A stretch of DNA of 64,000 nucleotides, from NCBI GenBank assembly GCA_004123355.1, contig SCHM01000002.1, positions 11,443,569 through 11,507,568 of the forward strand. The letters are read 5' to 3'. A program made the translations under genes and the position numbers. The notes beneath the pieces are model-generated. The model had not been told where the DNA came from. It searched no databases and worked only from the letters and a program-made list of their open reading frames with translations. Shown one piece after another: positions 1-64,000 of the stretch; within the stretch, counting starts at the first letter, position 1; every line of letters begins with the position of its first letter. The DNA is from Amphirosellinia nigrospora. Taxonomy: Eukaryota; Ascomycota; Sordariomycetes; Xylariales; Xylariaceae.

Positions 1-103
1 CTACGAGCGCAAGAAGCTGGCTCAGCGCCAACTCACCGAGGCCAAGAAGAACGCCAAGGTCGACAGCAAGACAACGAAGGCTCTCGAGTCTTTCGGCTAC
101 TAA
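1..103 (+). CDS. rpl16: 60S ribosomal protein uL13 (Rpl16/L13a), C-terminal end only
   Basis: The last 33 codons of a gene that begins before the window, read in frame from base 2 to a TAA at 101-103. The peptide starts YERKKLAQRQLTEAKKNAKV and ends with the terminal SFGY. Both the basic YERKK helix and the aromatic Phe-Gly-Tyr terminus are the usual tail of eukaryotic uL13, a 60S subunit protein on the solvent side of the ribosome. Lys/Arg content and strongly biased codons fit a highly expressed ribosomal gene. Only the tail is visible, so introns and promoter cannot be judged. The family assignment rests on recalled similarity to fungal Rpl16 tails. Confidence 0.85.
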   Translation, partial: YERKKLAQRQLTEAKKNAKVDSKTTKALESFGY

Positions 104-2280
104 GTCATCTTGTTTTAATCGTCTGCATTTTTCCGATACACCAACAAAACCAAATAGTCCTCTATGGACTTGCAAATAGATCCGGCGTGGGGTTAGGGAA
201 ACTCGATCATCGCATTTACCTTTGTCATTCCGCGCAAATTCGAGGGGAAGGCAATGGGTCATAGGGATGGGATATGTCACAACTGGCTCCGGTCCTGTGT
301 TCAGGCAATTCGTCGTCTAGGCATCGAATGAAAAATGAACCAAATAACGAATACAAGCCTGGCGAAATGGGTTTGATACGATGAAACATGTCCACGGGTT
401 TGCCAGTGTTAATTGACTCGGGTAGCTTGAAAGTGTCTTGCTATTCATGCAGGGCCGATTTCGAAGGACTGAGGTCAATCTGGCATCTCCGATTTCGGAT
501 TTTTGATCGATTGCCCATGGCCACTGGCCTACTATTCTTATTGCTTTAGGAAGCCATAACGAGAAAACGTTTTACCTGTTCTGAGCTCCCAACCGCGTGC
601 ATTTCACCCATGTTCTACCACTGTTCGTATTGAATGTATGAGAAGTTTGGCTAAGTATCTTTTAAAGTGTCATGGCAGGATTAACCCCCCGGTACGATGT
701 GCTCTAATTCCTAGGCTCCAAGTGTGATGCTTGATTTATTGGAGCTTTGCCGTGTTGTAAAGTAGAACTGTTCCATGCTCGTCACCGACGCATCGACTTG
801 GCGATCTATCTCGGTCGCCGCGTGTGCACTAGGAGCGAGGCCCTCCAACGAAGTGAATGCATAGAGATCGATTCGAAAAGTATATATAGGCATAGGCTGT
901 TGTTACGACCCGCCAAAACCCAAATCACGAAATGCCTGTAGTTCCATTGCGCAACATCAAGCAAGGTACTTCGTCAACTACAATAACCTACATAATATGT
1001 CTTTAATTGCTATGATATTTTGGAACCGTCTGCATCTACTTGAGTTCCTAAAACATTCTGTTACAGAACAGATTGGCTCGCTCTAATAAAAACTAAAAGT
1101 ACGACTACAATCCCGGTCGAGAATGTTTTGCCTGAACTTAATGTCGTCATTGAGGTCACCCTATGAACCATTATATCCGTTAATTACATAATCAAGTCGG
1201 CTCACTAGGTAACTCTGGTTCCAGGTTTCCCCACATTCCGATTCTTTATCCATTGTTGCGCTACGAGGACCCGCAGCCTATTCCTATCATGTGAAAGACT
1301 ACAGAGTGGCGTTTCTATGCCCCATGGATATTCTTTTCTCTCCACTTCTCGTTATCGAGAACACCTAGGGTCCATACAGGACGCTTCTTTCATCATGTGC
1401 ACATTTCCAACCGGCGTGGGGCCGGCCGGAACAGGTCCTCGGAAGAACGGCGAGATCCGAGTATAGACGGCCTTCCCGTAATATAGCCAATGGTAACCGG
1501 ATCACCATTCTCGGGTGGGTCAGGTAGGTTACCAGCGGTAGAGCCGTCCCGTCGAAAAGGACATCTAGTGCTTTGTGAGAAGCGGTTTATTTGCTTTCTT
1601 GCAGGGCTTGAATTACCCTAGTGGAAACTCGTTGGTAGATGTTTTGTAAGCACTGTTGTTAACTGAACAGTGGGCATTAGGGCCTTATTACTTGTTTGAA
1701 TAAGCCATAGTGCTACAGGATTGAGGTAGATGACTTGATTGAGAGTAGATGACATTGATGCTGTGATATAGATTATGAAATTTTAGATTCCTCAATCCTC
1801 ATTGGTTGTCACGAGGTTGCTTGACCTTTCATAAATCGATGCTGGGAACTAGCCGGCTACACGCTTACAACTACAAGCAAGCCTAGATGATTTATTAGAT
1901 ATACCAATAGGTAATCAATGATGCTGCACCTACCTCTCCAAGCTATTTTCGATACACTCTTTGAAAGGTGAATTGCGATATAACACTATAGTTAGGCACA
2001 AACACTAGGGAAGGGCATCCGCCACAGCAGGAACAAACCTCAAGGGCATAGCCAGGGTACCAAAGAAATAAGAAACTGTATAAATGCTTCTAGTATAAAT
2101 TAAACACCTTCTTTACACGCGAGCAATCGCTCATGCTTAACCTACTAGCCCTCATCATACTATACATAAATTGAAGAGACTGTATTCGCATTGAGGTTTG
2201 GTGGCCTAAATCCTATCGTGTACCTGATAACCGCCCCATCACTTTCCTATCCAGAATGCCGGCTCCCATCTCGTCTCGGA
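104..2280. other. Long gene-free stretch after rpl16
   Basis: About 2.2 kb without a believable reading frame: stops are dense in all six frames and the two short frames at 711-941 look random. The first 100-200 bases are presumably the rpl16 3' UTR. I see no tRNA, long repeat or transposon protein remnant here. Confidence 0.5.
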
Positions 2281-2289
2281 TAGCTCCTC

Positions 2290-2780
2290 TCATCATTGTT
2301 TTGATGTTCTTTCGTAGGTAGTCTATCTCATTTGCTAAGACTTCATTCTGGTGATATATCTATTAACTTTGGTGCTTGATATCCCGCATCATACTCCTCA
2401 ATTCAGTGTTATCTAGCTCCGCAGCTTCGACCTTCTTCTGAATCTTTTCCATATCATTTCGTCAGACTTCCATTGTTTTTGTGTCCACCAAAAGATATCT
2501 CTTGTGGCCGCCAGGAACTTCGTATGCGACGTTATCCTCAGCCTCGGCGACGTTATCCGTATCATTCAAGCCAAGCGAAATGTCGTCTTCGCTGTCGTTG
2601 GGCGGGAGCTGGGTTGGAATCCGGGACGGGATGTCCTCTTCAGTATCGTCGCTGGATAGTGATCGCCATTGTAGAATAGGATATGTCAAAGCAAAGAAGG
2701 CTGCGTCAATGACTGAATTCTGTCCGGGTTTTAACTTTGGTAGCAGATTAAAGAAATGTCCAAACAGTTAAAACGACGAA
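2290..2780 (-). pseudogene. Remnant of an unknown coiled-coil protein
   Basis: On the minus strand one frame stays readable from about 2775 to about 2366, with a single in-frame TGA near 2459. The upstream part is acidic and rich in Asp/Glu/Pro (NDSEDDISLGLNDTDNV), followed by GGHKRYLLVDTKTMEV. After the stop the same frame goes on as a heptad-like helix (DMEKIQKKVEAAELDNTELR). A CGA to TGA change would explain the stop and is the kind of C-to-T change RIP makes. I do not recognise the family. It could be the end of a dead host gene or of a DNA-transposon protein, and it may be chance. Confidence 0.25.
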
Positions 2781-3949
2781 CGTATACAGATACTAAAAGT
2801 ATAGAAACGCAACGATGAAGTAGCGATGTGTAAGTGTGTACGTAGAAGAATCGAAAAGCAAAAAAGGTTGAAAAAGAAACCGTTAAAAGCGAGACCGGGG
2901 TTCGAACAGCAGTCCCTCAGTAACTGCGTCACCACACAAACCTAGAGGATGTCAACAACCGACCGACACTCGCGATGTACCTCAACAACATTAATACAGC
3001 AATAGCACAGGCAATTCGAAAATAGAAAAGGAAAAAAGGAAAATGGAAAGAAGAAAAGCAAAAAAAGCTCGGATCAGGAATCAGATTCTTGATCCTACGA
3101 AAAACCGCACCGTCGGCGAACTCCAAACGTCAAGTTACGGGTACCCCCATCCCCGTTCCGATTAAGAGAACGCTTTTGCCGTTTTTCATAGCCATCGAGT
3201 CACCCAGGGATACGTCCTATGTTGCGGGGTCGGCTTGTTGTAAGGGTCCTCACTTATCGAAGCTTATATCCTTCTCAATAGGTCCCACAATTACCTACAG
3301 ACATGTTGGCACCAACCCTTATTGCAGCTGGCCAGAGCTTGAACGTTATTACCCATGCAACTGCTTCCTTAATATTGAACTCTATCTTGCTGTAGACATT
3401 GTAGCATGGTGTAGTGTACCACTACAGAGGACACCTAAAAACCAACTCTCGTGAGTGAAGTTATTTCCACACTACCTAAGTGTGTTTACAACACATTGAG
3501 ATCCCATATTTCCCCCCACAACAATAACAACAACTACGAACTGTGAGTTATTTTTCTCATCGAGCTCGTCCCACTCTCCAAACATAGTAAACCCGAATTA
3601 TGCGGAATGAGAAGATATAGACTGTTTTGTCCAACTCGATGACCTCAATTGTATCCTTTTGCAGGTATCCACGGCCCGAGTTGAACGCCATCGCTATGTG
3701 CTTCGTTCATTCATCTGCTTCCATAAACCATCAGGAACGATTGCAATTACCACTCCCCCGATATTATAAGGACTAGGATATTGACCCGTCCAACCCGCCG
3801 ATAATACAAATGAAATCCGGAAGTCGATCTATCGATAGTCAGCTCAGTCTTAAAGATGTACGAGGTGGAGGGGAAGGGGTAGAGCGTACCGAAGCCGAAA
3901 GGCAAAATCAAAAGCACGATTCAAACACGCGACGTCATCTCGCCCCCCA
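2781..3949. other. Gene-free stretch
   Basis: No supported gene. The 121-codon frame at 3089-3454 (+) has no recognisable motif or fungal codon bias and I leave it out. A short CAA-rich run lies near 3520. Confidence 0.45.
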
Positions 3950-4374
3950 TCACATCTTCTCCGACTCAGGCGCTTTCCCATCCGCATCCTCATCAGCGCT
4001 GTAATCCCTCGCCAACCTCTCGTCCAGCTTCTTCCTCATCTCCTCGGCGCGCTCGCGCTTGATGGTCTCCCGCTTCTTCCTCCAGATATCCCTCCGCTCG
4101 CTGACGAGATACGGCACGCCCCGCGCGATGGCGACCAGCCCCTTCAGCCCCAGGCCGAGGTGCTTGCACCCCTCGGCGAAGTGCGTCTTGGTCTCGCGGA
4201 GCGAGGTCGCGCGATGGTCGCGTTCTTTCGCGCGCGGTATGCCCTCTCGGCCCGCTGCGCGCGGGCGTACTCGTCCGAGGCGATGCGGCGTGTGTGGACG
4301 AGCAGGTCGATGGTCCCTTTGGACCCCCGCCTGGCGAATTGGGGCTGCGATGACTCTGCGTCCTGTTCCGACAT
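3950..4374 (-). CDS. Small basic protein of unknown function (frame broken once)
   Basis: The minus-strand frame opens at ATG 4374 (MSEQDAESSQPQFARRGSKG) and reads into RAERAYRARK. The matching continuation, KERDHRATSLRETKTHFAEG, then FAEGCKHLGLGLKGLVAIAR and a long basic helix RRDIWRKKRETIKRERAEEM, lies in another frame and ends at a TGA at 3950-3952. The switch falls in a CGCGCGCG run near 4215-4235 and needs a one-base shift, like many other genes here. The product would be about 140 residues, highly charged, with no signal peptide or clear membrane segment. I do not recognise the family. The consistent charge pattern on both sides of the break suggests a real gene rather than two chance frames. 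Confidence 0.5.
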
Positions 4375-7300
4375 TGCGCCTCCTTGTATTACGTATGTCC
4401 GTGGGTATACAGTGTAAGTTGATATCACGCAATGAATGATGAATAAAGCGTAGGCCGACGACGAGATTGATTATACGCCACCTCAATTAATACGATAAAT
4501 AGGGCCCGAGTAATGATTCAAGATGAGAAATAACCAATATTAAGCAAGGGAAACGACCGAACGGAAACATCCTGACCCGGCGTCATATTTACAGTCTTAT
4601 ATAAATAAACAAACATACCTCCCTTCGAGCCAGGAGGTTACCCACACTTAATGCCGGCATGGCTCATGCAGGGTCCACGCCCCGGGCCACCAACCCTGCA
4701 CGCCACACCGCAAGGGTACAAGCTCTGCAATGCACTGTTAATCTCTGCGTTTCATGCGCGACGACAAGTCCTATTGATGTTCTAGAAGGGAGAGAAGGGG
4801 TGGGTGTGTCCTAGAAATCTCCGTGAGGAGTCGTGATACACACTGTTCACCACAGACGAACCTGCCTAGGGTACCCGATATCAATGATCCCGGCATTTTT
4901 GAACACCACATCATGCTTGTCGGCTTCTTGTCTGCTATGCTGATAAGCTGACAAGCTACCGACAAGTTCTGACCATTTTAATAGGAAGCCCATCTCTGTG
5001 CGTATCCTAAGTTTCTGTTGCTACTACTTTCGTTGCCCCCTTGGGCAGCGCACTGCCCCAATCCGTCTCGGCTTCTACCGCTTACCTTATCACAATCAAA
5101 GCTGATTGCCGGAAGTCATGTGATACTGCTCCGTGGGTTGATTGAGGAGAGTAGAAGGGGGGTCGTACCCATGGAAAGAGTTATCGAGGATATGTTTATA
5201 CAGTTCAAAGAGATTAATCAGGTTCGCAGGTTCGAAAGCGCCATGATAATGGCCAATGCTATGGCCCGATTAGTTGAACGAGATGATCTATAGTGGAATT
5301 TCCGCAGCTCATGATGCATTGATTCGTGCACTTGGGGACTTTGAGGATTCGCTACGCTCTATATTCTGGCCTTATATGCATTGGTCCGACGCCTCCGCTT
5401 TCGAGGCATGACGGGGACGAGGAAAGGTGAGGTCACCTTGAAGTGGGGCCCAGGGGCTGTGGATATCAACTTAGCACCAGACAACGCGCCTCAGCAATGG
5501 ATTGCCGATAGCGAGGGAACCGCGAAAGAAACGAATATGACGACCTACCGACCGTTACCACACATTTGACATGAGCGGTGTAGGCGGTAGGGTCCGGGTA
5601 GGGCTCCCAGCATGAAACCTCATTTCAAGCGAGTGGAGCCCCTTCATGCTGTGGGGTCGTCGCGTCTTGGCGCCCGTCGCCGACCACATCCATCCACCGG
5701 TTTTGCAGGACCGGGCGCATGAACGGAAAGAATATGGTGTGGTACGGAGGCGGGCAATATTTTAAGCACACTAGTGTACCCAATATTCATGCCGATGTGG
5801 CAGCCGAAGACTGTGCTGATGTCGGTACCCCCTGGTAGTATTATAGTATTGTCTCGATAATAAGTGACACGGCTAGGACTAGCACCATGAGAACGTTGAT
5901 TGAATTGAATAGAGTCTTTACAGTAGAAGATCACTATAAATTCGGCACGACTACAACAAATTCCGGTTCCTTGCGATCTCTTGAGGTTTTCTTCGGCTAC
6001 GATGCCCGCGTCTATTAGACGTTAAAGCTGAGGTCTTCCACAAATCCATAACTTATAGTTGCCCCCAGTCCATCCCAGTTCTCAAGGATGCGACACGCTC
6101 ACAGGGACTAATCTTGAACTGATCGTCTTCGTAAAGACGGGTTAACCTCCCTCGAATGACTATGGACAACTAGGCTTAGCTAATACGCATAAATGAAACA
6201 GATATTGAGGGAATAAGATGATGTGTTTCTCAGCCTTGAGCGCCAATGTGTTCCCAGTCAGCGAGATGCACTCCGTCGCACGTTATTAATGCCGGCGCAG
6301 ATATTGGTCAAGCCTCTAGTGATCTTAAAGCTGCCCATACGGCTGCCGACGTCATCACCAAATATGTATCACGAACTACCATTCGACGTACGCCGATATC
6401 TAACCCGAAACCGGGTTTGCGGGAAGCTAAAAGTCCTCATTTCCCACACTTGTACTTTGGACTTCCTCTGTAGAGATCCCCAGGCGTTGTAATTCTGTCA
6501 CGATCCACGCAAGGGTAGGGTGTAAACATCTTTTGTTGCACAGAGGACCAGTGAAGTCATCTCCGTGGGCTCTACGTGACCATATGGCTATATACGAGGA
6601 GTCTCTTTGTCTAACTGGTCCCTGATCCCTGTTCCTGGCAAATTCAAACACTATCTCACGCAAACTTCACCAGCCCCAAGCATCTACCGCCTTGATCACA
6701 CGACTAGGGACCAACTCCGTCATACTAGGTATGTAAAGGGGCATGCGCAAAGAGAGGGCGGCGGTCGGGACGCTGGTCCTCCGGGGGGTCGTTGCGCTTT
6801 CATTATATCATGGTTTAGACGATGAAAATGTTTCCAAAACCATTGACGTCGCCGCTTGGATATCAGATTCGAGCGAGCTCATGCGCCGGGTTTCCGATCG
6901 CCGAGCTGAGAAATGTTAGGTAGGCAGAGGTAGCGAGCGTGGAAGCAGCAGTCAAAGCTGTAGAGATGTAGTTGGTGAAATGGCTACCTATCGAGCGCAG
7001 TGCGTTCTGTGGTTCGGCTAATTGTAGCGGCAGACTTCGGTCTCGGTGATAGTCCCGTCGATCGACAAGCTACAACAAGAGCTGGCGGCCTCAGAGAAGG
7101 ATTTACTCACGTATCGCCATCGTTTCAACTAATAGTAGTTCTTACCGTAACGGTGCCGCGTTTCCCTTGCCTTATGGGCCGAGAGAGTGCAACTATGCTA
7201 CGAAGCGAACAATTTAACCGCATAACTCATATTAATGAGAGTATTTGTCGTAGCTTGTCAAAAGTATTCAAATAAGATATATATCAGCGTGATGTTCAAG

Positions 7301-8113
7301 ATATCGTGTAATAAGTAAGCTGCTATGAGTAAATTCTATTCGTCCGCAGCTTCAAAAAGTGATGCTCGAATCCCATACAAATTGTTCAAGGTAGATGAGG
7401 CACAACATATGTTAAATATGCAACTATGAAGATCAGAGGAGACGAAAACACCACGTATCCAGATGAGAAGAAACATCACGAGATGAGATATGTCTTCTAC
7501 TGAAAGAGTGATAAGCTAATCATGTGCTCAATGCAAATGCCAGAAGTACCTACTCTTGATAATCATGCTGGTTGGTTTCTTTACTTCCCCGGAACGGGCC
7601 GTGTGGTCCACACTAGCAATCAACCAATGAAATAAGGAAATCAGGCTGTAAAGTTCCTAAAACAGCAATCGCCAAACTACCCCACAAAACAGATATGCAG
7701 CCACCACAATGATTTAGCAGAGCACTGATAGCATGATTGCGAACTAATAATAGTATTCATAAACAATAAAGAAGTAGTCGCACGTGTGAGGGAGGTAGAT
7801 TCGTTCTCCTCAGCTTAAGCAGCATCGTTTACTTATCCGGGGGAAAAAAAGAAACCATTGCGAGCATCAACTCATCCGGAAACGCTTCTCGATAACACGA
7901 CGAATACCTCCCAATGAAAAGACCATGCGCTCGAAAAACTCCATCACAATGTACCTAGCCAATCCAATGTAGTCCCTTTCCCCCTATCCCTCAACATTCA
8001 TATCCGACCTTTAATATGACACATATATATCGTCGAATCTCAGCAATCCGTTGGCGCCAGGGTAATGTATTGAGCCCTTCGAGACAACGTCTTCTCTCCA
8101 CCGAGCGCCAGAG
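4375..8113. other. Mostly gene-free 3.7 kb with one repeat copy
   Basis: There is no confident gene. A helix-rich frame at 5018-5293 (+; VIEDMFIQFKEINQVRRFES) followed in a shifted frame by about 40 codons (ALIRALGDFEDSLRSIFWPY, about 5283-5408) may be a scrap of a dead gene of unknown family. A TGTCA-starting repeat copy lies at 6496-6640 and is listed separately. The rest shows dense stops. Confidence 0.4.
6496..6640 (+). repeat. Dispersed TGTCAC-starting repeat, copy 1 (solo-LTR-like fossil)
   Basis: Starts TGTCACGATCC and shares the core GAGGACCAGTGAAG and CATCTCCGTGGGCTCTA with the copy at 27925-28049 (I judge roughly 85 percent identity by eye). TG/CA-type ends, short length and absence of a protein suggest a solo long terminal repeat, but a MITE is possible. 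Old and diverged. Confidence 0.5.
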
Positions 8114-8719
8114 CTACCAGACCTTCGAAGGAACGGTGCATCGATCCCAGGCAATATAGTCGTCCCAGCTGAACTCATCCGTAGCGGTCGGGGCATCCCA
8201 ATCGTCGTCGATCCCGGTGACCTGTCTCAAGGGTGACGGTTTGCGAGGTGCTGTGTTCCCCACCAGTAGGCTATGCTTTGCCCTTTGCGCGGCTGTTTCT
8301 TGTCTGTCCCTGAAGATGTCATGTGCAGAGCGCTGCTTCCTGGCAGCGTTTCTATTCAAGCTTGGTTCGAATAGCTCAGCGGAATTTACAAGTTGCTTCA
8401 TGGCGATCAGTAGACGACTGATAAAGACATCCCTAATAGAACCTTCACCAAGACATTTTTCCAGATTAACATCTAGCTGCTCGACCGTTGTGAAAGCCTT
8501 CTGATAGGAGAAATTTGCTTTGAGTAGCCGAATGCAGTCGGTGATGATGCGGACTTGATCCTCTGGAAGTGAAGCTGGAGGACTGGTTGCCGGGTCATGT
8601 GATTCGTGTGAACTCTCAGGAAATCGAAGGCCGAATAATTTATCTTTGGCGGTCCGGACACGCAGAAGGTGGCATCTGAAGTGTGCCCATTCTATGAGTC
8701 GGCAATTGAAGAAGCCCAT
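8114..8719 (-). CDS. Hypothetical protein with acidic, Trp-containing C-terminus
   Basis: An uninterrupted 201-codon minus-strand frame from ATG 8719 to a TAG at 8114-8116, the longest clean frame in the first 12 kb. The N-terminal half has few motifs. Residues about 70-125 form amphipathic helices (DCIRLLKANFSYQKAFTTVE, IRDVFISRLLIAMKQLVNSA). The C-terminus is acidic with spaced tryptophans (DDDWDAPTATDEFSWDDYIA), resembling an acidic activation tail. No signal peptide or membrane segment. It may be one exon of a longer gene, since introns upstream cannot be excluded. I do not recognise the family and assign no function. Confidence 0.5.
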   Translation of the reverse strand: MGFFNCRLIEWAHFRCHLLRVRTAKDKLFGLRFPESSHESHDPATSPPASLPEDQVRIITDCIRLLKANFSYQKAFTTVEQLDVNLEKCLGEGSIRDVFISRLLIAMKQLVNSAELFEPSLNRNAARKQRSAHDIFRDRQETAAQRAKHSLLVGNTAPRKPSPLRQVTGIDDDWDAPTATDEFSWDDYIAWDRCTVPSKVW

Positions 8720-11700
8720 GACGTGCGACTTATGTTCACGATGGCGTTGTGTAGGGTATGATAAGTATTATGTGTAAATACTTCTACGTACTACGCGTGA
8801 CCGTACTCTGATATTACTAATCGTATCATTAGTGCCTGGGCCGCAAACGTCCGTGCAAGTGTTTAGGGAAGGGAGTCGACAATTGTTCATGTATCTCTGG
8901 TAGCTTACCTTGCGGTTTCCTCGGGACAGGACGACCAATTCAAGTCCTTGCAGTCAGAGCTAGTACTTTCGACACCTAAGCTCAATGGCTAGAAGTGACA
9001 TAAGCCGATGTTGAACTGAGGTTGCAGCGGGAATACGTGTAAATAGCGAAGGGGCGATAAAAACGATCATGATCGGGGATATTGAGTGCCAACACCTGAG
9101 AGGAGGAGAAAAGAATGACGTACCAGCGAAGCTCTTATGAAAAAGAATGTATGCGATATTTACGGCGGCGTGCGAACGATTCTCTAATCGACTAGATTCA
9201 AATCTGGAGGACAGGGCGTGGGAGAATCCGAGGCTATATGGCCCAGAGGAAGCACATGGAGATATGCGGAGGATTGGAAAGGTACGGCAGAATTGGGGGA
9301 AAAGATTGTGGAGGTTCATATCTAGGGCTAGGTTAATTGGCTTTCGCGGGGAATTCCACGGTGCCCGATGATTAACCTAAATGGCGACGGCGTCGTCTTC
9401 TTTCTTGGAGCTGTCAATGTGCAGATGCTTTTTGTGGCGGAGCAGAAGAAGAAGCCAAATGTGTCCCGAAAGCTTGTTAGAGCTAGAGTAGGCGGTGATG
9501 TGACTCGATACATAATGGTAGCTCGCCACAAACATCCACGCGCGTCGGGAAACACAAGGAGTAGTGACGGTAAAGAGGTAAAGATGAGGCCGGGTACTCC
9601 TGGATTGCATTGAATGCCACCTTCTCCACTACCGCACTCGGTACCTAGGCAGAAGCATGCATGCCAAGGTAGAGTTGTAGCCACTGTGTTATGCTTTCGC
9701 TTTCTTCTGTGGCGAAGCAGGTACGCGTGCGTAAGTGGTTCAGGTAGGGTTGGGGCACCGGCCCGTTGGCAGCTAGTAGATGGCGTCACGAGGGCAACGC
9801 ACGAGGCAACACACGTGACAGAATAAAAAGGGATTTCTATCTGGATGTAGTAGGAGACTAGCCCATTGGAGTAAGGAGTTGTAAAGACTTTGGTGCAACT
9901 CCAGCATTGACGACCTGACTACCCGGAAAGGTGTGCTGCTTGTGAGTTTACCTACCAAGGTAGTTACCTAAATCGACTGCCATCTTCCTATCCCTGTTTG
10001 CCTTGGACAGAATACCTGGGTATCCATCCAGGACACCTAAAACGTTTAAATAGGCTCGAAACATACATGCTCCTATGGACCGTCCCCAGCAATCAGCAGG
10101 CAAAGCCGGGCTACCCTGGGAGGAATATGCCATAGATGGGGTCAGGTCGGACTTAGCTTAAATATGGTCCTAAGATCCTTCCCTGGCTAATTGGGTGTAT
10201 CTGTAGTATACCTCTAGGTAGTATCTCCCACCCATGCAGGGCAGAGACTCTTCTTTTTTGGTGACCATCACTCTTCTGCCACAACCATGGTAAAGCAGTT
10301 TAGGTAGGCAGAAGCAGCAGTGTTACCTAGGCCGTGTTATACATGGCTTAAGTTATCTTGCATTTTATAGGTAGGTCCCGACCTCGCGGTTATCGTTATG
10401 GTGGATAGAGCCCATTAGACAGGTGGCAGTCACGCTTCACTTATATCCGGTCCAGGCCCATTGACACATCAGCAAGAGTGAAGTGTGGCGATATGGAAGG
10501 CGCTTGCAAGATTATTACCGATTTCGAGCTACCTTCTCCGCTACCTAGTACCTAATGCTGCCCGCATATCACATTCACGGTTGTCAGAAGACCCTGTGAT
10601 AGGGTAGGTCATCTATACTTTAAGGTTGTTGTTGCGCGAAGTCTCTAAATCTACTTTGTAGACGTAACTGGGCTATATACAGATGATCTCTTTGTCTCTG
10701 TAGCACTGTGGATTTACAATACGGTCGCCCGAGCATTGTGGCTTCATGACAACGTTCATACTGTCTATTTTGCACACCCGACTCCATCTTGTGTTCGCAT
10801 ACCAGGTACCCGGGTAGTGTTTGCTATCACATGTAAGCTTGAATTATACTTCTACTAAAACCCCCGCCTACCTTGTAGTAATATGGTGGTCCGGCTGCAG
10901 TGCCAAGGATATGAGCTTGTATCTCTCTGTAAGTTGTTGTAGAAGTGATGGAGCCTAGCTACTGTGACTACTGTGTACAAGGAGCTACGTATAATGGGGT
11001 CTGCCAGGTGTGCGTCAGCTGTAATGGCTGACATACCTAGTATAAGTACCTTCTTAGGTACTGAAGAGGTATAGAACCTGAGAAGTTCAAATATGAATCA
11101 CTACGTCCGTTTAAAAGCATTTAAGCCGAGGAGGACTCATTGGCTGGTACCGCCCACTCCCATCTCCCCTTCTCTGAGGCCGACGATACAAGCCAACATG
11201 TAGCAAATACCCTATCTACCGCATCATGGATTTATGGAGATAATTTCGCGCTCATTATGTTCGTTAATAGCCAAGTGTCATGCGTTAGGATCACAGGGGA
11301 CTAGGTAAGGTGCCAATTGCTATCACGTTATGCTACATACTGCTAGATGTGTGAGGACTATCTATTGAAATATCATATTATTACGGGGTTGAGCTCTAGA
11401 ATGAAGTAGGTTCACCGGCAGGTCATTGGTGAGAAGAATTATAGGAGTAAGGACTTGATATCATAATTCATGAGGCCTTCCAATTACTATGTAAGTGGAC
11501 AAGCCTCAGGCCTATATATGTCCGGATTCTATGTGCGTAACCCACTCCAAAGTATCTGATACTAGATTCCTCATGAGTGTATTCATATGATAACGAAAAA
11601 AGTAGTAACAGATCAAAATATTATTTTATTCGGTGGTTCTAAAGTATTGTTCTCGCACCCTTCTAGTGGCGTCTTGAAATTGGCGACTCCACAATAAGGT

Positions 11701-11900
11701 TACGTGACTCGGAGAGTCTGTTCAGCCGCAGTGTAGGAGCGCCATACTAAATAGGGTAGTCTTGGCATCGCTATGGCACATCCAAAGATTTCGACTAATC
11801 AACGACATACTACTTTGCACCATTCACTCCCGGAAATAATCGATACACCCGCACACCGAGAAGAGCCCCACAAGGCAAGCAGGCCAAATATTCAGCCATA
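8720..11900. other. Gene-free 3.2 kb rich in TAGGTA-type motifs
   Basis: No convincing gene; the overlapping frames at 9328-9826 lie on both strands and look random. From about 10.2 kb on the sequence is dotted with TAGGTA, CCTACC and ACCTAGG words (for instance 10300-10380 and 11030-11060), a low-complexity habit I also see at 28.9, 29.1, 36.5, 40.3 and 50.2 kb. One repeat copy (10582-10751) is listed separately. Confidence 0.45.
10582..10751 (+). repeat. Dispersed TGTCA...TGACA repeat, copy 2 (solo-LTR-like fossil)
   Basis: A 170-base unit with inverted ends (TGTCAGAAGACC at the left, GGCTTCATGACA at the right). It shares AGGTCATCTATACTT, TTGTTGCGC and TAGACGTAACTGGGC with the copy at 27660-27836. 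The flanks ACGGT and ACGTT differ by one base and could be a decayed 5-base target duplication, as expected for an LTR insertion. No internal protein region remains nearby. Confidence 0.55.
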
Positions 11901-11934
11901 ATGGATACCACCGGCGAGCCTGAATGAACTAGCC

Positions 11935-13270
11935 ATGAGGAGCGCCGAGGAGGAGCTGAAGGTACATACAACTGCTTACTAATCCACCCCCTTACTCTTA
12001 TCCAATGTGTGTCATTCTCACCACTAAAGCGTCACAGCGTCGTCGGAGCGCGGCGCAGTCCCAGGCGCGGTTCCGGAAGCGCCAGGCCCAGGCGTCGCGG
12101 AGACGCAGGTGGAAAATGAAAGGATGAAGGCCGCCATCGCGGATATCGTTAAGCGGCGGCTGGTGGCGGGCCTGACTTGCTCAACGCCATCCGCACCGCC
12201 GCAGAGGTGCGGACGTCGATGCGTCTGCGCTGGACGAGGAGAGCAGCACGACGCGGCTGTTCGTGCGAGGCGCGGCGCTGTTGTGCGCTCGCTACCCCAA
12301 GTGCCGGGGAACAGGACAACGTCGCCGGCAAATCGCGGTACATGGCGTTCTAGCTTAGCCAGCACATCACACTCATTAGGGCGTCTCAGCCCACGGCTAG
12401 ATTACGGGATCTGGGTCGACTCGGTAGGTACTTCATTGCTCGAGATATTCTCTGGTCTCAATTCCGCTCACGCGCACTGTTTCCCTTGCATGCTGATAAT
12501 CCACCCCCTCACTTCCCTAACTCATTAACATGTTCTACCTACCTAATCAAACGGATGGCTGATACCTCAAACTCCCACAGGGCGCGCGACAAAATTCTCA
12601 ACCCACCTCGAGATTTTGCCTTTCCTAGGCGAGGGGCGGTGGACGTTCGTGGGAGTTATACTGGGCTTGCGTAGATTACATGGTTTCACTATGCCGTATC
12701 GTGACGGCTCCTCACGCGCCGACTCCGTGGTTCATTGATCAGTCCTATAGCCCTACCGCGCGGGAGGCCGAGGACCGCGCGTTGGACTTGCTGCAGCACT
12801 CCCCACCCTTACGCAACCTGCGGCTGGCGCAGGCTCTCGGCGAGGCGGCGCGTGCGTATCGAGACACGGGGTGGATCCCAGGCGATAACCCCACCGTCAA
12901 GTGCGGCGAGGAGCAGGAGGATATCACCACTCTACTACGGAAGGAGATCGAGGCCGACTTTATGTCGCGCGGGCACGATCTGTCCGCTTGGATGACGATC
13001 CCCGAGCTCGAGGGGCATATGAGGCGACAGCTGGGCGCTGCCGCCTTCGAGAGGTTGGAGAGGGCGGCTGTCGCTGTAGCTATTACGAATGGTTCGGCGT
13101 TAAAAGCCACGGCTGACGGCGACGTGATGGCAGTTCGCGATGAGGAGGTGAGAGATATGACGCGCCTATTTATTAGGAACCTGGCGGAGAGCTATACGTG
13201 CTTCGGGGATGGGCCAAGGTGGAGGGCCGACCGTATCTCTGTGTTGTTTACGGGGAAGATGGCCGTGTGA
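11935..13270 (+). CDS. bZIP-type transcription factor with a conserved C-terminal domain (several frame breaks)
   Basis: Probable nuclear DNA-binding regulator. Exon 1 (from ATG 11935; true start uncertain) reads MRSAEEELK. An intron at 11962-12037 joins it to a basic region RRRSAAQSQARFRKRQAQ, a good fungal bZIP contact helix, followed by the zipper-like TQVENERMKAAIADIVK. Then come DLLNAIRTAAEV, VDASALDEESSTTRLFVRGA and SPRLDYGIWVD. After a probable intron (12424-12580) the large last exon runs YWACVDYMVSLCRIV to the TGA ending at 13270, with MTIPELEGHMRRQLG and AESYTCFGDGPRWRAD. As I recall, fungal bZIP proteins with this tail exist, so I read it as one gene. The frame must shift about six times (near 12093, 12153, 12209, 12304, 12619, 12652), almost always at a short G or C run. 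That favours assembly error over decay, though a pseudogene is possible. Confidence 0.55.
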
Positions 13271-13886
13271 GCTTCGTTTTGGGAGCCATGGATGTTTGTC
13301 GAACTTCGTCTGCTAAAGATACCATGACACTAGTGCGGAGCAGCATAACCCGCTCGTGGTTAAGGTGACGGTTTGAGCGTCTGAATTTTATTGTGCTAGC
13401 GTGATAGCAATTATGGTGACAGTTAAACGTACTGATTTCTATCTCTTCACGTTGGCCCATACTCTAGGTGGGTGTGGTCGCGTCGGTATTACTAGAGTTC
13501 GCGAGACGTGACTTGAGCATTAAACGTTGATGTGACCTGACTCATCTGAAATTTAGACTAGGTGCCAAGGCGACACGTCTCCTGACTCTTCTTCTGGCCT
13601 TGGGCTATGGTTAGTGTACTGTAAATTATGATCCTTAGTGCTAGGGCTTAGATATAAAGCTTGCAATGTTTATGGATCATGTCCAAGGCACTACAGCTTG
13701 CCAGTTGCGTGTTACAATTGCCCGGTTGGCGTATATACCTTTGACTCGTCGGCGCAAATCTACGTCTATATAGAGGAGAGTGTGAATATCAAGTGTAGTA
13801 CGCTGATGAAACGGGAAGAGTGTAGATATCACGGCCCAAAAAAATGACCAGGGTGATTTAGTTTTCGCTCGCATCGCATCGTAGTC
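13271..13886. other. Intergenic, convergent between bZIP gene and pth
   Basis: About 600 bases between the 3' ends of two converging genes. The small overlapping frames on both strands (13638-13874) look random; no RNA gene or repeat seen. Confidence 0.4.
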
Positions 13887-14480
13887 CTACTCCCATTCCT
13901 CTTGGAGCTCGCGCAAACAATTTACCACCTTCAGCCCGACTGGAGTGTCCATCGTTCTTTTCTCATGAGATGTCATCTTGCGTAGTACGTGTTCGGTTAC
14001 TACGGCAGAAGTCCGCTCGTCCGGACGACCTATGCCAACACTGATGCGCGCCCAGCGGTCGCAGGGATAGCGTTGAGAATCCAAGCTCTTCTTCACGCTC
14101 TTGACGCCGTTCTGGCCGCGGTGGCTGGCCTCCCACCGGCGTGTCTTGACAACGCCGAGGGCGGCCTCGAGCTCGTCGTGAACGAGGACTAGGGCCAGCT
14201 CAGAGGGTTCGAGCCCGTATCGTGACAGTGCTTCACGGTAGGCGCTGAGCACCCAGGGTCCGGAAACGTTCATCATGGTCGGGCTCTGGAGGAAGGTGTA
14301 CGGCGGCGCGGACGAGACTAGACATGACTTGTTGCCATAGCGCTCCGACGTGAACGGCGGCTGTGAGGGTGCGAGGGCTCTCTGGGCGGCTGCAAGGGCC
14401 CAGTGGCCCGCCGAGTGTAGGCAGTCGTAGAAGGGCGCCTGGTTGCCGAGACTGACGACTAAAAAACGAGGGGAGAGCAT
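13887..14480 (-). CDS. Peptidyl-tRNA hydrolase (Pth family), single exon
   Basis: A clean 197-residue frame from ATG 14480 to a TAG at 13887-13889. Enzymes of this family cleave the ester bond of peptidyl-tRNA released from stalled ribosomes, recycling tRNA. The family landmarks appear in order: LVVSLGN near the start (the Asn of LGN), HSAGHW with the presumed catalytic His (about residue 23), a YGNKSCLV strand, LQSPTMMNVSGPWV, VLVHDELE (catalytic-loop Asp) and the substrate-loop motif HRGQNGVKS, then ISVGIGRPD. Length is normal for the bacterial-type enzyme. No clear mitochondrial presequence precedes the core, so location is open. Neighbouring genes point away from it; no operon-like context. 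Confidence 0.9.
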   Translation of the reverse strand: MLSPRFLVVSLGNQAPFYDCLHSAGHWALAAAQRALAPSQPPFTSERYGNKSCLVSSAPPYTFLQSPTMMNVSGPWVLSAYREALSRYGLEPSELALVLVHDELEAALGVVKTRRWEASHRGQNGVKSVKKSLDSQRYPCDRWARISVGIGRPDERTSAVVTEHVLRKMTSHEKRTMDTPVGLKVVNCLRELQEEWE

Positions 14481-15161
14481 TGGACGGGTTGATATTTAGT
14501 TCATGAATAATTGCTATGGTACATCATGTCGGGTGTTATGAAAGAGACTGACATGTGCTGTGTTCTGAGCTTGAATATAAGAGAAAATAAACTGAATGGT
14601 ATTGGAGTAAATGATGGCCAGCTTGGGCGGATAGTTATCGATATTAGTTCCAAGGTGCTGGTACGAACTACCTACCCCAGAAGGTGGTTCAGCCACAACC
14701 ACAACCCGCAACCCGCACCCTGTAGCCTGTGACCTGTAACAAAGAATCCTGGCTTGTAGGTGTAACCTAGGCCACATAGGTTCTGCAGGCTACAGCATTC
14801 CCCTAGCGCAATCTTGGCTTCCGGGCGCAGCCCCTCGCTGACGTCGCTCTTTTTCTGTAGTCCGTTCAAGAAGCCAAGCCACACAGCATTGCAATTCGTC
14901 AAGCCAACTGCTCGTCCCACCAACCAACTCTCTAACTCTCAACTCTGAACTCTATCACAACTGCGCCGCTCAATATCCATACAATTCTACTTGTAGGCTT
15001 TACAAGTTTCATTTGTTTCGACGACAGCTTTCTGTAACATCGACCCAACCTTCTTTGGCGCATCCACATTCACACTTCTCGAACGAGCATCGAATAACGA
15101 CGATACCCCTAGCAGTCCGTCACGTATACCATAGACCGACGCGCGCTACAACACCGCAACC
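14481..15161. other. Shared upstream region of pth and rvs161
   Basis: A 680-base divergent spacer holding both promoters. Pyrimidine-rich, A/C-rich sequence just before 15162 fits a fungal 5' UTR. A short tandem ACCCGCA/ACCTGTA-like stretch lies near 14700-14740. No protein frame is credible. Confidence 0.45.
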
Positions 15162-16195
15162 ATGTCGTGGGCAGGTACGACAACAAATAGCTCTATCACA
15201 GTAGTGAGGTGGCTCCAAGGGAATATGTCGTGCTAATGGAACTTCCAGGTCAGGGTTCAAGAAGAATGTCAACCGTGCGACGACGCAGGTCATGATGAAG
15301 ACCGGCCATGTCGAGAAGACGAACGACCGCGACTACGAAGTCGAGGAGAGACGTTTCCGCACCATGGAGGCCGCCGCCCTGCGCCTACAAAAGGAGGCGA
15401 GAGGATATCTAGATTCATTGCGAGGTAACACACTGCTGCTTGCGCTACGCTGTCTGCCACGCACACGCGACTGACGAGTGGCAGCCATGACGGCCTCGCA
15501 GATGCGTATAGCCGAGACGATAGATGCATTTTACGGTGAATCCGGCGCGAAAGATGGTGTTAGCAGGAGTTACAAGCAAGCTGTGGAAGATTTAGATGCC
15601 GAGACTATCAAAGCATTAGACGGGCCCTACAGGTATTACACGTACATCATGACATGAAACAACACAGATACTAACGAGTCCCAGAACAACCGTATTAGAA
15701 CCTATCAGCCGCTTCTGTGCTTACTTCCCCGACGTAAACGAGTGTATGCAACAGAACCCGCCCTGAGCCCCATGAAACATTGACCTTACACCGTATCCAG
15801 GTATTAAGAAGCGCGGGCACAAACTCCTAGACTACGACGCGCTGCGCGCCAAAGTAAAGAAGTTGGCAGAGAAGCCCGACAAGGACGTGACGAAGCTGCC
15901 GCGCACCGAAAAGGAGATGGAGATGGCCAAGACGGCGTACGAGCAGCTCAACGACCAGCTATCGAGTGAGCTACCCCAACTCATTGACATGCGGGTGCCC
16001 TACCTCGACCCGAGTTTCGAGGCCCTCGTCAAGATCCAACTTCGGTTCTGCGCCGAGGCCTACAGCCGCATGGCCCAGGTCCAGCAGTACCTCGACGCCG
16101 ATACCCGCGACCAGTACGCCGAAGGCCACCTCGATCAACGCGTCGAGCAGGTCTTACAAGAGATTCGGGAGCTGAGTATCAGTGGCACCGTCTAG
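15162..16195 (+). CDS. rvs161: BAR-domain protein Rvs161 (amphiphysin/endophilin type)
   Basis: Five exons: 15162-15174, 15254-15424, 15485-15632, 15685-15743 and 15801-16195 (stop TAG), all with GT-AG introns of 52-79 nt, giving 261 residues, about the size of yeast Rvs161 (265). The product starts MSWAGFKKNVNRATTQVMMK, the recognisable amphipathic start of Rvs161/Hob3 proteins, and continues as BAR coiled helices (RDYEVEERRFRTMEAAALRL, LEPISRFCAYFPDVNECIKK, YLDPSFEALVKIQLRF). There is no SH3 domain, as expected for Rvs161 in contrast to Rvs167, with which it pairs to shape endocytic membrane necks and act in cortical actin organisation. All exons stay in frame, so this gene appears free of the one-base errors seen elsewhere. 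The first exon is only 13 nt. Confidence 0.93.
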
Positions 16196-17273
16196 ATCTA
16201 GTCTCCAGACTAGGTTTTGATTTCACTTCACTTAAATACGCAGTGGCAGGTGGCGGGTTAGGTTGGGTTTTACTGGTATTTAGGAGTTCTGAGGTTTCTT
16301 TGTCAAGGAGCGGGATGGGAAAGAGGTGGACTTCGTTTCGTATTGCGTGTTACCCTCCCTGTTATGGTGTTTTCTTGCATGCATTCGACGACGTAAAAGA
16401 AGTGTTTCCACGGGTAATGGTAGATACCATACGTACAAATGAGGCTATGACAGATGCAGGAATAGAAGAAACGGCACTCCGTATATTTCCGAAGATGACA
16501 GCATAAATGCAGCGGAAGTGGAAAAATTGCAAGTGTTATGGGATGTCATCGATACACAAATGAATGAGACACCAACTAGATCATAATGTTGCAGGACGGC
16601 GACCTACTAACTGACTACTACCTACTCTCAGGAACCACTACCGTGAAGATCTACAGGCACAAAGATCAGCAATATCCCTCATACATACATACCGAGGTGT
16701 GCTAGATCCATAGGTACATATGTAGATCGGAGTCTACCGAAAACCAACCAGAACCCACCCACATTGCAAAGCAGATAAAGACATGCTCCAGGTTTTTTTC
16801 TTCTTAATATCGACACATCGGAGATATACCGGTATTCTAATTTCTCCCGCCTTTCCCTCTACTTAGGTACGTATGCCGGCCCGTTTAACCGTCTCCGCGT
16901 CAAGAACGCCGGGGAACTACCCATCCCATTACCCCTTATCTCGCGTACCCCGCAATCTGGGGATATAATGTATTCTGGGGGCGTAATCTGGGGTGCAGGG
17001 GTTGGGTGAAATACGCGTAAATACAAACATCTGTACATAGCTAGACACATACCTACTCGGCATCAATACCTACTGCGTGTATGTTTACGATAGAGATAGT
17101 AATCGGACCGACTAAGCCCAAGAGATCTGATACTACGAGTTGAGATACTTTCTAAGATAGGATATGCAGGTAGATACTTTTTCGCATCCGTCATTCATGA
17201 TCAATTTTGGTAAGTCGTCGTCGCTGTATATACACGTATATAGTGAGTACCCCCATTAGTGAGTTTCAATTCA
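16196..17273. other. Intergenic, no gene seen
   Basis: About 1.1 kb between the 3' ends of rvs161 and the lactonase gene. The 87-codon frame at 16243-16506 (+) lies in the rvs161 3' region and has no recognisable motif. ACCTA/TAGGTA words recur around 16610-17160. Confidence 0.4.
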
Positions 17274-18667
17274 CTACTCGACCCAGATAACAGCACTGAG
17301 CCCGTCCTCCTCTTGCTCGCGACCGGGCGTGGCGACCTTGACGTCTGCGACGAGGTCGCCCAACTTGCCCGTGGCGGGATCGCGCTTGATGATGGCGACA
17401 TTACTGCTCGTTTGCCCACCCACGGCGACAAGGTCGCCCGCGTTGTTGATCTGGAAGGTACGCGGAAACCACGCGTGCGCGTTCGTCGCTTCGACGAAGG
17501 ATATTGCGCCCGTGGCGGCGTCAATTGCGTACTAGATGGAGGAATTCATAATTAGATTTTTCCTCCCAAAGTAAAGCGTGAGTTTTGGAGGTTTCCGAAG
17601 ATTTTAGGTCTTATCTATTTAACCCCCCTGATGAAGGTAGGTGACTTGAGACTTTGTTGATAGAGAAAATTGAAAAGATGAGACTCCCTTACCGTGGCGA
17701 GCGAGTCCTGTTGTGCGCCGAAGGTCTGGTCCGCGCGGTTCGCCGCATACACAAAGTTTCCTTTAACGTGGACCTCGGCGGCCTTGGAGCCTGCGGCCAG
17801 TGCTTTGTCGGCTGTGTACGTCGGCAAGGTCTGCGTTCGCTTCAGCGACAGACACTTTCCCTCGGGATATGACGTGCTCCAGGCCGTGACTGAGTTGCCG
17901 AGCTCATTCACGGTGTATAGCATCTGGCCCTCCGTCGAGTTACTCTTGGGCGCCCAGAAAGTGGCGTGGCGCGGCCCGTCACCGGGTGCTGCCTCGCCTG
18001 GGGGCAGGCTACTAATTGCCCGCTTGAAGGGTTGATGCTGAAGATGCGGATCAGGTCGGCGCCGAGGTCCGGCACGAGGAGGAACCTCCCCGTCGGATCA
18101 ACGTGGGCAGCGTGTGGGTGAGGCGCGTTCTGTCGCGGGTTTGGGCCGGGCGCCGTCATGTTGAATTTGAACTGCTGCAGCACCTGGCCGCCCGCCTGGA
18201 AGGCAGAGCGTAGGTGGTGAGGGTAGACGGGTCACTGTGGGCATTGTGAGTGAGTCGTGAAGCTTAACCTATCGAGTAGAGGATGTTAAATGAATGGCAT
18301 ACTATTCCACTGTAGCGAAGAACTTCGCGTTGGCATAAGGTGTGCCGTGTACGCTAGCACCCAATGAGCTGAGTTTGCCTGTCTGTGTAAGAGAGCCGTT
18401 TGCACCGACGGTGAAGGAGGCGAGGACACCACTGCCAAACCAGTCCTCGTCAACCGTGTAGACGGTCTTGGCGCCGCCGCTTGTGTCGAGACCCAACCAT
18501 GCAGGGAGAGTACCAGCACCAGCAGTAGACGGACCGACAGTTAGAGTGCTGTTGTTGAACGAGAGGGAGTAGATCTTGCCCGTATAGTGCGACGCCAGCA
18601 AGTTGACGCCGAGCACGTGGGCCGGTAGGCTAAGCAGTGCCGGGACGATGAAATTCAGCAGCGGCAT
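17274..18667 (-). CDS. Secreted lactonase, seven-bladed beta-propeller (carboxymuconate cyclase-like)
   Basis: Three exons on the minus strand: 18667-18303, 18195-17693 and 17531-17274 (stop TAG). The product (about 375 residues) starts with a signal peptide, MPLLNFIVPALLSLPAHVLG, followed by blades typical of the 6-phosphogluconolactonase / 3-carboxy-cis,cis-muconate cyclase family: LLASHYTGKIYSLSF, NAPHPHAAHVDPTGRFLLVP (the conserved HPHAAHVD blade with following PDLGADLIRIF), YTVNELGNSVTAW, AHAWFPRTFQINNAGDLVAV and a terminal DGLSAVIWVE. Family members open or form lactones; in fungi the secreted forms have unknown substrates. Two one-base deficits disturb the frame: in the C run near 17999-18002 and at the end of exon 1 near 18303. 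Because all blades are present I treat it as a working gene with sequence errors. Confidence 0.8.
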
Positions 18668-20310
18668 TTTGAAATCCCTATCTTGCTGCCAAGAAGAAGA
18701 AGAGCCTCGATAGCGGGAGAGAAAAAAAGAAAGAATTGTCAGAGGATGGTGGGCTGGGTGAGGCGACACCTAGACTTACATGTGTCAGGTCACTCCATCA
18801 CGACTTCGGAGTGTTTGGGTGCGCAACATGCACTCTAGACTTCTTTCAGCTTTAGAATAAACAGTATTCGGCCCCTTCCGGTCGATCATCAGCATCGTGG
18901 GAGGAGCGTCAGTCTCAGAGGTTGTTTCAGTGTTGGGCAGATCGTTTGGGTTGGTTCCGCGAGCGCAAAATGGCAATTTCTCGGAATGGCTTTCCGATTG
19001 TGCCCCGTATCGTCGGATGGGTGGAAACATGGTCTCGAAATTGGAGGCTGACCACAGGCCAATGCAACTGGGCTGTCATCGCGCATTCACCCGCGGCTGA
19101 ATTGGGGAGGGTCCGGTGCGCTGGTAATGCGGGGACGACTATAACGGTAGTATTTTCATATATGCTACAAACTCGATATATTTCAGACTTATCTCAGTGT
19201 AGAGAGGTATTGCCACCTCGCTGTTGATACGCGACTGCTAGTCTATGCGCTTCATGTCACCTAGATGATGAGGTGAATGTCGCGTATAGTGCTGACGCCG
19301 GAATTGCGTCTAAATAGCCGTGGTGTAATATCAGTAGGTCCCCCGGTAATTTCCCACATAAATGAATCCCAGAGATTGCTGGCATATACGTGTTGGCGGG
19401 GCAAGGCTACATGATATGGCGATCTCAGCTCGGTGTTACAGAGCCGGGTAATTTGCTTCTGTGGTGTTGGGATTGGCGTCTACGGCTTTCGCAGGCCATC
19501 GAACCGCCGTCAGCGAACTACTTTCTTGTCAACCAAGATCCCAAGCAACCAGACTAGGCATAAGTCAGGTAGTATACTTGATCGGAGGAAATGAAGGAAT
19601 AGTGGTAGGATGGTCTAGGCTACCTAACCCTGCCATGGAACAAATACCGCCAAACAAACGGCGAAGGGCGTAGTGCTACAAATGTAACCACGACCATCTA
19701 CCGAAACAGCATATCAAATCCAACCCTACTGACATTATGCATATCTCAAAGCCTCGTGATGTCGCAGAATTGCCGCGCAGATCAGGTTCGAGCAACTATT
19801 GAAGCGTCTAGATAGACGCGCGCATACGACTGCCGACGAAGTCCTCGGCGTATAGGCTGTATGCCAAGTTATGGAACCACAAACCCGATCACAGGTTAGC
19901 CAACGTATGGCAAAAATAATCGCTGGTCGAGTGAGATCGGGACATACTTCCCACGCCTGACTATCCATGCGACATTTTAGGGCCTAATCTACGGACCCCC
20001 ACGGGACGAATGGTAGGCGGTAAAATAATTCCCGTAACTGACCGTCAAGGCCGACTGGATATTAACTAATCGGATCATTTTACCGTGGGAAGCGCTACGC
20101 GCTCATCTATGCTTTGTTGAGTATGGCCACCCTCTGACGACTTACATTTAGTCCGTCGAGAAAATCGTGCGATGTAGCTCATAGTGTCCAAGAGGCCAGA
20201 CGGTCAGCGACTTGTTGTATAGCCACGCAAGACTTCAAAAGGAGCCTGCCCCGAACATTGAGGAACGTCGTCGTGACAACTAACCCAGGCAACACTCGAA
20301 GGCTACCAAG
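18668..20310. other. Intergenic, no gene seen
   Basis: 1.6 kb separating the divergent lactonase and AA7 oxidase genes, holding both promoters. Overlapping short frames on both strands at 18785-19227 look like chance. A small inverted pair (GGTAAAATAATTCCC near 20018, TCATTTTACCGTGGGA near 20078) is present but weak. Confidence 0.4.
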
Positions 20311-21886
20311 ATGCGAACGGTAATTTTTGGTTTGGGGCTCCTTGCTGGGCTGTCGCGCGCGGCCGCGCTGAATAAGCGTGCTGTTCTAGCAGACTGTCTA
20401 GCGGAGGCGGGGACCATCGTTGACCAGGTTGACTCAAAAGACTGGGAGATGGATACGAGACCGTTTAATTCTCTGTTGGCTTATAAACCTGACGTAGTCG
20501 CTGTACCTACGACAACAGAACAAATCCAGAGTGCCGTCGTGTGTGGCGCTAAATCGGGTATAAGGTGACGCCAAAGTGTGGTGGTCATAGTTACGGATCA
20601 TATGGGTTAGGAGGCGAGGACGGCCATCTTGTTCTGCAGCTAGACCGGATGTTCGCTGTTAAGCTGGATACCAAGACGAATATTGCCACAGCAGAGCCGG
20701 GCACACGTTTGGGGCATCTCGCAGTAGAACTTTGGGCCCAGGGAAAACGCGCCATATCGCATGGCACTTGTCCAGGGTATGTGACAACATTTCTGAGACC
20801 GATTAAGGCTGACAGCCATCCAGTGTCGGCATCGCAGGCCACGCTCTCCATGGCGGCTTCGGGTTGAGCTCACACACTCATGGACTCGCGCTTGATTGGA
20901 TAGTCGGTTTGAACATCGTGTTAGCAAATGGAACTCTCGTTCACGCATCAGCAACGGAGAATCCAGACCTCTTCTGGGGTATGCTCGGCGCCGGGTCAAA
21001 CTTCGGCGTGGTCACATCGTTTGAGCTCAATACATTTGCGCCTCCAGCAAACCTGACGTGGTTTGTTGCCAATCTACCATTGAAGAAAGAGGGCTCAGTG
21101 GCCGCATTGGAAGCACTCGAGGACTACACCCTGAACACCATGCCGGCCGAACTAAACATGCGGGTTATGGGAACGCAACGAATGACTCAATTGGAGGGCA
21201 TGTTCCACGGCAACAAGACTCAACTTCAGGATGCGCTCGCGCCACTCTTGAATAAGACTGGAGGGTCTCTTGTTGCAACGGGTACAACCGACTGGCCGGG
21301 GAGCCTACAGCACTTCGCGACAATGAGCCTGAACCAGACACACCCACACAACGAGGTTTGTCCTTGATGATTTGCACAATCGAAAGGCACTGCTGACAAG
21401 ACCCTACAGCAAGAGACATTTTACGGCAAGAGCTTGGAGCTCAAGGGGCTAAGCGGAGCGGCGGCCCAAGATTTCGTCGACTATTGGTTTGACAATGCGA
21501 AGAATGTGTCGGGCGCCTGGTATTTCCAGCTCGATCTGCAGGGAGGCAAGAATTCGGCCGTGTGGAATGCGGATCATGAGGTGTCCTCGTATGCGCATCG
21601 CGACAAGCTGTACATATTACAGTTCTTCTTCCGGTCGACGGCGGAAACGGTGCCTGCAGAAGCCATCAAGCTCGTGGATGAGTGGACAGCGGCGACGATG
21701 CAATCTATCCCGAGGTCAGAATTGGGCATGTACATCAACTACCCAGATCTCTCATTGAACCGGACAGCGGCCCACGAGATGTATTGGGGCAAGAGCATGC
21801 CAAAGCTCCAGCAACTGAAGACACAAATCGACCCCCAAGAGCTGTTCTACTCCCCAATTGCAATCCAGCCAGGGACTGCAGCATGA
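20311..21886 (+). CDS. Secreted FAD-linked oligosaccharide oxidase (AA7, berberine-bridge type)
   Basis: Three exons: 20311-20776, 20824-21355 and 21410-21886 (stop TGA), about 491 residues. A signal peptide ([19 protein letters not shown]) precedes the PCMH-type FAD domain. Both residues of the bicovalent FAD link can be seen: the His of [14 protein letters not shown] and the Cys of HGTCPGVGIAGH, the second created exactly by splicing across the 47-nt intron. Then come [39 protein letters not shown] and a C-terminal BBE segment ([26 protein letters not shown]). Relatives oxidise the reducing end of gluco- or chito-oligosaccharides to lactones with release of H2O2; substrate cannot be told here. 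One base is missing at a GG run near 20564 (GIR / VTPKCGG); otherwise complete. Confidence 0.87.
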
Positions 21887-22346
21887 GGTGTACATGAGAG
21901 TGCCGAGTTGACGGAGCTGGATACACGCGGCCGGGTGCTACAACCCATGCTGGCTTCCATTCGCATAATGTTGTTTAGCATATAATGATAGTGTAGAGGA
22001 TACTACTACCTTGCGGGAAAGTAAATGCATACCTGTTTACTTGCTTACTTGTTCACTTGTAACCGCGTATTGTAGCAGTTTTATGGGAGAAATAAGCACA
22101 CTGGCACGAACTTCGGCGATAAATGAAATGAGCTCAGGTCCAGCTGCCCTGGCTTGGGTTAGCGGCCCGGCAGACAACACCCACACCTGCCAAGACTCTG
22201 GTCTGAGCTGGGGATAATACTTAGGAGGTTGAACCTAGTCTCAGCTGTTTCATGATATACAACGCGGTATGTTCATTTCCCGCCTTTTGAAGTATCGTGA
22301 TCTCCAAGACAAAAGTGTGCGATCAATACCTCCAAAATCATCATAA
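21887..22346. other. Intergenic between AA7 oxidase and PLD-like gene
   Basis: 460 bases, presumably oxidase 3' UTR and the promoter of the next gene. A CTTGCTTACTTGTTCACTTGT repeat-like run lies near 22035-22060. No gene. Confidence 0.4.
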
Positions 22347-23836
22347 ATGAGTTCCCTCAATCGTTTCCGGGGACCATGGATAGACGCCATCAAACGCCAT
22401 AGCTCTGCGTCCCCTGCCGACTTTCCCTCATCCTTGCTCGGAACCCGAGTCATTGGCCTCAATCTCCCGTCCCGTGTCGTTCGAGGTAGGCACAGGCGCG
22501 TCTATATATACTCAATCACTCCTTCCGGCAATACTCACAGCAAAACACGAAGTCATTCTAGTGACTTGCTTCTGGGCGCCTTCATCTACACTCACCGCGC
22601 TACGCGAGACGCTCGAGCGGCTGGCAAAACAACGTGAGGACCACATTCGCAGGCCAGATGGCGAGACTCTACCACCCTTGAACGTTTACATCTGTTTCTC
22701 ATCGCGGTCGCTCTTCCAAAAACTTTTCCATCCCTGGTCTAGAGATGGATACATATACCCCCTTCAAAATGGGTATCTATGCTAGGGCTCCCTGAGCCGC
22801 GGCTATTAGAAGCTGGTCTCATTAATCTCCAGGTCAAAAGCTTGTTCTTCTTGCCCTTTAGCGTGATGCACCCAAAATACCTTATTGTGGACCGCCAGAG
22901 AGCGTGGCTCCCGAGCTGCAACGTGTCGTGGGAGCCTTGGCTGGAGGGCTGTGTGGAAATCACCGGTGACGCTGTTGCCACCTTGTTTGGGTTCTACCGT
23001 AATGTCTGGGACCACCGTTTGGAAGTCAATGGTCAACCGCCAATCATGGATGGTCAGCGGCAGCAGGTCGATGGCACAGGGAGCCCTGGTAGAATTGGGC
23101 TGACTTCAATTCAAAGTCCGGCGAGCCACCACGTAAGACTACAGCCGGCTGACATAAAAACAATATTATTGCCTTCATCCCACCACCGCAATCCTCACTT
23201 TCGCCCCTTCCTTGGCAGCATTCTCCGCCTCCGCCCGCTACTCCTCTAAACTGTGCTGTCCTACGCCTCATCGCCATCGCCGAGAAGAAAATATACATAC
23301 AGACACCAAACCTAACATCAGCAGCTGTAGTTGATGCCTTACTAGAAGCTTTGGATCGAGGCGTCGAAGTAACCGTCGTCACAAGCAAAGGGATGATGAT
23401 TCTGGAACAGTTACTTACTGGCGGCACGACCACTGCGTGGTGCTTGCGATCTTTCACTAAGGCATATGAAAAACGTAAGAAACACTTCATACATTACACT
23501 GGAGCGAACCGCGATGAAGACTCTGGTGCTATACTTGATTTAGAGGCCCAACCGCCAAGACTGGGATCTTTAGAGATCTTTTATTTTCGCCCGCTTCTGG
23601 CGAATAGGGAACAACAAGTCCCAGAGGAGCCTATGCAGTCGCATCTGAAGCTGATGCTAGTCGACGATGAATATACTGTTCTCGGATCTGGCAATCTGGA
23701 TCGGGCGAGCTGGTTTACAAGTCAGGAACTCGGAATCCTATTCCACTCGAACGAGTTTGTTGCCAGTGTGAACGACACAGTTGGTCGAGCGCTGAGAGGG
23801 AGGCTCTCACTTCTCTTCAGTTCGAAGCATTTATGA
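22347..23836 (+). CDS. Phospholipase D-like protein with two HKD motifs (frame broken twice)
   Basis: Starts MSSLNRFRGPWIDAIKRHSS at 22347 and ends at a TGA at 23834-23836. Both catalytic signatures of the PLD superfamily are present: HPKYLIVD followed by SCN (about 22870-22925) and HLKLMLVD followed by GSGN (about 23640-23695). Conserved helices between them include ILTAKHEVILVTCFWAP and IAEKKIYIQTPNLTS. An intron at 23133-23218 joins SIQSPASHH to HSPPPPATPLN. The frame shifts near 22455 and at a C run at 22756-22760 (DGYIYP / PSKWVSMLG), each by one base. Members act on phosphodiester bonds of phospholipids or nucleic acids; the fungal group to which this belongs has no known substrate that I recall. 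No signal peptide, so probably intracellular. Both HKD motifs intact argues the gene is alive. Confidence 0.75.
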
Positions 23837-25390
23837 GGCCGTGGCTTGTAATAAGCATTCTAAACACGCGATAAACTAGGGTGAAAGAGCCATCATGAAC
23901 AATGGAAATCTTGCTATTCCACTGAGGCTGAGACTGGCTGGAAAGATGAATTCGTTCCATGAGCCTGAATTGCCCTTAGACCGAGAAAAGAAGGACCACA
24001 GCGAGCTACAAAACCCGGCAAGCTGCTGCTCCAGAATGGGAGCTAGCTACGGCTTAACCTCTCTAGCGCATGAATCGGTTCGGGATGAGAAAAACCGAGG
24101 CAAAGTCATGTTTCCCGATCTCCACGACACTAGACGGCCCTAATCATGTTAGTCACGGTCTGTCGGTCTTGTCCTGCACATTAGTGCAGGTCCCGCATTT
24201 GTTAATGCACCTTGTTTTTTTCAAGCGCCAAACGCGCTAAACGGAAGTCCGCACTCGACTATATCCTTCTTGTTGCCGTTGATATCATTATGATGGTTTT
24301 GGAAATTTGCACACATACGACTTACCCTGGATCAAGGCGAAATTCAATTCGAACTGAAAAGAAGGGGGTGGCAAGAATTCGCGTACTTGCTTTGGATTCG
24401 CTGCATGGCTCATATCTGATTGCAGCTTGACAGGGGACTCTGCAGGTCACCTTGCAGCACCCTGGTCATTGCAGGCGAATTAACGAGCCCACTCAATCTT
24501 CCGATACGGCGGCACGCCTATCAGAAAGGTCGAATTAGTATCCAGTAAGTGCATGCAATGTCACCTCACTCTCACCTACGCCGAGTCTGTTGACCTCGAG
24601 ACGGCCTCTATCCGATATCCCACAATGTCACCAACTGTCTCAAAGCATCGAAATTCGTACATAATGTCTGACAATTGCCAAGAGCACGCCATCCCTGTTT
24701 CTAGGAGCGTCCATTGGGGTAAAGCTGCTTCATTGCGTCGGATGGATGCTCCATAATGCTATTGCGGCTGACTTTCCCCTGGAATCCTCGGTATTGTTTT
24801 GGCGGCATCGGTCCGGTCAGCACCTACCCGAATCTAGTCTTACCGATGCCACCAGCCCGGGACCACGCCTTAGCCAAGCCACAAGGTTGCTATCCGACCC
24901 TGAAGGAACGATAGGACTTGATAAACTTGATCGCTGGCTGAGACTTACCGCTATACAAGTATTCGAAGCAAAATATTTTCAGTTCATAAATTTTGATCGC
25001 CTTCTCGTCTTCTCGCTTATAGTTGTTCCCCATTAGCTTCTACTGTTGTATTGTGTGACCCGAGCCAAGAGGCTCCCACGTCAGCGCACTGTCGTCACAT
25101 GAGAAGCCAATACCGAACCCTTTAGCTGTGTTCCATCCCGGATAATCACCAGGTTCGACCTGCGTTGTTCATGTCTCACAACCACCTGTCAATAGCCTCG
25201 AAATAACGCACATTGCCACACTCGCCTTCAGTACTTATAACTGAGCAGTGGCTCATTTCGTTCTAGGAGAAAGGCGGTGGGTCTTACTAGCCATTTATGC
25301 AGACTCTAACCTTAGTCAAGTAATAACCTCAATATTGGTCAATTTTCAACCCTTCCATACCAGAGGGTGTGCTTCTCACAGCTGTTCAGG
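23837..25390. other. Intergenic, no gene seen
   Basis: 1.55 kb without a convincing frame; short frames at 23895-24143 and 24746-25036 lack motifs. The last 400 bases should hold the permease promoter. Confidence 0.4.
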
Positions 25391-27145
25391 ATGGCACCTG
25401 ACATGGAAATGCACAGACGAAATGGCGCTCCGGAATTTCCGGGACCGGAGGTTGGGTCTGAGCGTGCCGGGTCTATCGAGCTTGGTAAAATGGATGGCAC
25501 ACACCGAAACCTCAAGCCCCGCCACATCCAATTAATCGGCATCGGCGGCACCATCGGTACCATGCTCTACGTGCAAATCGGCAAGGGGCTTATCCAGGGT
25601 GGGCCGGGGAGTTTATTCATCGCCTTCAGTCTTTGGTGTACCGTTATTCTTGCAGTCACCTTCTGCTTAGCAGAAATGGTGACTTACCTACCGATCTCCT
25701 CCCCCTTCATTCGATTCGCGGGTCGGTATGTCGACGAGGCTTTTGGTTTTGCCGCCGGATGGAATTTCTTTATATTCGAAGCTGCGCTGGTGCCATTCGA
25801 GGTGACCGCCTGCAATGTGATCATCCACTACTGGAGTGATATTGTGCCGGCCGCTGGTATCATTGCTATCGTAGTTGTTCTCTACGCGTTTATCAATGTG
25901 ATGGCGATTAAGTGGTACGGCGAAACGGAGTTTTGGGCTGCGCTGGGTAAAGTCTTGCTTATCGTTGGCCTCCTTATCTTCACCTTCATCGTCGCGGTTG
26001 GTGGCAATCCCCAACACGATCGCTTCGGGTTTCGGTACTGGTATGAGCCTGGCGCTTTCGCCGAGTATTATACCACGGGCTCGCTGGGTCGATTCCAAGG
26101 GTTCTTACAATGCCTTATCTTTGCATCCTTAGCCGTCGCTGGTCCAGATTATGTCTCGATGGCGGCTGGCGAAGCCGAGAATCCCCGTAAGGTGTTACCA
26201 AAAGCGTTCAACGCTGTCTTCTATCGCCTGACGACATTTTTCTGTCTCGGATCGCTAGCTGTCGGTGTTCTCGTTCCTTATAATGATCCCGACTTGAAGG
26301 CCGCTTATGAGGAGAATCGACCGGGCGCGGCAGCATCGCCTTACGTTGTCGCCATGAACAGGCTAGGCATCCCCATTCTGCCACATATCGTCAACGCCCT
26401 TATCTTGACCGCCGCCTTCTCTGCCGGGAACAGTTACGTGTACTGTGCATCTCGATCGCTTTACGGCCTGGCCCTCGAAGGCAAAGCCCCCAGATTTCTG
26501 GCTAGGTGTACCAAGAAAGGCGTACCCATCTATTGCGTTACTATCGTATTGCTCATTGCGCTGCTATCATTCCTTCAGGTTACGGAGGGCACCGCGGTCG
26601 TCTTGAGCTGGTTCGTTAGTTTGATCACTGCATCGCAGCTAGTGAACTACTGTGTTGTCTGCTGCACTTATCTTTGTTTTCACCGCGCTCTGGAAGCTCA
26701 GGGCATTAGTCGAGACTCGCTACCGTATAAGGGGTATCTGCAACCGTACGCAGCCTACTACGCACTTGTAGCAACCTTCGTCTTCGCCCTCGTCGGCGGG
26801 TACACGGTTTTCTTGCCAGGCAACTGGGACGTCGCCAGCTTTCTCTTTTCGTGAGTACTTATTCCGAACAGCACCAAAATCGACAATTCAATTGACAGCA
26901 TATAGGTATGCATCTGTTGCCGCCTTCCCAATTCTCTACTTCGGTTGGAAGATTCTTCATAAGACGAGTATCTACCCTGCAGATAAGGTTGATCTACAAC
27001 AGGATTTGGACGAGGTCGAAGAGTATACTCGAAACTACGTCCCACCGCCACCGAGGTACGAGATGTTGCATACTGTAAAGTCGGGCTTCTTACTAACGTT
27101 CGTAGGAACGGCTTTTCGAAATGGTTCAATATTTTATTCAGCTAA
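25391..27145 (+). CDS. Amino-acid permease, fungal YAT/APC family
   Basis: Three exons (25391-26850, 26906-27055, 27106-27145) give 549 residues with no frame break. The cytosolic N-terminus is followed by the family signature NLKPRHIQLIGIGGTIGTML and twelve predicted membrane helices, among them SLWCTVILAVTFCLAEMVTY, AALGKVLLIVGLLIFTFIVA, FFCLGSLAVGVLVPYNDP, ILTAAFSAGNSYVYCASRSL and PIYCVTIVLLIALLSFL. Conserved AGEAENPRKVLPKAFNAVFY and SRSLYGLALEGKAPRFL are typical of plasma-membrane proton-coupled amino-acid permeases (the Agp2/Gap1 relatives). The tail is cytosolic and proline-rich (YVPPPPR) and ends NGFSKWFNILFS only if the last 50-nt intron is removed. An upstream in-frame ATG at 25367 would add eight residues; I prefer 25391. 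Substrate is not predictable from sequence alone. Confidence 0.9.
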
Positions 27146-27659
27146 TGCGACGAAGCGGGGTGGGTGTGATAGAAGATGCAAGGTCCTTACGTCTAGTTAC
27201 TAACAAAAGCACTCTTAATTTGACTGAATCGATACCGTTTGCGGGCTAGGAACATGAGTTACTTATAAGCGACACGATACCTATTATACCCCGATAGACA
27301 TGGAATATAACCTGCCTCAGAGAGCAGACTCGCCTACGTTATCAATCGAGGTTCATATGCGAAGTGAAGTATGATTTAATGATATTATTATATTACTAGT
27401 CCGGTGCTGTGAGTTTGTATACCCGATGCCAGCGCCGACTCCGTGTAGGGAAAGCTACACACCCTCCAAACCATCTTCGTACCAACGTCTCATCATTATC
27501 GTTACCCATCAAAACTCCATTCTCTGCCCAATCCCAAGTGTTGATCAATATCCTGGAGCGGCCGCCAGCGATTCGTGATATCAGTGGGCTGCCCGGCCTC
27601 TGAGCCGCAGCCTCCTCGAGCTTCTTGTCTGCCTTTAGCACAAGTACCCGAAACCAGTC

Positions 27660-27836
27660 TGTCACAAGACCCTGTGATAGGGGTAGGTCATCTATACTTG
27701 TTGTTGCGCAAAGGCCTCAAATCTACCTTCGTAGACGTAACTGGGCCATACACAGAAGATCTCTTTGTCCGTGGCACTTGTGGCTTTGCAGTGTTGTGGT
27801 TGGACCACTGTGGCTTCGTGACAGTGGCTTCATGAC
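27660..27836 (+). repeat. Dispersed TGTCA...TGACA repeat, copy 3 (solo-LTR-like fossil)
   Basis: Begins TGTCACAAGACCCTGTGA and ends GGCTTCGTGACA at 27823, with the end motif repeated (GGCTTCATGACA) at 27836. Closely related to the copy at 10582-10751. Inverted TGTCA/TGACA ends with no coding content suggest a solo LTR or a MITE. Confidence 0.55.
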
Positions 27837-27924
27837 ACAGTCGTCCAGCAATGCGTAAAGAGCCAAGCGTAAGATGAGTTCGTCCATGGCGACCGTTTCC
27901 ATCTTATTAATGTCGTTGTTGCGA

Positions 27925-28049
27925 ACCTTGCAGGGGTGGAGTGTAGACATCTGTTGTTGCACGGAGGACCAGTGAAGCCATCTCCGTGGGCTCTATGTGA
28001 ATATATGGCTAGCTTTGTCTGGTCCGGTCTCTGATTCCTGTTCCTGGCA
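27925..28049 (+). repeat. Dispersed repeat, copy 4 (related to copy 1)
   Basis: Shares long blocks with 6496-6640 (GGACCAGTGAAG, CATCTCCGTGGGCTCTA, CTGTTCCTGGCA) and a weaker resemblance to the neighbouring copy at 27660-27836, as if two subfamilies of one repeat sit 90 bases apart. Confidence 0.45.
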
Positions 28050-28061
28050 GTCGTCGTCACT

Positions 28062-28600
28062 CTAATTCCATTCAAACGACGATGGCCCTCGGATCTGATA
28101 CCATTCCGGGGGATGGCCGTGTTCCGCAACAGGACGATTGTTGTTATCGTCACCCCATTCGAACGACGGTGGCCCCTGATACTGGTACCACTCAGGTGGG
28201 TGCTGTTGAGGATGCTCAACATGCTCATACCATTCAGGCGGATGGCCATATTCTTCGACAAAGCGGTCTTCATTTCCAGATCTATGGTCGAGGAGTCGTT
28301 ATCGCTGGTCTCATCGAGTGACTCTTCTGCATCCGATTCCGAGGGCTCCTCCTTAACCTTGTCGTTATCGTCGACGAGGGGCGCCGGAGGAGGTCTCATG
28401 ACTTGCTCGGCCACATCGTCGGCACGCGGATTCCACGTCGCGGGCCAAGAGTATGTGCGTCCATGTATGTCAAAACAATGCAAAACACACGATTGTGGCA
28501 ATGGTCAAGTGGCACTCCGTGGTGATGCCGGGGTGGTGGTCGGGACGTATACGTAGCCATCAGCATCGGGTCCTCCATGCAGACCACGACCCATAAACGC
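28062..28600 (-). CDS. Possible gene with tandem HPPEWY repeats
   Basis: Minus-strand coding-like sequence in two frames. The upstream part has HCFDIHGRTYSWPATWNPRA and a very acidic linker (DNDKVKEEPSESDAEESLDE). About 28260-28070, in another frame, the peptide is a degenerate repeat: HPPEWYEHVEH, HPPEWYQYQGPPSFEW, HPPEWYQIRGPSSFEW, ending at a TAG near 28064. The repeated aromatic HPPEWY / GPPSFEW pattern is unlikely by chance because it also shows as repeats at DNA level (CATTCGAACGACGGTGGCCC-like, about 60-base period). I do not recognise the family. It is flanked by the 27.7-28.0 kb repeats, so it may be part of an unknown element rather than a host gene. Start and splicing are unresolved. 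Confidence 0.35.
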
Positions 28601-28639
28601 TGGGATCGATCGGCTTCGGGGGTCACAGAGGGGAAGCCA

Positions 28640-31600
28640 TAATTGATGGTGTGCTAGGGCGAAAGTAAAGGATATAGAGTGCGATGTCGATGTAATTGAG
28701 CTGTTGTTGAGATGGACAAGTGAGGGAAGATGAAATAGAATGTCAGAGGGTAGAAGGGAGGGCGGAAAGGAAGGGAAAAAGCTGTCTATTTATCATCGAC
28801 GGCAGAAAGTTTAATTATCACTTTTACCAGTTCACCTACCTATATATATCTATGTACATAGGTAGGTAGACTGGTAAACGTAACAGGCTTGCGAGGTGTT
28901 GCTGCAGACTATGACCTATTATCCTAGATGCTAGCTACCCTGGTATGGTATAGCATGCGGTAGCAAGTGAGAGCATCGACTAGCCTGCACCTTCTAGTGA
29001 ATACATGAGCTAGCCTATACTCTACACAAAGAAATCTGCACCTTGCCACCTACCTACCTAGCACAGACCTGCTTCAAGGTTCTGGGTCGTTATATCTTGA
29101 GCCCAACAGAATTAAATTTTGTTCAGTGGAACTACCTAATAGCATGGGCCTGGTACATAACATCCGGATAAACAAAGGTCTATGCCACAATCTTCCAGTA
29201 TAAAGTTGGAAAGGACTCAGCGATCAAAAGTACCTATGTCACGAGTCCAGTACACGTATAGTCAACTGCAAGCAGTCAAGTGCTCGACTTGACAACGTTC
29301 TACTTTTGTAGTGTTGTGGTATAGTGTGCAGTTCTGTATCATGACAACCTAGTCCTTGCCCTTATACTTCTAGCTACCAGCGACTCGCTAACGACTCCAG
29401 ATCCCAACCACCTGCCTAGGCAACAGGTAACATCTTCGTCTAGGCCATGGACCGTCTTATGCTGCGACGCGTCACCGTAAAGCTAGACACCTACTGTAGG
29501 TACTAACATTCACTTAGGATATTGCGTCATCGGCGACGACGGCATCGTTTCCACTTTGCCATGTAATGGGACGCCGAGCGGAGCCGGCTAGACCCACACT
29601 TCCTTTACATGCTTCATTACAGTGTACGAAGGACGGGGGGTCGCGAATCGAATCCGAGTCCGGGAACCCACTTATCGGGATAACATCACATAATTGCGAA
29701 CAATCCTACAAGACCTTAGCTACCTGTTCAGCTAACGGTCTATCTCCTATCCTCAACAACATGATGTATGATAGCAAAAGGGGAAGGCGAAGGAGATGAG
29801 GTAAGGCAACTAGAAGAAAACTATCAGGCCGGATAGAGCAGGTTTGAAGCACTCGAGGGACTACTGCATCCCCCTCCCCTAATCAACTTTTTTGATGAAC
29901 CTTACGATTTAGATATCTTTCCCAGCCCCCTTCTTTTTGGAACTACGCCCAACAGAACCATATCGAAGTCTTAGACCAAAATTAAACTTAAAGGGAAAAT
30001 GAGCCGACAATTTTTAACACGGTGCTTTCTTCTGTTGTGAGCTCAAATTAATTCCTATCAACAAGATATCTCGTATCTTGCGGTCTAGGGTCTGCGGTCT
30101 GCGGTTTGTTGTGCTAAGCTAAGGTATCATATATCAACAAACGTGATTTAAGCTCGGAAAGCTAAAGCATGATTCTAGATGCTTGTCTCCCCGGCAACGG
30201 AAGGACTTTACTTTGGACAGAAATACTGGACATTGTTGCAAGCTGAATTAAGTTTTGTAGCCTAACTGACTCACACGACGTACCCCAGACCAACAATGGC
30301 GCAATACACGACGGTTTTTGTCTGCTCCTACCCTCATGTTGACTCGATACGTTTTTGCAGTGCGTAATGCAACCTTGATTTACGTAAGCTACATATGCGT
30401 AGAGCTGGGCCTATTCTGCGTGATTGTGGTTCAAAGGTGTATTGGTTCACAGCTATACTGCATGATAAGTCCCATCCACCTTCTTAACGATTCACCTGAC
30501 AAGGCCCCTAGGCCCTGGAAACGCCTACTCTCCCTATCTATGTCAGAAGCTGGGGTAGTAATAGGCTGATTTAAGGTTATCGTTGGGACATATAGAGTTT
30601 GATAACGAGCCAAGGATTAGTCTTGAACCTACGTTGCAGGGATCCCTTCTGTATGGCTTCGAGTGAGTCAACATGTATATGCTTGCCATGGCAAAAGCGC
30701 AATTAGCTTATACCCTTGAGCCAATAAATAGTTGCCGCCATTTCGCCACCGACTACCACAACACAAAAAAACACGCAAGGTTTAGCAAGACTTTACCTCT
30801 TACTTCGATTCGTGTGAACCTGCTCCCACGAAATGGGGATCTGGCCTCAAAGATTGAAAATAGACGTGAAATTATTTTGTGGTAGTTGAATCTGCAAGAG
30901 TAACCCGTGTTGAGTATGACACAAACTATCGAATTAAGCGCAGCAAGTGATTCTCTATAACTTGGCGTAATTGTTGCAGGCTCTGGTGGCTGTGTCTAAC
31001 CACTAGCCATACCACCCGTAATCTCTAGTACCAGTGCCACCTGCACAGTCGAATACGTCGCGCGTCCTATGGCCGGATGATCTAGTAATAGAAGCTATCT
31101 AAATAGGCATTATACCCACTGGACTGTGGGCTGTCTTGTTGGGATACTCCTGTTACGTTTCCTGTCAGTCTTGCTCCTTGGATGAGGCCATTCAGAGTAT
31201 GCTATGCCATTATGACTCGAGTTGTACTACATCTGGAAATGTCTTAAACCCATAATAACTTCGCTACTACGGAGCAGCACATACAGTCACCCTCAAAAAT
31301 AATGAGCAAAAAAAAAAGAGCTCCCCAGAACACACCACTTTAGATAATTTTTTAGAAATTGAAGCCTACGTCCTGTATCACATAAACAAGAGCCTTGCCT
31401 TCTCGAGCGTGTTAAGCTTAACTGTGGTGTTCGTTAATTTTTATTAATTTTTAAATCTAAAGTTTGAAATATGAACTTTATAGTTACGGATCTGTGCCCC
31501 ACCACTAGCCACAGCACCCGTAATCTCCACTTGCAGTAACTGCCACTTGCAGTGAATGCAGTTGTAGTGAATGAAGGCAGGCACTTGCAGTAAATGCAGT

Positions 31601-32323
31601 TGCAGTGAATATTTAAACAGCTGCCTATAACGTAGACTTAGACCTTCCTTCCTTCCTACTTTATCTGTAGATTTTATATGCAATATACCACGTATGCTGG
31701 AGCCTTGTCTCTTTAAGTGTGTGAAGCGTAACTTTTATGCTATATTTAAAAATATTTCAAAATTTAAACTTTATAGCAATAAAAAAGTAAAAAAGCCAGA
31801 TTATTATTCTTTATTGTCAGCAATAAACTGTAGTACCTGATTGGTCCATTGAATGTATTATGTAATCATTGTTGCCTGGTGGCTGCGCGGCACGTGTAGA
31901 AAGGAGTGTCAGGCTGCTGGGCAGATCACCTAGTATTTAGTTAGGGAATAGCCCGCTCACTTCATGACCAGAAGACATAGACTACATAACAATGCGAAAG
32001 GTAGTGAACAAACTAGATCTAGCCTACAACAAATTCAATAACGTCTTGCAGATGGCTTCGTCGTCAACACGGCAATTGACTTGCCAGGATTATTGAATTT
32101 TTCTCTAGGGTTAGTTATGCGATGATCAAATATCCAACTGACAGGTGATCACCTGATGCTCACTGGGTGGTGAAAGGACCGTGACTGTCAGGAGGATCGA
32201 AACTTCCTCTAGTAAGCCTTATTTCAACCGTCACTATCAAATCAGGTCACTTAGACTTTGATACTTTTCCCTTATCTTCGAGCGCAAAGGCCTTACCTTC
32301 TCCACCGCTGATAGTGATGTAGT
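28640..32323. other. Gene-free 3.7 kb, repeat- and AT-rich
   Basis: No convincing protein gene. TAGGTA/CTACCTAC words cluster at 28840-28870 and 29045-29060. The part from 30.9 kb holds related AT-rich blocks and a minisatellite (listed separately). The ORFs at 30318-30885 have no recognisable motif. Confidence 0.45.
31385..31800. repeat. Recurrent AT-rich blocks with a CACTTGCAGT minisatellite
   Basis: The run GAGCCTTGCCTTCTCGAG...AAATATGAACTTTATAG (31390-31486) recurs in diverged form at about 31700-31785 (GAGCCTTGTCTCTTTAAG...AACTTTATAG). CCACTAGCCACAGCACCCGT (31501) resembles CCACTAGCCATACCACCCGT at about 31000. Between them (31525-31610) CACTTGCAGTAAATGCAGTT-like units are tandemly repeated about four to five times. 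Looks like parts of an old repeat broken and re-copied; no protein. Confidence 0.5.
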
Positions 32324-33027
32324 GTGGTACGGCAGAAAAATACTTGGGACAATCTGAGCGTCACAAGTGATCTGCTCCTGGATATTCTTCAATCGCATCA
32401 GGCGTTCTTCCCATTCCTAGACTGCATTCATTCCTTTGGCTTTCGGATGAATGATGACGATGAGGTATGGGAGGGGTGTCATAAATCCTACACATGGGGC
32501 AACCAAGATCCAAGAGAGCTTCTTGCCTTTAGTAACGCCCAAGGCCCCATGACCACTCTCCAAGGCCTTCCGTAACGTCGCGGTAGTCTATTTCTACTAA
32601 CAGTTACAGAGATTGCGTATGTGTACTGGTACATGACGGGGGGTGGCCGCACGCGGGGGTCTCGGTGGTCTTTGCGACAGACGGCAGTCTATCAGAAGAC
32701 GAACTTGACAACTGGATGCTCTGCTTGGATCCTCATATAACCGAGCGACTCGGTCCTCAAACAATTCAAGGCCGTTTGTCTCGACTGGTCGCTGAGTGAT
32801 AGCGCACAGCGCCACACTATACCGCACATCATATTCTACAACTCAGCCCTGGAGGGCTGGAAGGAATTTATAGCTTACGTTAAACCATCTCTTCAAGAAC
32901 TGGTATCTATCATCCCATTTGTCGGCAACCCCCTTGTAAGCCAAGCTAACTAGGTTTCTCATAGGATGAAAAGGCCTGTTTTTCCAGAGTTGGGAAGAAG
33001 GTTGGAAGAGACCTCGAGATATCGCAG
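32324..33027 (+). pseudogene. CorA-like (fungal Mg-transporter-like domain) pseudogene
   Basis: Reads DDEVWEGCHKSYTWGNQDP, then SRWSLRQTAVYQKTNL, CSAWILI-stop-PSDSVLKQ, and HTIPHIIFYNSALEGWKEFI. After a 62-nt GT-AG intron that ends at about 32967 it continues DEKACFSRVGKKVGRDLEIS. This W-S-x-RQT, I-L-x-PSD and E-W-x-x-YI pattern is that of the large fungal CorA-like protein family of unknown role (often HET-like neighbours). A TAA at 32738-32740 stands where the family has Gln (CAA), a C-to-T change, and another stop sits at 32573. No C-terminal membrane helices follow: the sequence runs into an unrelated propeller-like frame. I regard it as a dead copy. Confidence 0.55.
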
Positions 33028-34052
33028 ATGGGCCCGAGTCTGCGAAAATTTTCCCCATGTGGTCGATTCCTCCTCGTCGTTAACGCGACCTGGAGCGACA
33101 TAGTGGGAAGGAGGGTGATTGCGATCCGCCTGAAGGGACAAGGACCCAGATACCAACGCCTTTTCAATCGAGTCTTCGAGCATAATAAGAACTGGTGGCC
33201 TTCGAACTCTCGGAGCATACGTCTCGTGGCTATCGCCCCTGACTCGTCGAAGATAGCAGTCGTCGTCGTCGTCGTCGTCGTCGCGAATAACCACACGAGA
33301 TCGCGTCATGTGATCGTTGCCAAAGGACCGTCTGGCGATGAGATGGAGCCACTCAGAGTGCCGTGCAGCAAGCAGGATCGGATATTTTGCTCTTCGTCCG
33401 ACAATCGCAAGCTAGCATTCTCAACGGGAACAGCTGTGCCGGTGGACGGCAAAAACACCGCCCAGATCAAATTGCTAAACATCATATCTGAGGGGCACAG
33501 AGAGCATGACGCTGAACCCGAACTGATCAGTCTAGACTCTGCTGACGAACTCACCCCTCGGCCTTCAAAACTCCAGCACGCCTATAACCCAGTGTTGGCA
33601 TGCTATGAGCACCGTATTTTCCGGGTCGGGAACGATCGCTGGGTTGCCGGGATCTGGGCCGCCTCGAGACATGAGTCGGTATTTAGGACATGGCTTCTTG
33701 CTTCGAAGTCAACCGGCTCACCCTCTCCAGTCTCACAAAAGAGGCGGACAGAGTCCTCAGAAACACTTCATTGTCCGAGACGACGGCAGCCTCTGAGATC
33801 ATCGCAACATCCCCCAGTCGAGCTGTGTGGCCCTTTCGGAAGCGAGCGGGTGCCGAGCAAAAACGCTCGATCATTTTCGCAAACATAAAAAAGAACGAGG
33901 CGCGGTCTATTCTGCAAGACGAAAATTACAAAGACTACTGGATGTCCAGTTCAGGGTGCTATGTGGCCACATGCGTGAGCGAGGGAGGTCGCCAAAGCAT
34001 CAAGATATTGGATGTTTCTAGAGCCCATGATGCCATAAACCCAACGCGGTGA
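33028..34052 (+). pseudogene. Propeller-like protein fragment (broken frame)
   Basis: The frame from 33028 reads LRKFSPCGRFLLVVN and VAIAPDSSKIAVVVVVVV, both WD/beta-propeller-like strands (FSPxGRFLLV, APDSSKIAV). The matching continuation VLRNTSLSETTAASEIIATS, SGCYVATCVSEGGRQSIKIL to a TGA at 34050-34052 is in another frame; the switch lies near 33690-33760. A perfect GTC microsatellite (about eight units, 33258-33283) encodes a Val run and has probably expanded. It is open in the same frame as the last readable part of the upstream CorA-like gene, so the two may have been fused by a deletion. No signal peptide. Family not recognised. Confidence 0.4.
33258..33283 (+). repeat. GTC trinucleotide microsatellite
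   Basis: About eight perfect GTC units, translating as a valine run inside the broken propeller-like frame. Confidence 0.8.
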
Positions 34053-34859
34053 AGGCGTCTTTGACATCCCAAGCGTAGACCCTACAGGCGAGGCTGGCAA
34101 TCTAGCAAGATGATGACGTTTGACATACTGGGTAGCCTCGTCCAGGATGCTTTCACCGGACTGTAGCAAACCACGTCGATGGTCGCTCGTTTGCTGGTCG
34201 GCGCATGCTCGTTACTACAACGCGCAAACGTCGTGACGATGCTGACTTTGTATGTTGCCGGGTTCCAGGACGGGACTTGATTCTTTGTGCCGCTCGTGAT
34301 GTCGTTTCTTTTCGATTAGGTGTAGATCGTAGATGTTGAATTTGTAGCGGAGGTGGGGAGTGCGACCCGTGGGCGTGGGGGAGAAAGATTTGGTCGCGTT
34401 GAATGAACAGAAGGAAGACGTGGTTTGGCTGCTTCTGCTCGCCACGGGGAAAGTCGTGGGCATCAGATTTTACTATTTTTCTGCCTTCGCTAAACAGGGT
34501 CGAAAGGGGCTGGTGAACTTATGTAGGTATATATGTGTGATATTAAACTTAACAGGTCAGGTCATCCCTTTTATTACTAATGTATTATTGATATCTATAG
34601 GTTAGGATGACAGAATCCCTCATTCGGGATAGCTACGTCTGTCTGTCTTTTGCTTAACAGCGCTCTATATGCCTTTGTATTGGCAAGGCGTTATCCAACT
34701 CCACGCATGGCTGTCCCGTCATGTTCTAATGTTACAAAGTACCTCATTCATAATGTTCGAACGCCGGACACCTTTTCTTCAGAAGACATATCCTAATGCC
34801 TTTATGATACATGAGAAGATACCTCGTGAGATGGCCTGTTCATGTTTATTGTGCCTTTC
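34053..34859. other. Intergenic, no gene seen
   Basis: 800 bases; the 81-codon frame at 34360-34605 lacks motifs. Presumably 3' flanks of two converging loci. Confidence 0.4.
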
Positions 34860-36023
34860 CTACTGTACAACAACAGCACCTACCTCATCGTGGAGAAAGC
34901 GCCGGACTAGAAGATTGAAACGCGTGTCACGTGTGCGGACTATCTCTGGCGTCAGCTTGCTGAGATATCGATCCCACGACATCTGGCTCCAGGCATGGTA
35001 GGCAAGCTGTTCACCAAAAAGGCTGCCTCCATTGCGATCGATCTCGATAGTCCATTGGCGGGCTTGTTGCCGCGTAAGGGGTTCATGCATCCACTGGACG
35101 TGGTGCCAAGTCCAGGTGGGCCAGAAGAAAGCTGAAGGTGGCAGAGCGCAAATTTCGTCGGGGTTCTGCAGTTGAAGCTGCTTCGGAAGGACGACGCTGT
35201 GGAAATTCCATTCCTGTGATAGATCCACACTACCGTACTCGGCAACCCAGCGATCGATAAATGTGCTGTTTTTGCGCGCCACCATGATGGCGTTGCAGAG
35301 TCCAGCACGGTTCCGCCCTCGTGGCCCATGATTATGTCACGTGGGGACCTGAGGAGATCTGTGAAGGGGCGTAGGCCAAAGGCATCTATATCCAGGTAGA
35401 TGCCACCCTGCTCCCGAAGTAGATGGAGGCGCAGGATGTCCGAGATATGAGCGGCCTGCCAATGAGCACCTGGTTGGTTCTTCAAGGCAGCCATCTCCTC
35501 GGGCGAGTGGTAAACGAGGGTGATGTCATCTCTCAAGCGGTCCACCCAGCGGTTGGAAAAGGGGGTTTTGTTCGGTTCAGGAGCAGGCGGGTCAGCGAGG
35601 TAGGTGTAGTGAAGGGAAATGTTGTCAGCTCGCATGCCCACAACAGCGCTCCGCACGGCGAGGTAAGAGATGAAATTAAAGGTGCCGACGCGGGGTCCGC
35701 ATAGGGGTTACTAAGACCAAAGATGAAGTGAACGTGGTTCGGTATCAGCTCGGTCTCGGTCGCCGAGATGGTCGTGGCAGGGCGCGTCCTGCCAAAAAGG
35801 CAATCGATCTCATCTTTGGTCGAGACAAAGTCCTGCTCGACTTGATATTGCTCTGACCAAGGGTTCGTCTGACGTATCCAGTCCCAAAAGTGTATAAGAA
35901 TGGCCATAGGTAGGGCGCCAGAATGACGGCAAGAATAACCAGGATGACGACGGACGACTTTCGGCGGCGAAGCAGCACGCTCCTGTCCCAGCGTGTAGCG
36001 TTGTTAGGAAGCCAGCGAGCCAT
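34860..36023 (-). CDS. Golgi glycosyltransferase, GT32 (Och1/DXD-type), frame broken
   Basis: Type II membrane protein of about 390 residues: MARWLPNNATRWDR, a membrane anchor (VVILVILAVILAPYLWP) and a luminal catalytic domain. Key signatures are LIPNHVHFIFGL, AAHISDILRLHLLREQGGIY followed by LDIDAFGLRPF (the DxD metal/nucleotide-sugar site), GHEGG, and NGGSLFGEQLAYHAWSQMSW. GT32 enzymes transfer mannose or other sugars to N-glycans or sphingolipids in the Golgi. The frame breaks at three places, each one base short in a homopolymer: near 35905 (WP / ILIHFWDW), near 35672 (DPASAP / FNFISYLAVR) and near 35308 (HEGG / GLCNAIMVARK). All catalytic parts remain. The gene diverges from a GT15 mannosyltransferase 1.1 kb away. 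The end at 34860 (DEVGAVVVQ) is uncertain. Confidence 0.75.
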
Positions 36024-37103
36024 ACTCCTGAGAGGAGAGGCGAGACGGTGTCAGCCACTCGGTCCTCGACGATTATCTATCTTTCTTTGGCTCGTGGTAA
36101 GACAATTGGTGCGTAATTGCATGATAGACCGCCGGGGATAGATCGGGAAGGACGAGCAGTGTGGCTTTGCCAGCCGAGATCGACGACGATGGTTCGTGGG
36201 CGCTGGACGTGGTATATCTAAATATTTTTTACCAAGTAGCTAACAGCTATCACGATACGACAAGGAATGGGCCGACGATCGTGGAATGATGCTGCAAGAC
36301 GGCATTTCATGCAGTAGTGGTAAAATAAAGCGAAGACGTCGTGAAGGTGTTGCGACGACAACACAGTCGACGTATGTAATTAATCATTTAGCATAAAGAT
36401 TGAGGCGGCACGGGAAAGAAAAGGATGGGAATCCTAAATGACATTGTCTAAGTACCTACTGATGGGTGGAAGACATTGCGATGGTCCACTTTATAGAGGC
36501 TCAACCTACCTCCTAAGGTTAAGGGTAGGTAGATGGGGATTAGGTATTCCCAACGTCATTTTTGGAGAGCGCGTGCGTGCAGCAGCGCAGCATCTGCAGC
36601 GAGCTCCTGCAGCCCCTGTAGCACTGCCACCGGCGCATATCAAGCGTAGCGTAGCGGCCTGGGACTCCACTTTATCCATCATGGCAGCGGTGTGCGCCCC
36701 TGAATCCTAATTGATTAGGTAGTGGACGCTAGGCAGCTGTGTCGCCTAATTTGCAGGGGTTCCCCGGGGTTGCAGCAGCTGCTACTGTACCACACCCCGG
36801 GATCTGCTTCGCTTGTTCCTCCATCAAGAAAATATGAGGCAGCAGTACCAGTAACATACACACGCCGCACCACTCCTCACACCTACCCATACCGATAGGA
36901 TTGCGAAAATCTGCCCCGGCAATCCGGCGCCTTACGGTCTTGGCAAGAACTGGCGCAGTGTGGTCTGGTCTGTCTGGTCTGTCTGGGCGAAAAACAAGTG
37001 CACAATGCTCTGGAACACCATGGTATCCGATCTTGTATAGTCTTGTCTTGTCCCGAGCGCCGCCATCCCACCAGCGCTCCCTTCTGATTGTCCCCCGTCC
37101 CCA
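36024..37103. other. Divergent promoter region of GT32 and GT15 genes
   Basis: 1.1 kb between the starts of two glycosyltransferase genes. It contains a TAGGTAGATGG/CCTACCTCC cluster (36507-36535) and GC-rich CAGC/CTGCAG runs (36575-36640). No believable gene; frames on both strands at 36729-37308 overlap the GT15 5' end and are shadows. Confidence 0.45.
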
Positions 37104-38606
37104 ATGCTGCACCACCGCCTCTTGCAGCGCTTGCAACGCGTGCGAAGACGTGGTCTGCACAAGTCGCCCGTTCTCTGGCTCGTCCTCGTCGCCACCTTCC
37201 TCGAGGTCCTCTTTCACGGCTTCCGCTTCCGAGTCCCCGTGCCCCGTCGCGAGCTCGATACCCCTTTCTACACGACGTGCCAAGAGCCCGATGTCAGCGC
37301 CCCCGTGAGAATGCCGCCATTGTCATGCTCGCCCGCAACGAGGAGATGGAGCAGGCCCGCCGATCCGTCGAGAGCCTCGAGCGCCACTTCAATCAGTGGT
37401 TCAAGTACCCCATCGTCTTCCTCAACGACGAGACCTGGAGCGACGAGTTCATCCAGACCTCAACGCCACCACGAGCGCCGAGACCATCTTCGACTACGTG
37501 CCCAAGAAAGAGTGGCTATTCCCGAGTGGATCGACCAGGACGATGCCAAGGCTAGTATGAAAGCCCAAGGAGAGAGCGGCATATTGTATGCCGGCAAGGA
37601 GACATACCATCACATGTGTCGCTTCTTTTCCGGGTACGTCCTCCGCCCCTATGCCCGTCGATGGCCGTGTGTTCGTTCATGTTTCTTACGATAGGCAGGT
37701 ACTTTTATCAGGTCGAAGCGATTAAGAAATACAAGTGGTACTGGCGGTTGGAACCCGATGTGGATTTCTCCTGTGCCATCACCTACGACCCCTTCCGTGA
37801 GATGGCCCGCCACAACAAGGTCTACGGCTTCACCATCGCCCTCTTCGAGGAGAAGCGCACCTGTCCGAGTTTGTTCCGGAAGGTATCCGACTGGAAGGAG
37901 GCCGAAATATTCTTCAACTTCCATGTGGAATGCTGGTGTAACGGCATCCTGGATCCCCTGGCGTTTCGCGCCACATGAGCTGGTTCTCTCATCGGGATCG
38001 GCACGGTGACGGCTGGAACACCTGTCATTATTGGAGTAATTTTGAAATCGCAGACCTTGATTTCTTTCGTGGCGAGAAATATCAATCCCTATTTCGAAGT
38101 TTGGACAGAGACGGCGGCTTCTATTATGAAAGGGTATGTACAGCTATCCTCAACTCCCAAGTGCATCCAGACCCATTGAAGACATTGAAATGTCTCAGAC
38201 GATGTTTTTGTTGATCAATGGCTTGATGGTGTCATGAGCGATTTGTCGAGAAATATGCTAACAGTATTCGTCGATATAGTGGGGAGACGCACCCATTCAT
38301 ACACTTGCCGTTAATATGCTGGCCGAGCCGCACCAGATCCACCACTTCGCGGATATTGGCTATAGACATGACACTTTCTATCAGTGCCCGGCCAACGCCC
38401 CCGGAGGGCAGTTGCTCGAGTCAGAGAGGCTAAACTCGATCAACGAGACCTGGGCTCCCGAGCTAGAAGGCGGTGTAGGCTGTCGATGCGAGTGCGATGG
38501 TCGCAAGAGCCTCAATATCCCCAGCTACTGCCATGATAAACTCAGGGCGCCTAATACTATGAGGCGACCCTGGTCCACCTGGTTTTTGAGCTGGATCTAT
38601 GCTTAG
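37104..38606 (+). CDS. Alpha-1,2-mannosyltransferase, KRE2/KTR family (GT15), frame broken
   Basis: Type II Golgi protein of about 431 residues: short basic tail, membrane anchor (PVLWLVLVATFLEVLFHGF), then the GT15 domain: ENAAIVMLARNEEMEQARRS, NQWFKYPIVFLNDETWSDEF, YFYQVEAIKKYKWYWRLEPD followed by VDFSCAITYDPF (the EPDVDF metal site), HYWSNFEIADLDFFRGEKY, LDRDGGFYYERWGDAPIHT and IHHFADIGYRHDTFYQCPAN, with Cys-rich VGCRCECDG near the end. Introns at 37634-37698 and 38134-38279. These enzymes add alpha-1,2-mannose in O- and N-glycan synthesis. Four one-base deficits break the frame, at C runs near 37300-37304, 37458 and 37521-37523 and once at about 37970-38010. Every catalytic motif is present, so I call it a real gene with sequence errors. 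Confidence 0.82.
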
Positions 38607-39551
38607 ACAAGGCGCACGAAAAACCTACGTGAACAAACCGGACAGCGTGAGTGTCAACTCGCAATGATAAAGCGATACCGATAACTTTCACACTGGAAAG
38701 TACTATCCAATATTTAATGGGGTGTTCGGCTTGTTTTGGTAAACAGAGGCAATTCTCTGACAGATATCAGGCGTCTGACGGACTAACCAACCGGAGTTTG
38801 GAGTAAAAACTCAGTGGGCCATCGCGGTACACCGAAAGACGTCGGATCCCGTGGTATGCATATTGGGCACACGATATATAGACCCTAGAGGCATGTATGC
38901 ATGAAAGCATTCGGAGTTGGTTAATGCGATGTGTCATGATACCCCTATCCATCCATTTATCTCGATCATTGTATTTTTGGTGGCAAGAGTCTTTACATGG
39001 TTTATACGAGGCAAAATCTAACGGGGATGATATATCACTTATAAATATTTAGCTTATGCGTGTGCGGAGGGCATTGTATATGTTTATTTGAGGCGGCATG
39101 TGTGGTTATTATGATAGTCCTCGCCACGTCTGATAATGTAATCGGGCATAGTCCATTATTCACGATACTAGACTTCTCAGCACCCTCTGCTTGGGTGCCG
39201 GCATGTTGAATTCCCACTCTTCATATTTATACTCTCCAATTCCGTCTGTGTTTGGAGCGTGCTGCATGGCGGAACTCGCCCGATCGATCTGGTGTGCCCG
39301 TTTGTCAAGCAACATCCAAACGAATGACCCGTTGCACATCCCCAAGCTAACCCGCTGAGGTGGTTCTTCAGCATGCCAATGACAATATGCCGTGGTGGGT
39401 ACATAGGCATGGACCAAGGGGTGCCTCCGGCCCCGAGGCGACGGCGACAACTCTTCAAAACTCGAAAACCACACCCAAGATGATGGCGTGGTCGGTCGCT
39501 GAAAGCATAGCTCCTTCGGACGGTCCCATTCGAGGTTCACTCCCATCTTGC
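38607..39551. other. Intergenic between GT15 and alb1
   Basis: Convergent 3' flanks. The 131-codon minus frame at 39160-39555 starts inside the end of alb1 (ATGA overlap) and has no recognisable motif, so it is left uncalled. Confidence 0.4.
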
Positions 39552-40042
39552 TCATGAGATATCATCCATCTCAACCGTCCCATCGTCAGCACCAGGTTCC
39601 TTCTTCTGTTGCTTCTGCTTCTTTTTCGACTTGGACTTGTCCTTGTCCGTTTCATCCGCGACATCTATCCACCACACGAATCAGCAGCCATACTCGCCCC
39701 CCCCCCCCATTCCCCCTTCTCCTATTCTCTCCCCATATACATACCTTTCATCACCACCTCTCCGTCAGCCTCCAGCTTCCTCTGCAGCGCATATCCCATC
39801 TTGCGCTCCAGCTTGCGCGCCCGCTTGGCGCTGACCGCCTTGTTCGGGCCGCTGGTGGGCAGGAGCCCCGCCCGTGCGCCGCGGCGCGCGTCGGCTTTCG
39901 TGATCCGCCCTTCGGATTGCCGGGCCAGGGAGCGCTCCAGCGACGCTCGCGCGAGCTGCTTCGTGCTGTGCTTGCGCGCCGTTGCGGTTCGGGCCGCGAG
40001 GCGGTTTTTGCTTGGGCCGTTGGGGTTCTTTACGGAGGGCAT
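39552..40042 (-). CDS. alb1: Alb1-type ribosome biogenesis protein (pre-60S shuttling factor)
   Basis: Two exons, 40042-39745 and 39664-39552 (stop TGA), separated by an 80-nt intron that contains a C12-type run; 136 residues. The protein starts MPSVKNPNGPSKNRLAARTA, is very basic, and has the family core SAKRARKLERKMGYALQRKL (compare yeast Alb1 SKKRAKKIERNLKYATQRKL from memory). The tail is a lysine-rich stretch (KDKSKSKKKQKQQKKEPG) ending in acidic MDDIS. Alb1 travels with Arx1 on pre-60S particles during nuclear export. Frame is intact across the splice (K-D-V-A-D-E-T-D). No regulatory site can be named. Confidence 0.85.
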
Positions 40043-41081
40043 TTTCGGCAGAAGATTTGGATATCTTCGGGTAACTTGTGAGGAGGAGGGTTGCGGAGTG
40101 TGGTTGTCTTGTTGAAGCTATCGTGGGTGGTTGACAGAAAATACAAATTTTAGTGGGGTTTGAATTGAATGTTGCACCCCGCAATGCGCTAGCGGGGTGT
40201 TGGTACTCCCATTGGCACATATCGCTTATATATATATGTGGGTAATTTGTAAACAACCTTGTTGGAGTGACTTTAATTTAAAAGGCTACCTAGTTTAAGT
40301 AGGTAGGCACAATTATAAGTAGGTAATATACTGACTAGGTAAGATGTTAGGAGTTCGGTATTCGTCGTCTTGTCTCGTGATCTATTTCTAGTCTAGTACC
40401 GTTACTACGAAACACTTAATTAATATTGGTTGTTTCCATAATGTTGTTACACACGATTTACAAATCTACTCAAGTACCTACTTGAGTACATAGCTTTTAG
40501 TGACAACTACCTAGGTATCAATTTTATACACACTTAATACCTATGCCCATCTGGCATTCACCTCGGGATTCATTTGTTTTCCTCTAGTTTAGCTTCTAGA
40601 CTAGTCTAAGTGATATCCGGATGCGGGTAATTGTTCATCGTAATTTTTTGTTCCGACCTGACTAACTTATTAGGATTTGCTTTGTGCAGTCCCTATCAAA
40701 CATTTGAGATACTCATCGTATAGGTCGGTCTATAGGCCGACTTCGTTATTCAACACATGTACGTCGCAGCGAGTAAAAAAAACCAAAAAAAAAATCTGGT
40801 TGTCAACATTATAGAGCAATTTTGTATTTCATTAGTTCATATTTCAACTTGAACCATTTGCCCAGTATGAGGCGATTTTTCAACGCCGGTCCCCAAGTAA
40901 GCGACCTTTCAAATCGACCACTCATCTCTTTCTCTCTCACAGTTATTTAAATACATTCTGTAACATGGAGAATTTCACCCCGTGGGAAAATGTACTAATA
41001 ACGCTAGTCGTAGGTCCAGCAAGACGTCCGCAAGTCGAATTACATTCAGACCACCCTGTATCGGGGGCACCCCAAGCCATT
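40043..41081. other. AT-rich intergenic region with TAGGTA motifs
   Basis: 1 kb with A/T runs (40776-40795) and a dense TAGGTAGGCA / AGTAGGTAAT / ACCTACTTGAGTACC cluster at 40280-40500. No gene until the kinase. Confidence 0.45.
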
Positions 41082-41127
41082 ATGGGTTCCAACGCTACCT
41101 CTACTTGGCGACCCACCCAGCGTACTT

Positions 41128-43331
41128 ATGCCTGGGATGGAGCAGTTTGCGGTTCCTTTCGCTCCTTACGGATCGCACGAAGTTGACCTCGACAATGTAC
41201 AAAACTATCAGTTGAAGAACCCGAAAATTCGGAGGTCATTACACAGTCTCAGGGCTTTGAAGGGGCACTTTGCGCGGAAATACCCCGAACTGAGATATAA
41301 CAAGTGTTTAGGATGGGGTGGCCAAGGACTTGCTGCGGGATACGATGTTTTGGATGAGGAAGGAGAAAAGCGAAGATCGGTGGTAGTGAAAACGCTATTT
41401 GCTGCCGACGAGAAACTTGCGAATATTGAAGTGCAGAGTCGTCAGTGCATCTCTTCGACACTTTTGCATTGCCACCTTTAATTGCCTGCTAACTCGTCTT
41501 GTGTAGTATGGGCAAGTCGCCTCCGTTTCGTAGTTATTTCGTAGTTGTTTCATAACCATCCTAGTCAACGATTCACATATTGACAACGAGCGAAGAGATT
41601 CAGAAGAGCCGAACACATCGTACAGCTTGTATATGCCGATGGTCAGGGCCGGGTTGATAATGAACGAAATTATGATAGCACCCGAAACCCGGATGGTAGT
41701 TTGAAGACAAGGCCAGCAAACAATGGCAACCCAGATCGCCACGGTAACCGAGACGAGAACCTACCTCCTTCTAGGCACTCGCCGCCTTTAAACGTTTTTA
41801 TCATGGAGATGCTAGACAACGGAGACCTAAGATCGCTCCTAGAAAAGATTAGGCAACACAAAGAGAACGTACCCAATCCGATTCTCTGGCGATTTCTCTT
41901 GTGCTGTAAGTCTTAAACGTACTAAGCTGCACATGGCCCAGTTCTCCCTGAGTATTAACATGGAAGACACAGTTGTTCGGATGTGTATTGGGCTCGCTTA
42001 CCCGCCAGCAGAGGCAGATGAGCTGAAAAATCAACCCGGTCCCGTGACAGAAATTATACCACCAAGCCAAAAAGATCATCCAAGACGTATCGTCCATTTC
42101 GATTTTGATCCCAAGAATAGTACGTCTCACCACAATTTATGTTATAGATATAGAATTACTGACGGGGATCTGAAGTATTCGTCGGAGACGTTGGGCAAGG
42201 GGGCAACCAGAGCATTCGATGACCCCTCTCCTCAAGGTAAAATTATCATATTATTGAAACGAAAGAGAACACAGAGTTAATCTCGAAAAGCTTGGTGATT
42301 TCGGGATTGCTACTGAGATCATGCCTGGAAAACATGACTTGTACGTATGGGCTTGGCTGGGATAATAGCAATATGCTGAAGATCAATGGGTAGTTACTAT
42401 GAGGCTTTTCGATCACACGGCAAAATGGGCTATTACTCTCCCGTAGGTTGCGATGTGCTTGCAGAGAGGCCGGGACAAGATGCCGACTAATTCTCTAATA
42501 GGAGCAATTTTGCCAAGACTGGGACTATATACCGCGAGACCAGGACATGGTTCAGAACCATCCCATCGCAGGTAATTACGGGGCACACACCAACGTTTGG
42601 GCAGTTGGTTATGTGCGTTGCATACCCATAATCTGACACCCTATAATCGGCCTTGGGGTGATTAGGAATCATAAACTAACGAAACCCAGTTAATGGAAAC
42701 CCTCATCACACTTTCCCATCCAGCAAACCCGCCCGTCCCGACTGTGTGCACCGTCCGGCCTCCTCAGGGCAAAACCGAGTATCTAACCTACGCTAATCAT
42801 CTGCGACAACCTTTCTACAACCACGTAGACCGGGACCTCTTGGCCGTGGTTCTTCGCATGCAAGCCCATCTTCCGAGGATAGACCCGCTTTAGACGAGAC
42901 CGAGGCCTACGTTTTATTTAACATACAGAAGCTAAACGATCCCGCGATCGAAAACGCACTCGACGACTGGATGAGGAAGGTTCTCTATGATATCCCGCCG
43001 CAGACAGGCGAACTTCCCATTAAGTTACCTGTTATCAAAGAGGTCATTGGCGTGGACAGACGGATCCAGTACCCAACTTCAACTTTCCGCGTACGTTTTT
43101 GGCCCCTTTTACTGACTTCTATTTTCAAGTCGACTCTGATCTCCCATATATAAGTATATGAATGAATTTTCTAATATGCCATTGAAACAGCCCAAGGTAT
43201 TTTCGTATTCCAAGGACAACAACAGCAGCAGCAAGGACAACAGCAGCAGCAACAACAACAACCACGACAACCCTCGGCCTCCAACCAGGATTTCGGAAAG
43301 ATGGGAAGTGGGTGCATTTCAGGGGGCGTAG
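41128..43331 (+). CDS. Fungal protein kinase, non-RD type, with Ser/Asn-rich tail
   Basis: A multi-exon kinase. Exons include 41128-41440, 41591-41905, 41973-42119, then several short ones up to 43331. The kinase parts appear in order: glycine loop YNKCLGWGGQGLAAGYDV, VVVKTL with the ATP Lys, RAEHIVQLVYADGQG, the hinge NVFIMEMLDNGDLRSLL, catalytic RRIVHFDFDPKN (HFD instead of HRD), KLGDFGIATEI (DFG), GKMGYYSPEQ, VWAVGYLMETLITLSHP and DRPALDETEAYVLF. The missing Arg before the catalytic Asp makes it a non-RD kinase. The last exon encodes KDNNSSSKDNSSSNNNNHDN from a CAA/CAG repeat. A one-base deficit lies near 42873 (HLP / EDRPAL). The start is uncertain: MGSNATSTWRPTQRTY just upstream (41082) would join by one more shift. 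Resembles fungal orphan kinases of unknown role. Confidence 0.7.
43205..43262 (+). repeat. CAA/CAG repeat in the kinase tail
   Basis: Imperfect CAACAGCAGCAG/CAACAACAA units. In the splice-consistent frame they encode Asn/Ser, in the next frame Gln, so frame matters for the protein. Confidence 0.8.
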
Positions 43332-44126
43332 AGTCGAATAGAAGGTGGAACAATCAGCGGGTTAGATACCGAAACTTGTGTATAGAAAGACGGAAAGGAG
43401 AACCTTTCTGCAGATCCGGTTCCGGGCTGGTTTGCGTAAGATCAACCATGAGTATCCGAAGTCTCGGCCGCGGCCACGCGTCCCCCCACTGATATCAAAC
43501 CTGATTATGTCCTCGCCTTCAAACCTAGTTTATATATGTATCAACTATCACCAATGTATAAGTAATTAACTAGAACTAGAAAATTGGGATTATGAGGCAA
43601 GCCATGAAGCCCAATCGCTGAAGGCGTATAGGAACTGTGACCACATCAAAACCGACGTAGCCGAACTGAGATTCCGGTATTATATACCTTGATATGCCTA
43701 GCTATTAACTAAATTACATGTCCCGTAATTAGCTAAATGGATAAGTATGTGACTTTCGTGACTAATGAGCTTCGTACGATTGGCCGAGGTCGGCGATCGG
43801 CAGGAACCATAGAGTCCAATGTTGCAGACTGTTGTTCCCAACCCCTTGCCAAAATCATGACGCCTTTATATACTAACTACGATTGGCAAGCATGAAACCG
43901 GGACGGAACGGTGAACTAGTGGGCCAGATGGGTCGGCTTTGGACCGCAGCGCTTTCGGGCCGGTGGGAATAACCTTCCGGGTAGTGTCGGCTTTGATGAC
44001 TCTTCCTCGACTTACACGATGTTCAAGACGATATAATTAAGCTAAGATGATTCTTGAGGCATTATTACGATCTCAACTCAACGCTGTGAAACTCGATTAT
44101 AGATTTACCTGTCAAAGGTGAACATC
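43332..44126. other. Intergenic, promoter side of threonine aldolase
   Basis: 800 bases without a supported gene; the frames at 43301-43569 are shadows of the repeat-rich kinase end. No RNA gene recognised. Confidence 0.4.
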
Positions 44127-45364
44127 ATGGCTACTAGCATAGAAAACAAGACGTGGCTTGGCCCGGCGGGCTCGGCAGCCTATGACTTGCGCAGTGAGTT
44201 CTAGTTTTATGTGAATATTTGCCCCTCTCACGATGTCATATCTAAAACGCATAAGGCGACACGATGACGACGCCGACGGCGGCCATGCTAGCCGCGATCG
44301 GATCATGTTCTCTACAAGACGACGTGATGCAAGAAGACGATACGACGAACGACCTCGAGGCCCACTGCGCCGCGCTCACGGGCAAGGAATCCGGCCTGTT
44401 CGTCCTGTCCGGCACGATGGGAAACCAGCTGGCGCTGCGGGCTCTGCTCACGCAGCCCCCGCACGCCGTGCTCTGCGACCACCGCGCGCACATCGTCACC
44501 AGCGAGGCCGGCGGCATCGCCATCCTCACGAGCGCCATGGTGAGCCCCGTGGTCCCGCGGAACGGGCTCTACCTGACGCTGGCGGACGTCGAGGAGAATT
44601 TCAAGCCCGAGGGCCGGATCGTCGCCTGTCCCACGCGCGTGATCAGCCTCGAGAACACCCTCTTCGGCGTCGTCACGCCGCTCGAGGAGGTCCGCAAGAT
44701 CGCCGCCTTTGCGCGAGAGCGGGGTGTCAAGATGCATTGCGACGGCGCCCGGCTGTGGGAGGCCGTCGCGGCCGGCGGGGGTAGCCTGACCGACTACGCG
44801 GCGTGTTTCGACACGATTAGTCTGTGCTTCTCGAAAGGTCTGGGCGCGCCGGTGGGGAGCATCCTCGTCGGCGATAGCGCGACGCTAAGCATCGCGCGAC
44901 ATGTCCGGAAGGCGATCGGCGGCGGACTCCGACAACCGGGTCTCATCACGGCCGCGGCGCGCGTCGCCGTCGACGAGACGTTTGGAAAGGGGCCGAATGG
45001 AGAAGGGGGGCTGCTCAAGCACTCACACACCACCGCCAAGAGGATAGAGGCGATGTGGAGAGCGCTCGGGGGCACAACGAAGGTTCCCGTCGATACGAAC
45101 ATTGTCTGGCTTGATTTGAAAGCGGCGGGTATATCGATGGCGCGATTTAATGAGATTGGGAAAGAGGAAGGGCTCAGATTAATGGGAGAAAGACTTGTTG
45201 CTCATTATCAGATTTACCAGAATGCCGAGGCCGCTCTTGGTAGGTTACAGAAGGTATTTGATAGATCATGGGCAGAGCGGGGAAATACCGTTCCAACGGG
45301 GCAGATGCGAAAGCTTCAATTTATTGAGAGAACATCTTTGAAGGCGTTTGACGTACATGGCTAG
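44127..45364 (+). CDS. Threonine aldolase (PLP-dependent, low-specificity type)
   Basis: Exons 44127-44193 and 44256-45364 with a 62-nt intron; 391 residues, no frame break. The first exon reads MATSIENKTWLGPAGSAAYD and the splice restores the conserved AYDLRSDTMTTPTAAMLAAI. Further landmarks are VLCDHRAHI (the HxH strand), CPTRVISLENTLFG, KMHCDGARLWEA (PLP-binding Asp and Arg), and SLCFSKGLGAPVGSI with the Schiff-base Lys. The enzyme splits threonine or allo-threonine into glycine and acetaldehyde in the cytosol. The C-terminal third (after WRALGGTTKVPV) is GC-poorer than the rest but clearly part of the fold. Strong third-position GC bias fits an expressed gene. Confidence 0.93.
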
Positions 45365-45686
45365 ATATATTGGGTGGTATAATGGAATGCGTCGAAATTC
45401 TAACCTATCCATCCTCCTTACTCTCTTACACCTCAAATAGACCTAGAACCTGGAAATCATTTATAGTCATAATCCTTGACGATCTGTTGTTTAGTGTGCT
45501 TTATTAATCGTGTATCTTGCACTACATGTATATAATTGCTAGTGTTGGCCCGCACATCTCGCCGTAGTTCGACAGATCATCAGGGCTTTTAGGAAAGAAG
45601 GCAAGCGGCCGGTATCAACTCGTGTATTCCTCTTCGAGTGGGCAGAGGCCATTCTTGGCAGTCAGATATGATGATTGGGTATGTAA
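45365..45686. other. Short spacer between converging genes
   Basis: 320 bases, 3' flanks of threonine aldolase and the iminopeptidase. Nothing recognised. Confidence 0.4.
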
Positions 45687-46919
45687 TTAAAGCTTCGCCA
45701 ACTCATCACATACTTCAATGAGCTTCGCGGTTGTACCAGGTTCCTGAAATAATTAGCGACTTTGTAACGATTACGAACATGGTGCTTCTACTTACACCCG
45801 CAGAGTGGCCAGCATCGTCAATCCAATGTAGTGAAGACTTGGGCCATGCCTTATGCACTTCCCACGCAGTCACAGGCGTGCAGAGCACATCATAACGCCC
45901 CTGAACGATAGCACCTAGAGAGAAGCGTCAGTTTATTGTCATGTTTCTTCGAGGCTTTGCAGAAAACTCACCTGGGATATCTTTGATCTTGGCCATATTG
46001 GCAGGGAACAAGAGTTGGCCATCCTCCAGCCAAGCATGATTCTGGTCAAGGAAGTGCGATTCAAATAGGGCGTGCGTGATACACCACTCGGGGTCATCCA
46101 ATTTCGCCATCAGTTCGGCATCCGGCCGCAGCGTCCCGATAGACATGTCCCACCGATTCCACGCGCGAGCCGCGGCGAAGGAAGTCTCGGGGTCTTTGGA
46201 GGTGATCCGTGGTACGAGTTATAGAGATCCTTTCGCTCGTCCTCGGGCAGGAAGTCGCGAAACGCCTCCCACTCCTGCGGGAAGAACAGGGCGGCCGGGG
46301 GAAACCCGTCCTTGAGCTCCATCTCGGACCTGCGCACCGTGAAGACGCCGCGGATCACCAGCGACCCGACCCGCTCGGGATGCGCCTGCGCATAGAACAA
46401 GCCTAGCGTGCTGCCCCAGGACCCGCCGAAGACCATGTGCCACTTGGTGATGCCCAGGTGTTCGCGTAGACGCTCGATGTCGTCGGAGAGGTGCTGCGTG
46501 TCGTTGTTTCGGAGCTCGTTCCGAGGACGGGATTTCCCCGCGCCCCGCTGATCCAACAGCACTACTCGGTAGACTGCTGGGTTGAAAAACTTGGCATTTC
46601 CCGGGCTAGTGTTGCCGCCGGGTCCGCCGTGTAAGAAAATCACTGCGTTCGGATCAGTAGGTGTTGCGGCTTCATTTGTCCAAGAGTCTGACATACCGGG
46701 AAGTCCATCTTTCTTTCCGTACTGTTCGTAGTATATCTCATGAATGGAATCGACCCTCAGATGGGTGGATTCCCACGCCGCTTCATGGGCATACCCGGTG
46801 ACGGCTTGCGGGAAGCTTGTTGCGACATCTTGTGGAGAAGCAGAGTACAGAAGTTTTAGTTGTTGAAAACAAGATAACTTCTTGGCTTTCTTGGCTAGAC
46901 AGGAGTAGGTATACTCCAA
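45687..46919 (-). CDS. Proline iminopeptidase (alpha/beta hydrolase, S33)
   Basis: Three exons, 46919-45972, 45914-45796 and 45743-45687 (stop TAA), about 374 residues. Family landmarks: IYYEQYGKKDG, NAVIFLHGGPGGNTSP (oxyanion HGGPG), VVLLDQRGAGKSRPR (the DQRGxGxS signature), nucleophile MVFGGSWGSTLGLF, then the cap domain, catalytic Asp in QGRYDVLCTP and His in DDAGHSAG. The enzyme releases N-terminal proline from peptides. A one-base deficit at a CC run near 46207 (YNSYH / ITSKDPETSF) is the only defect. The start at 46919 is uncertain because the first 40 residues are poorly conserved; a start close to 46830 is possible. The triad is complete, so I judge the gene real. Confidence 0.87.
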
Positions 46920-47839
46920 TACTTGAGTAATTAAAGGGACGGTGCTTCACGCTTTGGGGATTTCAACTTCATGGGTGAGTGAGTCATTATGTGGAGTCGA
47001 GATTTACGTGATATATGCTAAGTATGATAGGACCTTCCTAAATGGATGTCATTGGACAGACCGGTATGATTCACTACCTAGTACAAGAACGCAAGAATTC
47101 TTTTTGCAAAGTGAGGAGGCAGTTTGGGCTACCGTTCCCCATTCTCGAAAAGATCGGGTGTAGTCCGATGCGAACCGCGGCGACTCCGCCGAACTACGGC
47201 TGCATGTGCCCGGGATTGGGTTATATGTAGCCGAGCTCATAGAAAATGAGCAATGTGGAAGCATGAGATCATTAGACCGAAGGGTTCTCTTCAATAATAA
47301 TACTATACGTCATCCACATCGGGAAGCCCAAATCGGAAAGCCTGTTACGAAGCTAACACTTATACACCGTTCACATTCATGTTAGCATCTTGACGATGAG
47401 CTCTTCAACTAAATATTGACAGCTCCGTCATTTTGGTATTATAAATGAAAATTGTCCGGCATATTTCCGATAGTCAACAGACACGCAGCTACGTAGAGAC
47501 GAAAGAGCCCGATATTTCTTTACGTTCTCATAACGAGTTCACTAAAATAATGCAAATCATGTTGAGTAAAAAAAAAAAAAAAATAGACTAGACACATAGA
47601 AAGAGATGCACGATGATCTAGCTTTGATTTCCTAGGCCGTTCTAGACCTATCGTATTGCCCTCTCATCCCTCTTCGTTTCTCCGTTCCCTTGCTCGTGTG
47701 AGCGGTTCCACTCGGCGGCCCTGCTGCCATCAATACCGGCACCCTTCCGGCACGTAACGCGGAGTTTAACCGCCTCTGATTCGTCTAACTTGATGCCCCC
47801 CGTGGCTTATTTAGTTATCTCATGCAGTATTAACTGTAA
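46920..47839. other. Intergenic, no gene seen
   Basis: About 900 bases with an A15 run near 47570 and short random frames. Includes the iminopeptidase promoter. Confidence 0.4.
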
Positions 47840-48403
47840 CTAACTTCCTAAAACTTCCCAACTGGAGGCGACGGCGGCTTGAGGGGAAACAGATTTTATC
47901 TTTCGTCCCGAAGGATTTAATTCATTTGAGTTAGTAAGAGTCTTAATCTTAGTCAAGTACTGCTTAATGAGTTTACTGTATATCTGGTTATTGAATGACA
48001 ACCCTTCTTCAAGAGAGCAACAGCTGCTCTGTCGCCTTTTCCCTACTTCCCTTGCCAGATACATGGCTACTTTCTTACCTGTCTTCATCTTTGCACTTGA
48101 CATAGCTCTTTTCGAGTAGCATTCGTACAATATCTTCTTTATTAGCAGCAAAGCTTGACCCTCTGCTTTAACACATCTCCTCATTTCAGGCAAAGGGTAA
48201 ATATTTTGACTTGGGGCGAGACAAGCTTGATGTCTCACACGGGCCCGTAGCATACGGTACATAAACATACGTTGGCGCACAGGCATCCGTTGTTTCAAAG
48301 AATAGTTAGGGTTCGCTCTAGCAAAGATAGCTAGGAAAACAGTTTCTAGCGATAAGTATTCATAGTTGTTATATTGTTCTAAGACTGAACTTAAGGACTG
48401 GGC
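47840..48403 (-). CDS. Uncharacterised open frame of about 187 codons
   Basis: The minus frame is open from 48403 to a TAA at 47840-47842; the first ATG (48298) gives 152 residues, but the 35 preceding codons (YNNYEYLSLETVFLAIFARA) look just as protein-like, so the real start may be upstream or in another exon. The middle is basic and cysteine-dotted (KRRQSSCCSLEEGLSF) and the end is QAAVASSWEVLGS. Composition is AT-richer than neighbouring genes. It has no family I recognise; it could be the last exon of an orphan gene or a piece of a mobile element. It lies about 100 bases from tRNA-Leu, a common place for element insertion. Confidence 0.35.
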   Translation of the reverse strand, partial: AQSLSSVLEQYNNYEYLSLETVFLAIFARANPNYSLKQRMPVRQRMFMYRMLRARVRHQACLAPSQNIYPLPEMRRCVKAEGQALLLIKKILYECYSKRAMSSAKMKTGKKVAMYLAREVGKRRQSSCCSLEEGLSFNNQIYSKLIKQYLTKIKTLTNSNELNPSGRKIKSVSPQAAVASSWEVLGS

Positions 48404-48506
48404 TCAGGGCAATCGCCAATGTGGCTGGTGTGCATGTGGGGGCGGGGCTTTTGATGGGGCTTCTAACCCTAACGGATAGCCAATGTTGCATAGAAGTTTA
48501 TTCACC

Positions 48507-48600
48507 GGCGTGATGGCCGAGTGGTTAAGGCGACAGACTTAAGATTTATCTGAGTCTTCTGTTGGGGAGACCCGCGCGAGTTCGAACCTCGCTCACGTCA
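48507..48600 (+). tRNA. tRNA-Leu (anticodon UAA) with an intron
   Basis: 94 bases. The acceptor arm GGCGTGA pairs with TCACGTC (one G-U pair) plus discriminator A. D-arm GCC...GGC; anticodon arm ACAGA-CTTAAG...TCTGT with an intron of about 13 nt after position 37. The long variable arm (GGGGAGACCC) marks a class II tRNA, and the T-arm is GCGAG-TTCGAAC-CTCGC. The loop CTTAAG gives anticodon TAA, that is UAA, leucine. A T6 run just after the gene (about 48609) fits Pol III termination. All arms pair, so the gene looks functional. Confidence 0.9.
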
Positions 48601-49263
48601 TAATTTTAACTTTTTTACACTTGCACTGCTACACCTACAGTGGAGACTGATCATGGTGTGGTACCGCTGCCCTGGCCACCGTTCCTACATAATAAATTGA
48701 GCTTAAATTAACCTCAAGATTAGTTATGGCCTCCTAATTGTTAGTGTTTTCTATGTATCTCATGCGAGGATAATCAGATACGCATATTTGGATGTTGATG
48801 AAATTATTGCTTAGAATGGTGCGGGACAACAGCGTGCAGCCGAGCGTATTGGCTTTTTCAGAAAAGTTCGTTAATTGCCTACTCGACAGTTTTTATTTTC
48901 CAAAAAGCCTTTCGATTCGTATTAATTAACTCCTAGTAAGCGAAGTAAACTAAGGGTCTGAATTACTGCTGGTAGGAGGAACTTACGACCCGGTTATACG
49001 GCGAGCCAATCAACACTTTAGGAACTACACATTTCCGCTGTCACCTTTGCCGCAGGATTTTTTCTTTCTCTTTTGAACATCACGCTCCTTAAATAAACCA
49101 CGATGATGATGGATTTAAATATGGCGAAAACCCAGCTTAAAGATCACGGCTGGGCATCATAAATTCAATTTTCTCGGAAAAAGAAGCATCATTGGTACTT
49201 AGTCGTCTCTAGAAAGCTAAAGACGACGCCGAAGCTCGTGGCGGAAATGCTCACAATCTGCTC
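48601..49263. other. AT-rich flank of tRNA-Leu
   Basis: 660 bases with no gene; A/T-rich with a TTTTCTTTCTCTTTT tract near 49060. Confidence 0.4.
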
Positions 49264-49870
49264 TTGGACACCAACGCCCAAAAAGTGCGTGTTTTCTTCC
49301 TGGTGGAAACCGATCAAGTCTTACGAGATCTAATCTCACATCCGACCGCAATCAAAATAGGTAGTAGTGTGCTCGGAGACGACTTCGTGATCAGCACCTT
49401 CGCTGCCAATATTGCGCGGCACAGTTCTCAGAGCATGACTCTTCATCCGGGCTAGAGTCTCGTGTTTCCTAAAACATGGCACGATGTTTGGGCTATTAAT
49501 GTTATCTGGTGCTTCAGCGATGCAACTAAAGAAAATGGGACGACGATGTATATCCCAGGATCACATCATTGGTCTACGAGGGATCAAGTGCCAGAAAATG
49601 CACCAGCACTGCTTGTGCCATTCGAAGCTAGTGCAGGCGATATGATCTTGATGGACGGCCGGATAAGGCACATCTCAGGTAGCAACATCACAAGCGATCG
49701 AGACCGGGCGCTCTTATTTGGCTACTACACGAAGTCTTTCATCCGACAACAGGTCAGCTGGACCGCGAAGTTGAGCTAGGAGTTACAAAAGATCTTGAGT
49801 TCAGAACTACAAAATGGCTTAGGCCAGATGTTATCGCCAATGCGGATGTGATTGGGGACTGGAGATACAT
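49264..49870 (+). pseudogene. Phytanoyl-CoA dioxygenase family (PhyH) relic
   Basis: Sequence-level match to the Fe(II)/2-oxoglutarate dioxygenases of the PhyH type: KIGSSVLGDDFVISTFAANI, FPKTWHDVWAINVIWCFSDA, TKENGTTMYIPGSHHW, AGDMILMDGRIRHISGSNIT, ALLFGYYTKSFIRQQVSW. These are the segments that surround the metal site and the second His. The frame is interrupted about twice within the conserved region, and the usual upstream end of the family is not recognisable, so the copy is broken. Such enzymes often tailor fungal secondary metabolites, which fits the polyketide synthase relic 1.2 kb downstream. Family assignment is from motifs only. Confidence 0.65.
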
Positions 49871-51063
49871 GGCAAGCAGTACCCGGACTTTGCACCGAAA
49901 AACTACTACGGCGAAGTATAATGAGCAAGTTATGGTGGAAGTGAAGGCTGGAAGCTGTATCTCTATTTATCTAGAACCGGTCAATACATTTATTATTAGA
50001 GTACCTGTTTACACCGTCATCAAGTCCGCTTTGGGTGGCGTGAGACTCAATTGTTAAGTGATGGGACGGGGGGATGGCAAAATAAAACGATGGCCAGCGA
50101 GGGAATCGAACCCCCTGACCTAATTATGCAGAGTAAATAGACAGCCAGCTTCTCAGGCCTCCAAATAGGTATCAGTGTAAAGAGATACCTACCCACCTAG
50201 CGAATAGACAGGTAGGCAAGGTAGGTATTATGTGGACGTGCTTAATGATCTTGACATGTAACTCAGTATCCAGGTACATAGGTATATAGCACATAGATCC
50301 AGACCAATATTGATTTGTGTAAAAGAAAATAAGAGGCATTGCACAGGAAAAAAAAAACTTGGGGGGCACTCGAAGTGCTGAGGGTCCAGGAACTGCAGCC
50401 ACCTTTCCCTTATGCCGGACCTGATACCCGGCATGTCCGTTGCACCCTAACATCTGGCCATGCACATAACTTACAGGCACTAACACCATTGAGCCACGGA
50501 AGGGTACCAAATAAGCTCAATGGCTGTTCCTTGGGACGTTGGAAACTAGCACCTTTTTTAAATATATAAGGCTCCAATAATAGCCCCACCTGTCATAGAG
50601 CCACAATATCCAAGCCGCGGTATTCCAAAGCCACAATGCCACAGGACAAGCCAATATCATAGGGTCCCTGACACGACCTATTGACTGTTGCCCCAGCACA
50701 CCGAGTATTATATCATTCGTAAAGGTGAAATCATGGCATAATTGATTCTGTGTAATTTATTGTTGAATCACTTGGAAAGGTCTCTTTCACCAAATATTTA
50801 TTAACCCCTCTCTTTTTGGACAACAAATACATCAGTCATCACAAGCAGAAAAAGTCAAGTATAAGACCTGTTTTAAATGACATGATTATAGTTTCTTCAA
50901 ACGATTTGACTAGTCTTGTTACTTGATTTAAGCCAACTATCAAGCCGAATAAGTCGAATAACCTTAACAGCTACTCCAACAGTTATCTCAGTAGCTATGC
51001 TACTCTATATCTCAGCAGTTTAGTGCACAGATCTCAAGGCCAGAAGGAGGTGCAAAAGAAGCC
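49871..51063. other. Gene-free gap between the two relics
   Basis: No intact gene; a TAGGTAGGTATT / CTACCCACC cluster lies at 50185-50230. The tRNA-like piece is listed separately. No missing polyketide synthase domains are visible. Confidence 0.45.
50093..50165 (-). other. tRNA-like 3' half (probable tRNA relic)
   Basis: Minus strand: T-arm GGGGG-TTCGATT-CCCTC followed by GCTGGCC-A. The supposed 5' acceptor (GGCCTGA, near 50163) pairs only in part and the D-arm is missing, so it is at best a decayed tRNA or a tRNA-derived piece. Confidence 0.3.
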
Positions 51064-52180
51064 ATGACAACCATCAAGGTCAAAATCGCGGCTAGTACTG
51101 CGCTGTCACCGGGGGAACTGTATCAATGCGAAGTTGTATTATTATTACGCTCTGGGCTAACATACGAGAAGTCAAAAGTTTTGTTAAAATCTTTAGCTGA
51201 TCTCGAGGTTCGGGTTACCACTCCTCTCTGTGATGTAACAAAGATGACATCACTACAGAGAGCTCTAAAAAAAAGCTGCAGAGTCCATGCTTCCAGTTAG
51301 AGGTTGCATTCAGGGGTCGATGGTCCTGAAGGTTTGTCTCCAAATACGCGCACCCATTTTAAAGTAAGTACTGCTAACTCGACCAATCTCGAGATCGAAT
51401 GCTCCGAAACATGACTCTCGACGAATACCGGCAAGTGCTCGAGCCAAAAGTCGACGGAACTTGGAATCTCCATAAGGCACTGCTAGAAGGCATGGACCTC
51501 GTCATACTGGGCATGATCGGGTCTAGTGGACAATCCCATTACAACGCCGCCTCGACATTCCAAGACGCTTTCTCCAGATATCGGTGGTCGCAAGGCGAGA
51601 AATGCGTCTCGCTCGACGTCGGAGTGGTGACCGGCGTCGGCTACGCCGCCGAGAACACCCATATCGTAGAGAAATGGGGCAGCAAGGGCCTGCAGGTCAT
51701 CAGAGAGCAGGAGCTGCACAGCGCCCTCGGCTGGGCCTGCAACGCCTCTCTTGCATTTTGGTCGCCATGGCCAACACAGATCATTACTGCTGTGGGCGGG
51801 TCGACAAACAGCCCAGATTCGCTCCCTCACTTCCCAGAACACGAAGAGGTGTCGCAGGCCATACGAAGCGCCTGAAAAAATTCAATTTCGGTGCCCTGAT
51901 ACGGGAGGCGAAAGATACAGACGGGGCTCGCGGGATCATTGCCTCTGCCCTAGCCACAAGGCTCTCACAAGCCCTGTCCATCCCGTTGGAAGACCTCGAA
52001 CTCACCCGGCCCGCCCATTCGTACGGCGTAGACTCCCTCGTAGCGGTTGAGTTACGGTTCTGGCTTGGCAAGGAGATGGGCGCAGATGTTTCAGTCTTTG
52101 GTATACTATCAACGCAAACCATCGACTCTCTTAGCGGATTGGCCGCTAGCAAGAGCAAATATATCGTGTCGTCGTCTTAG
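51064..52180 (+). pseudogene. 3' end of a highly reducing polyketide synthase (KR-ACP relic)
   Basis: Only the last two domains remain. The ketoreductase part shows LLLRSGLTYEKSKVLLKSLA, LEVRVTTPLCDV, PVRGCIQGSMVLK, NMTLDEYRQVLEPKVDGTWN, GQSHYNAASTFQDAFSRY and GEKCVSLDVGVVTGVGY. The acyl-carrier part shows SIPLEDLELTRPAHSYGVDS with the phosphopantetheine Ser, then LVAVELRFWLGKEMG. This is the usual KR-ACP end of fungal highly reducing type I synthases that normally span more than 6 kb. The KS, AT, DH, MT and upstream parts are absent and the remaining part has about three to four breaks, so it is a truncated fossil. Neighbours point to a lost metabolite cluster. Confidence 0.7.
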
Positions 52181-52420
52181 GTGTCTAGGTACACGGGAAC
52201 GATGAGTGCAAGCTTCTCAATGGGTAAGCAGAATCTGCTCTACTCCTGAGGGAACACATCTCAGAAAGACAGCAAGACGCGCTCTTCGAACATTACAAGA
52301 CGATTCACCCTCAATTTAACCAGCTTTTTTATTTCTGACAGGTTATTGACCATATTCCGTTACAGCGAACCAATCGCCCAAAGCCTTATTATGCAATACA
52401 ATTAAATCCAGCGCACAGTC

Positions 52421-53458
52421 TCACGCAATCTTGTACACCAACTTCTCGGCCCGAACTTTTCCTTGTTGCTGTAGCTCGAAACCCTCAGCAATCGCCTCAA
52501 GCCCGCCTAGCTCTTTTGATGGATTTGGCTTGACCTTCCCCGACTCGACATACTCAGGTAGCAGGCTCAGGTACTTCTCCCAGACCTTGCGGTCCTGCGG
52601 CGTCGGCCCGCCCCAGTTACCAAACGGCGAGTTGCCCATTTCCAGCGCGTCTCCGAAAACAGTGTACACAATCGTCGACTCAACCTTGACCTTCGAGATA
52701 TCCTCTGGCAGCTCGGCAGTTGTGCGGGGCAGAATGCAGATCACATGTCCGCCTTTCGTGGGCGATATCGCTCGCGCCACAGCAGCCGTCGTCTCCTTCT
52801 CCGCTATGCAATCAAACGCATGCTGCAGGTTATCATGCGACAACTCGCGAACTTTCTCCGGCCACGCCGGGTCCTTGTAATCTACCACGGCATCGGCACC
52901 TAGCGCCGTAAGGAGGTCATGGTTCTGCTTCGACGCAGTGGCAATGACATATAAGCCCGCGAGCTTGGCAAGCTGGACGGCATACAGGCCGACCGAGCTG
53001 GTCCCGCCATTAATCAGCACTGGGAATGCCGAGGTGGCCGGCTTGCTCGGCTCCGGCAGGCCGAGGCGCTGGAACATGGCCTGCACGGCCGTTGCGAAGG
53101 CAAGACTGAAAGTCGACGCGTCCCTCAGAGACACCGAGTCCGGCACCGCCCACACGAAAGAGGACCCCGTGACCAGGTACTCGGCATAGGCGCCGCGCAA
53201 CGGCCCGTCCATGGTGCCGTACACGAAGCCGGCGACGCGCTGCCCCTCGCGCCAGTGCGAGCCGTTGGCCTCGGCCACGGTGCCGGCGAAGTCGCATCCC
53301 ACGATGCGCCCTGCGGGTCGGTGCGGCACGGCCTTCCAGTCTGTCGGGTTCTGCGCCGCGTAGTGCACGCGCACGAGGATCTCGCCCTCGGAGGGTGTTG
53401 GTTTGGGAATTTCCTTGACGGCAGCTGTGCGCCCCTCGACTGTGACGAAAGCCTTCAT
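52421..53458 (-). CDS. Zinc-free MDR oxidoreductase, trans-enoyl-reductase (LovC/ToxD) type
   Basis: An uninterrupted 345-residue single-exon frame from ATG 53458 (MKAFVTVEGRTAAVKEIPKP) to the TGA at 52421. Typical landmarks of the ToxD/LovC group of medium-chain reductases are VHYAAQNPTDWKAVPH, GCDFAGTVAEANGSHWREGQ, RVAGFVYGT, the NADPH-binding GGTSSVGLYAVQLAKLAG and GALEAIAEGF-like end (GGLEAIAEGFELQQQGKVRA). No zinc-ligating cysteines of alcohol dehydrogenase are visible. The enzymes of this group either act with a polyketide synthase in trans to reduce enoyl groups or are quinone-reductase-like. The frame is open 58 codons further up (53632) with an Arg-rich start, which could be a mitochondrial leader but lies in the 5' region. 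Its intact state contrasts with the synthase relic beside it. Confidence 0.87.
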   Translation of the reverse strand: MKAFVTVEGRTAAVKEIPKPTPSEGEILVRVHYAAQNPTDWKAVPHRPAGRIVGCDFAGTVAEANGSHWREGQRVAGFVYGTMDGPLRGAYAEYLVTGSSFVWAVPDSVSLRDASTFSLAFATAVQAMFQRLGLPEPSKPATSAFPVLINGGTSSVGLYAVQLAKLAGLYVIATASKQNHDLLTALGADAVVDYKDPAWPEKVRELSHDNLQHAFDCIAEKETTAAVARAISPTKGGHVICILPRTTAELPEDISKVKVESTIVYTVFGDALEMGNSPFGNWGGPTPQDRKVWEKYLSLLPEYVESGKVKPNPSKELGGLEAIAEGFELQQQGKVRAEKLVYKIA

Positions 53459-54418
53459 CTTGCTGATTGGTGATGCGGTGTTGATGAAAGTGAGATGAGT
53501 TGTGATGTGAGATGTCGGTTGGCGAACGGCGTGTAGATGATGATTCAAGAATGCAGGGCCTCTTGAAAGTGAAGTGCGCGGCCTCAGCACCGTCTTGGTG
53601 AGGTGGGCGATGGAGGGAGTCTTATATCTCATGATGACGTAATGGATGCACTCGAATCAGGTACCTTGTCCTACATGATCGCTTATAAATGAATGGATAT
53701 ATGGTCGTATGTCCCAACCTTAGGTATCAAGATCCTCTGTCGTGAGCGCGTCTATGGTCTGGGGGTTATCAATATCCCGCTGTATTACCATAACCTAAGC
53801 GTTTCCTATCGAAAAGGATGCCAAGAACTATCCAATTCTGGAATTACCGTTTTGGGCGATTTATAATCCTGCTTATGTCAACCCGGGGCGGGAAAAGAAC
53901 TTGTTAGCGCTAAAACAGTTCCCTAAACGCCGATGAAGGAATTAGAACACGGGAAAATATCAACTGAAAAGAGGGCGTTCGGTTTTAAGCCGCATTTGTG
54001 ATGGTTTTTGTGTCTTGCGGATGCGCGAAGTCGATTGTCTTCAGTTAGATTGTCACGATTGGTATTCTTCACCAGAGGCAAAGCTCCTAGGTTGGGGGTC
54101 ATATATATACCTAGGTAAGTATACTGACAGCCGAGTACACGTCGCCGCCACAATCACTAGCAAACCACCGCGTGCGGGGTCACAGGTGGCATACATACAA
54201 TAATGAACTCCATCTACACCCTTAGCTTCGGGTGATGTGCATAGTCGATTCGTCGTTCCCCTATCGGCGCAACTTGATGGCCAAACCCGGAAGGTCGCAT
54301 CATAATTTTCTTGATCGGGTTTGGCGGCCGTCCCCTCTCCCGTTCCGCATCCATCGGAGATAAAGTAGTTCATGGCCTATATCTCTCAACACCAAAGCGC
54401 AAGCAGCGACAGGAGTGC
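53459..54418. other. Divergent promoter region of the reductase and bicupin genes
   Basis: 960 bases with no supported gene between two outward-pointing starts, so both may share regulation. A CCTAGGTAAGTATAC run lies near 54108-54122. Confidence 0.4.
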
Positions 54419-55611
54419 ATGATGAAGATCGAGCTGGCCGAGATCCTGCTCCCGTCTAAGGGCATCGCCGAAGATGTTGAGTTCTGGACGTCCGCCACCC
54501 AGGGCTTGGGCTTCCGCATGGACCAGATCTACCCGGCCGATGACCCGCAGGTGGTCACGCTGACCGGGCATGGTTTACGGGTGCGTCTCGACAAGTCGGC
54601 CACCAGTATAGGTCCTGGGACGGTCCGCCTATTATGCAGCGGTCCCGACTCGCAGTTCGAGGCGCGCGAGCTAACCTCGCCGTCAGGCACGCGAGTCGAG
54701 CTCGTCTCTGCCGAGACGCCCATGTTGCAGCCACCCACCGAGCACGCCTTCATTGTCCGCCGGTTGAAGGACAACGCGCCGTGGGTCGTGGGTCGCGCGG
54801 GCATGCACTACCGTGACCTGATTCCCGGCCGCCTCGGAGGCGCCATCATCGCCTCGCACATTCGTATCCCCGACGCCGGACCCGTGCCAGACAATGTACA
54901 CTATCACACCGTCGGCTTCCAGCTCATCCACTGCCATGCCGGCTGGGTGCGTCTCGTGTACGAGGACCAAGGAGAGCCATTTATCCTGCGGGCAGGCGAC
55001 TCCGTCATCCAGCCGCCGCAGATCCGACACCGCGTCCTTGAGTCCTCGGCAGGTCTTGAGGTCGTCGAGGTTGGCGTGCCCGCTGAACACCTCACTACCC
55101 TCGACCACGCGATGGAGTTGCCGACGCCGCACTACCGCCCGGACCGCGAGTGGGATGGCCAGAAATTTGTACGTAGTCGGCTGGAAGACGCCGTCTGGGG
55201 GCCTTGGCGCGTACCAGGCTTTGAAGCTCGTGACACCGGCGTCGAGGAGAACACCAAGGGTGTTGCTGCTGTGCGCGTGGTCCGCCCTGCTGCCGGAGAG
55301 GAGCAAGCAGTGCCTATGACGAGCCATGACTCAGACATCTTGTTTACCTGTAAGTTCACCGCGAAGATAGTGCGAATTGATATTCTTGTAGCTAACATAC
55401 CTTAACTCATCCAGTTGTTCTATCTGGCTCATGCACACTATACGGAGAGGGTCAAGGTTCCAAGGACTTGAGCGAGGGAGACGCCTACACCCTGCCGCCC
55501 GGTCACAAGACTTGTCTGACTGGCTGCTCTGCCGATCTAAATCTACTGGAGGTTTCGCTGCCTGGTCGTTTCAATACAACAATACATCATGAGGATAAGT
55601 TACCTATTTAG
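54419..55611 (+). CDS. VOC-like plus bicupin protein
   Basis: Exons 54419-55349 and 55415-55611 (65-nt intron) give 375 residues without a frame break. Three parts can be seen. The first 75 residues look like a VOC/glyoxalase fold (IELAEILLPSKGIAEDVEFW, GLGFRMDQIYPADDPQVV, LTGHGLRVRLDKS). Residues about 150-240 are a cupin with the metal motif PDNVHYHTVGFQLIHCHAGW, VRLVYEDQGE, AGDSVIQPPQIRHRV. A second cupin spans the intron (FVLSGSCTLYGEG, LSEGDAYTLPPGHKTCL) but lacks clear His ligands. Cupins of this type catalyse isomerase, decarboxylase or dioxygenase chemistry; the exact reaction is unknown. It starts 1 kb from the reductase, diverging from it. An upstream in-frame ATG (54311) is less likely. 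I recall similar fungal proteins only as cupin-domain proteins. Confidence 0.8.
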
Positions 55612-57266
55612 TTCAGCTGTCAACTGTCAACTGCTCACGCGAGTCCTTGGCTACTATACTGTCTAGGCATGCTTGAGCCCTCTTTTACCCTTACCGCTGC
55701 CCTCTCGTCTCCTAGCCAGTAGTGACATGGAGGCGGGAAAAGGATCTATGATAGGTCACGAGATCGTCCAATGTCGGTAGATACTTAGCCGAGAATCTGA
55801 AGTGCATTATTTAGCGCCTCTTTTCTCCAGCGAATAGCCAATACAAAAAATTTTTTTTGGCTCACTATGCTTTGAGCTCTCACCTACGCACTTGTGCCAC
55901 CCTGTCTCAACAGGCTTTGATAGCTATAATGTGACTACGACGAGCTCAATTTTTATCATTTAGGCTACCATCATCTCGCGCCCGGCGATGATGCGTGTCA
56001 TGCTGGGGTTATCAGTGCCAATATGAATATTGAGGAAGCAGTCCTCTTGGTTCTACGTTTTAGCCCGCATAGTAACTAGGAAGCCAGCTTGCTGTTCAAG
56101 TGCGATTCTTTCCCCCCTTTTTATTTATTAATTTAACATCTTCGTCCTGTGACACAAATCTGGCATATAAGACTGTAGTAGCGGATCCCAGAACCTCCAG
56201 TTCTAGAGGCTTTCACAGCATGTTGGTGCTTCGCCAAACCCAGCGAATGTCATAATAGAAGTGGGTTATTGAGAAAGATTGAGCTTAAGACCATCACGCC
56301 ATTGAGAGAGCTAGACAAGAAATACATCAGTTAAGACACTTATAAGAGATCAGTTTAAGGAAGTATGATCATTTTCATCTAAATCTAGACGGCCGGTTTA
56401 CTCTTAATTACAAACAAAATGTCGACCTGTGTCGGAGTATTCTTGCTCGCTATAATGCTGAAATTGCTCCGGTGAGTAGGCAAGGACTACGACTAATTCA
56501 TTCTTTGTTAATTCTAACAGCACGTGAATTCCAAGGCTACCATGGCTACATCAACGGAGGATTGCTACCCGGGTATATCCCGAGCTGGTGGCTAGGCTGT
56601 CATATTTAGGGCGACGCCGATACAATAAGCTATCCGGAGTTTTATCCGTAAGTCATTGTTTCTAATTATACTACCATCTATGACACAGTACTGCCGCGAC
56701 CCAATCCAATGTTATTGTTTATAATACATCGTTCTAGTAAGCTGCGGATCCCGGCTAACACTGACACGAAAACTCTGCAGATGCTGATTGTTATGGCGTT
56801 TAATGGATCTGACATTATTGTGATCATTATTGCCCGTCGGCGAAGAGTCTTGAGAGCAGCGAAGAGGCGACTATGTGCTGCGGATCAATTGAAATAATCA
56901 CTAGATTTTATAAATGTAATTATCCCTCTGATGTGTTCAGCTTTTATGCCCCTTTTTCATTTTCTTCTTTCTCCTGACATCTCTGACATCTAGTGTTAGC
57001 AGTGATTGATGTTAAGAGGCCCACGGTGCACAAGCCACACATTAAGAGACACCAAGGAAATGCCCCTCATAACCCCTCTATTTACCAACTAGCCCCTGTG
57101 TGGGGCCCTGCTCAAACAACTGCCCCTCCGGTAAGCTAGCCTGCGCCGCCTGCGCCGCCTGCACCTTGAGTCACTCTCACTTTGAGTCACTCAGGAACCC
57201 GTTTCCCATAAAGGAGGCTCAGAACACCGTCCCGTCCCAATTCGATCCGCAGTCCACTCATATACG
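55612..57266. other. Mostly gene-free stretch before tyrS
   Basis: 1.65 kb. A possible dead scrap lies at 56419-56655: MSTCVGVFLLAIMLKLLR, then after a GT-AG gap REFQGYHGYINGGLLPGYIP and GDADTISYPEFYP, not joined in one frame; family not recognised. The last 100 bases are the tyrS promoter. Confidence 0.4.
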
Positions 57267-58948
57267 ATGGCTGCCACAAAATCCACAGGCGAGCGACTCG
57301 CCTTGATCACAGAGGGCCTCGCCGAGGTCCTCAACCCTGAAATCCTCGAGAAGATCCTCGATGAGGGCCGGAACCCGAGAATCTACTGGGGTAAGCAACC
57401 ATGTTTCCCCCCGTTGGTGTCGGGCGCAACACGAATTCCTTGCTAACTAATGATGTTTCGCTACTATAGGTACTGCGACTGTATGCGATATCTCCCTGTT
57501 GCCAATGCTTGTGGTTGCGACACAAAACGAAAAGATGGGCAGTCAGCGGCTAACTGGAGCGCACCACAGACGGGTCGACCGCATTGCGGATATCTAGTTC
57601 CAGGCGTAGGATTCTCCCGTTATCTCTCCGTCCGGACATGAAGCTCACCATTCACCATTCGAGGACAGGTTAAGATGGCCCAATTGCTGGCTGCCGGCTG
57701 CGATCTAGTCGTCCTCCTCGCCGATGTATGTGCTACTCCACGTCCCCATACACACATTCTCATACATCGAAGTATGCGCGCCGCGATCACCACTGATCAT
57801 CTTAGATCCACGGTTATCTCGATAACCTCAAAGCACCCATCGAACTAGTGGCGCACCGAGTCCAGTATTACAAGTTTGCCATCACAGCATTGCTCGCCGC
57901 CTGTGGCGTATCGACCGAAAAAGTCGAGTTTGTGCTTGGCAGTTCTTACCAAGAGAGCTCCAAGTATGTCAGGGACCTTTACAAGATGAGCACGCTAGTC
58001 TCGGAGCATGGGGCGAAGCGAGCTGGCGCCGAGATCGTCAAGCAGTCCGACGACGGTCCTTTGAGTGGATTGCTCTACCCGCTTTTGCAAGTGTTGGACG
58101 AACAATACCTAGATGTGGATGCGCAATTCGGAGGTAAGGGCGCCTGTACCTGGCTTTTAAGACCGAAAGTTGAGACGCACCACTGATGCATTACAGGGCT
58201 TGATCAGCGAAAGTTGTTCATTGCTGCGAAGGCCTGGCTCCCAAAACTAGGTTACCGCGAGGTAAGTTGGATGCGATTGGGCTAGTCCAAGCTCCCGGGT
58301 TGCGACTGACTCACCCATAGCGCGCCCACTTGATGAATCCCATGATCCCAGGTCTTCACGGCGGAAAAAGTGAGTGCAAAGTCCTACCCCTGTAGAGATT
58401 CCGAACATACTGTGGTCTGGTTGTCGCTGACTCTTATTCTCACAGTGAGTTCCAGTGACGAAAACTCCAAATTGACCTCTTAGACCAACGTCGTTGCCAC
58501 AAAGATTAAGAAAGCAGAGGCAGTGCCAAAAGTTGCTGAAGGCAATGGTCTACTGGCCTACGTAGAATTTGTGTTCCTACCTGTCTCCGAGCTGAAAGGA
58601 AAGCGTGAATTTATCGTACTTCGGGAGCGAGATGGTTTAGAGCCACTCGTGTACACGACAATTGCCCAGATGCGGAGCGATTATGAAAACGACGTGCTCA
58701 CACCACAGCTTCTAAAACCCGCTGTCACCAAGGCATTAACGGACATTCTCTCGTCAGTCCAAGACGCTTACAACGCGTCGAAAGAATGGCAGGAGGTCAC
58801 ATTGCTAGCCTACCCGCCACCAGAGAAGCCGAAGAAGAAGGTTAAAAAGCTTGGCACACGCTACCAAGGGCCTGGCGCAGAAGGAAAGGCAGGTGAAAAG
58901 ACAGACGCGAGTGCAGAGAGTATAGCCAAGCTTAACCTTGAAAATTAG
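57267..58948 (+). CDS. Cytosolic tyrosyl-tRNA synthetase
   Basis: Eight exons: 57267-57390, 57470-57480, 57570-57605, 57669-57725, 57806-58133, 58197-58261, 58321-58369 and 58446-58948; about 391 residues (yeast Tys1 is 394). The second exon is only 11 nt (GTACTGCGACT). The class I signatures are clear: WGTATTGRPHCGYLVP (the HIGH-like PHCGY), LLADIHGYLDNLKAPIELV, VEFVLGSSYQESS, KRAGAEIVKQSDDGPLSGLL, LDEQYLDVDAQFGG and GLHGGKMSSSDENSK (KMSSS). The C-terminal half (EGNGLLAYVEFVFLPVSELK, VYTTIAQMRSDYENDVLTPQ) is the eukaryotic appended helical domain. The reading frame fails after DENSK near 58469 and again near 58485, bases being short in an A run and in a CC run. As this gene is essential, I take it as a sequencing or assembly fault. 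Confidence 0.88.
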
Positions 58949-59457
58949 AATTTATAAAACTTTTTTTTCGGCGCCAGTCAGGCGTTAACCGGGCATTGTA
59001 TATGGCTGGATCGTTAAAAGTCATGAAGCTCTACTATTATCAGTTCGATCGTGGAACTCGAGCAAAAATCATACCCATGCTTTACCTCAACCTCACATTG
59101 GATATTGTGCCTAAATCCAATCTACTACGCCGGCTAGTTCCGCAACCGAGCTGCGAGTGGCTGAATGCAGAACTATGCTTCTCAGTATGCTGCGGCTACA
59201 GAGACAAGGCGTCAAACGGATGATAGTAAGACTTCATATCCTGGGCAAACTGCGCCAAGTACTATATACTCCTTTATCTTTAGCACACTACATCATGAGT
59301 TATTTATAGTAGTATGTGAGGATGAGGGCATCTGGGCGTTGCGTACTTTAATGATATAGATAAACATGACCATCCTATATCCGACTCACCATCATCATAG
59401 TCACAACACGCCGAAGTCCGGGGTAGCAGAATCCAACGATATAGCCAGCACTCGAAA
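58949..59457. other. Intergenic, no gene seen
   Basis: Half a kilobase. The 75-codon frame at 58996-59223 (+) begins in tyrS 3' sequence and has no motif. Confidence 0.4.
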
Positions 59458-59637
59458 ATGCGGTGCGCAATGCGCTCACTTGCATTTATTTTATTCCAAG
59501 GCGCTTTGATATCTGTCACTAGCTCCGAGGCCGGCACGACAACCTGCTTTCCAACAATGTGGGCAAGTGACCCCAGCAGCACGACGACAAGCATCTCCTC
59601 AGCAATGACAACGAACACGCGGTCCGCAGAACAATAA
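59458..59637 (+). CDS. Candidate small secreted protein (Thr/Ser-rich)
   Basis: A 59-codon frame, MRCAMRSLAFILFQGALISV followed by TSSEAGTTTCFPTMWASDPS and a Ser/Thr-rich end. The first 24 residues look like a secretion signal. It may be the first exon of a gene continuing into the next open frame (59657-59941), or a chance hit. Confidence 0.3.
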   Translation: MRCAMRSLAFILFQGALISVTSSEAGTTTCFPTMWASDPSSTTTSISSAMTTNTRSAEQ

Positions 59638-59656
59638 CAACCCCGAGCCGCGTCCC

Positions 59657-59941
59657 ATGAAGACACTCTTAGTCTGTTGCTGCTGTCTCGCCAGTGCCAT
59701 TGACGAGCCGCAGCCGGCCGTCGACCATTACTTGGGCGAATGCTCGAAGGCCGGGACCCGGGACGTCTGTGGGAGCAACTACACGGGCAGTTCGGGGTAT
59801 GCGATGGAGGGACTCGAGGGTCACCCTGAGGAAATCATGCCGTGTGCTCCATCTCGAGATGTGGTGCTATGCGCTATGTGGACTAAGATCGACAGGCAGA
59901 TAGGCAGGGGGGCGGGCAGACGGTGGCGTAGCAAGTCGTGA
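59657..59941 (+). CDS. Candidate small cysteine-rich secreted protein
   Basis: A 94-codon frame from ATG 59657 to a TGA at 59939-59941. The start MKTLLVCCCCLASAIDEPQP could be a signal peptide, followed by YLGECSKAGTRDVCGSNYTG and CAPSRDVVLCAMW, giving five cysteines in the possible mature part and one N-glycosylation site (NYT). In-frame upstream codons (NNPEPRP) suggest the frame may be open further up. Small secreted Cys-rich proteins are common in plant- or insect-associated fungi, but the opposite strand is also open over part of this area, so the call is weak. Confidence 0.35.
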   Translation: MKTLLVCCCCLASAIDEPQPAVDHYLGECSKAGTRDVCGSNYTGSSGYAMEGLEGHPEEIMPCAPSRDVVLCAMWTKIDRQIGRGAGRRWRSKS

Positions 59942-60109
59942 TGCTAGGGGCTGAGATGGGAAAGGAAGCGTTAACGCATCGCGCCTGGGTAGAGAGATTG
60001 ATAATATTACTATTGTGATATTACTACTGCGACGCGATAATGCTACTATTATATGCCTGTTTCTGAACCTTTATGTGCTTCTCACTTGCCACCAAACTCA
60101 ACAACATCG

Positions 60110-62126
60110 TCAGGCGGTAACGGTGTCATTAAACGCGCTCACGTCACGATGGTACAATGTCTCCACGCTACCACCAGCACCAATCGCGCCAAAATCAAAC
60201 ACCTGGTGCGTCCGCCCGGCACCCGTGCTGTACTGTTATCACCAGGACGATAGTAATTCGCCGTGCCGTTCCGCCAGGTCGTCAGGAGGGAGCCCTCGCT
60301 AACGCTCCCCGGAGACGTCTTCCCAAGCGCGAGGTACCCCTCCAGCCCCGAGGGGAGCACGTCGCCGCGAACCTTGACCTGCAGCCCCTGATCGACCTGC
60401 GCCCAGAGCGTCAGGTTTCCCTCGGGCGAGAAGTCCGCCGTGCTGTTGGCGAACAGGGGGTACGTGTAGCTCGTCACGTAGTTCACGCCGGGGCCCGTCG
60501 CCGCGTCCGCGCCCGCGATGGAGAAGGTGTTGAGGTTGTTGTTGCCGTACCCGGAGACGCCGCCGATGTTCGAGTACGACAGCGACTGCGACCACGTCAC
60601 GGCCCCCTCCGTCTTCTGCGTCTTCACGTGCGAGCTGATCGCCAGGCTGCGCGACACGGCGAGGTTGTACTCGAGCGTCTCGTTGGCGCCGGTGGCGTTC
60701 TGGGTCAGGCGCTGTGTGAGTCCGATGGTCGGGGTGGACGTATACATGTTCCCCAGAGTCCCGGTCGTGATAGCGTTCGCATCGTCATCTAGCCAGACGA
60801 AGATCTTGCCAGTGACGTACCACTCGTCGTCCGTGGTGGTCGATAGCTCGGCGCTCGACGCCCCATCGTCCACGAGGCCTAGGATCTTGATCTCGAACGT
60901 GTGCGATTGGCCATCGCAGAGCAGCGGCAGGAACGGCGAGACGTCGATCTCGTGCTCGGCGATATCGAACGCCTGGACGCCCACGATGGGCCGGTGCAGC
61001 TGCGGGACCACGCCGCCCGTGTAGATGACGGGGAACGGCCACCACACGCCCGCGAGGTGGCCGTCGACCAGCACCTGCACCTCGCGGAACGGCGAGTACC
61101 CCGGATACGCGCTGCCGTACGTGTCCACGAAGGCGTCCGTGGCGCTCTGCAGCACGTTGCTCCACCAGAACTCCTCGTTGCCCTGCCCCTTGACGTCGAC
61201 CGTGACCACGGCGCGGTTGGCGTTGCGCGGGAAGTCGGCCACGGCGCTCTTGGCCTGCTGCGCCGGGTACACGAACTGGCTAGGCTTCCCCGCGGCGCCG
61301 AGACGCTGCGAGACGGGGATGATGAGGTCGGCGGGGTGGCGGTAGTGGCGACTGACACCACCACCATCGCCGCCGCCCTCTCCGGCGGCGGCGGGCGTCT
61401 GGAAGAAGGTCGCCGTCAGCGTCGTGTTGAGCAGGCCCGTGTAGGTGTCGTCGACGATGTTCTCGAGGTCGAAGATGACCGTCTGCGGCTGCCTCCACAG
61501 CGACAGGAAGGCCGTCATGTCCTTGAGCCACTCCCAGCGGATGCCGTAGCTCGTCGGCTCCGCCGTCGACGTCCGCCAGACCTCGTTGTCGCCGAGGTAG
61601 AAGACGCCCGTGCGGTCGTACTGCCGCCCCCTCACCTCCGTCGTGAAGTTGATGACGACGTGGTCGAAGTCGCACTTTGGGGGCGTGTATTGGCCTGTGT
61701 GTCGGATTATCAGCTTCACGGCTAAATCACTTGCTGTTAATCTCAAACGTCACGCGTACCGACGAAAGGAGCTCCGTAGCTGTTCGCAAACGTATGCTCC
61801 ATCAACACCACCGCGCACGGCGACGCCGCGGCCTCAATTGGTTTCTGATCCGCCGGCGCGAAGACCGGCACGTGGCTTGCGTCACGGACCGTCAGCCCAG
61901 ACGGCGTCAGCACCGGCTCGGCGACCTGAAAGCATTCCAGCGGCGGTCGTGTCGGCGTCGGTCCCGAGGTCGTACTAGGAGTCGAGTCCGCACCCAATGG
62001 CAATGGGAGGTCTTTGTATTTGGCAAAGGGATGGATTGCGTCCGATCCTCTTTTTCGAAAACCTCCACTATCCGGATGAGCCAGGGCTATGCCGGCGGCA
62101 AGGTTGAGCAGCAACCGTATCTTCAT
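60110..62126 (-). CDS. Peptide-N4-(N-acetyl-glucosaminyl)asparagine amidase A (PNGase A-like), secreted
   Basis: Two exons, 62126-61760 and 61694-60110, joined by a 65-nt intron (PFVG|QYTPPKCDFDHVV); about 650 residues. A signal peptide (MKIRLLLNLAAGIALA) is followed by PPLECFQVAEPVLTP, the family start, then FDHVVINFTTEVRGRQYDRT, GVFYLGDNEVWRTSTAEPT, GIRWEWLKDMTAFLSLWRQP, VVTVDVKGQGNEEFWWSNVL, FREVQVLVDGHLAGVWWPFP, VYTGGVVPQLHRPIVG-like strands and DIAEHEIDVSPFLPLL, all features of the plant and fungal amidase A group that removes N-glycans from glycopeptides. The true end reads QVFDFGAIGAGGSVETLYHR to DTVTA, with a TGA at 60110-60112, after a one-base deficit near 60213-60216; ignoring it gives a false end at 60139. 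GC-rich, which creates long open shadow frames on the other strand. Exons complete, so likely real. Confidence 0.85.
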
Positions 62127-64000
62127 TTCGAAGCAAGCGGGGAAGCAATTGTAGAATATTATAGTTGAGTACGGAGCGCTTCTAGGGGAATGGGTATACT
62201 GTGATGCTGTTTAATGATGAGGCAATCTACACTTCGATCACGCCGTATTGTTCGAATGAGCAAGCTCGGCAGTTTATCATTCGCCACGTAAGGTGGACGG
62301 GACTATAGCATATACATGGGAGCGTAGCACGCACACACGATCTAGAATACCACAAGCCAAGCAGGCCCGCGTCACGTCACTTCTCATAAATTGATAAGGA
62401 AATGGGTTAGAACATCCTTGCCATGACGGGAAAAGAAGGTGCGGGCAAGACGAGCAGGGAGCCACCCGATTGTAGATCCGGAACCCGCGACAGGGGTCGA
62501 GGCGAGCTATTCGAATCTGGCAGGACAGATCCTTGGTTGATCCCGTGAAGAGGTGGTCGGTGCGTTCAACAGTTCACTCAGGTTCGGGCTTATTTCCCCA
62601 CCAGATTCTGAATTATACAAGTGGTGAGAGCTCTGCGGCAAACCGATACATTCGATTACTATATATAGGAAAACTCTATAGAAGGGATTGAATGTAGCTA
62701 AAAAAAGAAATGCGCCAAGTCAACAGCTGAATAGCTCGAGCTCAAGTAAGACTGAAGTTAAATATGATGCGATGTTTGCACAATATATTTGTTGGTCAAG
62801 TTATCTCTCTATTTATAAAACCGATAATAGGCCCTTTGCGAACTGCATCATGCTCATGCAATTTCCTTGCTACACTGTCTAATTTGCGGTGCTCATTTAA
62901 AACGAGCTAAAATTGATCAAGGTTGAGGTCAGATGAAACATGTAATAACTTTGGGGAATTATAGGATGACAGAAGGTAGAATATAAGATTAAAATGTACC
63001 TTATAAATCAGAGTAGAGCAGGCAGCCCCAAAGATCCAGTTCTTCGAAAGAAAATAATACTTAACATAGCTCACATTTAATCTTCCTACGGACACCCTAG
63101 AGATTTTCGCTCTAATCTACAACCCTTGTCAAAGTCCTCCGCATACAACATCAATTCAAACGTTCAATAACACTGTCAAGACCTCTAATATAGATGTAAG
63201 ACTCTTGTTATTGCGCAAAGGACCACAGCCTCTCCTGATAACTAGTCTTCATCTATGTACACGCACACGTCCTTTTTCTATAGGATCGTGACAAGCATAG
63301 CAAAAAAATCGTGAGCCAGGCCAAATCCATGCGAAGAGTAGAGAGCGCCTGCTACATGAAGCCCAAAAAGCAACCGAGACGTACGTTGAGTCGAAGAAAA
63401 CAGCTATTCAAATCAGCGTGGCGGCATCTCGAACTCAAATAATCGACGTTGTCAAATTCTGTTCTCAAATCCCACTATGGAGCGTTAACAGGCGCAAAAG
63501 AAATCCTCGCCCAATCTACCCGAACACGATCGATTCTTGCTAGTAATTGATGAATAGGGAAGGAATATTCTATACTTTGTTACCGAACTATTTGGCCTAT
63601 AGGTATGACATGACTTCCCTACCGACAGCAAGTGTAACAGGACATGATATTATATGTTCTCTGTCCCATTCAGCCAGCAGTAAGACTTTCATTCGTTTTA
63701 AGTCCCCTCGCGGTATCCTGGTATGCACAGCTGAGTTCTATATTATACCTACAACTATGTTTTGTGCCGCTTCTCAATTCCACGTACCGTCGCCGATCGG
63801 CAGATCCAAACGGCCTACACCGAGCACGCCAACTCGATCATCATGGGCACGCCACTGCTTCCATATAGCGGATAGGTCCTGGAATATCAATTGTACGAAG
63901 AGCCAAGCCGGGAGATTGGCTATACTACTTAGAATGCGGCGCCGGAAGAGGAAGCCCCTATTTAGCCAACAACTCAATCCTATTTCGATGCCCAATTGCA
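62127..64000. other. AT-rich gene-poor end of the window
   Basis: No supported gene. The last 230 bases have weak coding character (TVADRQIQTAYTEHANSIIM near 63786) but also stops, and may be the edge of a gene or a dead scrap. One repeat copy is listed separately. Confidence 0.4.
63174..63293 (+). repeat. Dispersed TGTCA...TGACA repeat, diverged copy 5 (solo-LTR-like fossil)
   Basis: 120 bases starting TGTCAAGACC and ending GGATCGTGACA, so the ends are inverted, and the right end on the minus strand (TGTCACGATCC) equals the start of copy 1. Only TTATTGCGCAAAGGACC resembles the other copies inside. Shorter and older. Confidence 0.4.

What the first reader, a model, noticed from the sequence alone, without database searches (positions are those of the whole stretch)
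49264..55611. Decayed polyketide cluster with two surviving genes
A PhyH dioxygenase relic and the KR-ACP end of a highly reducing polyketide synthase lie next to an intact LovC/ToxD-type enoyl reductase and an intact VOC-bicupin gene. Trans-acting enoyl reductases usually sit beside such a synthase. The synthase is truncated, the rest of its domains being absent from the preceding kilobase, while the neighbours are clean. Either the cluster died recently and the survivors have found another role, or the reductase and bicupin belong to another pathway.
Basis: partly seen in the sequence, partly recalled or inferred. Interest (0 to 1): 0.7.

Follow-up and report, generated by a model that had tools for sequence, protein, structure and literature searches.

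The report
Dead polyketide remnants beside unrelated live genes
A fungus carries broken leftovers of two natural-product genes next to two healthy genes, but the healthy ones look like members of other pathways (one belongs to an enzyme family seen here in bacteria) rather than survivors of the dead cluster.

Summary
A PhyH dioxygenase fragment and the KR-ACP tail of a highly reducing polyketide synthase lie beside an intact reductase and an intact two-exon VOC-bicupin gene. No other synthase domain was found in the window. The reading that the reductase is the synthase's surviving trans-acting partner is not supported. In this genome, 5 reductases that group with LovC each sit beside a synthase in which no built-in reductase was detected; the window's reductase falls outside that group. 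The relic's three nearest kin carry built-in reductases. Support is moderate: placing the reductase with the LovC group is not rejected (AU p 0.106), and the relic's tree is weakly resolved. The bicupin is 55-59% identical to alphaproteobacterial proteins, and keeps 130 of 142 of their invariant residues and an H-H-Q-H metal site. Some of those bacterial genes lie beside kynureninase-like, tryptophan-dioxygenase or cyclase-family genes. Most likely this is an ordinary dead cluster remnant next to two genes of other pathways; the bicupin may be an old transfer from bacteria. No fungal genome but this one could be searched, so neither the age of the decay nor the transfer is settled.

The parts
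49213..50057 (+). PhyH-family dioxygenase fragment; the recognised part is within 49456-49776, an in-frame stop stands at 49453-49455, the outer limits are by eye
   Evidence: nearest solved relatives are mostly fungal secondary-metabolite dioxygenases
50074..50598 (.). dispersed repeats between the two relics (50074-50137; 50152-50308; 50310-50598), 80-95% identical to copies elsewhere in the genome
51130..52180 (+). highly reducing PKS relic: end of KR, then ACP; two frame changes without room for an intron (near 51.28 and 51.85 kb); a third gap (51332 to about 51389) falls where the kin L034 has an intron; no other domain found in the window
52421..53458 (-). intact MDR-family reductase (enoyl-reductase-like), 345 aa, single exon; tail to tail with the relic, 240 bp apart
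54422..55614 (+). intact VOC-bicupin gene, two exons (intron 55350-55414), 374 aa; divergent from the reductase, 963 bp between start codons
48507..48600 (+). tRNA-Leu(TAA), left border gene
57186..58948 (+). tyrosine-tRNA ligase, right border gene (57806-58183 matched to PF00579 and, below its cut-off, NF006330; the outer pieces were assigned by eye and had no family match)

Best explanation
The stretch holds the last remains of dead biosynthetic genes: a fragment of a PhyH tailoring dioxygenase and the tail of a highly reducing PKS that probably had its own built-in enoyl reductase. The synthase lost everything upstream of its KR, its tail has frame breaks, and dispersed repeats lie between the two relics. 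Next to them stand two intact genes that were probably not its partners: a reductase of the MDR family that probably works on a small free substrate, and a VOC-bicupin, a mononuclear-metal enzyme of a family found in alphaproteobacteria that may act in breakdown of aromatic amino-acid-like compounds. Shown: the anatomy, the decay of the synthase, the reductase's place outside the LovC group, the bicupin's bacterial kin and conserved metal-ligand-like residues. Inferred: that the PhyH and PKS relics came from one cluster, that the lost synthase had a built-in reductase, the substrates of both live enzymes, and a bacterial origin of the bicupin.
For: Reductase: a tree of 17 rows puts LovC and 5 synthase-adjacent paralogues together at 96/99 and leaves the window's reductase outside; of the 15 paralogues in that tree, 5 of 5 in the LovC group and 1 of 10 outside it lie within 15 kb of a KS (Fisher p 0.002). 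Synthase: 0 of 5 synthases beside LovC-group reductases show a built-in ER upstream of KR, against 13 of 16 other KR loci held (p 0.003); the relic's three nearest rows all have one and lie across a 94/89 branch from four of the five trans-ER synthases (the fifth was not in the tree). Bicupin: 55-59% identity in each of the 15 confirmed loci; 130 of 142 invariant columns kept; H160, H162, Q167, H203 identical in 33 of 33 relatives; sister to 19 bacterial rows with 13 others and an outgroup outside, 97/100. Neighbours: kynureninase or kynureninase-like in 3 of 15 loci, tryptophan dioxygenase in 1 of them; a cyclase-family gene in L062 and L080 by Pfam and in L081 and L083 by similarity to L080. 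Border genes are tRNA-Leu and tyrosine-tRNA ligase, so no larger cluster is evident.
Against: A tree with the reductase joined to the LovC group is not rejected (AU p 0.106), nor one with L013 and L017 added as well (p 0.279). Eight of 23 paralogues were not in the tree. The relic's place rests on 119 columns, with most inner branches unstarred and L037 filling a quarter of the columns; 21 KR loci of about 40 in the genome were examined. LovC is still the reductase's best solved relative. One synthase-adjacent reductase (L018) is outside the LovC group, and its synthase has a built-in ER, so a non-LovC reductase could be an accessory cluster enzyme. 10 of 15 bacterial bicupins lie beside nucleoside-salvage-like genes, not kynurenine genes (names read by eye).
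Confidence: 0.68

Rival explanations
1. The reductase, and perhaps the bicupin, were accessory enzymes of the dead cluster (tailoring, not trans-acting reduction on the synthase) and survive by neutral lag or a new role.
For: 240 bp from the relic; synthase-adjacent reductases exceed chance, 7 of 23 against 0.77; L018 is a non-LovC reductase beside a synthase with its own ER.
Against: No polyketide gene was recognised beside the bicupin's relatives in the neighbours that were scanned (most neighbours were not scanned); the reductase's nearest rows L013 and L017 lie 179 and 837 kb from a KS; both genes are uninterrupted while the presumed partners are wrecked, and their GC3 (0.75, 0.70) is in the range of live neighbours (0.60-0.89).
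Confidence: 0.22
2. The reductase is a true LovC-type trans-acting ER and the relic its lost synthase.
For: Adjacency; LovC best solved hit; AU test does not exclude it.
Against: Outside the LovC group at 96/99; relic's nearest kin carry a built-in ER.
Confidence: 0.07
3. The relics are live genes broken by assembly errors or read wrongly because of introns.
For: A neighbouring prolyl aminopeptidase also has one frame break; one of the three gaps in the KR-ACP stretch falls at an intron site of the kin L034; the stop before the PhyH piece could in principle lie in an intron.
Against: Two frame changes leave no room for an intron; KS, AT, DH, MT and ER are missing from the window; no upstream PhyH part was found; no N in the window.
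Confidence: 0.03

Closest known systems
LovC / FSL5-type trans-acting enoyl reductases
   Same: MDR family, LovC best solved relative
   Different: outside the LovC group on the tree; the neighbouring relic's nearest kin are not of the ER-less kind. The pairing of such reductases with synthases whose ER is inactive is described in PMC6274466 (abstract and passages seen)
Truncated and pseudogenised PKS genes of fungi
   Same: same kind of relic; two truncated and five pseudogenised key genes are reported for Cladosporium fulvum in PMC3510045 (passages seen)
   Different: nothing essential
Alphaproteobacterial VOC-bicupin family (no NCBIfam match)
   Same: 55-59% identity, 130 of 142 invariant columns
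   Different: fungal copy has an intron and forms its own branch
Bicupins of known structure: oxalate decarboxylase, salicylate 1,2-dioxygenase, quercetinase
   Same: two-cupin fold in the model
   Different: about 15% identity, TM about 0.45, extra VOC domain; the model is of middling quality (pLDDT 71.7)

Membership tests
LovC-type trans-acting enoyl reductase | MDR reductase related to LovC | tested here: met
LovC-type trans-acting enoyl reductase | falls inside the LovC group | tested here: not met
   LovC group 96/99 without it; joining it as sister not rejected, p 0.106
LovC-type trans-acting enoyl reductase | partner synthase without a working built-in ER | tested here: inconclusive
   the relic lacks that part; its nearest kin have a built-in ER
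LovC-type trans-acting enoyl reductase | reduces enoyl chains on a synthase | not testable with these tools
   needs expression
Highly reducing fungal PKS | KR then C-terminal ACP | tested here: met
   PF08659, PF23297
Highly reducing fungal PKS | KS, AT and DH present | tested here: not met
   not found in the window with pieces of two own-genome synthases as queries
VOC-bicupin family | two cupins with conserved metal ligands | tested here: met
   Pfam cupins; H160, H162, Q167, H203 identical in 33 of 33; that such residues bind metal is recalled cupin knowledge
VOC-bicupin family | N-terminal VOC domain | tested here: met
   tested on the bacterial relative L055, not on the fungal protein: model pLDDT 88.5, best matches FosA, TioX and glyoxalases, E 1e-5 to 4e-4

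The most novel reading that the evidence does not exclude
A fungus took from alphaproteobacteria an uncharacterised VOC-bicupin enzyme that opens or otherwise breaks down a kynurenine-like aromatic compound, gave it an intron, and now uses it with a divergently transcribed reductase as a small catabolic pair that settled in the ruins of a dead polyketide cluster.
Probability: 0.2. Interest if true: 0.5.

Novelty: new member of a known kind. Interest (0 to 1): 0.27.

Why it matters
It warns against calling a reductase a cluster survivor because it touches a synthase relic, and shows an in-genome test: LovC-group membership went with synthase adjacency and with a missing built-in ER. The bicupin has no NCBIfam match, and two paper searches for cupin or bicupin together with kynureninase found nothing, so it is a reasonable target for assigning a new catabolic activity.

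Tried and rejected
RIP as the cause of decay: indices in both relics are unremarkable. A second copy of the lost synthase: the strongest own-genome matches to the KR piece are 37-48% identical in protein, and DNA matches outside the locus are to the repeats, plus one 75% match over about 90 bases in the gap between relic and reductase. Rfam found only the tRNA in 47.0-56.5 kb. Solved structures for the bicupin: one short cupin (2o8q, E 2.7e-16), the other ten at E 0.05 or worse. The full-length bicupin fold search gave generic bicupins in the rows shown, with bicupin seed proteins among them. Paper searches: no paper with all four cluster terms, none with bicupin plus kynureninase, none with four of five related terms; some searches returned lists in which titles and abstract starts showed nothing on this gene pair. 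Comparison with related fungi: not possible, no relatives of this genome are held.

Full report
What is there. The window lies at C4:11443569-11507568 of a 48.1 Mb fungal genome in 11 contigs, about 262 kb from one end of the contig. Between a tRNA-Leu gene (48507-48600) and a tyrosine-tRNA ligase gene (about 57.2-58.9 kb; its middle piece is matched, the outer pieces are read by eye) there are, left to right, a PhyH fragment, repeats, a PKS relic, an intact reductase on the minus strand and an intact bicupin gene on the plus strand.

The relics. The PhyH piece 49456-49776 matches PF05721 at E 7.1e-15, profile positions 126-209 of 213. Its best solved relatives are dioxygenases mostly of fungal secondary metabolism (NvfE E 1.1e-8, then DhiD, PrhA, EasH). 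An in-frame TAG stands before it, and the three plus-strand frames of the 850 bp upstream give no PhyH match. The synthase relic runs from 51130 to 52180. Matching pieces change frame twice with no room for an intron (pieces 51130-51291 and 51278-51337 overlap; pieces ending 51857 and beginning 51836 overlap); a third gap starts at 51332, where the kin locus L034 has a GTAAG splice site. A gap of about five residues in most KR alignments falls near what I recall as the catalytic serine. Pieces of 17 own-genome synthase loci (16 distinct) matched nothing else of a synthase in 44-60 kb except ER domains against the neighbouring reductase and reverse-strand echoes; pieces of two large synthase loci gave the same over the whole window. 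RIP indices are unremarkable. Dispersed repeats sit between the relics (50074-50598). I read this as real decay; I cannot date it.

Is the reductase the synthase's partner? I merged the reductase-like matches into 26 places; leaving out the window's own and two that are ER domains inside synthases, 7 of 23 lie within 15 kb of a KS, against 0.77 expected (P 7e-6). So the rule holds in general. A tree of the window's reductase, LovC and 15 of those 23 paralogues puts LovC together with 5 of the 6 synthase-adjacent ones in the tree (96/99) and leaves the window's gene outside, with L013 and L017 as its nearest rows by path; these lie 179 and 837 kb from a KS. The seventh synthase-adjacent place, C1:8433505, was not in the tree. 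Holding the window's gene with the LovC group costs 7.8 log units and is not rejected (p 0.106); with L013 and L017 added, p 0.279. An earlier tree from shorter rows also kept it out of the LovC group, 99/98.

Second test: of 21 KR loci examined, out of about 40 in the genome, the five synthases beside LovC-group reductases show no built-in ER by tblastn, while 13 of the other 16 do (p 0.003). One of the five, L089, shows MT, KR, ACP and condensation domains and no ADH-type domain by Pfam, as I would expect of a LovB- or hybrid-type synthase (recalled). On a KR tree of 21 rows and 119 columns (20 own-genome loci and the relic; L089 fell out because the query did not align its KR) the relic's nearest rows, L037, L034 and L052, all have a built-in ER, and four trans-ER synthases with L007 lie on the far side of a branch at 94/89; most other branches are weak, and L037 fills only a quarter of the columns. 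Together these make a trans-acting partnership unlikely, not impossible. That trans-acting ERs serve synthases with an inactive ER is stated in PMC6274466 (abstract and passages seen).

The bicupin. The one genome-contig scan (close relatives only, by exact peptide words) confirmed 15 loci out of 26 stretches, all alphaproteobacteria by record title except one named only as Pseudomonadota. The best-segment identity is 55-59%, covering at least 355 of the 374 residues. On a 34-row tree the fungal protein is sister to 19 bacterial rows, 97/100, with 13 other bacterial rows and a distant outgroup outside, so it is nested in the bacterial family as sampled; other classes and other fungi were not sampled. 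It keeps 130 of 142 columns invariant in the 15. H160, H162, Q167 and H203 are the same in 33 of 33 relatives, which I read as the metal site of the first cupin; the second cupin lacks an equivalent HxH by eye. The N-terminal domain of the bacterial relative folds as a VOC domain (pLDDT 88.5; FosA, TioX, glyoxalases at E 1e-5 to 4e-4); Pfam did not see it in either protein.

What the bicupin may do. In 3 of 15 loci a kynureninase or kynureninase-like gene lies beside or near it (L054, L055, L062). L055 passes the kynureninase cut-off and also has tryptophan 2,3-dioxygenase (E 1.7e-125) directly upstream of the bicupin; L054 and L062 are far below the kynureninase cut-off. L062's gene is joined to a cyclase-family domain, and L080 has a separate cyclase gene, with similar genes in L081 and L083. 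Against this, 10 of 15 lie beside what I read by eye as cytidine deaminase, thymidine phosphorylase and phosphopentomutase genes, which may be mere position. A metal-dependent step in aromatic amino-acid breakdown is my best guess, weakly held.

Conclusion. The stretch is an ordinary cluster relic beside two genes of other pathways. The bicupin is the more interesting piece.

Noticed in passing
45931-46946 (-): A prolyl aminopeptidase gene is split into two frames whose pieces match adjoining parts of TIGR01249 (profile 26-175 and 176-252, each below the family cut-off), so one frame break in an otherwise normal-looking gene, real or a sequencing slip.
   Followed up: partly
L054-L068, L070-L087: A bacterial VOC-bicupin family; the two members scanned (fungal and L055) have no NCBIfam match. 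Kynureninase-like, tryptophan dioxygenase or cyclase-family neighbours in some members, nucleoside-salvage-like neighbours in others.
   Followed up: partly
50074-50598: Composite of dispersed repeats with copies on C1, C4 and C5; one stretch looks like a tRNA T-arm by eye, though Rfam does not call it.
   Followed up: partly
C4:11618450-11624900 and C4:11651104-11651927 of G000: Further KR/KS matches about 110 and 140 kb beyond the window towards the contig end.
   Followed up: no
44255-45364 (+): Intact-looking beta-eliminating lyase gene, PF01212 E 1.2e-76.
   Followed up: no
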